Source: Ornithodoros turicata (Eukaryota > Arthropoda > Arachnida > Ixodida > Argasidae). Taken from it: 64,000 nt of DNA. This document shows, piece after piece, positions 1 through 64,000 of the stretch (within the stretch, counting starts at the first letter, position 1; each line of letters opens with the position of its first letter). Both the position numbers and the translations under genes were made by a program. Where the stretch lies: assembly GCF_037126465.1 (NCBI RefSeq), contig NC_088202.1:89694160-89758159 (forward strand). Direction: 5' to 3'. The notes below the pieces were generated by a model that ran no database searches, had not been told where the DNA came from, and saw only the letters and a program-made list of their open reading frames with translations.

Positions 1-300
1 CGTAGAGTAGCGCCCCTAGCGATGAAATTTCCAATCATCATCATTCAAATAAAGTTGTAGTTGTCATAGACGTTGACGGCGTGCATCAAACGGTCTCTAT
101 CGATCGCCTCAAGTCCGCGTTCCTCGACCTTTTTCCGCCTGTTTCGCCGCACCTGGACGTTCACTGCCCCACTTCAGTCTCACCACCCTGCGTGGCTGCC
201 AAACCCGCGGATAAACGAATATTCTGGTGCTCACCCATCACCGACACCGTCCTACCTCCTGCTGGGGTGGGTGGAGGGAACCCATGGCGCATCTAGCCGC
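1..300 (+). pseudogene. C-terminal remnant of an LTR-retrotransposon pol
   Basis: The reading frame around 60-130 encodes DVDGVHQTVSIDRLKSAFL, which matches the conserved end of Ty3/Gypsy integrase (a short beta barrel ending in a SIDRLKPA-type motif). Upstream pol lies outside the window. A G-rich stretch at about 262-282 (ggggtgggtggaggg) could be the polypurine tract that precedes a 3' LTR. The LTR itself is not clearly delimited. The following 320-510 is a degenerate CT-rich repeat (CCTCACTTCA-like units) with no gene. The family assignment rests on the motif only. Confidence 0.55.
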
Positions 301-947
301 ACCACCATCGTCATCGTCTCATGTCACCTCAATTTTCGTCTGAAAAATTTTTCCTCACTTCAGCCTTTCCTTCCTGAAAATTCCCTCACTTCACCTCAAT
401 CCTTTTTCTGAAAAATTTCCTTACTTCAAACTTTTACTGCGAACCCCCTAACCTTACAACAATCTTTTTTCTGTAATTCTCCTCACCTCAAGGTTCGTGA
501 GGTGAGGTGAGGGCTCGCCCTGAACTGCTCTCGCAAGGATGGCCACCTCTAGCTCACAACCCCGTTCTCTCAAAACGTCAAGAGTCATGTTGTCCGTGTG
601 GGGGGAGTAACGATGGCACAGAGATCGGAGACTTCAAGAGCTTCCAAGTCGAAGAAGCAGCAGTCAAAGAGGGCCTCGAGGCATACTGTAACACATTTGC
701 AGCGCTAGTGCTTGGGGTACATCGAAGCAAACGGAAACACTGACAAATCCTGTTCGCCCTTTACATCTAGAGCTAAGTCTGCTGGCTGCCAGTGTCGAGA
801 GGGACACGAATTTGTTTTCTGCCTGCAGACTTCCCCGTTTTTCATAGAGCAAACCGGAACATTCTGCACATTCTGTTTTGGGCATTATGACAGGACAGTT
901 GTACCTATGTACATAAAGACCTAACAGTTTGGGCGCACGCTACTACG

Positions 948-2450
948 ATGGACCTACAACGCCCACCTGTTTTTGTGCCATCTCCTGACGAACTCGCCGT
1001 TTCCTGGGAGGAGTGGATACAGCTCTTCACGACCTACATGAATGCCTGCTGTGGAACAGAATATGCCCAGGCACGTAAGAAGTCCATTCTGCTGAACTGT
1101 CTTGGGAGTTCAGGGACAGCAGGTGTTCCATACTTTACATATATAGGATTTCCATTTTGGACTATGGTGAAGTAAGAGGACGACGACGAGGTCGCCTATT
1201 TGAAACCATAAAAAATAAACGCTCAAGAATAAACACTTAAGTATTCACCGTTAAAAACCTCCAGAATCTACGTTTCAATAAATACATGATCAAAATAAAC
1301 TGTGTAACTATCCACCGTTAATAATAAATCTTCAAAAAGCTACGCTTAAAAATATATCTTTAAAAAGTGAGGTGAAACCGGTTGACTTATGCCATGCAAC
1401 CTTACTAACCTCACAAGACCAAGCTAGCCTAAACTAACCAAACTAACCGAAACTACACTAAACGAACCTGACATAACCTGATCTAACCCGACGCAGAATA
1501 CAATCATTCCTCCTCCGTGCAGGATGATGGGGCGATTTTTAAACAGTTTATTTTTAATGCTGGATTGTTAAGGGGTGATCTCTAAGCGGATATATTGAGC
1601 AGTTTATTTTTGGAGATTTATTTTTAACTGTGTATTTTTAAGCAGTTTATTCTTGAATATTTTATTCTTGAGCAGGTTATTCTTAATAGTAGATTTCGGG
1701 TGCCCTCAAGAGATTGCATGCAACGGGGCAAGGCAGTTCCTACTTAACTGCGAGAGAGCGAAGACACAGCTTCTGAAAGCACAATCGAGAGGTCGTCATG
1801 CTTTTTAAAGGTATATGACTTCGAGTGATACTAAACCCTTTGGTTTTGTTCCATTCCCTCATGTCTTGTCTCGTTCTTTTCTCATCCTGTTTGCATGGCT
1901 CTCAGAACCCCTAAGTGGGAAAGTATTCCCACAATTGGCGCCCAATGTGTAGGAGCATTTCAGCTTTGCCAAATGCCGATAGGTACCTGGATCGCAGTTT
2001 TCTTCCTCGACCTCGTCATCGACCTTTTACTTCACCGTATTCCAAAGTTGTAATCCCACACGTTACAATAGTTTCATCACTGACAATGGGATTGAAGATG
2101 TGTCCGCTACTGCAGTATAGAGCTTACAACAGTTATACTTGCCAGGCTTAAACCAAACTGTCGAACGGTACCAGTACCGTGCTAGAGCGCAGCAGCCGGG
2201 TGAATAGATTGATGAATTCGTTACGGCGCTGCGGACATTAGCACCAATTGCAAATTTGAAGCCATGGCTGAGGACATGATTTGTGACCACTTGGTGGAGA
2301 AGACATTGAGTCAGGTTGTCAGGGCTGTCGCCTTCTACTAGAACCAGACATGACCTTGGATACTGTTCTGACAATTGCGAAGGAAGTGGAGCAAGTGCAA
2401 AAAGAATCTGCAGGTCGGCCAGCGACACCACGCTACTGTCTCCGCTGTAG
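948..2450 (+). pseudogene. Ty3/Gypsy gag remnant, interrupted
   Basis: The first part (948-1120) begins MDLQRPPVFVPSPDELAV, then WEEWIQLFTTYMNA and ARKKSILLNCLG, the usual N-terminal gag pattern of Gypsy elements with no CCHC yet. The second part (about 2,150-2,440) continues it in shifting frames with QTVERYQYRARAQQPGE, FVTALRTLAP, an MAEDMICDHLVEKTLS-type segment and LEPDMTLDTVLTIAKEVEQV. About 1 kb of unrelated DNA (the inverted array near 1,205-1,695) separates them, so the gag was broken by insertion. Stops and frameshifts make it non-functional. Confidence 0.65.
1205..1695. repeat. Inverted array of AATAAAC/CTCAAG units
   Basis: The left arm (about 1,205-1,370) repeats AATAAAC-x(2-4)-CTCAAG/CTTAAG-AATAAA units. 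The right arm (about 1,540-1,690) carries the reverse-complement units (TTTATTCTTGAGCAGG, CAGTTTATTTTT). The central 1,380-1,500 contains degenerate CTAAC/AACTAACC steps. The arrangement suggests a foldback-like non-autonomous transposon inserted in the Gypsy gag. No clean target duplication was found by eye. Confidence 0.5.
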
Positions 2451-2837
2451 CTTACCATGAGAAGGAAGACTGATATAGATGCGGGTCTGTAGAGGACGAT
2501 GGTCTTCCTCCACACGCGTTTTACTTCCGGTCTCCCCGTGCTTCACGATGGTCCACCCGGGCACTCTCCTTGGCGACAGCACTAGGAACTCACTGCTCAC
2601 GAACCGGCCGCGGTTCTGTCGCCGCTCCCTCTGAATCACATCGGCCTCACTGCCTGCTCTCCGCTTCGCCCCGCCCCTGGAACCCGCCCGATCAGCGCTT
2701 GTCCGCACTATTCATTCGCTACTTCTGCCCATTCAGCACAAGACACAAGTCCAGCCGTCCCTGTTCCACGTGTCGCCCTTCTTTCTCTCCACGTATCGAC
2801 GCGGACCTCAACCGCTAACTCTGCACCACTCTGCGTC

Positions 2838-2990
2838 TTAGGGGGGAGTGATGTGGCGGCCCGTGGACGACGAAGACGTGCCTCTGCTGGCGCGCGCCTC
2901 TTCGCCTGCCAGCAAGTTCTACCATCACCATCCTAGTCTGAGGCCACGATCATCTGCCCGCTGGGACATTCAATCACCGCCGGTCAGGAC
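2838..2990 (+). repeat. Possible polypurine tract and LTR edge
   Basis: A run of purines (GGGGGGAGTGA) at 2,841-2,851 is immediately followed by TGTGGCGGCCCG, the common start of Gypsy LTRs (TG with a preceding polypurine tract). The piece separates a gag fragment from a zinc-knuckle/protease segment, so it is more likely the end of another element inserted here than this element's own LTR. The right boundary was not resolved. Confidence 0.35.
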
Positions 2991-5080
2991 TCATGTAGCG
3001 GAATACCATCTCCTCTACAGGTCGACGAAGCATTTGGCGAACAGTGCCAGTTGTCCCACCAAGAACAAAATTTACCAGTCATGCAAGAAGAAAGGACACT
3101 TCGAGTCAGTATTCCGACAGAAGTCCTTACTACTGACAAAGAGTACTGCAAGGAGGTGGAAGTGGATGTCTATGCCACATCTATGCTGCGGACGTTCTTT
3201 CACGTATTCTGGTCGACACAGGCCCTGCGGTCTCCCTTTTACCATCTAACGCCTACCATGAGACGTTCCTGCAGCTGCCTCTTTGCAAGCCACGAGTCGT
3301 ACTTCGGGACTACTCTAAAGTTATCATCCTCACGAAAGGAGCAATAAGTACCATACTGCGTTTCGTGGACATCGCTATTTTACCTGCTCAGCTGCTTGGT
3401 CGGAAGGTGCCGGCAACACATGGAGCACATGTACTGCGCACCTGACGACATACCCTACTTTCTTCTAGAGGAATTAGGACTAGCGAAGGGACGCAGACAC
3501 AAAGTGATGATGAAGACATCGGTAGAACCGTTTCAGCAGAAACTTCGTCGCCTTCCGTTGGAGGTTCGTAGGAAAGTATCTAAGGAGCTCCAAACATTAG
3601 AGCGAATTGACATCATAGAGCGCACCGAAGCCTCTTAATTGTAGCTCTTTGGGAGAAGACTGGAGAGCTTGGACTATGTGAGAACTTTATAGAGTCCAAT
3701 ACAGCCATCGTCATTGACAGCCATCCCTTGCCTCACATGGAGGACATTTATCATCAGCGTGCTGGAGCATCGCACTTTTCAAAACTGGACCCCTCTGGAG
3801 CTTATCATCAGATGGAGCTTGCGGAAGAGTCTTATTTTATTGCAGAGAGAGAGACAGCTTGTTACACATGAGGGTATATTGTGCTATAAGTGTGTATGAT
3901 TTGGTTTGGCATCAGCAGCTGCTGCATTCCAGAAAATGTAAGCGATGGTCCGAAAAGGTCTAAAAGGTATTCTTCACTACCTCGATGATACCTTGGTACA
4001 CAGTACTACTATGCAGGAGCATAGCCTCAGACTCAGACTCGATCATGTACTCTTAACGCTGGATGCCCCTGTGACCGTGGTTGAACAAGAAGTCTGTCTT
4101 TGCCACCTGTGAGTTAGTTTTTTGGACATTCTTTATCACCAGATGTGTTGAGTTGCATCCTTGCATTGGCCTTCCTTTGTACTACATCAAGTTCATGCCA
4201 CACTTAGCCGCAATGGTTGAACCACTTCGGAGACTGCTGGAGGCGCGATTTCTGTGGCCGGAAGAACAAGCAACAGGTTTCACTAGAGCCAAATCGCTTA
4301 TCCAAGAGTATCCAAACGAAGCATCGATCGAAAAGAACCAGAGGTACTTTTCGATTGATACTTCGCTTTCTGCAGCCGTCACAGGAGATGCATCAAATTT
4401 CGGCCTTGGAGCTGTAATGCAGCAGGAGCATCCTGGCGGTTTACGAACTGTATGCTTCGCATCGAGGGGCATGACAGCAACACCGGTATTCAATTGGGGA
4501 AAAGAAACTTTTGGTGTGCTTATGTGCGTGCGAGAAGTGGCACGGACTACTTTTTGGGCGTAAATTTACATTTTGCAACGTCCACCAAGCCTTGGACACA
4601 CTTTTGTCAACACAATGTACAGGACGTTAACCAATGTGCATGATAAGATGGACTGCATGTCTTTTTCGGTGCAACTACACCATCGAATACAAGCAAGGAA
4701 AACGTAACTCCGTAGCTGACGCACTGTTCCGACTTCCTACACCCTACAAGGCAGAAGCTGCAACTGAAGACGCAGATGAGGATGAGTTAGTGTGCTTCTT
4801 CAACAGCGACTGTCCCGGAGCCTGACCCTCAACTTGACAAGCGCCTGCAGCAGCAACTTTCGCCACATCTCAAACTGCGCGACGAGATGACTCCAGTAGG
4901 GGGTACCCTAATCTGAGAGTCAAGGATAATCCCCCTTCTTCGCTGAGGAAGATTATTGTTGACATCGCCCATCAGTAGCACTCGGGGAACGTCTGGACGA
5001 AGCAACGTATATGCAAGCGTTACTGGTGGCCTCATAGGAACATTGAAATCAAAAAGTATATGAGAGGCTGTTATGCAGGA
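2990..5080 (+). pseudogene. Degenerate Ty3/Gypsy pol (CCHC-PR-RT-RNase H-integrase zinc finger)
   Basis: Segments occur in the canonical Gypsy order but in changing frames: a zinc knuckle near 3,040-3,110 (CQSCKKKGHF-like with Cys lost to Tyr/Phe), a protease active-site region near 3,215 (LVDTGPAVSLLP read across a frameshift), RT palm entry at 3,640-3,830 (TGELxLCENF, HPLPHMEDI, FSKLDPSGAYHQMEL), RNase H at 4,380-4,480 (VTGDASNFGLGAVMQQE) and the tether end EYKQGKRNSVADALFRLP at about 4,690-4,740. The remains of the HHCC integrase finger follow at 4,920-5,040. Multiple stops and frameshifts make this a dead copy. Nothing further is recognisable between 5,080 and 5,440. Confidence 0.75.
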
Positions 5081-5926
5081 CTTTTATCCTTTACATAATT
5101 TTGATAAAAAAGCTATGAAAGGAGAAGAGATGTCGTTCTTGCAGCTGAGTTATACAGCCAAGCTGATATCCTGTCGAACACAGTATGTAACCACAAGATG
5201 ACTAATAACCTAAATAGAATTAATTAACTCTTTAATTTGGAAATTTTGGGCAAACATGTGAAAGAGAGAGGCAGTCCACTTCGAAAGTCATTCTACCATC
5301 CAGAAACGAACGTGTGCCGTGAAATATCCATACCATAGCTAAATTTCGCTTTGCAAATGAGTTGTGGTACACCCAAAAACGAGGACGTTTCAGCCAGGTG
5401 TAAAGAGTAAGTTAGGTTAGAGGTCTGAGCTCTCAGTCTTACGCACCATTGATACTCACCTGTGCTCGCCTGCTGAAGCCGTGGAAATTGTCTCATCACG
5501 TTCTGCGTCTACTTCATACAGCGCTGTTGCCTCTGCCAGCACTTACCCTTTTCCTTGTTGGGATGACCTGGTCAAGCTTATCGATGCTTGCATCTCTACG
5601 GCTCTCGAGAAGTTCTTCCGCACCCCTGCTCCCGAGGGCGCTGACACCGCCCCGGATCCGGTTGGTGCTTCGCCTCCTCCTCCTGTCCCTTCTGCTCCTC
5701 ACTCTTCTTCTGCTGCCGCCTCCGGTTGCGATACCCCTGCTGTGTGCTCTCCCCTGCCTGTTCCTTCGCCTCCCCCTGCTTCTCTCGAGCCTCCTCCTGA
5801 TCCCATGGAGAGTTCTGCCTTGCAAGACCGTCCTTCTGCCAATCGTGTAGGTATGCCCTCACCTCCTTCTGCTTCGGTCCAAAAAGGCTTGTCAGTGCCA
5901 AGTCCCCAAGGACCTTCTGGCTCAAG

Positions 5927-6650
5927 TTGTCAAATCGACCATTGCCTCTGATGGTCCTCCTTAAAACCCTTCAGTGGAACTGCCGCAACGTATTCACCTC
6001 GCTCATCGACCTTCATGTCCTTATCTCTTCTTACTCTCCTCACATTGTGTGTCTGCACGAATCTTGGCTTCTTCCTAGCAACACCTTCTCCATCCCTGGC
6101 TTCTCTACTTTCCGCTGCGACAGGGACAACAGGTGTGGTAGGGGCCTCATCACGCTTGTTAGCTCTGCCCTCCCACTTTCTTCTGCCCTCGCTTCATCAT
6201 CATGTACCCCAGCTGCGGAGCTTCTTCTAGTCCGGCTCCGCGCACCAGGGGGACTTCCCCTTTTTGTTGCTAATGCGTACTGCCCCGGCGGCTTCGTCGA
6301 CGAGGCTGTCTTTGATTCCGCCCTTGCTTCTTGCTCGTCCGATCTCGTCCTGTTGGGCGACTTCAACTCCCACCATGTTGCATGGGACTCATGTATACAA
6401 GAGAGGGGGTCAGTATACTGACCCCCGCGGCCTGCATTTGTACTCCTGGATCACTGCAAACTCCCTTGTGCTGGCCAACTCGCGGCACCCAACGTTCTTC
6501 CGCAGCAGCCAATCATCCTCCATTGACCTTTCTTTCTTCTCTGATCGCTGTCTCATCTCCTCCTGGCAGCCACTCCACATCGATTGCAATTGTGACCATG
6601 TGCCTCTTCTCTTCACGGTTGACTCTGCCTTGTTCTCAGCTGCCTCATGA
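5927..6650 (+). pseudogene. LINE ORF2, AP endonuclease domain
   Basis: The domain starts MSNRPLPLMVLLKTLQWNC, overlapping the end of the ORF1-like frame by a few codons. LQWNCR (strand 1 Asn), IVCLHESW (catalytic Glu), LLVRLRAP, VANAYCPGG and VLLGDFNSHHVAW (GDFN-H catalytic block) are all in place. At about 6,410 the frame shifts, and the domain continues as LANSRHPTF, SSIDLSFFSD (the S-x-IDL motif) and DCNCDHVPLLF (terminal SDH replaced by CDH). Known role in the family: nicking target DNA to prime reverse transcription. The frameshift makes this copy inactive. Confidence 0.8.
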
Positions 6651-7114
6651 GCTCAGCGTGTGTCTTCTGTCCGGTTATCCTCCCAGGTGGCCTACCTTAA
6701 CCAGCACCTTCCTTAGGACGTTTGCGACATTGCCTCCGGCTCCCTTTTCCTCTCGGCCGTCGCACAGTCTCTCTCTGCTGCGTCCTTCTCCTGCGTGAAG
6801 CGCACTAATTGCCCGCTCCCTGCCTGGTGGAATGCGTCCTGTGCCCGTTCTCTCCGCCTGCACAAAGCTGCCTGGAAGACGCTCCGCCACAACTCCTGCC
6901 CTCTGAACTGGGTTGCTTACAAGCACCTCAACGCTTCCTTCAAGCTCGCCGTTTCCAAGGCTAAATCTGAGTACTTTTCCTCTCTACATGCGTCGTTTCC
7001 CGTGCGCCGCGGCTCCCTCTATCGTCTCCTTCGTCGTGCTCGCTCCAACCTTCCACGATCTTTCCGTCCCCTCCGACATACGCTTCGTCCCTTCCGACAT
7101 ACGCTCCCTCCTGG

Positions 7115-8006
7115 ATGAGCGCGCCCGTGATCTCGAGCTCCGCTTTACGAATACGCTGCCGTGGCGCCCTCTTGCTTTCCAGTTGTCCGCTCCCAACGGC
7201 TATGGCCCTGTTAGCTTTGACGACCTCGATCCGCACATCCGGGCACTCCGCCCCTCTCCTCCCCGGACACGACAAAGTATCCGTCAGACTTCTCAAGTCT
7301 TTGTGGTCCTCCCACCCGTCCCTTCTCGTGGGGATTATAAATGTCCCCCTCAGGGACTGCTGGATTCCTGTCCAGTTGAAGCTCTCGAGAGTGGTCCTTA
7401 TCTGCAAGAATCTCCTTAGCGGGTGCTCCACCGATAACCTCCGTCCCATTGCCCTTACATCCCTGCTTGACAAGCTCATGGAACGTGTCGTCTTCTCTCG
7501 CATTTCGCAGCTGCTCACCACCAGCGACATCCTGTCACCTGTTCAAATAGGATTCCGCGCCGGTTTCTCAATCTGGTTTGCGCACGCCATCCTTGACGTC
7601 CATCTATGCAGGGCAAGGATGCAGTCCGAGTTCGCTGCTCTTGTCACCCTAGACATCTCCAAGGCGGTTTGATTCGGTTGAGTACTCGCTGCTCTTGCGA
7701 TCCCTTCAATCTGCTCCTATTCCGGCGTACATTTTAGCCTGGATCCAGTCCTTCCTCAACGACAAGCAGTTCTATTGTACTGATCGTGCCTTCTCCTCCT
7801 CCCGATGCTGCAGCCAGATAAGGGGTGTGCCGCAGGGTTGTATCCTGTCCCCTACCCTTTTCATCTTATTGCTTAGGTCTGTGCCTACTCACCCGCGCAT
7901 CGTCACCTTGGTCTACGCCGACGACATCGCCTTTCTGGCCGCTGCCCCGTCCCCATCTGAGCTACAGTCGGTTCTTCAGTCTTACCTCGATGCTATCCTC
8001 GCCTGA
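7115..8006 (+). pseudogene. LINE ORF2, reverse transcriptase domain
   Basis: Conserved blocks are visible: NLRPIALTSLLDKLMERV (block 2), SPVQIGFRAGFS (block 3), LVTLDISKAV (block A, the first catalytic Asp), then a 1-nt break at about 7,670. The domain goes on with IRGVPQGCILSPTLF (block B) and LVYADDIAFLA (block C, YADD). Block D is cut short, and the downstream thumb region is interrupted by the SINE at 8,175-8,479. The spacing of the blocks agrees with a full-length RT apart from the breaks. Confidence 0.85.
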
Positions 8007-8174
8007 CTGTCTATGTTGGCCTCTCTGTGAACCCCGCCAAATGTGCCGTGCTTCCTTTCGCCTTCTCCCGTCCACCGCCCGCTAACACCGCCTTGTCCTT
8101 CGACAGCGCCTCGCTCCCCCAGGCTGCCTCGGTGAAGTACCTCAGCGTGTTGTATGACTCCCAGCTCTCCATGG

Positions 8175-8479
8175 ACCAGCGGCATGGCCGAGTGGGCTAA
8201 GGCGTCCGCTCGTTGGTGGTAATCAAGGTCGTGCTGAAGACTGGGAGGTGGTGTATTTGAATCCTACCGCCGGCTGGTGCTGTCTGAGGTTTTCCCTGGG
8301 TTTTCCGAAGACTTTCCAGACGAATGTCAGCACAGTTCCCTCTGAAGTCGGCCCAGGATGCATACTAACCCTCTGTCCCCCACTTCTTCCTGCTATCCTC
8401 TCTCCGTCTGTCCACATCTGTACGTCGCTCATAGCCACAGTTGCTTCGCGGTGCTTACACCCAATTAAAATTTAAAAAA
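8175..8479 (+). mobile_element. tRNA-derived SINE inserted in the LINE
   Basis: The head contains a pol III A box (TGGCCGAGTGGG, 8,185-8,196) and a B box-like ATTTGAATCC at 8,255-8,264, with Leu/Ser-type tRNA layout. The body (CTGTCTGAGGTTTTCCCTGG onward) and a short A-rich tail (about 8,465-8,479) follow. The insertion is flanked by AGCTCTCCATGG (8,163-8,174) and AGCTCTCTATGG (8,480-8,491), an 11/12 target site duplication. Established knowledge: ixodid ticks carry abundant tRNA-derived SINEs (Ruka family). The identity with Ruka is my inference. It lies sense to the LINE and interrupts ORF2 between RT and RNase H. Confidence 0.8.
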
Positions 8480-8487
8480 AGCTCTCT

Positions 8488-9735
8488 ATGGCGGATCTAA
8501 TCCGGCACATTGCCTCTCGTGCGGCTAAGGCGATCACTGTCCTGTCCTCGTTCAGTTGTAGATGTACTGGCCTTCGCCGCCCCGCCCTTCTTCACGTGTA
8601 CACGACATATATCCACTCTGACCTCGAATTCGGTTGCATCCTCTTTTCAGGTCGCGCTCAGTCCAGGCTCCAGCCCCTTTTTGTCCTTGAGCGCAAAGCA
8701 TTGCGTGCCTGCCTCGGTGTCCCACGATTCACGCCGAATTTCATCCTGTACGCCGAGAGCCGTATTGTGCCCCTTCGTCGCACTTTCACATCATCACGGT
8801 CCGCTGCTTCCTCTCGCTTTTCACGAGCTCTTCTTTCCGTCGCCTGCTCTTTCTCGGTCCTGGCATGCCCGGCGTCCCTTCTCTGTTTCGGCCGTCAATC
8901 CCCTCCTACCGTGCTTGCTTCTCTCCTCCGCTCTCTCCTCGTTCCAGCGGCACCTCGTGATCTTCACGGATGGTTCTGTCCTGGACGAAAAGTGCGGTGT
9001 CGGCATCTTCATTCCGGTTCTTGACGTCCGTCGCTCGGTCCGCCTCCCGAACTACATTCCCACTTACATCGCAGAGCTGCTGGGAGTCCTCCTCGCCCTG
9101 CAGTTGGTGCCTGCATCTGTCCCGTCTGTAGCTGTGCTCAGTGACTGCCTCTCTCTCTTGTATCCGATCTCGGATCCCCGACCTCTCGCTTTCTGCCTCT
9201 CCTGCACTCTTTGTGTCCCCTTTCCGTACGCGAGGTCGTTATAGCTTAGATTCCTCGAGATGCTGGGATTGCGCAAAACGAGGCTGTGGATGCCCTCGCT
9301 AAAGCATCGCTCTCATTTTCGACTCTCGCAGCTATTCCGCTTATCTCGCCTGTCTTGCTCAAAATATATACCCGCTTTGACCTCCTTGCCCGCTGCCACC
9401 TTAACTCCCGGCCCCTGCTATCTGACCCGGCCTATTCCCACCTCTCTTGGGCCCCCTTGTCGCGCCTTCCCGGCACATCAAGTGCCTCCTCACTCTGTTT
9501 CCCCCTTAACTTCTATCTCCACCGCGCCTGCCTGGCGCCAAGTCCGTCCTGCGTCAACTGCTCGTGTGACAAGACTGCCGAGCACCTTTTCGTCTCGTGT
9601 CCGCGCTATGCCTCGATTCGCCAGCAATTTCTTTTTGCTGTTTTTCGCGCTCTATCGCTCCCTCCCTTCCCGTCATCCTTTCGTTTGGCCGCTGTTCCGT
9701 TAACCCTGCGCCCCCTGCCATTCTTCACGCTGTGA
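8488..9735 (+). pseudogene. LINE ORF2, RT thumb, RNase H and C-terminal finger
   Basis: After the SINE, the post-RT region resumes (MADLIRHIASRAAKAITVLSS, LHVYTTYIHSDLEFG, LERKALRACLGVPRFTP). A frame change leads into RNase H: VIFTDGSVLDEKCGVGIF (first catalytic Asp), YIAELLGVLLALQ (catalytic Glu) and VAVLSDCLSLL (Asp). Another frame change gives GIAQNEAVDALAKASL (the NE-x2-D block) and the zinc finger CVNCSCDKTAEHLFVSCPRY. All RNase H acidic residues are visible, but in three frames, so the copy is dead. Confidence 0.8.
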
Positions 9736-9942
9736 TCTCGTTTATCCCGGCCACGCATCGCTTCTAGTCGCCTAGGCTTCTCAATCTGCTCTGTCCCCCA
9801 ATGTCCCGTGGCCAATCGCCTTTGGGCTACGTGCCACTTCCTCTTGGCCCTCTCTCTCTCTAGGTGCGATGAGCGCGCAAAATAAACCACAGTTCGTTCC
9901 TTTATTCCAACCAGAGTTGTTGTCTCTTCTCCTTATACGCTT

Positions 9943-10605
9943 AAGGCTAGTTTACAGTCCGACGGAGCCGGGCGGAACGACGTGTGACGGATCGCAGCGC
10001 GGCGCCAACGGCCGTCGTTCAGTTTATAGTACGGAGACATAAAGTGAAGTGAGGCGGGATGCATGGCGCGCGACTGCGTCGACTGTCGGCCCAAGAGTAG
10101 AGCATGTCTTACTCAGACGTCCGGCAATAGCGTCGACTACAATGCACTGCGCTTCTCGTTCCGAGCTGCAAATGATCATCAGAATCTGCACAAAACACGT
10201 CAGGTGGATGACAGAGGTAAAAAAAGTGGTAGAAGTGCGCAAAAATTGCAAACTTCAGAGCCGTGCAAACTGCAACTCCACCTTCGATTGCGTTGTAAAT
10301 AAGGCCATTGCCCTTCGTCGCTGTTGTAACGATGTTTTGTCTCCTCAATCGACAAATGCAAGAAGAATTCGAAGGCTGTTCGGGAGAGGTTAGCCAAAGG
10401 CATTAAGGCACGGTACGGGTTGACAAATAAAGTGTTACGGATGCATCAAATGATATTGTGCCGTCGCTTCGCTTCGCTCCGCTCTGTCCTGTCGAGCTCT
10501 GATCAAGTGACGACTACTGCGAATAGTAGCATGGCAAAGTCTGGCGGGCAGCGCGGAACGCGGTGGTGACTGGCGAACCTTTGTGTTGTACTGTAAACCA
10601 GCCTT
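9943..10605. mobile_element. MITE with AAGGCTGGTTTACAGT termini (PIF/Harbinger-like)
   Basis: The left end reads AAGGCTAGTTTACAGTcc. The reverse complement of the right end reads AAGGCTGGTTTACAGTac, a 16-bp terminal inverted repeat with one mismatch. GC-rich sub-terminal segments (cggagccgggcgga; ggcgggcagcgcgga) resemble those of Harbinger-type elements. The flanks are TTA and TGA, so a 3-bp TNA target duplication is possible but not exact. Short frames inside do not match a known transposase. Confidence 0.65.
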
Positions 10606-11149
10606 GAGATCCAGACCTCAATTTCACGCCGTCATGCATGCATAGCATCAAAAGTTGTTCTGCATCCTTCCTGCTCACTTCCTGACTTTTTCACCTACCA
10701 GGCCATATGAAACAGTGACACGACACGAACTGCAAACCCGTGTGTGCCGTGCGTACCAGTGTCTCCTTGGTTCCATTTATTCCATATGCTGCTTTGCGTG
10801 GGAGTAGTGTTCTAGTGTATGGACCTTCTTCTGGTGCGTATGGCAATTATACTTCACTTTAGGTTCAACTATTCACTGTTGTCCGTTGAAAAACACACCA
10901 TTATTCTGCATGGAAGTGCACATAGACTATATATAGACTTTCATTCCAGCTGTACATTTTCTCAGAGTCATGCGTCTTGTGTGTGTATTGTGCCTAGTGT
11001 GGAGTAATGTGTGTATAAAAGCGTAATAAATTTTCCAAAACATCAAAAATGATGAGTCGGAATGGACATTCGATTTGCAGCTAGACTTCAAAGTCAAACC
11101 TCAACTCGAAATCGGTGAGGATGGAGAGTAGAATATGGTCCTACACCAC
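10606..11149. other. No gene recognised
   Basis: This is AT-rich unique-looking sequence between two MITEs. No coding frame longer than about 60 codons resembles a known family, and no repeat structure was seen. Confidence 0.5.
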
Positions 11150-11566
11150 GTTACTAAAGTGCATTACATTACGTCACTGGCTGAATGAAAGAAGTCGTTA
11201 CCTTGACTCCAGCACAAAAGGAACGAGATTCATCCATTGCGTCCTGCATGAATTATAAGCGAAAGAACCTTCATTGTATGTATTCCCTCTCCTTCTCAAG
11301 AAGCCCGACGATGCGAAGAGGCCTCAGATTCCAAATGATCTCCCGCAATGATTGGACATATCGTTTGCTTATACCAATGGAAGAGCGTTTCGCCTTGTCG
11401 GCCTTCTTGGGAAGGAGAGGGAGAGGGAAAGTGCAAATTGCAGGTTCTTTCACTCATAAATTACGAACGACGCAACGGATGACGCCTGTTCCTTTTGTGT
11501 TGGTGTCAAGGTAACAGCATCTTTCATTCCGCGAGGGCAAATTTTCGCACTATAGTGCCCCTTTAA
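11150..11566. mobile_element. Foldback MITE with arms over 130 bp
   Basis: The left arm from about 11,183 (GTTACCTTGACTCCAGCAC) is matched by the reverse complement of the right arm ending about 11,537 (GTTACCTTGACACCAACAC). The pairing continues inward through CCATTGCGTC, AAGCGAAAGAACCT and TTCCCTCTCCTTCTCAAGAAG, so nearly the whole 417 bp can fold on itself. The outer ends carry ACTAAAGTGC / CTTAAAGGGGCACTATAGTGC. A diverged right-arm copy of the same family lies at 63,480-63,626. Confidence 0.7.
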
Positions 11567-12810
11567 GTGCTCGATCCCGATGAGTCAGAGGCCTATGCAC
11601 TCGCCGTACTTCACTCTGCGGTTACTGACGGGAAATCGCAACCCTACTCAACCCAAGACCTCTTCGACGTGTTTTGTTCGACCCAGGCGATTAGCACTCA
11701 GTGGAGCACGATGACGAAATCAGGAAAAGGTGTAACTCCAAATGGTACCAATTCAACACAACGTTATACTACTGCGTCACAAGTGTTACAAAGCCAAAAG
11801 GAAACAGTATAGCTTTTGAGTTCTCCAACAATTACAAAATAGAGATTGAGACCCAGCAATACTAACGAAGAAGTGTCCAATTTACATATACGTGGCTTAA
11901 AGCGCACAGTATGACAGAGAATTGCTAACTATTAGCTGTTTTTCACAGAATGTCTGTTGTCAGAGAGGTGCTGTGATGAGTCAGGCCTCACGGAGACTGA
12001 GCTCCTCGCCCTATAGGGTAAGGTGACCTATGTTGTAGACAGTTGAACTATTCTGTTAATAGCAGCCAGAGTGATCACCCATACAATAATTCGTTAACTG
12101 AATCCCCAAACCCTGAGAAATTATCCACAAATTACTGTGGTCCCAGTGACTTATCCAGACCGCCCTAAAATTTTGTGAGATCACACAATAATTTGTCGAA
12201 AGCATGTAAATACACCTCCTTGCAGAGCCCATCCCCCCTTCCCTCCCAAGGACGAAATTCTGGGTAAACCACTGTGTGGAGCTAAACTTGATATATATTT
12301 CGTACGAGCCAAACATGACAGGCTACGTATTTTCCTCAACTTACCCCACCCTATGAGTAAGTTGAAGATATCAAATAATTAATGCCGGGTTTACACCAGC
12401 CGAAACGCTCAGTCACGAGTAATATACATGGACACACAGGGCAGTGACACAGCATCATAACGGCGAGGTCACATTTTATTAGCGGAGGAGCAGAAGCTAG
12501 CAAATTAGAAGTCAATGCTCGTGAAAGTTACAGATGGGACAAAAAAGGCCCCTCTTTCCTCGACCACATCTGCAAAACAGCATCTGACGTCTTTCTAAAA
12601 CGTCACGCGCAGAAAGGAACACGTTACTTCAAAGCCCAGACCAGTGCCGTGCATTCAAAGGGGGTCTGGCCATTAATGGGACATGCGTATACCTTAGACT
12701 CCACCCACTTTTTGAGGTGTATAGCCAATCACAGGTCGAAATACAGTTGTCTATTATTACATCCATCCAGTACTTATACCTGACCCTTATTTACTTGATG
12801 CCACCGTTTT
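11567..12810. other. No gene recognised
   Basis: No frame here shows recognisable domain sequence. I see no splice-bounded exon of a known gene and no clear repeat. Confidence 0.4.
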
Positions 12811-13510
12811 GGAGTGCGTGCCACAACTAACCCTCGAGCAGGAGTTGGTCACGTGACAGAGTTGTACCACGTGACCATGGGGGTAGGGTAACCCTCGGGT
12901 AGGTTGTGGAACGGGCGCGAGTACGATTCTCAACATGGCCTCAGCAGACGACATTGGCATTTGGGCCCCGCGACATAAGAACCGCTGTCCGCTGCTTCGC
13001 TTTAGTGTGACGCTGTTGACTTTGGTATGGGGACACGTGCGTGGGTTCGTAAAGCATTCACGCCACGAATTAGGGGTATTTACCGCACGTTCAGAGAAAG
13101 GGTAGCGCTGTTCTCGTCCGCAGCTAGCTCTAAAACGAATGGAAACAGGTTTCGCTCACATGCAACGACCTGATGTGTGTTGTATCTATGGTTCCGTGCA
13201 TGTTGCACTGAAGAAAACATCAGGTCGCAAAATCGGCACTGGAACTTTCCTGCATCCTTTATGATGCTGCCGAGACAAGCAGCAGCAAAAGCAGATGACC
13301 GTAGATTTCAATGCAGACGAGAGCTCTGACGTCACTACCCTTACCTACTCGTCTGATAGGGGGTAGAGCGAGTCGACCTAGGGTAGCTACTCTCGAGTAG
13401 GCAACCCGCTTTTGGAACGGGTGTCGCGACGTCATCGAGTAGGTTTTGGAACGCGGAGAGTAGCTACTCCCTACTCTCGGGTCGACCCGGGTGAGTTCTG
13501 GAACGCAGCC
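12811..13510. mobile_element. Non-autonomous DNA transposon, GC-rich palindromic ends
   Basis: The left terminus GGAGTGCGTGCCACAACT and the reverse complement of the right terminus (GGCTGCGTTCCAGAACTC) are an imperfect inverted repeat. Inside each end are repeated GGTTNTGGAACGSG and GAGTAGCTACTC motifs, some of them palindromic (12,890-12,915; 13,385-13,500). No transposase is present. The sub-terminal repeats resemble those of Harbinger-type MITEs. The class is an inference. Confidence 0.55.
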
Positions 13511-13696
13511 TTGGAGAAAATTGATGGATTTGGATTGAAACGGATATCACTGGTGGCAGACCGAAACTACGGATTTTGCGCCCACTTTTGTCAACGCCAT
13601 CTGAACGGAGAGAAGCATGTTGGGAAGACTCAGAATTGCAGAAATGGTTGCTGGCAGAAGTGATTGGCCAGGAGAGCGGTAGAACCACTTTTTCAT

Positions 13697-14056
13697 AGCA
13701 GAAGCCCGGTTGTGCTGTCTGGGGTTTTTCCTGGATTTTCCTCAGACGCTTTCAGACATATGTCGGCACAGTTCCCTTAGAAGTCGGCCCGGGACGCACA
13801 TTCCCCCAGGGCGTCAGTCGTGACGTTGCCCACCTCTGTGAGGCCGATAACGGCGAGCACTGTCACCACCACCACCTCATAGCAGAAGGCTGCCGGTATG
13901 AACTTTCAGCCGGTATGGTTTTCAGACATATGTCGGCATAGTTCCCTTAGAAGTCGGCCCAGGGCGCATGATCCCCCAGGGCGTCAGTCGTGACGTTGCC
14001 CACTTTATGTGAGGCCGATAACGGCAAGCCCTTTTACCATCACCACCACCACCGGT
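13697..14056 (+). repeat. Tandem pair of SINE bodies lacking tRNA heads
   Basis: Two copies (about 13,697-13,877 and 13,878-14,056) share TTTCAGACATATGTCGGCA, CCCTTAGAAGTCGGCCC, CCCCAGGGCGTCAGTCGTGA and GAGGCCGATAACGGC, and each ends in a CACCACCACC run. The first part (TGCTGTCTGGGGTTTTTCCTGG) is homologous to the body of the SINE at 8,265-8,360. Neither copy has the pol III boxes. Confidence 0.7.
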
Positions 14057-16670
14057 GTGAACTTTTAAATCACGTAACGTACGTAAACTGAATCAAAAAT
14101 GAGCAAAGATGCATGTATAGATAAAATTCAACGATATAATGCAAAATCTTACGTATCAGGTGCGTCTTTCTTGCTATTTTCTTGAGATCGCGGTCTTAAT
14201 TAGGCGTAACGCTATCGACGAAACTTGTCATTTTCGTGTAAATAATGATGGCAGAGCGAAAGTTGAAGCTGATTTTGCAGATGCGTACATGAGGATATAT
14301 ACTCACAGCATGAAATTAAAGCAGTCTGTGAATTTTTTTTTCTCACGAAATCTTCGCTCCGCCGTTCCAAGCACCATCTTCGATTTTGGAGAAATTTTGG
14401 TGTCATGGCGGTCCCCATGGAAAATGACAACCAATGAATGAATGATTGATAGGTCGAGCCTCTTTTTTAGGCTCCTCCTAATGGCCAGACTCCCTGTAAT
14501 ACACGGCACCGTATGTATCTGTCTACTAGCGACCTCTGTGTTGTTTTTCTACATACCTGCCAACTCGGGAACATCCAAATTAGGAAGATTTCAAAAGGGG
14601 GGTAGGAAAAAGCCGATGTTGGAAGGCTTTTATTTGCACATGTAACAGGAGCACACTTGACCCCAGTAGGCACATCAGGCACAAGTGTTGCAGCAACAGA
14701 CTTTGCCCTCTCCAAGAAACTATCTGGGTATCAAGCTATGGCAAGGCTATGACACTTTCTCAAAAGAACGTGAAGACACAAAACCACAGAACCATTCACC
14801 GCCCATCGACATCCAGCAAAAGTCGGGTCGTGGATGCTGGGTACGTCTCACAAACGTACACATTTGCTCCCGGAGACGTTTTAACTACGCCCGTACTACC
14901 GTACTAATCAAGAGAAAATTATGCGAAATGGACGTCGTAGGACCGCCGATGCGGATCTTCGAGGGACCTGTGAAGGATCTATTTTGGCCTCATAGGTATC
15001 GCGCGCCTATGGAAGTATCGTAATTTTAATCATGAAATGAATACAAGGACGCAAGTGTGCACCCAAAACACTTCATTTCCTATGTAAATTTTATTTACAT
15101 GTGCATTCTCACATGCCTGCTCGCACATAAGCAGTACAAATAATGAAAGAATGTGACACGGTGCCCATATCCAGATCATTCCCGTTCCTACAGATCGTGA
15201 CCACAATATCGCCACGTTATGTAAACAAGAAAAATAACATACATGTTACTCGCCGTATAATTATAGTTGGTATCCTGCATGAAATCGACGCAACTGTATC
15301 CTAACGCTCCTACATGCCTTATGAACGGCTACCGGTTTCTTTATATTGTTCCTTCGTGTGTCTTCCAGCCTCTCACTGGCCCTCTCACTCTTCCAGGGAC
15401 TCACTGGCCAAGTCGAAGTTCTGCCGCCGAGGCACACTGATAAAAACAACAGACATAATACAGGCATCATCAGTCTCTGCGTATGGCACATACGCTTACC
15501 AGCGTTTGGCAATACTTTCCGTTTATCTAGCATTCTTACCTGTCACGCGTAAGACAGTGAATAATTCCAAGATTGCTCAAAGAAAAAACATCCCATATTT
15601 TCTGGGAGACGCTGAGACGCACATAGCGAGGAATGGCCGATGCTGAGCGGCATATTCGTTCACGCCTGGAAGAACATCAAGAAAATAAAAGTAGCACACA
15701 CGCGCAAATATGCCTACATTACAAGCTCAGCTAGGATTGATTGCATTTTTTTCACTAACCAGTGGGCTAAAGCGACTTGAAGAACAATGGAGTCTAAACG
15801 CAAGCGCTAACAAAGGCACCACGGCCGTTTACCTGTATTTCCGTCATAGATAGTGGCCCCCTCTGGTGTATCCGTTAACTACAAGGCATACTCACCTAAA
15901 GCTTCACAAAATTCAAGCTGTACTGGTGCTGTTCGCGTTGAAAGTTGCTGTATTACTCCAAGCCATTGCAGACGCTGCCATGTTTCTCCAGCCTCTCCGT
16001 TTGAAACATGGTTTGAAATCATCCGCACAACGGGCTATGGCATCACGTGACTCTCTCTTCTGCGCGTTGCGAAAAAACATGCCTTCTGCGCAGATTTCTC
16101 CTTTGGCGGCGACGCAGTCAGACGACAGAGCGGGAGAGAAGAAGGAGGCGGAGGGTCAAGAGCGAAAAGGGGTGCTCAAACGCCTCTTTGTGGACACAGT
16201 GCGGGTGGGGTGCGCACGGTGTCCACAGTGTGATATATGTGGAACGTCTGCTGCTGTATACTCATTGCAGCATCCCAACTAACGCGTCCAGGAGGCCTTC
16301 AATGGACGTTCACATTAGACTGCGGATGCTCGGACCCTTGTCGGCTGTCCAGGGGCGGTTACTGGTTCTGTGGACATGTCTCTGTTCTCTTCGCGATGCT
16401 GAACTGCCCTTACATTCAACTCTACTCGTTCAGCACTACCTCAGTAAAGTGTCTGAAATTCAAAAGCCCATCTGGACTTCCCAAGAGAGCTTAAACATAA
16501 TAGTTGTTGAACAAGTTAGTCATTCAAAAATAGTTTGCATAATACGTCAGAACCATCAGTCACAGTTGTACATCGCTGTGGTCAGTTCAGCGCGTTCAAC
16601 GCGCGTATCACGAGCTCTTGTGCGCGGTTTCCCATTTCACCGACTATTGCATTCGACTTAGTTCACAGCA

Positions 16671-16734
16671 CTCCGTGTTTCCAACTCCCGACGCTGCAAA
16701 GAGTTTTGCATCGTCGGGAGTTGGGAACACGGAG
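16671..16734. other. Near-perfect 64-nt hairpin
   Basis: CTCCGTGTTTCCAACTCC, followed by CGACG, pairs with CGTCG and GGAGTTGGGAACACGGAG. The stem extends through TGCAAA / TTTGCA to a GAGT loop. About 30 base pairs form with one internal C-T mismatch and a few G-U pairs on the RNA. Stem length is compatible with a microRNA precursor or a very short foldback MITE. No flanking target duplication or neighbouring gene decides between them. Confidence 0.6.
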
Positions 16735-17254
16735 GACGAGGGCCCGCGCGGGTGACATCGTAGTCCTTGTCTTGCTTTCGGAAAGGCTGACCTAGCTAGC
16801 ATTGTTTGTCTGGGCATTTAAGGTAGTTCTTGTGCTTCCTCGACGTAACATGGGTAACAATGTCGATCCACCCTCCACGTAGTTTGCGGCTGATGTCGCA
16901 GCCGCAAACTGTGCAGAACACATGGTGCCCTTCATGGACGCGATCACGCGTCCCAATTCATCTGTGTTGCGTATTACTTCAGAAACACGTGTAGATACTT
17001 GTTTCGCTTACACTGAACCGTGATGTGCAATATGCAAGGCAGAAACAGTGCAAGGGCACCATTGCCGCAGGAAAACATGGAGGAAATGCCCGGAAACTAG
17101 AAGTACTAGAACTACAACCATGACCATCAACCTTGAACTCCGTAACATCGAGGCTCCGGAAAGAGGCAGCGATGCCGATGGCAATCGGGCTGGTATTGGA
17201 TTGACGTTTACGTCTGTGTGGCCAGAGAAAAAGCAGGCGTTTGAGTTATAGAGA

Positions 17255-17357
17255 GGGGAACTGCGTTTTCCGGGAGATTTGCTTCCCGGTCGTACAATCG
17301 TACAAACCGGTCTGAATCCGGGAGTCTCCCGGATGAATTGGGAGAGTTGGCAGGCCA
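17255..17357. repeat. Copy of a dispersed GGGAGAGTTGGCAGG repeat
   Basis: The segment GTACAATCGTACAAACCGGT, then CTGAATCCGGGAGTCTCC and GGGAGAGTTGGCAGG, recurs in diverged form at 56,330-56,398 (GTACAATTGCACAAAACGGT, CTAAATCCAGGAGACTCCC, GGGAGAGTTGGCAGG). A partial inverted copy is near 14,548 (CATACCTGCCAACTCGGGA). It behaves as an interspersed MITE-like family with a CCTGCCAACTC terminus. Confidence 0.55.
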
Positions 17358-18737
17358 TGTTTCCTGTAAAAAGGCATTCTTACTCAGAACTTGAAACTCA
17401 CAACATGGTACGCGAAGTCGCGTGAGCACGTTAGTACTTTTCGTGTCTTACTGTGTAATGCTGCAGTTCCCAGATAAAACTCAGCATGAATGCTAGTCTC
17501 AAAGTCTCGCCAGCTACCATGACAGACGGCAAAAGAAAAACCTTACCATTGGTCCTAACCTTCCACAGAAGCGCACCCATATAGTTGTGATAAAGCGAAA
17601 AGCTGGAAGTAAGTTCAAATTTTAGATGACGGTTCTGTCTATATACATAAAGGCCTTTGTCTTCACCGTGCAGCTCCATTGAATTTGGTGCACACTACAC
17701 TTATTTTTATGCCACTCAGGACATATCCCTAGCCAGCTGTTCTGACATCGGTCAGGACGGACACGTGGTGCTTTATTGACCTCTGCGATCATGAATCAAG
17801 GAGCTTTGAATTCCTCCAAATTGCATTCATCGTGATGTCGTGCTATGTTGTTTGTTTTGTTTTGTGTGCTCTTTTACTCAAGTATGAACTCCAACCAATT
17901 TGCCCGTCTTGCCACACTTCATACTCATCCTTCTATTAGTATTTAGTTATCATAATTTTTTGTTTCATTTTTCATGTGTATATCGCCATTAGGTTTCAGC
18001 AATAAATAAATGCTTTTTGATAACAGGTAAAATAAAGAGAATACGAAGCGCCTCGTCGACGTAGAGAGGCCGTAAAAACGATGGGACCCGTATTTACAGC
18101 CACTTCCTTTCGACGTCCACGTTGGGATTGTGCACTTTGACAAAACGGGAAGTTCAGACGCATCTTCAATCACTTTGAAAACCTCGCGTACCATGTTACG
18201 CAGCACGCTTTAGTCAACAACTCAAGTTCCGTCGGTCCTGTTTGCCCTCCAGCGCGTTGTACCTTCAACGAAATTAGTGCTGTGCTGTCGTCCCGCGGTC
18301 GCTTCTGCACGTTCAACCATGTGCGTGTTTCACGAAAATTCTCGGACGATTGCATTTGCCAGTTTAATCAACCTGTGGTGTTGTCTCTCAAAGTTGCCCC
18401 AGGAGGGAACGAGACCTCAACATATCCTATAGTGCTTTCCAACGTCATTTGTTGTTGGGTTCGTGTGCGGTTTCAGGGCGAAACTAATCCGAGGAGATTC
18501 GTGGAGCTACACCAGAGGATTTTCGGGGATCACTGTCTACGAGCGGATTACGCAGGAACGCACACGAAGGGTAAACTAGATGAAGCGGTCGTGTCGGGAC
18601 GCGAATCAGTACGCGGGCTGCCCAATTGTTTGCCGCCTCCCTACGCGGCGACTATAAGATACCCCAGATTGTATGCTGATAATATCACAGATCTTTGGAT
18701 CGGTGCACGGCACAGCACCGTGAGAGTTGCTTCACTT

Positions 18738-19187
18738 TTAAAGGAGCAATGGGGTGACATTTAACGTGGCTCGAAACCCTGTCTCACCTGTCAAGCTGTC
18801 CATCAGGAGTCACCATGCAAAATATTTTCGTTGTGCGGTATATTGTCACTGCGCAATCAGTTTTACAAAAAAACAGTCGGAGAGAGCAGCCGCGGACGGC
18901 CGACGCGGTCATCGTGTGACGTCGAAAAGTCCCCGTGACTTTCTTCGTTTCTTTCATTTCAGCTCACGCGCTGCTTACACCCGATTCAGCCGAGCCGGTC
19001 TACGTCGCGAGTCATATGCCAGAGGTATAGCCTACGTCACGACGTTCCCTCATTCTCCGATGCGCTCTTTCCAAGAGTGGGGGATTTTCGAAAAGGTGTG
19101 CGAAAAAGGGGCCTCGCGTTGCAGAATACGACGCAACCAAAAACACACAATAAAAATGGGGGGGGGGTCACCTCAGTGCTCCTTCAA
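18738..19187. mobile_element. MITE with AAAGGAGCA-TG-GGTGAC ends
   Basis: The left end AAAGGAGCAATGGGGTGAC and the reverse complement of the right end (GAAGGAGCACTGAGGTGAC) form a terminal inverted repeat with about three mismatches over 19 bp. Length is about 450 bp, with no transposase. The internal frame (18,754-19,302) runs across the right end and is not a gene. Confidence 0.5.
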
Positions 19188-20060
19188 AGGAAGGAAAGCA
19201 ACGAGAAAAAAAAAAAGAACGAGACAAATTAGGCAAAATAATTTATGCAAGGCAGAGAAAAACGAAACTTCCCTCTTCCTCAAAATATACACTCCTACAT
19301 AAAAACTAAATCTTCATGCTTTAGAGCAGGAAACTTTTGCGCTTCAGAAAAGAAGAGTAACTTTGCACTATAGAATGGCAAACGAGTGAGGAAGTTTCTA
19401 CACTGGCAAAGAGTTTCATTTCAGTCTGCAGGATCTTGACTGCTGTCCACAAGAATCAAGCTACTTTTACGGGGCACAAAGCTGGCGCAGGCGTTGTGAG
19501 TGTGGCAGTCTCCTGGTGTACTGCGCTTATTATTATTATTTTTTTTTCTATATCAAGTTTGATGTGTTGTGCCTTTCCTTTTCTTTTATGGTCGAAATTA
19601 AGCGAGCAACTGGCAACTGGCCCTGTTCATGGATGCAAAACTCCGGATTCTGTCGTGCTCTCAAATAATCCCAAAGATGAACAGCATTTAAAGTTAATAC
19701 GGAAATAAGTACAACCTCTAAACTGCAGAAGTGACGAAGTACAGGCCGCAGTTTGAAACAACGATGAAAGGCCCCTCCATAACTTTTCGTTTTTAGCTGC
19801 AACGGGTAGCACGACGAACAACATGCGTTCTTGAAAAACAATGACCGTAGCTTGCCTGCAGAGCGCGCACGCGAGGTAGCATACTCTCTGAAGTCGCTTC
19901 CACGCATTGGTCTATGTCATTACGTGCCGTGACGCAGCAGGACCCCGTGCTGCTGCGGCACGCTGGACTACTTACGTCACAGCTGCAGATCGTGCTGCGC
20001 CTCAAAAGATCGCATTGTTCCCATGTGGCTTATTTTTCGATGCATTTTTATGAATTGAAC
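19188..20060. other. No gene recognised
   Basis: AT-rich DNA between a MITE and the Gypsy-like gag. No domain-bearing frame or repeat was identified. Confidence 0.4.
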
Positions 20061-20071
20061 TGCGCAGTGAG

Positions 20072-21843
20072 ATGACACCTTTCATCGCAAATATTTTGAT
20101 TGTTGCTCTTCACCCTCCGCTCCCATCTGACCGTCGTAAGCCAACGTCCAGGATGGCGGACCGTTCTTCAACGGAACGTTCCATCGCGGACTTCGAAGAG
20201 ATGGACGACGTGGCTGAAGTTGCGGTGTTCCGTTCTGCGGTTACTGAGCTGGATGGCTTGAGGAGTCGAGTTGGCGACTTACAGGCCCAGCTCACCGCCT
20301 TGAAGTAATCGCTGGGACAGGAGGAACCCACTCAACCGAGCATCCAAGTGAGTACCCAGGACCTTCAAGCAACACACGACCTTGTTTGCGGTCTACTTGC
20401 ACGAGTTACCCAGCGACTGGACCGTTTGGAAATCTGCTCCTCGCACTCTTCGCGAGCATCATCACCCGTTGATGTTTCTGAGGCGTCAGAGGACGACGGT
20501 TCCATCGCACTGAACACAAAAAGGAAGCTCCAGAAAGCAAAGAACCACGCCACGTTTGCGCATCCGCAGAAGGAAGTGTCACTGCCTTGCTCCAAGCGGG
20601 ATATACCCTCTGTTGCCGCCAACGTAGTTCCTCGGCTCGGAAGCGATGTTCTTCCCTGGATCCACCAGACAGGCTTTTGCTTCCGGTCCTACAACGTCCA
20701 TCCCGATGTCGCGATCCCGCTCCTGGTTTCGAAGCTTCCTCCGAAGGACTTCGCGTTGATCAGGTACCATGTCAGCGCCTCCAAGATAACTTTTGGGACG
20801 TCATGAAGGCACCGTTCTGTAAACGCCATGCGAAGCAGATGATGCTTGCCGCGACGCAGTCCACCGGGGAGGGTTGCACTCATTTCGCGTTCCGTAATTT
20901 GGAGCTCGGGGACGAATGCGAATATCCCACAACTCAAAGAGACAAGTGCGAGGTCATCGTCGTGTTGCTGCTCCCAAGTGTGAAGAAGCACTTCTTCGAC
21001 AAAGAATTCACTTCCCTGTATAGACTCTTGGAGTCATTCCTCCGATTCGACAGGCTTGGTGCTTCTCACGCCTCCAACGATCAGGATAAAGCAGAGAGGC
21101 ACACCCGGGCAGGGGCGGATCCAGAGGATGAGGGGAGGGGGGCGACCGCCCCCAAAACGTCAGTTTATACGTGGGATTTCCCTCTCTCCCCTCCCCCACT
21201 ACGTCCTCCGACAATGAACCCCCCCCCAAAAAAAAAAAACGAGTGTCTGGATCTGCCCCTGCACCCCTGAGAAATCAGAGGCTGCGTACCACGTGTCACA
21301 TTCTTGCGCCAGACAGGGTTTGACTGCACGGTTCTCCAGCGGTCGCCCTCACGTCTCAGCGAGCCCGGTAACAGAACATCAGCAGCGCAGTCCACCAGCG
21401 AAACCTGTCCAGTCACCGACGACTCACATGCGTCAAGCTCGCCGCTCCAACCAGTCCAAGACATTCGGCAGGGAGAAAACCACCCTGATGTTCAGCGACA
21501 CTGCCTAAACTGCAGAGACACAGGGCACGATGTCCTTCACGATGTCCTGTACTGCTGACAAATGAGTTTCTGGACTGGCAGGAGAGGTTCCTGGCGTGTA
21601 GACCATCGCAACCATCGGGAAATGGCTACATGATGCCTCCGGCACCTGCGCGGGGGGATCAGCGGTAAACCAAGTGCACTGCACTACACAAGCAGGTGCG
21701 GCCAAATGCATTCCGGTCTAGCTGAATGGATGCCCTCATCTTGCGTTTCTGGACTCTGGTTCCTTACCGTCACTGACGAACGGCAGCACAAGCGAGGAGC
21801 TCGGACTTCACGTCGCGCCTTCATCGGTCAGGCTGCCCGAGGC
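20072..21843 (+). pseudogene. LTR-retrotransposon gag and first half of protease
   Basis: The frame opens with a short acidic coiled segment (DRSSTERSIADFEEMDD; VTELDGLRSRVGDLQAQLTA). After a stop it continues as a gag-like region (VLPWIHQTGF, VAIPLLVSKLPPKDF) and a zinc-knuckle tail at about 21,507-21,558 (CLNCRDTGH then Cys). The start of an aspartic protease follows at 21,715-21,843: HLAFLDSGSLPSLT (DSG active site), LGLHV. It is broken by stops, by a hAT MITE at 21,110-21,261 and finally by the transposon at 21,844. The rest of the protease is at 25,627. Confidence 0.7.
21110..21261. mobile_element. 152-bp hAT-type MITE
   Basis: The termini CAGGGGCGGATCCAG and (reverse complement) CAGGGGCAGATCCAG differ at one position. 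The flanks CACCCGGG and CACCCCTG are a diverged 8-bp duplication. The CAGGG start and 8-bp duplication indicate the hAT superfamily. The interior is G-rich on one side and C-rich on the other, with an A run. It sits inside the gag reading frame. Confidence 0.65.
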
Positions 21844-21899
21844 CATAGGTCGGCGAATTCATTCATGATGGCCTTCACCGACTTCATACACCATCACCT

Positions 21900-22310
21900 C
21901 ATAGAGAATGATGTGATGTCGAATGAAGGGCATGATGTGATGTGAAGTTGAAGTTGAAGTTGAATGAACGGCATGATGTGAAGTGAAGTTGAAGTTGAGG
22001 TTGAATGAAGGGCTATGATGTGATGTGAAGTTGATGTTGAAGTTGAATGAAGGGCTATGATGGGGATTTGAAGTTGAAGTCCGCGTGATGGGTTTTGAAG
22101 TTGAAGTCCGCGTGATGGGTTTTGAAGTTGAAGTCAGTGTGGTTGGATTTGAAGTTGAAGTCCGCGTGATGGGTTTTGAGTTGAAGTCCGCGTGATGGGT
22201 TTTGAAGTTGAAGTCAGTGTGGTGGGATTTGAAACTGAAGTCTGCGCGATGAATTTTGAATATGACGGATAGGTTTCGAAGTCCTCATAATAGGTTTTGA
22301 AGCCGACAAT
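21900..22310. repeat. Satellite-like array, left arm
   Basis: Irregular tandem copies of GTGATGGGTTTTGAAGTTG with AAGTCCGC/AAGTCAGT steps (unit roughly 30-33 bp) and simpler GAAGTTGAAGTTGAAT steps. The reverse-complement array is at 25,220-25,430 (CCCATCACCGACTTC, TTCAACTTCAAAA). Confidence 0.8.
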
Positions 22311-24506
22311 GTTTAGTCGATGTATGACGTTCACGCGTCGTGACTGTTACTTGTGCGAACACGTGCGGAGTGAATGGCAAATGTGTATTGGAGTGCACCG
22401 AGCGAACATAACACGTGTCTGGTGTGGGCGTATGGGCCTAACACTGCAGATGCCTGGCGGACTTCCTCCCCCCCCCCCCTTGTTGTGTATCGGCGGTCCC
22501 AGGGAGGGAAAGTGTTTGGAACGCGTTACTCTCTGGCGTAGTGGGGCGCGGAGGGCAATGTCATGTAGGCGGAGGCAACTGTATGTTGCAAATGTGAGCG
22601 GTAGATTAGATCAAGATGCGATTTGGCGTTCTGCGGTCGCGCGGTCTGCCTGTTGCGGTTGTTCAGTTTGACTCATTTGCTCGCCTACAGCTATAATGTG
22701 CGTATATATGTATATTGGATGGGTTTGGATTTGAGCCTCAACCTTCGGTCGCGTACGCGCGTTTTACTAGACGACAGTAGATTGCTGTCGTGCTGACGAA
22801 ATGTGCTTTATTAGGCTTATTTTGTGTCTTCTTAGATTGCTTATTTTTCTTTTGTGTGATTGGGATCCAAATAGGACAAGATCGGGCTGGCATTGTTTTT
22901 GTGGACGTCTTTTATTTTAAATGTAATACACAGAGGTCACTATAGGTCTCTTATTTATCTGAGGTGCATAGGTCATGTTTTGGGAAATTATGTGTTCGGC
23001 ATGCATGTAGCATCCATTGGACACAAGTGTTCCATCAGAGCACGCAGCTGCTATTTCTTAGATATTCATCGCCAATAAAGTACATTTCAGCAGAGGCGGG
23101 GAAGTTAATTACCACCCAAAAGTTGCTAGTTACGAGTTACGTCACTAAGCTAAATATTTAATGAAGTTACAACCTTCAAGTTATCAAAATGAAATTAAGT
23201 GAGAAATAAAAGTTCTTTCTACCATGCCGAAATTAAGTTGGGAGCGGAGTTCCGAATATACCTTGTCAATTGGGCACAAAGTGAGAATTGGAATTCCAAG
23301 TTCTACGAGTTCCCATTTTCCGCGCACATTTCATAGAACCTTGCCAGTGGCCTTATCACCTTCCCCGTAAAAAAAATGCACTCCACGCACTCCAAACGAA
23401 CGCTCTGCTGCGACCTAACTCAGAAGCACGTCGGAATTGCGTTTGCGTACATCCAGTACATCGCGCTGCAACAAGGCGGAGCAGACAGGCTGCTGGCGCC
23501 GCGCACGTGCAAGAGGCGGGGTCACTGTCGTCGGATTTTTCAGCAGCAAAATAAAAAGAAAGGAGCCCGCGTTGTGCGTTCTGCCTGCCTGGACGTGAAG
23601 CGAAATAGAAATTTCTAACTTTGCTCATGATACTTTTGCGAAGTTACCTCAAAAGTGACTAACACTATACAGTCAAGTGATTATGATGAGAGGTTGTTTC
23701 AAACATCAAATAAAAACAGGTAAGAGTGGGAATTGTTATAAACTGTGTCGACACATATTTATTTAGAGATTGTGAGAGACGAAAAGAAACTGTTTCACGG
23801 ACTGTAAGTTGGTGGTCTTCCGGGCTCCTTGCAGTCTTCACTTCAATTTGCGCCTCACATTCTGTATGTATTACATGTGTCCAAACGCCTCGGTCGTTAA
23901 CAATTCACTTAGTGTTCGTCCGTATATACCCTCCTCGGAGGAAAAAGAATACAATGGGTTACACTTTTCCGAGGACATCTTCTCAGTTTTTGGTCTCAGT
24001 GATTTCTCCAGACCATGATGCATCCCTGTGACACCCCCCACCCCAAAGAAAAAAGTTTGTCGACACCCCCTGCAAAAAAGGGGGCTTGCCGTTTCAGCTG
24101 TAATGACATGTCGGTAATTATACGTGTAAAGCTGTTATCAAGTAGCGGTAATAATGACCACGCCCCCTGCTTGGGATTCCGGATGAACCACTGCAGTGGT
24201 GTATTGCATGAAAGAATTAGAGTAAAAACATATGTCCAGCGAAAGTGATTACAGGTCGCTGAATTCGTTCATGACGGCTATTTCCAGTGTCAGTAAGCAT
24301 CATGTCACAAGAACTCATGTAATACTGAGTGGCTGGCCACGATGTATTCCGATGCCGAAGCTAATACCCCCGCGTCACGAGTGAAAAATGACACGGCGGA
24401 AAAGCAGGACGTATGAAGCCACATGATCGTGCAATGTACCGGCAGACACGGCGATCGTACGAAGTCATATGAACGTTCAATGTGCCGGCAGGCAAGGGTA
24501 TCGTAC
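22311..24506. other. Interior of the foldback-like element, no gene recognised
   Basis: The stretch holds no frame with recognisable transposase, RT or host domains. It includes a C10 run at about 22,470-22,480. Open frames at 22,297-22,671, 23,288-23,554 and 24,015-24,248 do not resemble known families. Confidence 0.45.
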
Positions 24507-25254
24507 GAAGCCACATGAACCTGCAATGTGCTATGCGCTCACTTAGCTGTCAACAACGGGCGCAACATTGTGCAACAACCCTACCGCGTAAGCAACATAC
24601 CTCCCGCCGCCGTTCACATGCGACAGCGGAGGTCAAACGTTGCATCCCTCCCTTTCCTCCTTTCTTGGTGCACCCTGCTTCCAAGCCCAACCCGGAACAA
24701 GGCGACCGCACCCTCCAAACAGCATACCCCTCCTCCGCTTACGCTTTCGCCGCCACTACCTTGAAATCCACGCTAACAGGGGCGAGGAAGAAACGCCAAC
24801 GTCGTAATCCTCCAGCAGCGAGCAGCCGGGCACACCAACGTAGACCTTCGTTGGTATTCAACTTCAAAACCCCATCTGCGGTCACCCGAAGCCACATAAA
24901 CGCGCAATGTGCTATGCGCTCACTAATCTGTCAACAACGGGCGCAATATTGTGCAACAACCCTACCGCGCAACCAATACACCTTCCGCAGTTCACATGCG
25001 ACAGCGGAGGTCGAACGTGGCATCCTTCCCTTTCCTCCTTCATTGGTAAACCCTGCTTCCAAGTCCAACCGAGTGCAGGGTGACCGCACCCTCCAAGCAG
25101 CATACCCCTCCTTCGCTTACGTTTTTGCTGCCACTACCAGGAAACCCACGCAAACACAGGCGAGCAGGACGCTAGCGTCGTAATCCTGCAGCCGGGCACA
25201 ACCCACGTAGGCCTTTCTTGGAGTTCAACTCCAAAAACCCCATCACCGACTTCA
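24507..25254 (+). repeat. Tandem duplication of a ~380-bp unit
   Basis: Unit 1 (24,507-24,887) and unit 2 (24,888-25,254) share GAAGCCACATRAAC, GCAATGTGCTATGCGCTCAC, CAACAACGGGCGCAA, TTGTGCAACAACCCTACCGC, ACCGCACCCTCCAA and GCAGCCGGGCACA. A frame stays open across both (24,482-25,183), but its protein is low complexity and likely incidental. The unit ends in GTTSAACTYCAAAAMCCCATC, the same motif as the satellite arm. Confidence 0.75.
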
Positions 25255-25600
25255 GAACCCATCATAGGAATTCAACTTCAAAACCCCATCACAGACTTCA
25301 ACTTCAAAATCCATCACTGACTTCAGAACCCATCATAGGAATTCAACTTCAAAGCCCCATCACAAACTTCAACTTCAAAATCCATCACCGACTTCAGAAC
25401 CCATCATAGGAATTCAACTTCAAAACCGCGATGGGATTTGAAGTTGAATTCTGATGATGGGCTCTGAAGTTGAATGATGGGTTATGAAGTGATGAATTCT
25501 GAGGTTGAAGTTGAGTTACGGGCTCGTGATGTGATGGTTTATGACGGTGATGTGATGTGATGGGCTTTGCGGAAAACTGACCATGATGTGATGTTGAATG
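25210..25600. repeat. Satellite-like array, right arm
   Basis: Repeats of TTCAACTTCAAAAYCCATCA and CACCGACTTCAGAACCCATC run to about 25,427. The orientation then flips to GATGGGATTTGAAGTTGAAT, followed by simpler GTGATGTGATG repeats up to the terminus. The flip inside the arm means the right end is itself partly palindromic. Confidence 0.75.
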
Positions 25601-25626
25601 AATTCTTAGCAAAATGCCGACCTATG

Positions 25627-25808
25627 CCCGAGGCCAACGGACAACCCCTCGTCGTGCATGGCCAAGTGACAGTCCAGGTCTCAGCTGACAACCTGACGTA
25701 TTTGCGTCCATTCTTCGTCGTGCCCCACCTAGAAGCAGACAACGTGCTCCTAGGGAATAATTTCCTGAAAAAGTCCCAAGCTGTCATTGATGGTTCCCCT
25801 ACGATTTA
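25627..25808 (+). pseudogene. Second half of the split retrotransposon protease
   Basis: The frame reads PEANGQPLVVHGQVTVQV, then FFVVPHLEADNVLLGNNFLKK, the flap and C-terminal part of a retrotransposon aspartic protease (the LLG-x-NFL block). It is in the same codon phase, relative to the CCCGAGGC duplication, as the upstream half ending at 21,843, so the two halves belong to one protease interrupted by the insertion. No RT follows; the frame runs into a GTTTTAGAGA repeat. Confidence 0.75.
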
Positions 25809-25930
25809 GAGAGCCTCGTTTTAGAGAATTGCGTTTTAGAGAACAGGTCATGTTAAAAGAGTCTCGTTTTAGCGAATATCGTTTTAGAGACTCCGGGGCA
25901 CGTTTTAGGGAATGCCGTTTTAGAGATGAT
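25801..25930 (+). repeat. Short tandem array of CGTTTTAGAGA units
   Basis: About eight degenerate copies of CGTTTTAGAGAAT-type units occur with 11-30-bp spacing, some as GTTTTAGCGA or GTTTTAGGGA. Read through, they encode an RFRE repeat. The array is too irregular in unit and spacer to be anything but a minisatellite or element edge. Confidence 0.65.
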
Positions 25931-26551
25931 CCATCATTCCCAGCGGCGCGATCTCCGCAGCGTTTCCATGCTACTGTTCATGCTTATCATCGCAAACTGG
26001 AGTCTCTCTCTGTGTCCGTGAGTGCCCCATCACGAATGTCCCAAGCAGTTTTATGGAGCGAAGTGCAGGTCAGCGCAAAGTGGATTGGACGCCTTCAGCA
26101 GGTTAGAACAGTTCCATGGGCGTCAGCCATAGGCTCGTGGCTCCCTGCTCCCTTGCGTGACATGGTGTGGAACTTTGCATGGGGCATCCAACCCACGCGG
26201 GACCGCCTTCAGACATGGAACTTGACCCCGACGGACAATTGCCCGTACTGCAATTGTGTCGAGACGAACCACCACGTGCTTTTTGACTGTCGGATTGCAA
26301 GAATTTTTTGGCAATTGGCTCGGCGGCATACGAACATCATATGCCCAGTGCCCTTACATCGTCGACAGTCCTGCCACCGGATTAGCGCACTTTTAACGGC
26401 TTGCGGGGCACAGGTTCTGTGGGTAGCGCGCTGCAAAGCTGTGGCACAGCGTCTGTGGGCAGACATTTCCATTACAGACGCCAGACCACAGACATTACCA
26501 GCGACATTACCAGCGTGGGTAAAAAACAATGATAGTAAATATAATATTTCT
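25931..26551 (+). pseudogene. 3' end of a LINE (zf-RVT domain)
   Basis: An open frame carries WSEVQVSAKWIGRLQQVR, WLPAPLRDMVWNFAWG, PTRDRLQTWNLTPTDNC, PYCNCVETNHHVLFDC, RIARIFWQLARRH. This is the reverse-transcriptase-associated zinc-binding domain (C-x2-C, ET-x2-H, C) found at the C terminus of some non-LTR retrotransposons. The upstream RT is absent (5' truncation). The frame ends right at the MITE that begins at 26,552. Confidence 0.7.
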
Positions 26552-26553
26552 TA

Positions 26554-27187
26554 GAGTGCCACTACGGACTAAATCTCGTGTCTTCAGAATCCTGCCAAAG
26601 TTATGTTACTGAAATCTTCTTGTCTCACTTTACATTCCTGCAAAATATTTTGGCTCTACGTGACGCGAAAGCTAGAGAGAATTAATTTTTATTTTCGAGA
26701 ACTGTGACGCCACGTTATGCTCCGAAGGAGCGCCCGGCTCTCATCTAGCAACGTTGATGCCCTCTGCGTCTTCCGGGGGGCTCACTTTTTGCACTCCGTT
26801 AGCGGAGCCCCACGTAACATACCATCCCACCGCTCCGACCTTGGAGAAAACATAAAGGAGGCAGAAGACATCTCTCCCATTTTCCCCTGTTTCGATCAGC
26901 CTCACATGACTTCTCCGCCACGTGACCCTCCCCGGACGCCGGCGTCGTTGCTAGGAGACGAGTGCCCTCTCCCGAACATGACATCATTGCAATTTGTGGG
27001 CTTATGATTACGTCACTCGCTCGTTGCGTCATCGAAACTTGTGGAGGCTCAGCAGATCATCAAAAATTGACAGAAATGCACAGTGTTCGTAGGCAGGATT
27101 GAAATTTCGCATATAGAATCCTTGAGGCACCTTCTCTTCATGGACTAAATAAAATAAACGCTGTTTTCTGAGTCCGGAGTGGCACTT
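26554..27187. mobile_element. MITE with GAGTGCCACTMCGGACT termini, TA duplication
   Basis: The left end TAGAGTGCCACTACGGACT and the reverse complement of the right end (TAAAGTGCCACTCCGGACT) are a 19-bp inverted repeat with two differences. Both ends abut TA, as expected for Tc1/mariner-superfamily insertion. It contains no transposase. A polyadenylation-like AATAAAATAAA occurs near the right end. Confidence 0.7.
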
Positions 27188-27189
27188 TA

Positions 27190-28150
27190 ATACACATAAG
27201 ACATCGTAATAACTAACAATATAGAGACACCTATTTTAAATGAGCTCGGAAAGCAGGTAATTCACTACCATTTTTTCAAACCAAGCTGTTCTTCTGCCTA
27301 TTAAAATGCACCATGCGAAGTAATTCAATCAACAGGTGAACAAATATCGCAGAATTCGATTTTGAAAATCGCGACCATGCGCAACGGTGGCAATGCAGGG
27401 AACGAGCCGACGAGCCGCCCGCTTCATTTTGACGTCAGAAAAGTGGAGTCGCTGGTTGGTTTAGGGGAACGTCGTCTGCTATTTTTCACTCGGAACCACG
27501 CCGCAGCGGCGGAAGTTTATTTTCGCTTTTTCTTTGATTTATCAGATACAGTAAACGAACATTGGTATACAGACACCGTTCAAGGCTTGGTTCAAGGTTA
27601 GGTCGTAAAGATATTCTGGAGGCCATCCTCATTGAATTCCCCGAACAACGTTAACCAAAAGTCGGTCAACCTGTCCCCGCTCGAGCTCGCTTTTCTCTCC
27701 CGCGACCTTCCCGAGTAGGTGGATTATGAAAATAAATTTCAGGTGCCAGTTTAACGCTGTTCTGTCCATGTGTGTTTTGTATGGTGTTCCTTATCGGGAT
27801 GATTGTTACTGTAGTTCTGTTGTTGGCTGCAATAAGTATAAACATAGCGCAGAACTAAGCGCTGCGTCAGTTCACGCTTCAGAATGATTGCCGCATCGCT
27901 ATGATCACTAATTTGCCCGTCACTTCGACCAGCAACTTTGCTAGTCATTCAGTTAATGTCTCATTCAGCCGGAGGAGTGTTCTTGTCGATACGTTGTCAG
28001 ACAGAAGCCAATGAAATCTATCGCAATGTGCCGGCACGTCGCAGCATCAGGCGTTGAACATCCATTTGCTGTCGCACAGATCCACAGAACTAATCAATGT
28101 CATAAAACCACCACAATTTATGGTCAACTTACCAATCATCGAGAACTTAC
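27190..28150. other. No gene recognised
   Basis: The frame 27,362-27,601 (MKIATMRNGG...) matches nothing known to me. The part from about 27,600 on may be the 5' leader of the Penelope-like element that follows, but I cannot show this. Confidence 0.35.
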
Positions 28151-28162
28151 CAATCACCGAGA

Positions 28163-29293
28163 TCTCAGTCCGCTGCCGGCATGTCACTGAGTGAGTTTCT
28201 TAGGGTTTTGGAATTGTATCTCAGTTCTACCACGGTTTCTTACAATGATTCTCTTTTTGTACAGTCTAAGGGGGCTTGTATTGGTTCATCTGTAGCTCCA
28301 ATCTTATCTGAAATCTACCTTAATGTTCTTGATAGTGCTGTACACCAATTCTTGAGTTCTGTGGGCTCCGTTCCTTGTCTTGTTACGCGTTATGTAGATG
28401 ACACCTTAGTTATTTCAACGTATGGCGCTCTTGTTTCCCAAGCTCTGCAGGCAATGAAGTGTTCATCCCCTGAGCTAGTTTTCTCTGTTGAACATGTAGT
28501 TGATGGTAGGCTTCAGTATCTTGATCTTTCTTTGAGGTTGTGTCCCCTATTTTGTTGGGCGTATGGTAAATCTGGTGGCAAGCCGTTACTTCCCGTAAAC
28601 AGCTTTCATTCCAAACCCGCAAAGTCGGGCATCGTGGCCTCGCTCATCCGTTCCGCATTAAATAAGCCTTGCTGCCATTTTGTTTCAGATAGTCTTCGCC
28701 ATCAGGTTTACCGCTTAACAGAAGCGGGGTTTGGTCCAGCTTTGTAGCAGTCAAAGTTACTAGAGTGTTTTCTGGGCATAGGTGATGTAAAACCTTGTCG
28801 TTCTGAGCAGCCTTCTGCACGAGTTTGCATTCCATATTTTCATGCTGTGTCTCATAACATCCTAGCCGCTGCAAAGTGGTTCAATGTTCAAGTTGTTTTT
28901 TCAAATCTTGCGCGTTTAAGCTCTCTAACGCCCTTTCATTCTGATAAGTCAGTTTGCCGTATTTCTCACAAGACCTGCTTTGTTGAGTGCGCCGTAGGTG
29001 TTGTGTATTATATTCCTTTTGCATGTGGTTTTTGCTACGTGGGACAGTCTGGTAGACGCTTAAACATTAGACTCTTTGAGCATAAAAGGAATGCAGACAG
29101 CCTTTCAGGAAATTCTGAATTGGTCGAACACTTGAGAGATTGTCACAATTGTTTCCCGCTTTTCCAAGAGACCATTGTATTGAAAAAGGTGCGTGACCCG
29201 TTTGGACGACTCTTAGCTGAGTCACGAGGCAATTGCGGTAGTGTTCCCTCTGTCTCCCCCTTTCCACCCATCAGGAGGTTATTTGGAGTGTAG
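28163..29293 (+). mobile_element. Penelope-like retroelement, RT plus GIY-YIG endonuclease
   Basis: An RT fragment (28,181-28,744) shows ACIGSSVAPILSEIYLNVLD (block B-like), CLVTRYVDDTLVIS (catalytic YVDD) and LQYLDLSLRL. One in-frame TAG (28,745-28,747) follows, and the same frame continues to a GIY-YIG nuclease at 28,985-29,200 (VVYYIPFACGFCYVGQSGRR, LNIRLFEHKRN, LVEHLRDCHNCFPLF). RT followed by GIY-YIG is diagnostic of endonuclease-bearing Penelope-like elements. The RT lacks its N-terminal part, so the copy is 5' truncated. Only one stop breaks the remaining ~375 codons, so it is fairly young. Confidence 0.85.
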
Positions 29294-29399
29294 GCTGTCA
29301 TTAAATGGGTTGCTGTGTCTGAGAACGCGTCGTGTTGTCTTTTTTTCTGTTCCGTGTCTCCGGTTTTTATCTTCGTTTTACGATCAAATATGTCCGAAC

Positions 29400-29984
29400 A
29401 AGCTCCCAGCCCTCACCCCTCAATGAAGATCTGTCAAGGCAGCTGAAAGCCATGGGTCTTGACATTGCTGACGAACCCGTGAAAGCCAGCTGTGGCGTTT
29501 CGCTGCTAATCGGCAGTGATTTTTACTGGAAGATCGTCACCGATTCGGTTATCAGAACAGCTGGTAGCTGTCGTAACGCTTTTCGGATGGAAGGCCTGTC
29601 TGCGAACACCTCCAAGCAAGACGATTCTATTGGAGTAATGCAGATTGGAGTACGATCTGGAGACACTGTCGGCGATATTAACTCACAGCTGCGTGCTTTC
29701 TGGGAACTAGAGCACATGGGCATTGTCCCCCACGAACAGCCTAACCCAGATAACGACACTGCAGCGATTTCGTTCCTCGGCTTCGTTCAAAGATGGTCGG
29801 TACGTGGTATGTCTGCCATGGGATGAAGAGAAGCTGCATTGGCTGGGAGACAACAAGACGTTAGCAGTGCAGCGCCTCCAGGCCATCACAAAGAAGTTGC
29901 AGGACAAGTCACTGCTACAGGAGTACGATCAGACTATACGGGAGTATTTGAGTAATGGTCACGCTGAGCGCGTTACAGACCCTG
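29400..29984 (+). pseudogene. BEL/Pao pol, protease-RT junction (outer element, part 1)
   Basis: Segments QLKAMGLDIADEP, GVSLLIGSDFYWKIVT (end of protease), LRAFWELEHMGI, then FKDGRYVVCLPWDEEK, NKTLAVQRLQAITKKL and LLQEYDQTIREYLSNGHAER are the characteristic entry of BEL/Pao reverse transcriptase. Frameshifts occur near 29,800. The frame is cut at 29,985 by the insertion of the minus-strand element and resumes at 34,550. Confidence 0.8.
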
Positions 29985-29989
29985 AAGTC

Positions 29990-30180
29990 TGTAGAAAAGA
30001 ACAACTTCAACTGGAGAAAGAGCAGTTTAATTGCCGGATGTGGCCTGGACGAGCCCAGAAGAGACTAGAGCCGAATCAGTCGGCCGTCGTAGAGAAATGC
30101 AATCGAAAACACGCCTGCAGGCGCCAGGAACACCTGGCAGGTGATCCGGGACACGTCATCGTCGTCTCCAATTTCTTACA
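29990..30180 (-). repeat. 3' LTR of the Y-box-carrying element
   Basis: 191 bp, TG...CA bounded, with the target duplication AAGTC immediately outside. Its inner edge is preceded (in element orientation) by TTTCGCCCCGGGGAG, a plausible polypurine tract. It matches the 34,354-34,544 repeat at about 179 of 191 positions, so the insertion is not recent. Confidence 0.85.
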
Positions 30181-30189
30181 CTCCCCGGG

Positions 30190-30401
30190 GCGAAAGTGAG
30201 AAGCTGAGATATCCGAGGCCGCAGATACCAGCTCCAGTCAAAGCTCCCGCTTGTGGAGGTACTGAACGGGCAGAGGTATCTTGCACGCCCGAATGTCCGT
30301 CGCGTCCTGGCTGCACGTCGGTGATCCCCGAGCGAGAGGCGGTCACCCGAGAGGTGAGTGGAGAACTGGATCACGTCACCTACTGCTAGAATGTTTGTGC
30401 A
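30190..30401 (-). pseudogene. Integrase C-terminal tail of BEL/Pao pol
   Basis: On the minus strand, after the Y-box segment, the frame gives ILAVGDVIQFSTHLSGDRLSL, then (frameshifted) GITDVQPGRDGHSGV and RACKIPLPVQYLHKREL before a stop. The VGDV, GR-x-V-x-PGRDG and RPVQYLHKLEL-type blocks are the known ending of BEL/Pao integrase. Its presence between the Y-box segment and the 3' LTR shows that the central part of pol was lost or replaced rather than the element simply ending. Confidence 0.65.
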
Positions 30402-31037
30402 GGATTCGTTGTCCCTATAGCTCTCTACATCGTCATGCTCGCTTCCCGATCGTCTGCGATGACGCTTAAAGTACACGCCAGAGTATCTTCTTGGTGGTCT
30501 ACGTTTTACTTGCTGGTCTTTGATGTCATGGTCTTCGTACCCATACGCCCTGCGAAGGTCATTTTGAAGAGTGTTCCGTGGTAGACCTCTAAGGCGACGG
30601 TATAACCCTTGGTTAAAAGATCTCGGTATGGGTCCTGAAGGCTGTAGTAGGAGACGCCTGATGCTGCGAAGGTCTTTCGTCCCTTGTGGTGGTGGCCCTC
30701 CGCGGGACATCGAGCGACGTGGTCTGGGGAAGCAGCGTCCATTAAAACGACGCCGTGCTGCATCATGCGGATCTCCTGGAAAGGATTCTCTATCGGGTAC
30801 AGTCACATTGGCCGCTTCGCGACCTTTCTCTCCAAGAACGACGTCAAGCTTGACCACCTCTCCATCGCCTAAGCTGCGAATTACTATTTGTGGGTTGTTG
30901 CGAGTGATGACCGTGTGATGAACGAAGACGTCCTCGTGGGTGTCGTTCCGGTTGATGAAGTCATAGCCGTTCTTCAAGTTGAACCGTTTGGCAGTTCCGA
31001 GCACGCGCTCGGCGAGCACAGGCTTCTTGGTCGAATC
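30402..31037 (-). pseudogene. Y-box (cold-shock domain) gene fragment inside the LTR element
   Basis: About 212 codons are open on the minus strand: a linker (STKKPVLAERVLGTAKRF), a full cold-shock domain including NGYDFINRNDTHEDVFVHH and SLGDGEVVKLDVVLGEKGRE, AANVT, then the basic/aromatic Y-box C-terminal part (RRRFNGRCFPRPRR, GGPPPQGT, PPRRYSGVYFKRH, SGSEHDDVESYRDNES). No introns are present, so it derives from a spliced transcript. There is no poly(A) and the normal C terminus is missing. Changes at usually fixed sites include KWFN to KRFN and the RNP1 Gly to Asp (NGYDFI), while the RNP2-like VFVHH is kept. No ATG is seen at its start; it would need fusion to upstream gag/protease sequence. 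Y-box proteins bind mRNA and DNA; any function here is unproven. Confidence 0.85.
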
Positions 31038-31065
31038 ACCAATTCTATGTTTCAGATACCCTGTT

Positions 31066-31371
31066 GTGACTCCACATCGCTAAAATGGTCGTCCCAGCTA
31101 CAGAACAGTCCCTCTTCGCCATATTGGGCATCCCGAGCTACCCGGGCGGACGTTTTCCCTCCGACCAGCGGATTTCTTCCACTCTCTGAAGAAAAGGGAA
31201 AAAGAGGACAGCTTCCCGGAATCCCTCATAGCCATTAACCCCTTTCCCACGGCGCATCGGCTATTTAAGCGGGCAGCTGTAGCCCACTGGTTGTCTTCGT
31301 CTGTACATTATGTAAATATATACGGCGTCTCTCTTGTCAACCGGCCTCTGCCTCGATTTGTCTACCGCACT
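31066..31371 (+). repeat. Probable solo LTR (plus orientation)
   Basis: A ~306-bp block starts TGTGACTCCACATCGC and ends TACCGCA. It contains a TATA-like CTATTTAAG at about 31,259-31,267 and a T/A-rich TGTAAATATATAC after a possible start region, as in a Gypsy-type LTR. The flanks CTGTT and CTGTG differ by one base, a plausible 5-bp duplication. It lies exactly between the protease remnant and the Y-box segment. If it is removed, the frame upstream is continuous in phase with the Y-box frame. Confidence 0.45.
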
Positions 31372-32551
31372 GTGGGGATCTGGCCACCTACCTCCTCAGC
31401 GGCTCGCAACAGCCCTTTGCTGTATCTGCGCCGAGGAGCCAGCAGGTACTGGGAGGATGGTTGAACTATCATGAACAGTAGAGACGCTGAATGCAGTGAA
31501 ATGACTCTTTGGTATAGTGTCGGTGAATGGCATGAAGCAGGCACCTTCACGTTGAGCGTCTGAGATAGCGGGTATCTTCACGGATGAGAGGTGTGTTTCT
31601 TGACGGTTCTTGCGACACAGCGATGTTAAGTGCTTACCGGTACAGTGAGCACAGGAGAGTTGCTTGGTGCTGTGACAGTCTTTAGCCAGATGTCGTGGTT
31701 TGCCACACTTGAAACAACAGCCCGCTTGACGTAATCTTGTAAGCTTTTGCTCCGGGGTCGAGGTGGTGACGCAGTGTGCGGCGGAATGGTACTTTGATCC
31801 ACAAAGGAGGCACGGAAAGAACCTTGGGTCTCGGGTAGTCCGCGATGGTGTTGAGAGCTGCGGCAGAAGAGATTTTAGGGGTATGGCCAGAGGAAACCGA
31901 GTCTGCCTGATGGGATGGAACTTCCCTTTTCCGTGACACCATTCGTTCTCTGTGCTCTATTTCCCTCTGAAGGAAGGAAATTAGGGAGTCAAAAGTACCG
32001 GTGTCAGCTGCCGGAGAAACCTCTGTGAGTCAGTCGCTACGTGCCTCGCGTCGGTTCCAGATAGTTGTTGAGCGTGATGCCCATAATACTCTAGCTCCAA
32101 GTCTGGAGGGAGTTTTCGTAGCAGTGCCGTCGTAAGTTCTATGCTGTAAGCACTCTCGGGAACTTGTAAGCTCTTCAAATTTCGCATCCGTACTCTCACA
32201 GTGTCATGAAGTCACATCGTCACATCGTCAGAGTATCTTACATGAGGGAGTTCCAGAAGCTGTCCCATATGCTCTGCGATGAGTCGATCCCGATTCCCGA
32301 ACTGTTGTTTTAAGGTGCTAATGGCTGTCGGATAATTGTCCACAGTTAAGTCGAGTCCCTTTATGGCCAACTCAGCCTTTCCCTTGACAAGCGAACGCAG
32401 ATATTGAAATTTAGCAATTACTGAAAGAGACGGGTTCTCGTGAACACCGGAGTTGAACTGATCCCAGAACGATTGCCACGCTAATAACTCTCCCGCAAAC
32501 GAGTCAATCTGAAGTTTGGGCAAGCGTGGCCTGTTAGCGGGAGGGCGTGGG

Positions 32552-33950
32552 CAGGGAAAGGTAACGGAATCTTTTTAGTTTCCGTTACCACCTCCGTTAC
32601 TGGCCATTATTGGTTTCACTTTCGGTTGCTTTCGTTTCCGTTACGCTTCCGTTTCGGTACCGCCCAACCTCCAGCTTTGTTTTCCTTCTTTCTTTTCTTT
32701 CCTTTTTTTTTAAAAAAAGACCATTGAGACCGTGACAAAACCTAATCCCTCTATGTTCTGAAGTCTATTTTGAGGACTCCAGGGATACATGCATACAAGA
32801 GACAACGTTTATTCAACACACACCTTTATTTTGAGATGGAGAGTGGGGGGGTTCATCGCCAGAGGCGATACTCTACCCCATTGCTGGTGGGGATGTGGGG
32901 AATAAAATCCGATCGAAGTCCGATGATGTCCAGAAATGTCAAAAGAGCTTTGAGCGCAGATCGTTGCTGGGCTGGATTGGGCCAGGGACCAAGCAATGTC
33001 GATAGGGAGAAGGGGGCGAGAGTCCAGCTGACTAAGAGATCGGAGAGTGCGGTTCGGGAAGGTTGGTAGAGGGGGCAATGAAGAATGTGCTCCAGATCCT
33101 CAAGAGCACCACAGTGGTATATAGCAGGTGGGAGAGTCAACTTGTCTCAAGCGGTAACGTCGCTGAGCTGTAAAGGCCACATCGAGTAGCATTCAGTGGA
33201 TTAATGCAGCATCTTGACGAGAAGTGTTTCGTGGCATTCGGAAAGCGAGCGTTTGATCAACTCTGCTCAACATAGACGGGGGGAGAATGTCGGTTGTCCA
33301 TTGGCGGGAAGCCAGGGGTGTCACGAGGCGCCGCAGAATGGAACGACGGTCTCCTCTCAGCAGAGCAATACTGGTCCGTGTCCGATACGAGTGCTGCTTC
33401 TGCGGCGCTGTCGGCCTGCTCGTTCCCCACGACACCACAATGGGCTGGAACCCACTTGAGTACTAGCCTGTGGCCTGCTGCGTAGACAGTGTGGTAAGCC
33501 ACTCAGCTTACCGCGCACACTTCCATTCGGCGCGTTTATTTAAAATACACGTATAGGTACGTGATTTCTGTGAACAGCTAATATAAACATGGCTTCCACG
33601 AATGTTACTCACGCTTGCAACTTCCAGGTCACCATAAGCGTGTAAGAACTATGCTTTTTACTGTATACTACTTACTTATATGCTCCAGTTTGAGAGTTCA
33701 TTTTAGTTTTAGTTCTTCGGTTAATTTTAGTTTGCCTCATTGAGGTTTATTTCATAAATTTATCTACATGATATGGTGAAGATTTGCAATAATTCGGGTC
33801 CTGCTGTACCCGAATTATTGCCGTAAATTATTGTCGCTTCCGTTTCTGTTTCAGGTATTCTAACTGTTCGATATCAGTTTCCGTTTCTGTTACCGTTACC
33901 TGCTATATTTCCGGTATAATACCCGTTTCCGTTTCTGTTACCTTTCCCTG
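32552..33950. mobile_element. Non-autonomous hAT transposon in the gag
   Basis: The ends are CAGGGAAAGGTAACGG and, reverse-complemented, CAGGGAAAGGTAACAG. Exact 8-bp duplications GGCGTGGG flank it (32,544-32,551; 33,951-33,958). Sub-terminal repeats of CGTTTCCGTTAC / GGAAACGGAAAC lie at both sides (32,580-32,660; 33,835-33,940), a common hAT feature. It contains no hAT transposase but does contain a LINE 3' fragment. Confidence 0.85.
32800..33510 (-). pseudogene. 5'-truncated LINE 3' end inside the hAT element
   Basis: On the minus strand the RNase H end LVLKWVPAHCGVVGNEQADS is followed by MPRNTSRQDAALIH, then (frameshifted) a C-terminal finger region (YHCGALEDLEHILHCPLY) and a helical tail (SDLLVSWTLAP). 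An AATAAA occurs downstream in its sense (TTGAATAAACG, near 32,810). It is the same domain arrangement as the LINE at 5,449-9,900 but a different family by sequence. Confidence 0.7.
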
Positions 33951-34332
33951 GGCGTGGGGCCGGTGTTCCGTTAGAGGTGGATGGCCTGTCATGGGCGCTT
34001 GAAGGTGACTGTACGTGAGAGATGTCGATTGGCACTGAGTGTTGCCTGAGCAATAGTTTCCAGATACTGATCGCATCGTTGCGCCTCAGCATCAATCTCT
34101 TGATCGTCGGCAATTGCTGCTATTTCGCGGCCTTCGCGGTAAGGAGAGAAAGCTTCAACTCAAGGTCTGGACGTGAAGGACCTTCAGCACTGAGAATTTC
34201 CTTGATTTCGTCAGCCAGCTTCGTAATTCGTGACCGAACCGGGGCGCGTAGCTTTCGAAGGCGGTCCATAGTTGGAGTTCTTTTGCAGATATTCCAGAAG
34301 AGAAGTGGGTTCCAGAAGAGACGTGGGCTCCT

Positions 34333-34350
34333 GGGTTTCGGCACCAAAAA
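34333..34350 (-). promoter_or_regulatory. Primer-binding site of the Y-box-carrying element
   Basis: Three to four bases inside the 5' LTR the minus strand reads TTTTTGGTGCCGAAACCC. TGGTGCCGAAACC is complementary to the 3' end of a tRNA ending in CCA and is the typical BEL/Pao primer-binding sequence. Confidence 0.7.
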
Positions 34351-34353
34351 TCG

Positions 34354-34544
34354 TGCAGAAAAGAACAACTTCAACTGGAGAAAGAGCAGTTTAACTGCCC
34401 GCTGTGGTCGGGACGAGCCCACAAGAGACTAGAGCCGAATCAGTCAGCCGTCGTAGAGGAAAGCAATCGAAAACACGCGCGCAGGCGCCAGGAACACCTG
34501 GCAGGTGATCCGGGACACGTCATCGTCGTCTCCAATTTCTTACA
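34354..34544 (-). repeat. 5' LTR of the Y-box-carrying element
   Basis: 191 bp, bounded TG...CA, partner of 29,990-30,180. It is followed outside by AAGTC, identical to the five bases before the other LTR. Confidence 0.85.
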
Positions 34545-34549
34545 AAGTC

Positions 34550-34860
34550 AATTTAGGACCAGTCTACTATATGCCACATCACACGGTAATTAGAAGAGAC
34601 CGTGAAGCCACCGAAGTCCGCATCGTCTTCGATACCTCATCTACGGCATCTGGTTGCGTCTCGCTTAATGAAGCTCTCCATTCTGAACCCGGATGTGCTG
34701 GATCTACCCTTGCGCTTCCGCACTTACCCGGTAGCCCTTATAGCGGACGTCGAGAAAGCTTTTCCACAAATTGTACTGGATAAACACGACCGGGAGTGTT
34801 TTAGATTTTTCCGGTACGCAACAACCCCCCACGTGAAAGAGCCTCTACCTCCATTAGAGA
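34550..34860 (+). pseudogene. BEL/Pao RT continued (outer element, part 2)
   Basis: After the insertion the plus-strand frame reads NLGPVYYMPHHTVIRRDREA, EVRIVFDTSS, VSLNEALHSE, then frameshifted LRFRTYPVALIADVEKAF, QIVLDKHDRECFRFF. These are the RT blocks that directly follow the part ending at 29,984. YMPHH-x-VIR and ADVEKAF-x-QI (the catalytic Asp) are BEL/Pao signatures. The similarity fades after 34,860, so block C is lost. Confidence 0.8.
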
Positions 34861-35316
34861 AGGCGAATGACTCGGCGCAAGGTCTAGCCCATTCCTCTTT
34901 GAGGCAACACTCAGACATCACTTGCATTCGACCGCAGGCTCTCACCCTGAAACCGCCCAGTTGCAGTTCTGATGTGAAGCGACCAGCATGAATGGGACTA
35001 CCAAGCAGCAGTTCACAAATTAACCCCAGTTGACGTTCCAAAAACGAGGCCGTACTTCGATTTAAACTGCAGCGTAAATATGTGTAATACTCCGCAAAGT
35101 ACTTCGTAAATGACAATAAAGTACATTACTATACACGGTTGTAGACAGAGTTGTTTCTTCCAATATTCCAATTTTGTGCAGCACAGTGTAGTGTGGGTTC
35201 AGTGTAGAAACGAACGGAACCAATGAATCGCGACGCACTTTGCACTGAAGCGCACAGTGTAACATTCTAGCCAGTATAATCCTTTTCTGCACAGCAACGA
35301 TCAGTAGGATTCGCCA
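34861..35316. other. No gene recognised
   Basis: Sequence between the decayed BEL/Pao RT and the MITE at 35,319. It encodes no recognisable domain. Confidence 0.4.
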
Positions 35317-35318
35317 TA

Positions 35319-35735
35319 GGGAGTTTTAGGAAACCGTGATCGCCGTCCGATTCCCTTTTTCGTATCGCTATCAGCCAATCGGCTAGTACTACGCTGATAG
35401 CTGATTGGCTGATAGCGATACGGAAAAGGGAATCTGAGGGCGATCACGGCACAAGCGCCGACTGCGAAGAGGCTTGGGGGGCTGAGCCCCCTCCGGGAAG
35501 TCTACCCAGCTGACACTCAACATGAAAGATTCGAGGGATATCCTGGGAACCGCGTGCTCCATGAGAGTGATTTATGAAAATCCTGTAGAAATTTGCCACG
35601 CATCGTCGCAACACAGAATTCCCGACACCCTGCCCGACGTCTGTGCATGGAAGGGGGGGGGGGAGACGTTGTGCACCGCCCCCTCCGGCAGATTGAAAAC
35701 TCTCCGCCTATGGATCACAGTGTCCTAAAACTCCC
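35319..35735. mobile_element. 417-bp MITE, TA duplication, with an internal palindrome
   Basis: The termini GGGAGTTTTAGGA are exact inverted repeats, continuing as AAACCGTGATC / CACTGTGATC. TA flanks both sides, pointing to the Tc1/mariner superfamily. An internal hairpin spans 35,334-35,449. The right sub-terminal part (CCCCCTCCGGCAGATTGAAA, ACTCTCCGCCTATGG) has a diverged copy at 56,560-56,605. Confidence 0.8.
35334..35449. repeat. Long internal hairpin of the MITE
   Basis: CCGTGATCGCC, then GATTCCCTTTTTCGTATCGC and TATCAGCCAATC, pairs with GATTGGCTGATA, GCGATACGGAAAAGGGAATC and GGCGATCACGG. Each arm is about 46 bp with few mismatches, around a ~22-nt loop. Confidence 0.8.
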
Positions 35736-35981
35736 TAATATTCCAACGTTACGTTCGTAAGCACTGGATTTCATGGCAAACCTACTGTCAGTTTTCGAGT
35801 ATGCAATCCATGCTGAATTAAATCGACCCAGTTAAGCTACTCCTACAAATACTAGTTTTTTTTTTTCTTTTCACAAACCACCAGAGGCAGTAGCTGAACT
35901 GCGGTTCACACACCGAGAGTACAAGACACTGGGACACATGAGAGGCAGCTCGCTTGGTTTCAAACGAGAATTTTAAGAGAA

Positions 35982-35987
35982 TTTATT
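35982..35987 (-). terminator. Polyadenylation signal of the long Gq-alpha transcript
   Basis: AATAAA on the minus strand, in GAATAAATTCTC. It lies 3.2 kb downstream of the 39,201 stop codon, at the edge of a TE-free block and before the MITE zone. Transcript data would be needed to confirm use. Confidence 0.45.
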
Positions 35988-38900
35988 CAATACTTTACCC
36001 AACGGTTGCATTAATTTGAATATTACAAATTTACACATCCATATAAAGGTAAAGTCCTCAAAGTCCATGTCCAAACAATTCTGGCAAAGCTTTTTCTTCA
36101 GAGCTCACATCTTTCCCATAATTATATACATGCACACACAAGCACACACACACACACCACTGTCCTGCACCACTCTGGGAGTTTAGTCACCTTCGTCATC
36201 TCGGCTGCGGTCTTCAATGCTGGCAGACGCACTCACAGCGAATGTTTCTCGATGATGCACACATAATCGAGGAAGCGTAAGTAGTCCTGTCTGTTTTTGC
36301 ACTTTGCCAGAAAACAAAAGCAAGCGGAAACAAAGAACCGTTCTTCCATCATACAACTGATGTATTATAAGAGTAATCATATGCTGATCAAAATGTACCT
36401 AGAAGTACCGATGCACACTGAATACACAAGACAAAAACCCATTGCGTAAATGTCAATATTTTAATAGCATGCACACGCGATGTAATGTACCAGATCGCTA
36501 CAAACTTAGTTTGATAACGAACGCCAGTCCTAGCAACAACCCTGCCACTTCTAGACTGGGATTTGCATTAGCCCCTAAGGAGCGATAGAAAAACCATGTT
36601 ACCCCATTGTGTGTGTGTGTCTGTATATATATCTCTCACGCTCTTAACTGAGGTGTTGAAAGTGTTGAAGAGAAACTGCAAAACAGTTGCATTTTGCAGC
36701 ATGTATGGTAAGCATCTTTACTCCATCCTGCCTTATGCAACAAGAATCAGGTACCAAGTATTTTTTCACCGAATGGGTCTCCTTGGATGTTCCCAAGGGG
36801 GAAGGGATCATACGCAGACCTTGCGGCACACAATCCTACAGGGGAGGGATGCAGCCGAAACAACTGGCAACATAACAGGGAGGAGTACTGGCAATGCACC
36901 TTCCCTGCATCTGCAGCCATTTTTTCCTCCTCTGTGGGGGTTCAAGCACACACACACACACATTTTGAATAGATACCGCGACTGTTTTTTTTTTTTTTCT
37001 TCCTTGATCAGGATGCTTTCTTCGTACCTTCAATGTACAAAGAGTGCAAGTTTATTCCTTTGTTCCTCCTTGTCCTCTAACTAAGCAGGCATTGCAGAGA
37101 TAAAGATTTGCGCCTTCAACTCGGCCTAGCACTGATGCAGGAGGACACCCCTCGGCACACCACTGATAAACAAAAGATATAGAAACCCCCAGGCCAGTAA
37201 TCTGCGCATTCATTCCGGTCCTAACTCTCGCACGCAAACACACTCATTTAAACGCCCAAGGAAAGACATATCCTGAACAATCCGCTACACTATGGCGGTA
37301 AAACTTTTTACAAAGTGGGAGGGGAGCATTCATACTCCACAGACAGCTATGGTATTGGCAACGTGGCAGTAGTAATTATTTTCTCTTCTTCTCACAGCTG
37401 GTAAAAAGGCATGTTCTAGCATTTTGCTCTCACAACGGTACACCTTAGTTCGTACAGAATGAAGGAGTCAAAAATTGCAACAAAAGCTTGTTTCATATGT
37501 CTATGCAGAGCTTGAAATACTTCGACGAGCAAAAGCTCAACAGTTTTGCATGAAAAACGTGGCCTTTTCAGACAAAATAAAGTTAATTCTTTTCACTGTT
37601 ATGGTTGAAAACAACAAATATAAAAGGGGGGGGCAATACTGAAGCAAGCAGATCTCTCAACGTAGAGGAGTAACAACAGTAGACGATGCGCCACGATGGG
37701 TCCTTGCCTCACATTTGGCGAGAAAGGAATTTAAAGAAACGTAGTACACAATGGACCAGTCCGTGGCTCAACCAATGCTATACCTGTTAATATACAATGC
37801 CACATGCTGCAATGTCCTTCCTGTCCCAATTCATATCCTCCCCGCCAGCTAGCAACACTGCCAGCCGGAGTTTCTCGCTGCCTCTCGAAGTTTTCAGCAC
37901 ACAATGTTAAGGCTGAGTAGCATAGGAGAACCACAAAATGCAAGGAAGTTTTACACAGGCATTTTTTTTTTCTCGCTCTCTCTCCAGAGTCCAAAAACAA
38001 AAAAGGCAGACAGCACCTTTTTCTTTTTTCGTTCCCACTAGAACCAGTATAGAGCAGCACTTTCTCGAAAATACACTACTGGGGGAAGGAGGGACAAGAA
38101 ATACACACAGACATCCCGCCACCAACTGCAGAAGTGCCCAGCCCACGCACTGGGAGGGACCACTGTGCTGCATGCACAGGACTCTCCAGTAAATATATAT
38201 ACTTATAACTGTCAGTAAGCCAGTGTAGGTGGCATGCCTTTCAAGGGCACGAGCATGCTTCTTCAGCACTCGGGAGAAATTGGACCCACTGCTCTTCTCC
38301 CACCACGTGTTGTGCCACGCTGCCATGCACCACTCATTATGTACAGACATTGACTAGGTAAAAACAAAAGAAAGAGATTGAAAAAAATGAAGCATCTAAA
38401 AAGAAAGAGCACAGACTTCCAATTGGTTTTGAGCGACACACACGCACGAACACCTCTGCACGGGCAGGACCACCCACGTAAAACTCATCTTAGCTTCATC
38501 TTCTCATATTTTGTTTTTGCTCCTTGGTGTTTGAAGATGGGCGGATAGTTGTTTTCTCTTTTTCCTTCTCCTGCTTAGCCAGTGGCGGTGGTGCATCCTT
38601 AAACGATAATTGCTGCCGAGTGTGCGTTTGGCTCCGCTGTGCCCGAAGCAGCTGCTGCAAGTGGGGAGCAGGATAGTTTGGCACTCCACGCAATATGTTT
38701 TTTTTTTCTTTCTTTCTCCCATCATCCTACAGAGTCCTCAGTTCAAAAAGCCGTCTTCAATTCAAGGCAGTGTATAAAACGTAAACACAAAACTTAAATA
38801 CTACCACAACGAAGACAGGGGGCTCAAACGCGGTAAAAGTGGGGTTCAAGAAGCACACATTGGGGAGGTTGGGGAAGACAGACACAAAGTTCTTCTGAAA

Positions 38901-39200
38901 AAAAAAAAAAAGAGACAGGTGGGCAAGGAAACAGTCCGTCGTCATAAGGCCTACGAGAGACAAGTGTCACAGGAGGGGGCATGCCCCTGACTTTCTCTCC
39001 TTCTCGCTCGCATAAAAAGCCGCGCTCGGTGGCAGCAGAGAGCCACGCTCTTTCTCCTCCCTCAGCTTGTCCGTTGTGTGGAGCAAGCGAGCAGCAGCAT
39101 GTGGAAAGGCCTCTCGCCTCTCTGACGCAACACCATGGTGCTTAAGAGAGCGCGAGAGTGTGAAGAAACAAAAGGGAAGAAAACCTGTGGTCAAGCGTTC
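35988..39200 (-). other. Likely 3' UTR of the canonical Gq-alpha transcript
   Basis: 3.2 kb without any recognisable transposon, LINE or SINE, in contrast to everything else in the window. It contains simple repeats such as ACACACAC near 36,130-36,158 and 36,950, and T-rich runs. No open frame resembles a gene. It directly follows the stop codon at 39,201-39,203. Confidence 0.5.
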
Positions 39201-39283
39201 CTACACTAGGTTGTACTCCTTCAAGTTCAGTTGCAAGATTGTGTCCTTCACGGCAGCAAACACAAACCTGATGTTCTCCGTGT
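39201..39283 (-). CDS. Gq-alpha terminal exon, canonical tail (EYNLV)
   Basis: On the minus strand, the acceptor TTCTGTTCTGTTGCAG is followed by an exon that codes, after two bases completing an Asp codon, for [20 protein letters not shown], then KEYNLV and a TAG stop. This is the conserved C terminus of Gq/G11 alpha: alpha-5 helix and the receptor-contacting EYNLV tail. The 83-bp coding part has the same phase as the alternative exon at 49,851. It most likely pairs with the 50,213 exon, whose sequence is also the more canonical one. 10.6 kb of intron separates it from the nearest upstream exon. Confidence 0.93.
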
Positions 39284-41582
39284 CTGCAACAGAACAGAAA
39301 CCCCAATGTGAGATAGAAGCAAAAATTACTCATTACCGACTACCCAATACTCAACTACTTGGTATTGCTCCCAGCAGAGCCACACCATAGCTTAAACAGC
39401 CCTGTGAAGATAGCAAAGTTTTCTACCTCTAACCCATAGCTTTGCAAAAGCATAATAGTTCCCTTGTTTCTTAGTAACTGAGGCATACTGTGAGCACTTG
39501 CACAGATGAGTTGCAATACAAGTACAAGTAAGGTGGGGAAGTCAAACCCATCTATCCGATCCCAACATTATATCCGAGTATCATTTAAGTGAGCGTTTAT
39601 GACATTACCAGTCGAACAGTGTAGCGTGCCACTGCACATGCATGTTTAGTAAAGGAATTATAATTTATCTAGATCAAAGTAGCTATAAGATCACATTCTG
39701 TTAAAGCTTGTCCAACATGGTTGCCAATAAAATCTCGAAATTGAATCTCATGCCTTGTCCCCTTTGACAGCGAGTACAACAATAGCTAATGTGACTACAA
39801 TGGGGGCGGAATTGCGCTGCCCATTAGCATACATCTTGTCTACAAAAAATTAGAGGTGCGAGAGTATTAAAATTTTAGGCATTTAAAAATTAGGCATACA
39901 TGCCTATACGCACGTGTACAGTAAAATTATTTTTACAATGAAACAATGCGCTGTTCTCATGAGGCAGCAACTTGAAATCCAAAAATCTTTCACGAACAGT
40001 GAACGCCTCTGTTGGCATTGTAAGTTCTGGTGAAAGAGGCGGCAGAAAGTAAAGGGCAGCGATATATTCAGAATGTGGGATGGTTTAGTGATGAGCACAT
40101 CTCAGCAGGAAAATGAAGGTGGCAAGTGCTCTCTTCTTGCACTGACAATGCCTTCCGCATTTGTCGTGCAGGCGAGAAACTGCACAGTTTCCCTGTGCTC
40201 TCACGCGCGAGACCGTCGTTCCTGACGGTAATGCAGTTTCAACAGCCTCGTTCATTAGCAGAGTAAAACCACAATCCGCGACAATGTTGTATGGTTGTGC
40301 TCATCCCGTGCGATTGTTTCTGCGATGTGCGTATTCAGCGCTTCTCTCACTTCACTGAGAAAATCTACACGCGCACCTCAAAACTTTGTCGCGACTCAAA
40401 TCGTGCCATGCGGGACGGGCTTAAGGCTATATGCATCTTGCTATCATCTGTAACAACAGTTAGTGCAGTTTCAAATGACTTTGCAGCGTTATTGTCATCC
40501 TAACTGGCACTTTTAACATGCTGTCGCCGAGCGCTGGAGTTGGAGAAACTACGTTGAAATACTGTCACGTCTGAATCCTCGATTATCGTTGTCATCACAC
40601 GCGACCATGATGCTATTATATATCGCTAACTACCACAAATAAAAATCTTTTTAAAAAAATGCGTGCCAGACGCGGGTTTTGGCTGTGCATGGGGTGGCAT
40701 GGTGAATCGCAAATATTAGATTCGTATTCGAAATTTCAAATATTCGCACACCTCTACAAAAAAAAATTCATCGGCAACTGCTCACGAAACGACTGCAGAA
40801 CTGTCTAGCAACCTATACTGGAGAAGAAACTGTGTGTTGTAACAAAGTTGTGCACAGGAAAGTCCACACAAAGTCTATCAGGCATGCACAGCTTCATATT
40901 AAGGCATGTGCATGTCATCTACAAAACACTTGTGGAACCACAGAAGGCGGCAACGATGAGAACTGAGGAAGTTAAGTCAATGAGTGAGATTACTGAGATA
41001 CCTAAGGGTAAGAGTAAAGTGGAGAGGGTGAAACCTTCACCTCAAAGGAGTATGGAGTGCACCTGTACAGTGTGATGTGAACATCCTACCCTCCGTAACT
41101 GTCATGCAAAATATTTCCTCGGGGGTGATGTTTCCTGAGAAAATTAGTCTGAAAGAATGTGCACGGCAAACTCTCCACACTCCAGGCTTGCATGCACGAC
41201 GCTGGCACATGCGAGCATTTAGATTGAGTGAAAGAGTCTGCTGCAATGACAACAGCAACGCAACCTGTCAATAGCAAACTACTTTCGCTGTGCCAAATGA
41301 AACAAGAAAAAGGAAGCGTGCACCTGACTATTAGGCACATCAGATGACATCGCATACTAACATGCTGGGGGAGACAATTTGGGACTTACAAGACTGAAAG
41401 CTGTCTGATGTACCAAGATAAGCTCTGCACTCATACTTTTTGTGCGAATGCGTATCCCAGAGTTTGTGCACCTCATGACTCCGAATTCAATGGTATTCTT
41501 AACTAGCCTTTCCATGCTCCTTCAAGGTCACGAACTATGTGCTTTGCAAAATCCATTATGTTGGTAGGTCGCAAGGGAATAC
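39284..41582. other. Gq-alpha intron, no other gene seen
   Basis: AT-rich intronic sequence between the terminal exon and the first hAT. No coding domain or long repeat is evident. Confidence 0.45.
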
Positions 41583-44500
41583 AGGGATGTGATTGACCGA
41601 AGTCGTTTTGGAGCACTTTTTGGAGCAGCCAAAATTGTGTTTGGGAGCAGCGAAACTAGCTTTTGGAGCAGGCGCGAGGTAACCCCATTAAAGTACAACT
41701 ACAGCATGCCAGTGTGGTGCTTGGACCTCAGCTGTGTGGATAAGAATAACTTACTACATCCAGCTCTAAAAAGTTCCTATTGGGTCCCATTTTTATTGCA
41801 GTTCTAAGTTGGCTCACAACTAATTCTCCCAAAAAAGAAAATGCAGGGAAACCATCCACTTGACTACAAAGTAACTAGCTTTGGAAACTACACAAGATGA
41901 TAAATATATTAAGAACATTGACATGCTTTGGCTGCCGCTCACTTCGACTAGGGGTGTATGCGCCCTGGAATATTTTCAAAAGTAAGCAAGTTCAACAGGT
42001 AAGCAGGTGATTACAAATGCACACTTTTCTTCTTCAGTACCAGTTTCTCCAATGCAACGGCTAGCCTTGCTTTGGCTTGTGTAAGTAAGGTTTGGCCACT
42101 TTCAATATTCTCGAAGTTCTTTGACTTCACGCCATGTTCAATGAGCAACTCAGCATTGGTTAGCATTTTTTTAGCACAGAGCACCTCATTCTGCAGGTCA
42201 TCTTGCTCATCACTGCTTGGCCCTGCCAGGGCAATGTCAGCATATAGTCGTTTTTTCGCCAGCTCCTCTTTTGCTGCGACACGCTCCCGGTACACCTTGC
42301 ACGAGCCTCTCACTGCCTTAATCACTGCAGGTGTGACTTTAAAAAGGCTGGGGTCACCTCCAGACCTCTTAGCATATGACACAATGTGCCGTGTACCGTT
42401 GACACTCTGAACTGTCAGCCGTGCCCTCTCCTGAAGAATATGACGGTACTCGCTGAATCCTCTCTCAAGATCTGCGTTGCCGTGGGGGATGCACAGCAAG
42501 GCTTTTACAAGCCTGCACAACAGAGGAAATTTTGTTGTGCTGTCAGCCCTCTTCAGTGCAAAGATGTTGCTCCAGTATTCATCAAGCCTTGCAGATGATA
42601 GTGCTCCGATGGGTTCAAGGTGAAACAACGTGTATTCATCCCTCACGGACGATACATCAGGAGGCTGAATCACTTGTGGGAGACGCGCTGCTAGGGTTCT
42701 GAAGTCACCGGACGAGCTCTCCTTTTCCCTAGACAATGGGTGGAGACAGCGTAGGCTTTGTAGCACAGCATTGTCAAAAGGCAGTCATGTCAGGAGGTAC
42801 GTAGTGCACTTGAGGTAGAAGCTTCTTGCGCCCAACCTGAATGCTTTTTTCTCTGCTGGGTCCCATGATGACATTGCTGCCTCTGTGACCTCCCCAACCT
42901 CAACCTTTGCCTTCCAATTTACAGCTGACTGAGGTTGCAGCGAGGGCAGCTCACTGCCCTTTCTACAGCGATATGATTCAGATTTCTATAATCGCCCACA
43001 AAGTTTTCGAACAAGAGCCACCATCTCGTTGTACAGCAGATGAACAAGGGTTCAGTGCGTTGAAACAAAGTCAGAAATTCTGTGAAAATGTCTGCAACAT
43101 TCCTGACAAAAAGCAATTTTGGTTAGAAGTCCTTGTTCGAGAACGCCTTCCGCAAGCGTTCACGCAGCTGCCCTCCTGAACCACACTGACTTTCCGACAT
43201 GACAACATTCTTCACTGCCGAGAACTGCTCAATCAGTCGACTCGCTGCAGGCCCCAGTGCAAGCCACCTCGAACTTAAGTGACGGAGGAAGACATTCTCA
43301 GGCAGCCCAAGCACTTCCTACTGTGCTTTCACTGCGGCACTCTGCACAGCAGAATTCTTGACGAAATAATATAGGTCCACCACTGCTGCCTCAACATCTG
43401 ATCCAAAGGTGTCTAAGCCATGTCCAAATGCATTATGAACCTTCTGAAGGCAACACTCACCTACATCTAACATATCTGAATGAGTTTCCTTCATCTTTCG
43501 TTTCAAGCTTTTCATCACGTTAGGTCCGTCGCTGAAGAGGCAGATCAGGTTATTTTGCGGAAGGTCCCGAGTCGCCTTGGCAATTTCGTTGCACTATATC
43601 AGACGTCGCGGAACCCAGCAGAAAGGACTCCAAACGTTCAGCAACCACCTCTTTCGTGACATCAGAATCAAACCTTGCAACAACATCTAGCTGTTGGCAC
43701 CGCTGCCCCACTACGGCTGTTTCGTCTCCTGCGATTGCGCAGAAGACAGATGGTCTGTTGAGCTCTTCCACAACTAGCTTCTTAAAGTCATGCCCGAGGC
43801 CACCAGACACAATGTACGATGCCTTACTCCGTTTTCACGAACTTACTCAGTCTGGCGATTTCAGAGTCCGGAAACATTAGCGGATAAAAGAACGAGGCGG
43901 TATCGGCCCAAGAGTACGGAATTCCTTTTAGTGTCAATGCCAGCACGAAGAGAGTCTTCGCCTGCACGACGCGGTCACTCGCAGATAGGGCCCCACTGTT
44001 GCACGTCAAGTCCAAGCCTTGCTGCACATTCTTCGGCCGTTTTAGTATTCCAGAGTCGTCCCGGTGCTGCTTGGCACATTCGACGTGTCACTTGTTTGAC
44101 GGCTGCAATACCGTGTTGCCTGCAACTGATGCTCTGGTTGCACAAGACACAAAAACCGCTGTCGGGAGAACCGTGACAACACCACACTGATATTCGGTCA
44201 CCATTTTCGTCGATTTCGTTGAAAATATTGGCGTTGAACTTCGTGGAACGACCTACGCAAGAAGGGACCCCTTTTTCCATCAAACGGCACAATCGCGGGT
44301 GGCAACGTAGTACCCCACAGATCAACTAAGTGCACACGAGGTGAACCATGCATTTTGAGAGTGACAGTCTCAGAGGGTCGCTTGTACGCACAATACGGCA
44401 TTCGTTGCGTTCGGTTCAAGAGACGCGTGCGCCGACAGCGTTTCACTCGCTCGCGGCGACCGGTGAGATCACTGTCCTTGCCCTCACCCATCTCGCTCGA

Positions 44501-44716
44501 AAGCTCCAACAGCGGGGGAGGGGAAAGGGGCAAGTCACGACGCGTTCCACGCGTTGTTTCCCCGATGACGGAGGCACGATTTTAGAAAGCAACGTAAACT
44601 CAACGTTCGGCGCAGGCTCGGCGCCGATTACTAAAATTTGAGTAAATTGTAGCAGGACGTAGCAGGGCTGGGCCAATGGCACAGTTTGGCGCAATTGGCG
44701 CAGCAATCACATCCCT
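41583..44716 (-). mobile_element. hAT transposon with decayed transposase
   Basis: Ends AGGGATGTGATTG / CAATCACATCCCT are exact inverted repeats, and GGGAATAC is duplicated exactly on both sides (41,575-41,582; 44,717-44,724). The 3.1-kb interior encodes on the minus strand a zinc-finger N-terminal region near 44,120-44,220 (VWCCHGSPDSGFCVLC, QHG), a middle region (NAFGHGLDTFGSDVEAA, VFLRHLSSRWLALGP), and the hAT C-terminal dimerisation part near 42,380-42,520 (LLCIPHGNADLERGFSEYR). Several stops and frameshifts break it. It is within a Gq-alpha intron, in the same orientation. Confidence 0.85.
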
Positions 44717-44819
44717 GGGAATACCCGTGCCAATCCTGTCTAATCCCATTTCCTGGAAATGTTGGCACCCAGTAAATACAGGTGAAATATAGATTCGGAT
44801 AGCCCGCTATAACACAGAA

Positions 44820-47002
44820 CAGTGGCGGAACTGACAAATTGCTGTTCGTAGCAGCTCTTGTAGCGGGGAAAAATGCGGTTTTGTAGCAGGTGTCGTCGCG
44901 TTTGGGGCAGACCGTACAGAGCCCTGATTCTGATGCAAAGAGGAGAACAACGATGGTGGCTCTACTGGTGCCGTCCCGGAGCAGTATACTATACACGTCA
45001 TGACAGGAACCCGTGTAGAGGACTACCATCTCTACAAGTATATAATGCTGTTGGAAGCCAATCTCGCTTGCCCTGAAACACAAGCCTGGAGTATTGCTTC
45101 TCTTCAGGTGCCAACTCGGCTTCTGTGTCAGCACCGATCACTATGACTTCTTTCCAGTTTTCTGACAGGTTTATGTCAACGGGCTTCAATGCTATGCCAG
45201 ACTTGTCTCAGTAAGCTTGTGCACGCAAAAGACAAACGAACAAACAAACAAAAACAAACATAGGATCATTTTTTTCTAGGCTTTCCATTTGGGAGAAAAG
45301 CATGTGCAGCAGAAGCTCAGTCCGCTGGAACACAGTCTGGAATCCCACAATTTTGATTTGATTTGATTTGACTTTACTGGCGCAAGGATACGGGAATCCC
45401 TCAAAAACGTCCGCACAATTGCACAGAAAAAGCATCTTGGCCACGAACTTCTTGTCATTAAGGGACTGTCTCAGACTATTGTACAGCACACCAGATAGAG
45501 CCCTCCTGTCAGACACTAATACTGCTTTGAGTGCTGGAAACGGCCGGATCAAGTGTCAGCCAGTGCAAAATGAAGTGGCGAAGAAAGACTATTTGAGGTA
45601 CACCAAATGCATTCTGGGTGAACTTCAAATGTTTGCTCTGCGACGATGAGTTCTCGAAGTAGTGATTACAATCTAGAAGAGCAGCTTCCACGTGGCTACA
45701 CGCGGCACGTCCATGGCCGAATGCATTACTACGCCTTACGCAAAGAGCAAGAAGAGCAGGATTCAGTTGTTCTTTGAGTTCAGGCCGCTTCAGGCTGAAA
45801 CAGGTACGATGTCCTACACGTAAAAGCAACAACGAAAAAAAAAAAGAACTGATACGGGAACGGCCAAAACGAAGCACCACGTTGTAGCAGTGTCCACACT
45901 GAAGGTTAGTTTACTTTCGTCCTCAAACTTTCATGTTATTATATCAATGTTCAATGAGACTAGAAATTGGGAATGTAGTTTCCATCATCGGGCTAGGGCA
46001 CACTTAGAAGAGCTTCCTCTAGAACCCTTATTATGAGCAACGCTGCCTTGCTGATGCCTTGCGCACATGCAGCATTCGCCCAAACTTTGTTTTGTTCTAT
46101 TCTGGCTTGCGTGAATTGTAACTGCGAAAAGCGTAGTTTAGGAAATTGCTTGAATATTAGCACAAGTTTTATGCAAACGGAGCTGCTTGAAACGCAATGC
46201 AAGTTATGACTGTGATTGCGGAAATCCGAAAAGGCACGAGCTGTTTCATTAAGCTCACACGCAACACAACACCCAATGGCGACCTCCCGTTGTAACACGT
46301 AAGTGGTCTTACCTCTCAGTTTTGATAGGGACATCACGTGGCCAGCTGCGATTTAGCGATGACACCTGAACACGACCTACTAGATTATAGCGACCATGTC
46401 ATAGGCACTCCTTCCCAGCACCGCATTTGGAGGCAGTTGTGGCGCTACTCATCGGTCCGGTTAATGCTTCCTCAATTTTTACAATACTTTGTACTTCAGC
46501 TTACCTTAGAATTTTTGTACAAGCGGTGGATGTCCCAGGAGACATGCTCCTTTCTAAAGCATTTCATAGCATTCGAAAGCATGCTACGCGTTTTCATAGG
46601 AGCTGTTGTTGTCGTCTGCTACCGTAGTAGTACGTCCGCTTCTGCGCGTTCAAAATTCAAATTTCCATTGTCGAATCATGATGTAGATCTCGCGGGTCGA
46701 TGTGTATCGCTCATAGCAGATCGTGTGGACGGGCTGCCCATAGGGGTTGCCGATTATGACATGGTCGTTATAATATAGTACGTCGTGGTTGGACGTGAGC
46801 AGCATGCTGCAGCTGCACGTGAGATACACCGGAGCGCCGCCATAATAAAAGAAACATTATTACAATTTTCAGTTTCGTTTTCCACTTGCAGAGTTCATTT
46901 TTGGAGCAGGCTTGGTGCAATTCTTCGAAAAACCAGCTATTTGTAGCAGCATGTAGCAGGATTCGTGCATTGGCGCAATTTGGCGCAGCAGTTCCACCAC
47001 TG
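44820..47002 (-). mobile_element. Second, related and more decayed hAT
   Basis: Ends CAGTGGCGGAACTG and (reverse complement) CAGTGGTGGAACTG differ at one site. The minus-strand interior near 45,560-45,720 (NAFGHGRAACSHVEAALLDC, FLRHFILHWLTLDPA) is clearly homologous to the middle of the neighbouring hAT transposase. Sub-terminal GTAGCAGG and GGCGCAATTGGCGCAGCA motifs are also shared. The C-terminal dimerisation part was not found. No target duplication is visible. Only 95 bp separates it from the first hAT's duplication. Confidence 0.7.
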
Positions 47003-47157
47003 TGCCGAAGTGTATGCTGGCTCTTGCTTGGCCAGATAGCTAAAAAAGTGGGTGGAGCTTCAGGTATAGGCAGGTCCTATCCGAAATGGTCAGACTCCCT
47101 TTTTTATACACAGCTCTGTTACCATGTCGTTTCCACCAGTAACCAGAAAGCTGAATA

Positions 47158-48149
47158 CAGTCGAGTCTGTTATCGCTCGTTACTATGTATTAAGCTATAA
47201 CGAGATATTGTTATATCTTCAATTCAATGATAACTCCAATATTACGATCAAATTGCTGGTTCCCGTCAGCTCACCCACTGAAACGCACGTAAAGTAAGAG
47301 CTCGATGTAATGATAAACACAGGAGTGCTTGCTGGTGTACGGCGATCAGAATTCTCCCGCCAGCCGTTAAAACATGCGACAGTTGAGAATGAAGATTACA
47401 TTTTAAAAATTGAAAAGAAAGGAAAGAATCACTTTTAAGCTGTGACCTCAAAGAGGACTGACGTGGGAGCGCAGCAAAGGGGATTAGATGCACGCGGTGC
47501 AGAGGGTAAGACTGCAAAAGCAGTCGCGAGAAGTAACAGAGGTTGCTCTCTCTCCATGTTGTTGTTTGGCACTCAACATTTTTCTGATTTGCTGTGCGCA
47601 ACAACGGCGGCTCCGGCAAGCATTTTGATGGCGAAAAGCACCTGTCTCCAAATGAAGCTGAGCATGCTTGACGGATTTCGTACTGGTGTGCCAGTGGAAA
47701 ACCTCACTGCAAAGTACGGTGCCTTCCAAAATGTTAGTTGGCGGACACCTTGTGTCGCCACTCGAACAATTGTGGATGAATAAGGCACGTTCTGGTGGAC
47801 AATACAGTTCTGCTAGAGGGAGTGGTGGTGACTTCTGTGGTTATGACACCGTGATGGGGAGCAATGAACAAGGTCACCAATCTTAACAGGTGAGGAGCCT
47901 CACGTGGTATCAGAGATTATGTTTTTAATGGAAAAGCTCTCACGAAATGTGACAACGCCAATCTGGGGCAAAATAAGTATTTTCATCATTCATGAGCATC
48001 TCCAGCGGCATCCTACTTGCCCCGTTCTACTACGCCGGCGTAACAACCGGCAATTTTGCAAAAAGTTCATGCACTGTATAACGATACACCTATATAACGA
48101 TGTGATTTTGCATTCCCATCAATAATATTGCTATAAACGGGCTTGACTG
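47158..48149 (+). mobile_element. pogo/Tigger-like element remnant
   Basis: Ends CAGTCGAGTCTGTTATCGC and (reverse complement) CAGTCAAGCCCGTTTATAGC are an imperfect inverted repeat of the Tigger type. The plus-strand frame near 47,650-47,730 (MKLSMLDGFRTGVPVENLTA, KYGAF) matches the N-terminal helix-turn-helix of pogo-like transposases. The DDE part is missing. Confidence 0.6.
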
Positions 48150-48320
48150 CGTAATATTGCAGCTGCTGTTATGGCATTTGCATGGCATATGTTGTACAAA
48201 GAGTCGTGGGTGGGAGCTTACGTAGTCACATTACGTGGAACTTTGTTTTATAAACTTCCCAATAAGTTTCTGTAACTGGAACAATGGGACAGGGTGGAAA
48301 CTGAGCGTAGCTACAAGGTA

Positions 48321-48326
48321 TTTATT
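48321..48326 (-). terminator. Possible polyadenylation signal for the short Gq-alpha isoform
   Basis: AATAAA on the minus strand, 1.5 kb downstream of the stop codon at 49,851. Chosen only because it is the first canonical hexamer I found in that direction. Weak evidence. Confidence 0.25.
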
Positions 48327-49850
48327 TGCGACACAAACCATTTGCGAGTAATTTAACTATAAATGTTTTCTAGCAATATAGTTAAGACCCCTTAAATGCA
48401 ACCCCTTTAATGGTGCTCTTTCAGTGTTATTCTTGTGTCCATCACCTAATTTGAAGAACCAGATATTGAGGGAAAATATCACATTTTTCTCTCGTTTGTC
48501 TCGTATATAGAGCTGCACACTGTTTTTTTGCATCCAGTAGCACAGCCCACAGCAAGTCATTTTAATCTCATCTTTCAACGATCCCTTCTCCTATGTTGTT
48601 CTCTTGTCTCCGTGTTTCCCACATTTGGGGATGTGCCACCCATGACGTGATTTTTGCTATTCTTGAAAGGATAAAAATATATGCTCTCATGCTCTGTGCA
48701 GTGGAGGAAGAAGAAAACTTGTACCTGACTGCCACACTCAAACACTGGCATGTGCACACAGACCTCAAGCTTTCACTCACAAATTGTCAGTACGAGCAAC
48801 CCAATGTTCGCATGCTTGGAAAATCGTAACTTTGAGGATGATATTAATTTCGTGAAAAATTTGGAATCAACTACATTTTACTCTAAATCATACATCGCGT
48901 GCATGTAACACTGTGCAATATATGCAGGAGACACAAACTCTGCAGATACCTTACGTCTAGCAATGTCAGGTGTACAACTTCATGCATGGTTCCCACTCAA
49001 TTTTGGAACAATCGTTCAAGGGTCTTCCCATGGAACTTCTAAAGCACAGTCAACATTTTGCCCCAAGATGTAGAACACTGTTTACGGCCTGGACTTTTAA
49101 TATGAAAATATGTATGAGCTACATGTACCACACGACAGAATACAAGGGGGTCGGGCAATAGCGATCCATTCACAAACGCGGCTGAGGACTCCCAAATGAA
49201 AAAAAATAATGGGACAGAAAGGAAGGCTAATGAATACAATGAAGGGAGCCGTTCATTTCTTGCACTTCTGGTTCCCGCAACTGATTATTATTCGAATGAG
49301 TGCTAACTCCTGGGGGTTTCCAAACTACAGTTTTGACTCCGGATATGCGGAATTTGCACTGCAGCTCCACAAAGATAAGAAAAACATGCAAAATCAAGGG
49401 TCTTCAAGGACAGTGGAAAATGCTGGGGTTTTCCAGACCTTGAAAACAGCATTTTTGAATTCCAGGGTATTCAAGGGTTTCGATGACCAGTGGGAACCAT
49501 GTTCATGACACTTACATCCGACTCAACCCATGTTTGGACTAATATCACAATTCCAGGAAACCTGATTGGGTTTTCAATGCGAACACATGCTGGACAATAG
49601 ACAAAAGATCCAGTCTCGAGACCATGGCTGTTTTTAACAGGATGCCATCACCTGAGCCGCTAGGTCTGCACTACTTTCCTGTGTACAAGGGCTTTAGGTC
49701 AAATAAATATAAATAAGGTGTCTAAGGCAGCCTGTACTAAAAGCATCATGCCACGAAAAGAAACAGTAACTGCTACACAACAGAACACTTCACACCTGCA
49801 GGAAAAGTAGAAGAGACAGACCAGTGATAGACAGCACCATCAAGAAGTCC

Positions 49851-49933
49851 TTAGGCAAAGTTGAACTCTTTAAGGTTGTTTTGCATTATGGTGTCCTTGA
49901 CAGCGCAGAACACCATCCGAATGTTCTCTGTGT
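49851..49933 (-). CDS. Gq-alpha alternative terminal exon (tail EFNFA)
   Basis: The acceptor CTCTTAAAG on the minus strand is followed by codons for [20 protein letters not shown], then KEFNFA and a TAA stop. The length (83 bp coding) and phase equal those of the 39,201 exon, so it can replace it. Compared with the canonical tail it has Tyr to Phe and Leu-Val to Phe-Ala at the extreme C terminus, the part that dictates receptor coupling. Alternative 3' exons of Gq-alpha are known in Drosophila, where one form serves phototransduction. Whether this is the orthologous arrangement is inference. Confidence 0.9.
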
Positions 49934-50212
49934 CTTTAAGAGGTCAAGCATGCAGAAAAGACAGACCAAGACAGAGAAACGAAAGGTGAAAAACGAGTAG
50001 AAAGACATTTCGTGCAATGTTAGTTCAAAATCAAATTCAGAGTAGAAACCACAAAGTAAGGAGAGCCCCATGGTTGCTGATGCACTAGGAGCGAGCAGAA
50101 AGTGAATCATGCACCGAGCTGGCGAACAGGGAAATGCAAGGAACGGAAGTGGAGCAATTAGTGACAACATCAAGACAGGGATGCAGGTGTCTGCATCAAC
50201 AAGCTTCCCTAC

Positions 50213-50320
50213 CTGTGGCGCATGTGAAATGGGAATAGATGATTTTTTCACTGTCTGGGTTGAGGTCCACAAACATTTTCAGGATGAACTCCCTAGCGTG
50301 AATGGCATCTTTCTTTGGTC
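50213..50320 (-). CDS. Gq-alpha exon 7, canonical version
   Basis: 108 bp between acceptor CTTTTGTAG and donor CAG|GTAGGG on the minus strand. It encodes [20 protein letters not shown], then [15 protein letters not shown], leaving one base for the shared Asp codon. FTCAT is the guanine-contacting TCAT loop. MFVDLNPDS is the typical Gq/G11 form. The exon has exactly the same length and phase as 55,094-55,201 and cannot be joined to it without duplicating the TCAT region, so the two must be alternatives. Confidence 0.93.
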
Positions 50321-51752
50321 CTACAAAAGCAAGTGAGGGGATGGGTTGGGAGAAGCAGGAATAAGCTACAAGGACCTGCCAGTAAAGCTGTGCAAACATT
50401 AGGACTTTTCTAATACTGAAGCGAATAACTGCGTACTCCGTTCGAAGTCCAAATCAAATACTGAATTCTATATTCTAAAGTTCTAATCCAAAGACTGTTT
50501 TTCTGAAATTGAACATATTCGAACAGTTCCGGAGCTGTACACCTAAGCCCAAAAATGCCACAAGAGAGGGTACACATAAAACAAAGTGAATGCTGCTTCA
50601 TAGAAAGTTCCGCACGCATATGCATCACGTACATATGCTGTACGTCTGTGGATAAGCTGTACATTTATTCGGTTCGATTACAAAATGATTCGTTTCGTAT
50701 TTGCTGCGGTTATACTTCTATTCTCTTAATATACACTTTAGTTTGAAAATCATATGCACAGCCTTACTTGCTAATGAAGCACTGGAGGATATGCTCTACA
50801 CTAACAACACCTAGAACAACGGCCTTTACACTTCAGCCACAAAATACCACCTTGCAGACTACTCAATGTAGGATGCAACAATGTTGCTTGCAAATAGCAC
50901 TAACAAGAAATATGCTGCAGGAAGGGTTACTCAGGGTATTCAGCTTCTATTCAATCTAATCAACCACCTTTACTGGTTCACTATGTGGTGAGAATGCTCC
51001 AACTTGGGGGGTCAGCTGTTTCCCATGGGCAATCATAGAAAAACGCCTGAGCACAAGGCAGCCAGCAACTCGAGACACACTTATTCAGTGCGCGTGCACT
51101 GCAAATATTGTTAGAGGTAGACACGTGGCTCCTACGGTGCAGTCGTGTGCAACAGATGCTGATACGCAATATTTGCTCTATATAGCATTTGCATCCTCAA
51201 TGGTGCCAAGATCAGGTTCTTTCATTTGGCAATCACAGAGCAAATAGCTATTTTTAATGCAGAATGCATTCTCAGAAACGTGCAAATCGTGTGCAAGTCC
51301 TATCACATAATTCAATTAACATAGGCCCGTAGCATGTGTAAGAAATGTGGGCGTGGATACAACAATGATAGCGAACCACCCAAGACAGAAGATGACTTTA
51401 GCAATGCCAATAGAGAATATATTCAACGTGAACATTATGACATGTGTAACATGTGATGTAATGACAGTGCACAGCAATTGAAAAGTGATGGTGTAGCAAA
51501 ATCAGAGAATGTATTCTGCATAGGAGTTGTTTGGTCTTCAGACCAAAGGATCTGCTGCCAATTGTTAAAATCAAACAATCCTAGGGTTTGCTGAAATTGC
51601 AGTAAACTTACCCTAGGCTCTTTAGCACGCGATGCAGTCAGTGCAAAACATGTAAATGTTGTGTCTCACGAACATACTTAGCACATTTATTACCTCTAAT
51701 GCATGGCTTGGTTGATATTGCATGTGTTGATAACATACACTGGCTAGACATA

Positions 51753-52559
51753 CAGTGGACTCCCAATAAACGAAACTCAGTTAAACCGATATTATGGATA
51801 AACGGAACAACAGGGTCACCTTTGGTTGGTTTCCTATATATGCAATGATAAAAATCTTCGGATAATTGAAACAACTCGTTTTATGTACTTTGGGTAAACG
51901 GAACAAAGTGGTGGTACCGAGATGCCGCCGAACCTGGAAGATTACCGTTCACGTCTGACAACCCGGGCAGAAGTCGTAGCCAGTGCAATCTAATCGATCA
52001 GTCACTCGTACAATGTTAGGCTTAGCTCGCGTCCACGTGTCTTCATGAAGTCTTTCAAGAAACAGCCACATGAAGAGCTTTCACTTGCATCAATGTTGCG
52101 GATAATTCGAGTACATGATCGTGAGAGCAAATCGAAGATAGAAACCATGAAATTTGATATGCCAAAGTCAACGCTGTCAACATAGCAGGCCGTGCGTATT
52201 GAATGGTGATGTGGATGATGCCACATGATAGAGACAGGTAATATCGGAAGCCTGGACGCAGGAAGAGGATGCGCAGTTTGCCCGGCAGAACAGAAAGATA
52301 AACCTCACTGCAGACGATTGAGATGCGCATGAAATTTTTTCCAAGGCTCAGGCATGCAGATATATTTTGTAAACATATAGACAAATGCGAAGAGAACAGC
52401 TGTTAATTCTTTTTTTCTTTGCTACCTATAGTAGTGGAAGTTGATATCTTGAAATAAAATTGCATTTCATTAAATCTATGTACTTTGCTTATATGAAACT
52501 TCTGATAAATGGAACAATATTTCCATTCCTTTGGAGTTCCGTTTAAGAGGAGTCCACTG
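51753..52559. mobile_element. pogo/Tigger-like MITE
   Basis: The ends CAGTGGACTCCCAATAAACG / CAGTGGACTCCTCTTAAACG are an inverted repeat and both abut TA. A decayed plus-strand piece near 52,120-52,190 (SKIETMKFDMPKSTLST) is the pogo helix-turn-helix. It lies in a Gq-alpha intron upstream of exon 50,213. Confidence 0.75.
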
Positions 52560-53640
52560 TAATACAAGAAAACAAAATTAAAAGATGGACATTTGGATGC
52601 CTATACAAGCACCATCATTAGCGTATGAACAAAACACTGAAAATGCTCCAACTTTGGTTTTGCATTTTATGTCAAGCCAGTGTATGTTTTTAACCCTTTG
52701 AAGGGTGGGTAAAAATTATAACTGCGTGCCAAGATGGTTAAGGCTTCATAAACAACGTACACGCCTGACGAATTGTGGAAAGTTATCTATCAATATTCCT
52801 ACGAATACCCACTAAGCCTTTGGCAGTCATAATACTTATATTTTCACTTGGGTTATGTATAACAAGCTAAACGTGCCACGTTGCCTGGTCGTGCAGGGGT
52901 AGCATCTCCTGCACGTTCGGTTTCCCTGCGCCGCCGTCCAAGTTACGAGCCATGCTCACTCTCCAGCGGTATTACCAGTATACTTGTAAAAATAACCCAC
53001 GGATGGCGCCACAGTTCCCCGGAGAAGCCTCAAGCAGCCAAACATCACACCGAAAGCACCGCAGCGGCAGCAGCATAAAGACAGGATGCAAAAATTCAAA
53101 CTGAGACCTTCGGACGCGTTGGTGCGCCCGTACCCGCAGCGGCACAGTTGCCTCCGACGCACCGGGGCACCCACACCCTTCAAAGGGTTGTAATGTTCCA
53201 CACGGAAGACCCCTTGCCTCCAGCCTAGAACACTGGAATGTAACTTTATTGTTCCCTTTCGCAACCTCTCCTCTTCGTCTTCTGCCCACTACAAGGGTTA
53301 AATACAAGAATATGTTTTCTGGTTTTTGGTCTACCTTCAGTGCATGCCTTCTATTCTCCAAGTGTTTGCTGTGCACGCAGAAGCATTGCAGAGATTTCAG
53401 GTTAAAAATTTTGAATGTACAGAATTGGCTGTGGTGGTATAGTCTTCGGCGCAATGAGCACAGCTTAGTGAGATTGCTTCCTTGACATGCCCTTTGAATT
53501 CAGCGTCATGTACTGTAGAATAATCTTTCTTTGTGAGCAATTTCCTTAAAAGCAAAATCTGCATAGAGAGCCTGCCTGACATAGAGAGATACAGCTACTA
53601 TTAAATGTTGCAAACACACATGTATAGATAGATAGAGACA

Positions 53641-54299
53641 CAGTGGGACCTCATTATAGTAGTTCTGTTGTTAGTAAAAATCCTAATATTGTAAAGGCAA
53701 GCTCAGGTCCCAACTGAATTGTCACACTCTCTATGGCTCAATGTCATAACAATAATCCCTGAAAACTCACTGTTACTGGTTATTGTGAGCATTATTCGGC
53801 ATGGTCACAACTGTAACAGGCACGTGCGCTGTGCTGAGCTTCAGGAACTTGACATGAAAATCTTAATTCAATGTTAGGACACCATACCATCAAAATTAGG
53901 ATGAAGGTTTAGTGGTGTTGTGATTGCCAGCAGTTCCCATCCTGCGCACTTGCACGCTGCGTGAATGTTCTGGTGAAGGTTTGGAAGTGCGAGGATTTGT
54001 CTTATTGGGACTGAGCTTTGTAACTGGTGGCTAAGTTAGGAACATTCTCTTTCTTTTTTTGGTAAGTCAGGACAGGTTTTGTGAAGCATGGCTGATCCTC
54101 ATCGAAAGCAGTCTGCTTGAACTCTCCTACAGAAAGCATGTTTCTTCAAGTCTGCACGTGACAGCAAATCGCGGATGCTTTCAGCGTTTCGTAGGCAACC
54201 TTATCTAAATGTTTTTAAAATGGCAAAATCTCCCAACATAGTAAAGCCCGGTGAGAATAGCCTGGTCCCGTCTGGCTTACTATAAAGGGGTTCTACTCG
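53641..54299. mobile_element. Tigger-like MITE inserted in a GATA microsatellite
   Basis: The ends CAGTGGGACCTCATTATAGT and (reverse complement) GTAGAACCCCTTTATAGTAA are similar inverted repeats. The flanks are TAGATAGATAGAGACA on the left and ATCAGATAGATAGACAG on the right, as if it split a GATA repeat. No coding sequence remains. Confidence 0.55.
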
Positions 54300-54567
54300 A
54301 TCAGATAGATAGACAGATGTAAATGCTTTGCACTGACCACAACATTTGCAGCAATAACGTAAAGCAGAGGGTTCCTATAGTGCCAAATGGTCAGAGGCCA
54401 TGGCTCGAGCATCCCACAACCAAGGCAAAAACACCACTCATGTGAAAGTCCTAAGTCAGAAATGGCATCAAGAAGGTTACAGTAGTGCCAAAACCATGAC
54501 AGAATTCACTGTTAATTTCCTATGTTACACACGACTTTACTCAGATTTGTCATATTTGAGAAATTGA

Positions 54568-54596
54568 CTTTCAAATAATTACTAATTATTTGAAAG
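54568..54596. repeat. Perfect 29-bp palindrome
   Basis: CTTTCAAATAATTA, one C, then TAATTATTTGAAAG. Two TAATTA homeodomain-type cores face each other. It is in the intron between the two alternative Gq-alpha 108-bp exons. Confidence 0.8.
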
Positions 54597-55093
54597 CTTC
54601 AAAAGGAAGCAATAGCCTTCGCTTGTGATCGTCGAGCTTGTAGCATCACACTGGAAGTTGCAAGATATCCCCCACAGTGAAGGCACATATCAAGTCAGTT
54701 TGGTGTCACCATATTTGTTGTCATTGGTTTATGCAAAAAGAATGTACGAAGATTGACAGTCTGTCTGTCAGTCAGTGAAGTGAGTGGTATGTTGTACTTG
54801 TGCAATTATGATTGTAGGAGCAGATTTTTGAAAATCCATGTTTTGGATATCAACTATATTTGATGTTCCCCTGGAATGTGTTAGATGAACTGAGGAAAAC
54901 TTTAAAGGGTGGGCATGATAGAGCCATGGCCATGGGGCAAGAATTAACCTTACAACATGAATGCAAGCATCTTCGAAAAACTGTGCACCTTCTAGTTGGT
55001 GTGCATGGCAACACAATAGTACTCATGATGCTCTTCCTGTTGGAAAGCACAGGAATGCTGAAGGGGCTCTCCGTTAATAATCGCATAACTAAC

Positions 55094-55201
55094 CTGTGGC
55101 ACAGGTAAAGTGGGAATACACCATACGTTTTTTATCTGGATTTTGCTCCAGATACACCTTGAGAATAAAATTTCTTGCAGCTGCATGGTCCTGCTTGGGA
55201 C
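55094..55201 (-). CDS. Gq-alpha exon 7, alternative version
   Basis: 108 bp from acceptor GTTTATAG to donor CAG|GTTAGT on the minus strand. It encodes [20 protein letters not shown], then [15 protein letters not shown], with the same phase at both ends as the 50,213 exon. It keeps the FTCAT nucleotide-binding loop but differs in the alpha-4/beta-6 region ([13 protein letters not shown] against [13 protein letters not shown]), a surface that contributes to receptor and effector contacts. It lies only 215 bp downstream of the previous exon. The most likely partner is the EFNFA terminal exon. Confidence 0.92.
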
Positions 55202-55303
55202 CTATAAACACCATCATTGTAATATTTCCCACCACAGTTGTATTTAGTTAAAGGCAATGCAGCCTCATTAAACCTTTCTTTATACTATGCACTGTTAGTG
55301 TTA

Positions 55304-55675
<372 letters not shown>

Positions 55676-56097
55676 TCATTCCCAATATACAATGCGCAAG
55701 TCTCAAATGTTCTATGCAATCAAGGACCGTGCATTTGGCCCATATGTTCATTCTAAGTTAGATCTTAACGTAATAGAGGCACAAACACATTTGTGAAACT
55801 TCATGACCTTAGAAAATTTGTTGCCAGGATATGCGACTCTGCATTGTGAAATCCAGTTATGTGTCCAACACAGCTTGACAGAATGTACAGGTCAAATATT
55901 GTCACCTTGAGCTTCATTCCCAAACATGCGATTTTCATACGCAGCCATAGCGAGAAAATATCACTCCTTGCTCTCACTCAGGTACCATCCCCAAACGTGC
56001 CACCGAGCTAGAGCACGAAAAATTGGCAGCGAGAGCTAGAAATCACAGTCTTGCTGGTATCTGCAACCTCGCGATCACCGAGTCACCGAAAAGGTTA

Positions 56098-56169
56098 GCC
56101 AGCTGTAGGACTCGACCACTCATCTTCTGGATTACCGGTCCAGGGCTCTACCAATTGAGCTAAGCTAAC
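56098..56169 (-). other. tRNA-Thr(GGU)-like sequence, probable SINE head or pseudogene
   Basis: On the minus strand: acceptor GTTAGCT pairing with AGCTGGC (two G-T pairs), D stem GCTC/GAGC with AATTGGTA loop, and anticodon stem CTGGA/TCCAG with loop CCGGTAA (anticodon GGT). The T arm GTGGTCGAGTCCTAC is about 2 nt short of normal and does not fold properly. This suggests a tRNA-derived repeat rather than a working gene. It lies in a Gq-alpha intron. Confidence 0.55.
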
Positions 56170-56329
56170 ACCTCCCCAGCGACTTCCAAGGGCACGTCAT
56201 CTGAAGGGACAAACCAACCACTTTCTCACTCATCCCCCTTTCACTCTTACATTTTTCTCACTCATACACGCATTCATGTGACGGGATCGACGTAAGCGAC
56301 ATCAATTTCTCATATTTGCTTCTCAGACG

Positions 56330-56889
<560 letters not shown>

Positions 56890-57935
56890 TCACCTTTACA
56901 TCACCTTTAGGGCATAGAATTCAGGCTGCCAATAATACAAAAATGGTACTTGCGGAAGTGTGTTATACACAGAGCCTGAAGTCTTTGGGAAATATTTTTT
57001 TCTAAATTTGGGGGTAAAAATCGGGCAATGAAACATGTGTATTAAATTCATGCGAATTCGGGTGAAAAAACTTACAGTATGCTAAATTTGGGGAGAAAAC
57101 GGGCTCAGTTACTCTAACTGTAGTGGTTTGGTACAAACAGTGATGTAACTGCATTTGCTGCCAAACAAGTAAGTATCAGGGTTGTTAAGTAACTTATAAA
57201 AGTATCTGAGAACGTGTACTTAGATACTTTTTGTGTATCTTGAGGAAATATTAGATACATTTTCAAACACGCACTTCTAACTAACTTAATTACTTTTTTC
57301 AGTAACTTGTATCTGTCTGAGTATTTTTTGAGTAAAAACGACGAAACACCGTCGCCGAGGAGGAGGAGGTGGCGCGAAGGGCACGCCGACACTAGGGATC
57401 CTCCATGCGCGAGAAACTGCAGCAATCCGTCGAGGCTCCCTATCCGACACCAGGCACGAGCTCCACTCCTCCTCGCCCTTGCTGCACGTGATCAGGATCA
57501 CGCCCTCGCACGTGACATTCCTTGTTCCTCTCCACTCTCTTGGCGACCTTGGCGGTAGAGAAGAGAATGGCCAAGTTTGAAGGCGTCGACGCCACCTCGG
57601 GCGCGGACGCCGTCTGTGAGGCTGTAACTACGAGCCAGCGAAAAGTTGCATCCGTTTTGTCAGAGGTACCGTGGCCACAATATCGAGAGCACTCTATATT
57701 CATCGGAACGAAGGAGAACGGGAATCTTGAGCTGAAATGTCTCCGCTGTGAGCCGAAGACCAAGTTTCTAAGCATCTCACCTGACCCTGTCTCGTTACCT
57801 TCAGTTTCGACGTTCGTTTCAATGTTTTGCCTGCAATTACGTACAATTACCCAAGAAGGGATGTCTCTGTGGCTCTAGAGTGACACCTATTATAAAGGCG
57901 AAAGATATGGTCTGCGTACAGAACTGCAAAAAGTA

Positions 57936-58790
57936 CCGTATTTTCTCGCATATAATACGAGGTGCAATTTATAGACTCCTATCAAAAAAAGTTTTCTGAC
58001 TCCCGTATAATACGACATTTCAGTTCCACCCCCTAACCAAGAAAAGCTCATCGTATGCCTTTCTCACATTCATCACATGTCTCTGGAAGTCAATCAGCTT
58101 CTGTTCGTAATGTAGGGGCAGCTTCTGGGAGATGCTAGTCCGGCGCCTGAGACAGAAGCCTGCTCGTCGCATGAAACGTTGGAGCCATCCGTTGCTTGCC
58201 TTGAAAGATGGACCCTTGCCGCCGTTCGTTGCGATGCCGTCGTTTCTGGCGAGCTGCACTGCCTTCATTCGAATTGCTTGCCCGGTTACGGCGATGTGCC
58301 GCGACCGAAGGTCTTTAACGTATTCGATGAGTTGCTTCTCGATCTCCGGATGATGTCCCTTCTTCGGGCCACGAAACGCTTTCCGTGTTGCTGAGCACTG
58401 AAACAACGACGCCCGCTGACGACGCCAAACACGAATGTTGGCTTCGTTAATCCCAAACTTTCGTGCAGCAGACATATTACTAGACGCTTCGGCCGCCAGT
58501 ACAACTTCCCGTTTGTACTTGGCCGTGTACGAAGCCCGGCGTGGAGCCATGCCCGCGCGCGCGGTTACTTTCGGAAAGTTGGCGGGTGAGATGAAATCAC
58601 GTGGGTGCGCGCGCATGACCAGGAGAGCTAAGGGGAGAGGGGAAACGTACACTCTTTCAAGAGAGGAGCGGGGCTCGTCGCCGTGGCTCATACAACCCGC
58701 AAATAATACGAACTCGCGTATAATACGAGTCCGCATTTTGGGGGTCCATTTTTCGGAAAAAAACCTCGTATTATATGCGAGAAAATACGG
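57936..58790 (-). mobile_element. pogo-like element with 28-bp identical ends
   Basis: Ends CCGTATTTTCTCGCATATAA, then TACGAGGT, are exact inverted repeats, flanked by TA on both sides (57,934-57,935; 58,791-58,792). The length is 855 bp. It carries one minus-strand ORF with only the DNA-binding domains. Nested inside the hAT at 57,177-58,947. Confidence 0.9.
58020..58550 (-). CDS. Truncated pogo-like transposase: DNA-binding domains only
   Basis: 176 codons, open, from ATG at 58,550 (MAPRRASYTAKYKREVVLAA). Residues ~5-50 form a psq/CENP-B-type helix-turn-helix (KYKREVVLAAEASSNMSAAR, KFGINEANIRVWRRQ). Residues ~65-140 form the second, CENP-B/Tc5-type DNA-binding domain (EIEKQLIEYVKDLRSRHIAV, FKASNGWLQRFMRRAGFCLR). 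The frame ends after KAYDELFLVRGWN, before any DDE catalytic residue. Such a protein could bind element ends but not cut. Whether it is expressed is unknown. A longer frame extends upstream but lacks similarity there, which is why I chose this Met. Confidence 0.75.
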   Translation of the reverse strand: MAPRRASYTAKYKREVVLAAEASSNMSAARKFGINEANIRVWRRQRASLFQCSATRKAFRGPKKGHHPEIEKQLIEYVKDLRSRHIAVTGQAIRMKAVQLARNDGIATNGGKGPSFKASNGWLQRFMRRAGFCLRRRTSISQKLPLHYEQKLIDFQRHVMNVRKAYDELFLVRGWN

Positions 58791-59377
58791 TAACTCCACC
58801 CGTACTCTGATACTTTTCCAAGGTATTTGTAACTGTATCTCAGTATTTTTTCCTGTCAGTAACTCTAACTGTAACTTAATTACTTTTGAAGCTGAATATC
58901 TGTAACTGTAACTTAGTTACTTTTGAAAAGTAACTTTAACAACCCTGAGTAAGTTAGTGCATTCCTACAGACATCCCAGTGAGGGCAATTTGCCGGGTAA
59001 AAATCGGGTTTCACCCTAAAGAGGAAACCTTCAACTCGGGGCGCAAATTCGGTGGGAGAATCGGGTAAAACCCTAAAACTTCAGGCTCTAGTTATACAGC
59101 TGTATCACAACCAACATCCCTGTGAGCAGTCATCAGAAAGTGAGCACAAATACCCAGGACAACATAATGGCTCAAGTTTGTGCAATGCGGGCTTTCCAAC
59201 GAATGCAGTGCCTTATTTGGCAACAGATGAAAACTGACTAACGCGACAAGGTTGCCAGTAGGCACCAGCCTAGTAGTGTAACCATTGGGGCTATCACCAG
59301 CTTTCGATGTGAGGCCACGTCTGTGAGGTCAACATAAAGTTCCTCAACCAAGCGTGGGACGTATCCCACACAGACGC

Positions 59378-59523
59378 TTGAGAAGAAGGTCAAGAAGATC
59401 AAGATGATAGAGAGCGGACAAACATAAGTCGAAGTGGCAAAAGAGTTCAAAATATCGAAGCAGACGCTGTCCTACTACGTGTGGAACGAGACAAAGATTT
59501 TGTCTGCCCTTGAAAACTCATAC
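59378..59523 (+). pseudogene. pogo-type helix-turn-helix fragment next to a splice donor
   Basis: The plus strand encodes EKKVKKIKMIESGQT, a stop, then VEVAKEFKISKQTLSYYVWN, ETKILSALEN, the N-terminal helix-turn-helix of a pogo/Tigger transposase. It ends about 18 bp from the donor site (59,540-59,541) of the Gq-alpha exon on the other strand. No inverted ends were found. Confidence 0.65.
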
Positions 59524-59541
59524 TGCAAGAATCAAGCTTAC

Positions 59542-59670
59542 CTGAAAATGATGGAGTCTAAGTCGAAAGGGTACTCGATGATACCTGTTGTCGGAACTCG
59601 GACTCGGAGGATGTCTTGCTGTGTGGGGAGGTAGTCTGGCGCTGCTATTCTGTCTACATCACTCAAATAG
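59542..59670 (-). CDS. Gq-alpha constitutive exon (switch I)
   Basis: 129 bp, acceptor TCTCCTACCCACAG, donor CAG|GTAAGC on the minus strand. After one base completing a Tyr codon, it encodes [20 protein letters not shown], then [20 protein letters not shown] and IF plus two bases of Arg. [10 protein letters not shown] is switch I with the catalytic Arg and Mg-binding Thr, diagnostic of Gq/G11. It is the most upstream exon found. Exons with the N terminus, P-loop and helical domain are not in 59,671-64,000 as far as I can see. Confidence 0.95.
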
Positions 59671-61068
59671 CTGTGGGTAGGAGAAAAAGTTGCTTTACTG
59701 CCTTTGGAATAACTATTGCATTTGTGAACAAACACAATACACCAGGTCAGCAGGAAAGTTATGTAGGCTCAGGCTTTATATTTCCAACATTAGACAACAC
59801 AGACATTCATTTCTGAAGGCATGCAGGTATCTCAGGTAGGCTTTGCATTGAGGTATAACAAAACTGAAAAAAATTGTGTATCAGAATTTTTTTTTCACTG
59901 ACATTATCTAATTTGCACTGTACATCAAATTCTCCAGAACATCCATGCTACAGCTCTGATAAAAAATTCATATTTGCAGAAATTTCTAGTTGGTGTCCCA
60001 AAGGCTCCCTAGCCAACTTTCCCACAACGCTTTTTAAATGGGACATGCTGTATTAATCTTCACACTACAATTTATCTGTAAAAGCAATACCAAAATAGAT
60101 ACTCATGTTGCAAGACCTGGCACATCAAATTTTATATAACTCAGAAATGATCATAAAATGTGACTGCTGGTATTGCAAGACTGTGATAGGCTTTTGCAAA
60201 GGTACCACAAACAAAGGTTGAAAACTCTTTTGGTCTATTGAGTTCTGCGCAAACAGTTGCAGCTAATAAATTATAAGCCAAGAATCGCACAGAGGAAGAG
60301 GATGAGGTTTCTTGATCAATCCTGGGCGCAACTGTTAATCACATGAGCTTTCACAGATAATTTTTGGCATGTAACAGTTGTACAGTACTACAGTCTGATA
60401 CCTGAAGCAAACAGCGGTTCTGTTCTGTTCTGCTCTAGCAACAGGTCAGTCATGTTCATCGTATGACTAATTTGTAGCAGACGCAGCATCACATGAGCAT
60501 GACACTTGAGAATAGGAACTGCTCAGATTTCTCACTAACACAGAGCATGGAGCAGCACTTTCGGCAGGAATAAAGATTCAGGAAACAAGAGTTCACTATA
60601 TGTGCAGTGCTGAGCACTTCTCGCAAACCGCCACCAGGAACCATTTTAGAATCAACGGTAGGAAGTGATGGCATCAGAAATTAGCAATGCGACCTGCATT
60701 GCATTGCAAAAATGTGCAATGTAGCCAGGAACACCCTGGGGCCATCAAGTGATCATGTGATTAGTGTGTTATTTGATTACAAATTACGTGTAGATGCCCC
60801 ATGGAAATGTTCGATCAGTAGAGCGTCATAGTTTTTGGAGATAAACAAAAACAAATGGCATATTCACGTCCAGTTTCAGTTTTACTGTGAGCAAGATAAA
60901 GGTGATTGTGATACTGCTTACAGGTATGGTAAAATGTAATTGACTAGTTTTGTTTGGAATTGGTGGCTTGATTGCTCAGAAAAACAAAAAACGGAAAGTG
61001 ATAGTGACATCGTGGCAGTGGAAGTACTCCATACTCCATTCAATTATCAAGATTTGTCTACAAATTTA
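59671..61068. other. Gq-alpha intron or upstream sequence, no gene seen
   Basis: AT-rich, with no recognisable coding domain on either strand and no obvious repeat. Confidence 0.45.
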
Positions 61069-61968
61069 CCGTATTTTCTCTAATTTAAGAACCTCAGACT
61101 CTCTGGTTGTGAAAGTTCAATAAACGAACACAACCTTGTCAGTCTGTCACATGATCGTGTGCAGATCGACTTCCTTTTCTATTGCATGAACAAGAGTTGA
61201 GACAGTTGTGAGTTTTCCTTCCCTAATTTACCATTGGACCGAGAAGGAAGTTGATGATGATGATTAGTGTTTTGATGGCGCAGCAGAGACGAAGGCTATA
61301 AAGCACCAAAACGTCGAAAGTTGTTATGACACCAAAGTTATGACAAAGTCAATGATGGTGTCATACCCCACGCAATGCAAATGAAAGGTGATACATACTA
61401 TGCTTTTCGAAAGGAGATAGACAAGATGAAAACTGTACGGCTGACTGAAGCTGTAGAGCAATGTTGGTGCTGAACACACTCTGTGGACTGATGAAGTGCA
61501 AGATAAAAAAATGTAACAGTGTCTTATTGGTTATTTCTGGAGGACTGACAGCAGTGCTGCATACTCTCGACATGCTCATCAACAACAAGCCTTTGAAGGA
61601 AGAAAATCTGTGCGGAGTACAAAGAATGAGCCAGCATCCGACAGCCAACACTAACCAGAAAGATACGCCAGGGGTCATTGCACAGAAAGTCTGATGTGTG
61701 GAAGGGCATACAGCCAGAAACGACCGAGAAGTACAGCATAAGCAATGATCTGAATAGCTGCGAAGACTATGAGAGGTGAACGACTGCAAAAAAAAAAAAA
61801 AATGGAAATCTGTTCTGTTTAGTGCATTAAACTTAGTTCACAATTTTCACTTGCTTCAAGTAGTGTTTCCAAACTCCCTGTACTCGAATGTAAGTGTCAC
61901 CCCACTTTCAGCCGCCTCAATTTTGGAAGAAAAAAAAAAACGGTGTCATTAGAATCGAGAAAATACGG
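61069..61968 (+). mobile_element. pogo-like element with a DDE fragment
   Basis: Ends CCGTATTTTCTCTAATT and (reverse complement) CCGTATTTTCTCGATTC share the first 12 bases with each other and with the element at 57,936. The plus-strand frame 61,461-61,694 contains KKCNSVLLVISGGLTAVLHT, LDMLINNKPLKEE, matching the end of the pogo/Tigger DDE domain (IPGGLT-x2-LQPLD-x2-INKPFK). It is decayed. Confidence 0.7.
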
Positions 61969-62400
61969 AAATCAACAGACTGCAGATTTATATGCACAAC
62001 AAATTCGTGAAGCATGCATGCAATTATGCAACAAAAACTGTAAAAACGTGAAGTGAAGTACACAGCACCAACTTCGAAAACACGCTTATTTTTGCGCGAC
62101 TGTGACATCTCTCTCTCGGGCTACTAGCTCCTCGATGCAAATAAGAAATGGCTATCAAATGGAAAGCAACATATTGTCACTGCGTACTTATTACCAAAGT
62201 CACATGGGAAGGCTTCAATAATCATCGAAACCAATAGTTGACACAGTTCGCGCATATTCGATGGCCATTGATGACTGACTGTGTGACAGGGGTATGTATG
62301 AGGTTCCGGATTGAATACACTGCGTTACAGTGCTCCAAGTTCCCATGACTGAAGCTTCGATGTTTGTCTGGTAGGACTAGCTTGAAGGCGGAGATGTTGC

Positions 62401-62872
62401 TCTTAAAGAAAGGGTCGCATCCGTTCCAGACCCTTTCAAAACTACAGTGTCACTTAATTCCTTACGAACCACTGACTACGGCATGGGAAATCCCACGCGA
62501 AATACTCGTGTAGTTTCGCTGTTATTCGACGGAATACGTGACAATAGCAGACTACGGATATTGAGGGCATGCCGGAATTCCCTCTCTGGAAAATCGAGAA
62601 AACGTCGGTCTATAATTGGCCAATGATAGAACACCTTTGAGAAAAGGAATGCCGCGGCCGTGCGGGCATCTGGACTGTGCCTTTCCTCCACAGCGCACCG
62701 CCCTCTCACTCCTTCGCTTACGAAGTGACATCACGCTGGTGGAGCTTCTGCAGCCGCGGAGGCAGCGCTGATCTTCGGAACGAAAAAGATTAGTCAGGTA
62801 GACTGTTAGCCGATGCCAAACACATTGGTATCGGTTTCATAGATGGTTTCCGGATGCGACTGTCCCTTTAGA
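62401..62872. mobile_element. MITE with AAAGGG...TCGCATCC ends
   Basis: The left end TCTTAAAGAAAGGGTCGCAT (then CC) and the reverse complement of the right end (CTCTAAAGGGACAGTCGCAT, then CC) form an imperfect inverted repeat. The interior has no transposase. Confidence 0.5.
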
Positions 62873-63479
62873 GGGGATCAAAGGAGTTTGGGGGTCTCAC
62901 AGGCTACTGGGAGTATATTCTGTATTCAATGCTCATTAGTTTGAATACATGCATACTGCAACGTAGGAAGAAGTACAATTATGCGCTATTTTGTGAGGCA
63001 CACTGACTGTGCGGCGTGTGGAACGAGGAGTTTCACGTCAAAATGACCAACAAATATGTCGGAACGACGATATTTACCAACTGCCAATGAAGACGACTTG
63101 TGGATTTCTAACAAGAATTGTTCCACTTCAAATCGTATTTTTTGTCAGCAAGAGTGTTGTAGAACATTTTGTAGAACAAGCTGTAGAACATAGTTGTACC
63201 AGAGATGGACTACAAAATCACACAACAGCTCTATTCGAACAGTCGTAACACTGCTCTCGCTTCTTATGCACACGCAAATGCAAATCTGACCTGTACTGCT
63301 TCTTTTGCAGCGGCTAATAGCTTTGCTGCTGGCACTACAGAATATGCGTCTCGATTAGGTGTATCACTAATCCAAGTCTGAGCTCCCCTCATACGGCATT
63401 GACTGGACAAAGAAATGCGGGAAGGGGACGTTCTGCAAACTGTTTCCTTAGACAGAAAGGTTTGCTGGAGGTGATGTAC

Positions 63480-63626
63480 CCTTCACGGCTTTCCACGATT
63501 CACCTTTCTTCACGTTTTAATTACAAACTGTGCAACGGATGAACCCCACTCCTTTTGCGTTACTGTCCTGGTGACGGAATCCTTCATATGGCGAAGAGAA
63601 GTTTTTACACTTTAGTGCCCCTTTAA
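63480..63626. repeat. Right-arm copy of the foldback MITE family at 11,150
   Basis: AACTGTGCAACGGATGA, CTCCTTTTGCGTTACTGTC, GGTGACGGAATCCTTCAT and ACTTTAGTGCCCCTTTAAAG match the right arm of the 11,150-11,566 element (GACGCAACGGATGACG, TTCCTTTTGTGTTGGTGTC, TATAGTGCCCCTTTAAG). The left arm was not located. Confidence 0.6.
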
Positions 63627-64000
63627 AGTTGCTCATGGTCACAGGAGCTTAGCACAATTGTTGCAACCTGTGCAGAAGCCAACCGTACCATCAATCTTGT
63701 AGGATTCATCAATAATGGCCACTTAGAAGGTTTACATCACATGTATGGTATCTCATTTACATCTGTATCCGGGTGTACCCAGCATACATATGCCTTCCTG
63801 AGGTCTCGGTCAGCGCTCATTTCTCGGTCTTGCTAGGGTACATGGCTTCCCCCATCACCAAATAGGTATCATGAGGGGGAACATCTGGCTACCTACTCTT
63901 GCCTCCACGGAAACACATCACAATGTATAGAAACTGGCCCAGGACCTACACTAATGCTGTCCTGTTTCTATATACCGTAAAAGTCATTTTTCAGTGTGGA
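63627..64000. other. No gene recognised
   Basis: The last part of the window shows no coding domain or repeat that I can identify. Confidence 0.4.

What the first reader, a model, noticed from the sequence alone, without database searches (positions are those of the whole stretch)
29990..34544. LTR retrotransposon that has acquired a Y-box (cold-shock) gene in place of most of pol
Seen: paired 191-bp LTRs, exact 5-bp duplication AAGTC, primer-binding site, BEL/Pao gag with three zinc knuckles, a 212-codon open Y-box segment in the same orientation, then the last codons of integrase before the 3' LTR. Known: BEL/Pao elements normally have PR-RT-RH-IN between gag and 3' LTR, and capture of cellular genes is well documented for retroviruses but uncommon for BEL/Pao elements. 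Inference: an intronless Y-box transcript was recombined into the element (no poly(A), both Y-box ends truncated, pol resumes at its very end). This is like oncogene capture and distinct from a simple processed pseudogene. An RNA-binding cargo inside a gag-only element could act in packaging or in host mRNA control.
Basis: partly seen in the sequence, partly recalled or inferred. Interest (0 to 1): 0.93.

Follow-up and report, generated by a model that had tools for sequence, protein, structure and literature searches.

The report
Tick retrotransposon family carrying Y-box gene
A tick genome holds a family of jumping genetic elements in which most of the copying enzymes are replaced by a host RNA-binding protein joined to the element's shell protein, and predicted proteins suggest that elements in two other ticks did much the same with the same host gene.

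Summary
The element has 191-bp LTRs, a 5-bp duplication, PBS, BEL/Pao-type gag, a Y-box segment and an integrase tail, plus two later insertions. It is one of 39 Y-box copies aligned. Of 32 loci with a locatable start, 27 share one gag/Y-box junction, which the host gene lacks. Four copies have their own LTR pair and target duplication, so the chimera moved. In 13 of 20 copies (duplicates dropped) gag reads in frame into Y-box. While the lineage spread, the cold-shock domain was constrained (omega 0.48-0.49); inserted copies drifted (0.90-0.92). That signal is not significant when one subgroup is dropped. The window copy is dead: start codon and a key Trp are lost. Gene models of Rhipicephalus microplus and Ixodes persulcatus join another retroelement's protease region to Y-box, each grouping with its own genus: probably three captures, unproven at DNA level. 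Best reading: a helper-dependent element that encoded a Gag-Y-box fusion, perhaps for RNA packaging. Host-gene capture by LTR elements is known; this form of it appears new.

The parts
29985..29989 (.). target-site duplication, left copy (AAGTC)
29990..30180 (-). 3' LTR
   Evidence: 12 of 191 positions differ from the 5' LTR
30181..30401 (-). integrase C-terminal tail and 3' untranslated part, frame broken in the window
   Evidence: same tail in other copies; DUF5641 match in L007 at E=3e-4, below the curated cut-off
30402..31043 (-). Y-box segment: host residues 1-215, open over 213 codons, start codon ATT, Trp21 to Arg, Gly29 to Asp
31044..31052 (-). remnant of the linker that derives from the stretch before the host start codon
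31053..31411 (.). later insertion, probably a solo LTR (31062-31408, + orientation, TGTTG..CAACA) of another element; no exact target duplication found
   Evidence: absent from the other copies
31412..31956 (-). gag C-terminal part with three zinc knuckles (by eye)
32212..32551 (-). gag middle part, DUF1759
   Evidence: E=4.6e-25 for 32212-32574:-
32552..33950 (.). later hAT-like insertion (8-bp duplication GGCGTGGG, CAGGG..CCCTG ends) holding a LINE ORF2/RNase H piece
   Evidence: absent from L007 and L008; RNase H E=1.5e-5, 25.7 bits against a cut-off of 25.8; the duplication was read by eye from the print, whose scan started one base too far right and reported none
33959..34332 (-). gag N-terminal part and leader
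34333..34346 (-). primer-binding site TGGTGCCGAAACCC
   Evidence: same motif in L007 and L008, one change in L012
34354..34544 (-). 5' LTR
34545..34549 (.). target-site duplication, right copy (AAGTC)

Best explanation
A dead copy of an old, non-autonomous LTR retrotransposon lineage of BEL/Pao type in Ornithodoros turicata. Shown: one shared junction puts a host Y-box gene (roughly 40-50 nt before the start codon, then codons 1 to about 296) straight behind the gag zinc knuckles; in the window's subfamily the segment ends near codon 215-223 and is followed by the last part of integrase; four copies have their own LTRs and target duplications. Inferred: reverse transcriptase switched from element RNA to Y-box mRNA and back; the stretch before the start codon reads as an open linker, so the ancestral product was a Gag-Y-box fusion; the element moved with enzymes of pol-bearing relatives; the fused cold-shock domain served the element, most likely by binding, protecting or packaging RNA in its particles.
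For: Copies and junction: 55 matches; feature maps; junction in 27 of 32 loci. Own duplications: window AAGTC (24), L007 GTATT (69), L012 CCAGT (53), L008 ACTAT (69, 93). Gag upstream of Y-box in members of all four subgroups, from 33% to over 90% protein identity to window gag. In frame with an open linker in 13 of 20 copies, nominal p=0.004 against one third. Four chimera copies form a clade apart from the host gene when rooted with other ticks, support 100. Cold-shock domain, internal branches: omega 0.48, p=0.0017 against 1, 28 sequences; 0.49, p=0.003, 27 sequences; 80 bootstraps 0.31-0.74. Terminal branches 0.90-0.92. Gag control, 10 sequences: 0.32 internal, 0.89 terminal. YB-1 supports production of HIV, MLV vectors and MMTV through RNA (PMC6040738, passages).
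Against: No transcript or protein evidence. Without subgroup D the cold-shock value is 0.65 and not significant (p=0.20 against 1, p=0.53 against terminal). The Y-box tail is not significant (p=0.27; p=0.55). Conservation at four binding residues misses significance (0.06). The gag control leans on the long branch between groups A and C and holds three group C copies (L016, L028, L046). Copies share ancestry, so the p is nominal; with duplicates kept it is 13 of 27. 36 of 39 aligned copies have stops or frameshifts. RNA-level capture is unproven because the host gene has no coding introns. The pol-bearing partner was not found, as the searches did not complete.
Confidence: 0.76

Rival explanations
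1. Passenger capture: the Y-box segment was picked up once by template switching and carried along without a function, because gag and the ends of the element were enough for mobilisation by helpers.
For: Y-box tail not significantly constrained; the segment shortened in subfamily A; cold-shock signal lost without subgroup D.
Against: Cold-shock omega 0.48-0.49 on internal against about 0.9 on terminal branches; in-frame open linker kept in subfamilies A and B; similar gene models in two other tick genera.
Confidence: 0.2
2. Processed pseudogene: a Y-box mRNA was copied by LINE machinery into an existing LTR element, a one-off event.
For: Y-box copies without coding introns; LINE pieces are common nearby.
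Against: 27 of 32 loci share the junction; 3' truncated with 5' end kept, no poly(A) seen, no duplication around the Y-box itself; the host gene has no coding introns anyway.
Confidence: 0.02
3. DNA-level origin: a stretch of the intronless host gene joined gag by genomic recombination, and the chimera was then mobilised by its LTRs.
For: Host gene uninterrupted, so capture from DNA leaves the same trace; homology starts a short way before the start codon.
Against: Homology also ends inside the gene (codon about 296 in 15 of 39 copies) and both joins lie inside an LTR element, which fits template switching; neither route is tested directly.
Confidence: 0.2

Closest known systems
Crocodilian endogenous retroviruses CrocERV29 (KIT-ligand) and CrocERV31 (nectin3), PMC4299795 (passages)
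   Same: Host mRNA captured by an LTR retroelement, several copies, codon tests read as purifying selection; nectin3 takes the place of env.
   Different: Vertebrate retroviruses; cargo is a signalling or adhesion protein. Here a BEL/Pao-type element, an RNA-binding cargo in frame with gag, and most of pol lost.
Bs1 of maize (PMC13317346 and PMC7264820, passages)
   Same: LTR element carrying pieces of host genes.
   Different: Plant; pieces of three genes, none full-length; no RNA-binding protein named in the passages.
LTR-mediated retroposition by template switching (Tan et al. 2016, not held; described in PMC9674220 and PMC8232201, passages)
   Same: The proposed mechanism of the chimera, a host mRNA segment inside LTR element sequence.
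   Different: There the products are retrocopies of host genes; here the chimera multiplied as an element family.
Gag-onc fusions of transforming retroviruses (recalled, no call)
   Same: Host protein joined in frame behind Gag, helper-dependent.
   Different: Different superfamily; cargo here binds RNA; germ-line spread over a long time.

Membership tests
BEL/Pao LTR retrotransposon | LTR pair, TG..CA ends, short target duplication, primer-binding site | tested here: met
   tRNA not identified
BEL/Pao LTR retrotransposon | BEL/Pao-type gag (DUF1759) and integrase end (DUF5641); that these mark BEL/Pao is recalled | tested here: met
   DUF1759 E=4.6e-25; DUF5641 in L007 E=3e-4, below its cut-off
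BEL/Pao LTR retrotransposon | protease, reverse transcriptase, RNase H and integrase between gag and 3' LTR | tested here: not met
   Y-box runs into the integrase tail in nine group A loci; it is a derivative, not an autonomous member
BEL/Pao LTR retrotransposon | place in a reverse transcriptase tree | not testable with these tools
   no reverse transcriptase in the element
Host-gene capture by an LTR element | host gene segment between element sequences inside LTRs, moved as one unit | tested here: met
Processed pseudogene (LINE-made) | poly(A), 5' truncation, duplication around the copy itself | tested here: not met
   5' end kept, 3' end cut, no poly(A) seen at the junction
Y-box (cold-shock domain) protein | cold-shock domain with its nucleic-acid-binding residues | tested here: inconclusive
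   CSD E=8.9e-16, but Trp21 and Gly29 changed in the window; Trp21 kept in 19 of the 24 copies with that codon readable, of 28 used

The most novel reading that the evidence does not exclude
LTR retroelements of ticks have repeatedly and independently recruited the same arachnid Y-box mRNA-binding protein as a module joined in frame to Gag or Gag-protease (a BEL/Pao-type element in Ornithodoros, another lineage in Rhipicephalus, and again in Ixodes): a convergent way for elements to gain RNA packaging or protection, or to escape RNA silencing.
Probability: 0.5. Interest if true: 0.93.

Novelty: new variant of a known kind. Interest (0 to 1): 0.85.

Why it matters
Host-gene capture by LTR elements is known, but it is seldom shown that an element kept the captured gene under constraint, and repeated capture of one gene by different elements would be a natural experiment on what a retroelement can use. 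YB-1 is a known helper of retroviruses (PMC6040738, passages); a Gag-joined Y-box would be a case of an element making a host dependence part of itself. A practical point: at least two tick gene models named as Y-box proteins (P0002, P0003) lie in copies of a mobile element.

Tried and rejected
Gag search with 31396-31956:- gave no hit at E 1e-3 among 37 candidates of similar length. Pfam on flanking + strand frames gave nothing, so the idea that the element sits in another BEL/Pao pol rests on my eye. A first solo-LTR boundary (31065-31369 with a 4-bp CTGT duplication) was dropped when other copies showed the insertion to be 31053-31411. Counting in-frame copies by hand gave little more than the third expected by chance; the fixed-anchor count replaced it. 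Stop-free length upstream did not separate the frames (medians 28, 0, 32 over 31 loci). The tree is rooted on the host gene, so it cannot show that the copies form one group; I use (four copies only) and the shared junction for that. P0084 (gag, CSD, integrase H2C2) was not counted as a chimera: its Y-box groups with the canonical Rhipicephalus ones and the gene model may be a mis-join. The superfamily of the Rhipicephalus and Ixodes elements was not fixed: Asp_protease_2 E=0.004-0.04 in the Ixodes models and no protease match in P0085 or P0087, zf-CCHC E=0.08, all below cut-offs; window gag and P0085 show a weak match, 28% over 124 residues, E=4e-4. Literature: no paper on Y-box capture by a retrotransposon in the listings; only open-licence PMC papers are held. 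Rows left out before counts: one search used 28 and one search used 27 of the 35 sequences (likely segmental duplicates and close pairs dropped); one search examined 35 loci, 3 without a locatable start; one search used 20 of 27.
Full report
WHAT IS THERE. On the minus strand of 29990-34544 lies an LTR element with 191-bp LTRs (12 differences, K2P 0.066), the duplication AAGTC, a primer-binding site, gag with DUF1759 (E=4.6e-25) and three zinc knuckles read by eye, a cold-shock-domain segment (E=8.9e-16), and a tail before the 3' LTR. In copy L007 this tail matches DUF5641 at E=3e-4, a little under Pfam's cut-off; that DUF1759 and DUF5641 are typical of BEL/Pao is recalled. Two stretches are later insertions missing from other copies: 31053-31411, probably a solo LTR of another element, and 32552-33950, a hAT-like insertion with a LINE piece.

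SOURCE. The best protein matches to the Y-box segment are from Ornithodoros turicata, and the lengths of their contigs (84,440,111 and 235,596,939) are those of contigs C5 and C1 of the window's assembly. The gene of P0001 is in L019 on C5: 385 codons, 100% identical, one uninterrupted frame. The host gene therefore has no coding introns, and the lack of introns in the captured piece says nothing about an RNA intermediate. The gene models P0002, P0003 and P0004 are best matched by L010, L006 and L011. L010 and L006 lie in copies of this element; L011 has the Y-box and part of the linker but no recognisable gag end.

A MOBILE FAMILY. One genome search was answered: 55 matches, 40 of 77 candidates scored, so counts are lower bounds. 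I aligned 39 Y-box copies, segmental duplicates included, to the host gene. Of 35 loci examined for the 5' junction, 3 had no locatable start; 27 of the other 32 carry the gag end directly before the linker, and the stretch upstream of the host gene does not resemble it. The five without it are the window (interrupted by the solo LTR), L009, L011, L027 and L049. In those 27 loci homology to the host begins mostly 35-51 nt before the start codon, as far as the aligner goes (L022 at 28). It ends at codon 296 in 15 of 39 copies and near 209-223 in most of the window's subfamily A; translated searches reach 304 and 317 in two copies. In nine group A loci (L001-L004, L006, L007, L010, L017, L030) the integrase tail follows the Y-box directly or within about 100 bp, with LTR sequence after it, leaving no room for protease or reverse transcriptase. 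Four insertions have their own LTR pair and target duplication: the window (AAGTC), L007 (GTATT, K2P 0.046), L012 (CCAGT, K2P 0.060; a compact 2,553-bp LTR-gag-Y-box-LTR element) and L008 (ACTAT, read by eye; K2P 0.20, rough). Group C (L013-L016, L022, L028, L029) and the pair L041/L042 look like segmental duplicates and were thinned before the rate tests. The tree is rooted on the host gene and so cannot show that the copies form one group; in a tree rooted with other species, four chimera copies (window, L006, L010, L011) do, with support 100, and the shared junction in subgroups A, B, C and D says the same.

A GAG-Y-BOX JOIN IN FRAME. From a 13-nt anchor that lies in the zinc-knuckle frame of window gag, 13 of 20 copies (7 likely duplicates dropped) keep exactly 69 nt to the Y-box start, with an open in-frame linker in each of the 13; nominal p=0.004 against one third, since copies share ancestry. 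With duplicates kept it is 13 of 27. The linker resembles the stretch before the host start codon, presumably 5'UTR (no transcript was seen). The ancestral product was therefore probably one protein, Gag followed by the Y-box protein.

SELECTION. With a branch codon model of my own on a fixed tree, the cold-shock domain (codons 1-95) has omega 0.48 on internal branches (28 sequences; p=0.0017 against 1, p=0.013 against terminal branches) and 0.92 on terminal ones. With 27 sequences it is 0.49 (p=0.003; p=0.026) and 0.90; 80 codon bootstraps give 0.31-0.74 and 0.77-1.05. The whole segment gives 0.67 (p=0.007) and 0.71 (p=0.03; p=0.08 against terminal). Gag, 10 sequences, gives 0.32 and 0.89, but leans on the long branch between groups A and C. 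Against the reading: the Y-box tail is not significant (0.80, p=0.27; 0.87, p=0.55), and without subgroup D the cold-shock value is 0.65 and not significant (p=0.20), so the signal lies on deep branches. The D copies L025, L041, L042 and L043 carry the shared junction, so those branches do belong to the element. Four residues that bind nucleic acid in YB-1 (named from memory) are kept in 87% of readable cells against 74% for the domain; random sets of four do as well in 6%. The window copy is dead: ATT for ATG, Trp21 to Arg, Gly29 to Asp, gag broken. It and two partial copies (L030, 66 codons; L040, 129 codons) are the 3 of 39 without stop or frameshift.

OTHER TICKS. The last protein search (120 of 3461 hits listed) showed gene models of Rhipicephalus microplus in which another retroelement's sequence runs into a Y-box protein. 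Six models share the join (E/K)KW-PLPKIT..LAMGEESRF (P0083, P0085, P0086, P0087, P0099, P0111); P0085 and P0087 have the protease-like part. In Ixodes persulcatus six models share KAPTVD before the Y-box (P0009, P0014, P0015, P0071, P0072, P0075), three of them with the protease-like part, about 49% identical to that of Rhipicephalus. Pfam supports the protease weakly (Asp_protease_2 E=0.004-0.04 in the Ixodes models, none in P0085 or P0087). The tick tree puts each set with its own genus: Ornithodoros 100, Rhipicephalus 100, Ixodes 81; within Rhipicephalus the chimeras are not resolved as one clade (37). The join lies behind the protease region, not behind gag as in the window, though window gag and P0085 share a weak match (28% over 124 residues, E=4e-4). 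This points to separate captures of the same host gene in three genera.

LITERATURE. Capture of host mRNA by LTR elements is established: KIT-ligand and nectin3 in crocodilian retroviruses (PMC4299795, passages), Bs1 in maize (PMC13317346, PMC7264820, passages), template switching as mechanism (PMC9674220, PMC8232201, passages; Tan et al. 2016 not held). YB-1 supports HIV replication, and MLV vector and MMTV production in an RNA-dependent manner (PMC6040738, passages). No paper on Y-box capture by a retrotransposon appeared in the listings.

JUDGEMENT. Shown: a mobile chimeric family with one capture junction. Well supported: an ancestral in-frame join of gag and Y-box. Supported with a caveat: constraint on the cold-shock domain while the family spread. 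Likely but to be checked in DNA: separate captures in three tick genera. Inferred only: template switching, helper dependence, and a role in RNA packaging or protection.

Noticed in passing
window 32552-33950: 1.4-kb insertion with an 8-bp duplication and CAGGG..CCCTG ends (hAT-like), holding TTTCCGTTACC-type repeats and a LINE ORF2/RNase H piece; LINE-related pieces recur near several other copies.
   Followed up: partly
window 31053-31411: Probable solo LTR of another element in + orientation (TATTTAAG box, TGTTG..CAACA) between gag and Y-box; no exact target duplication found.
   Followed up: partly
window 29323-29826 and 34590-34991, + strand: Flanking frames look by eye like another BEL/Pao pol into which this element inserted; no Pfam match.
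   Followed up: partly
window 22037-22292, 24506-25169, 25235-25447: Tandem 27-bp and 71-bp repeats around the words GAAGTTGAAGTC and its complement, and 102- and 185-bp repeats about 380 bp apart.
   Followed up: no
L041 and L042 (C4, 23.81 and 23.09 Mb): Nearly the whole 10-kb stretches are 92-97% alike: a segmental duplication carrying an old Y-box element copy.
   Followed up: partly
L013-L016 (C1, 206-214 Mb), L022, L028, L029: Group C copies are alike far beyond the Y-box, and five of the seven have the anchor-to-start spacing one base short; apparently one dead copy multiplied by duplication.
   Followed up: partly
L019:1483-2637: The O. turicata Y-box gene of this type is uninterrupted over 385 codons; a second tick Y-box paralogue (P0110 type) stands apart in the tree.
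   Followed up: partly
L006 and L010: The last 48 residues of the gene models P0002 and P0003 map to the 3' LTR and the DNA behind it, and the two loci stay alike past the LTR: annotation artefacts on a duplicated element.
   Followed up: partly
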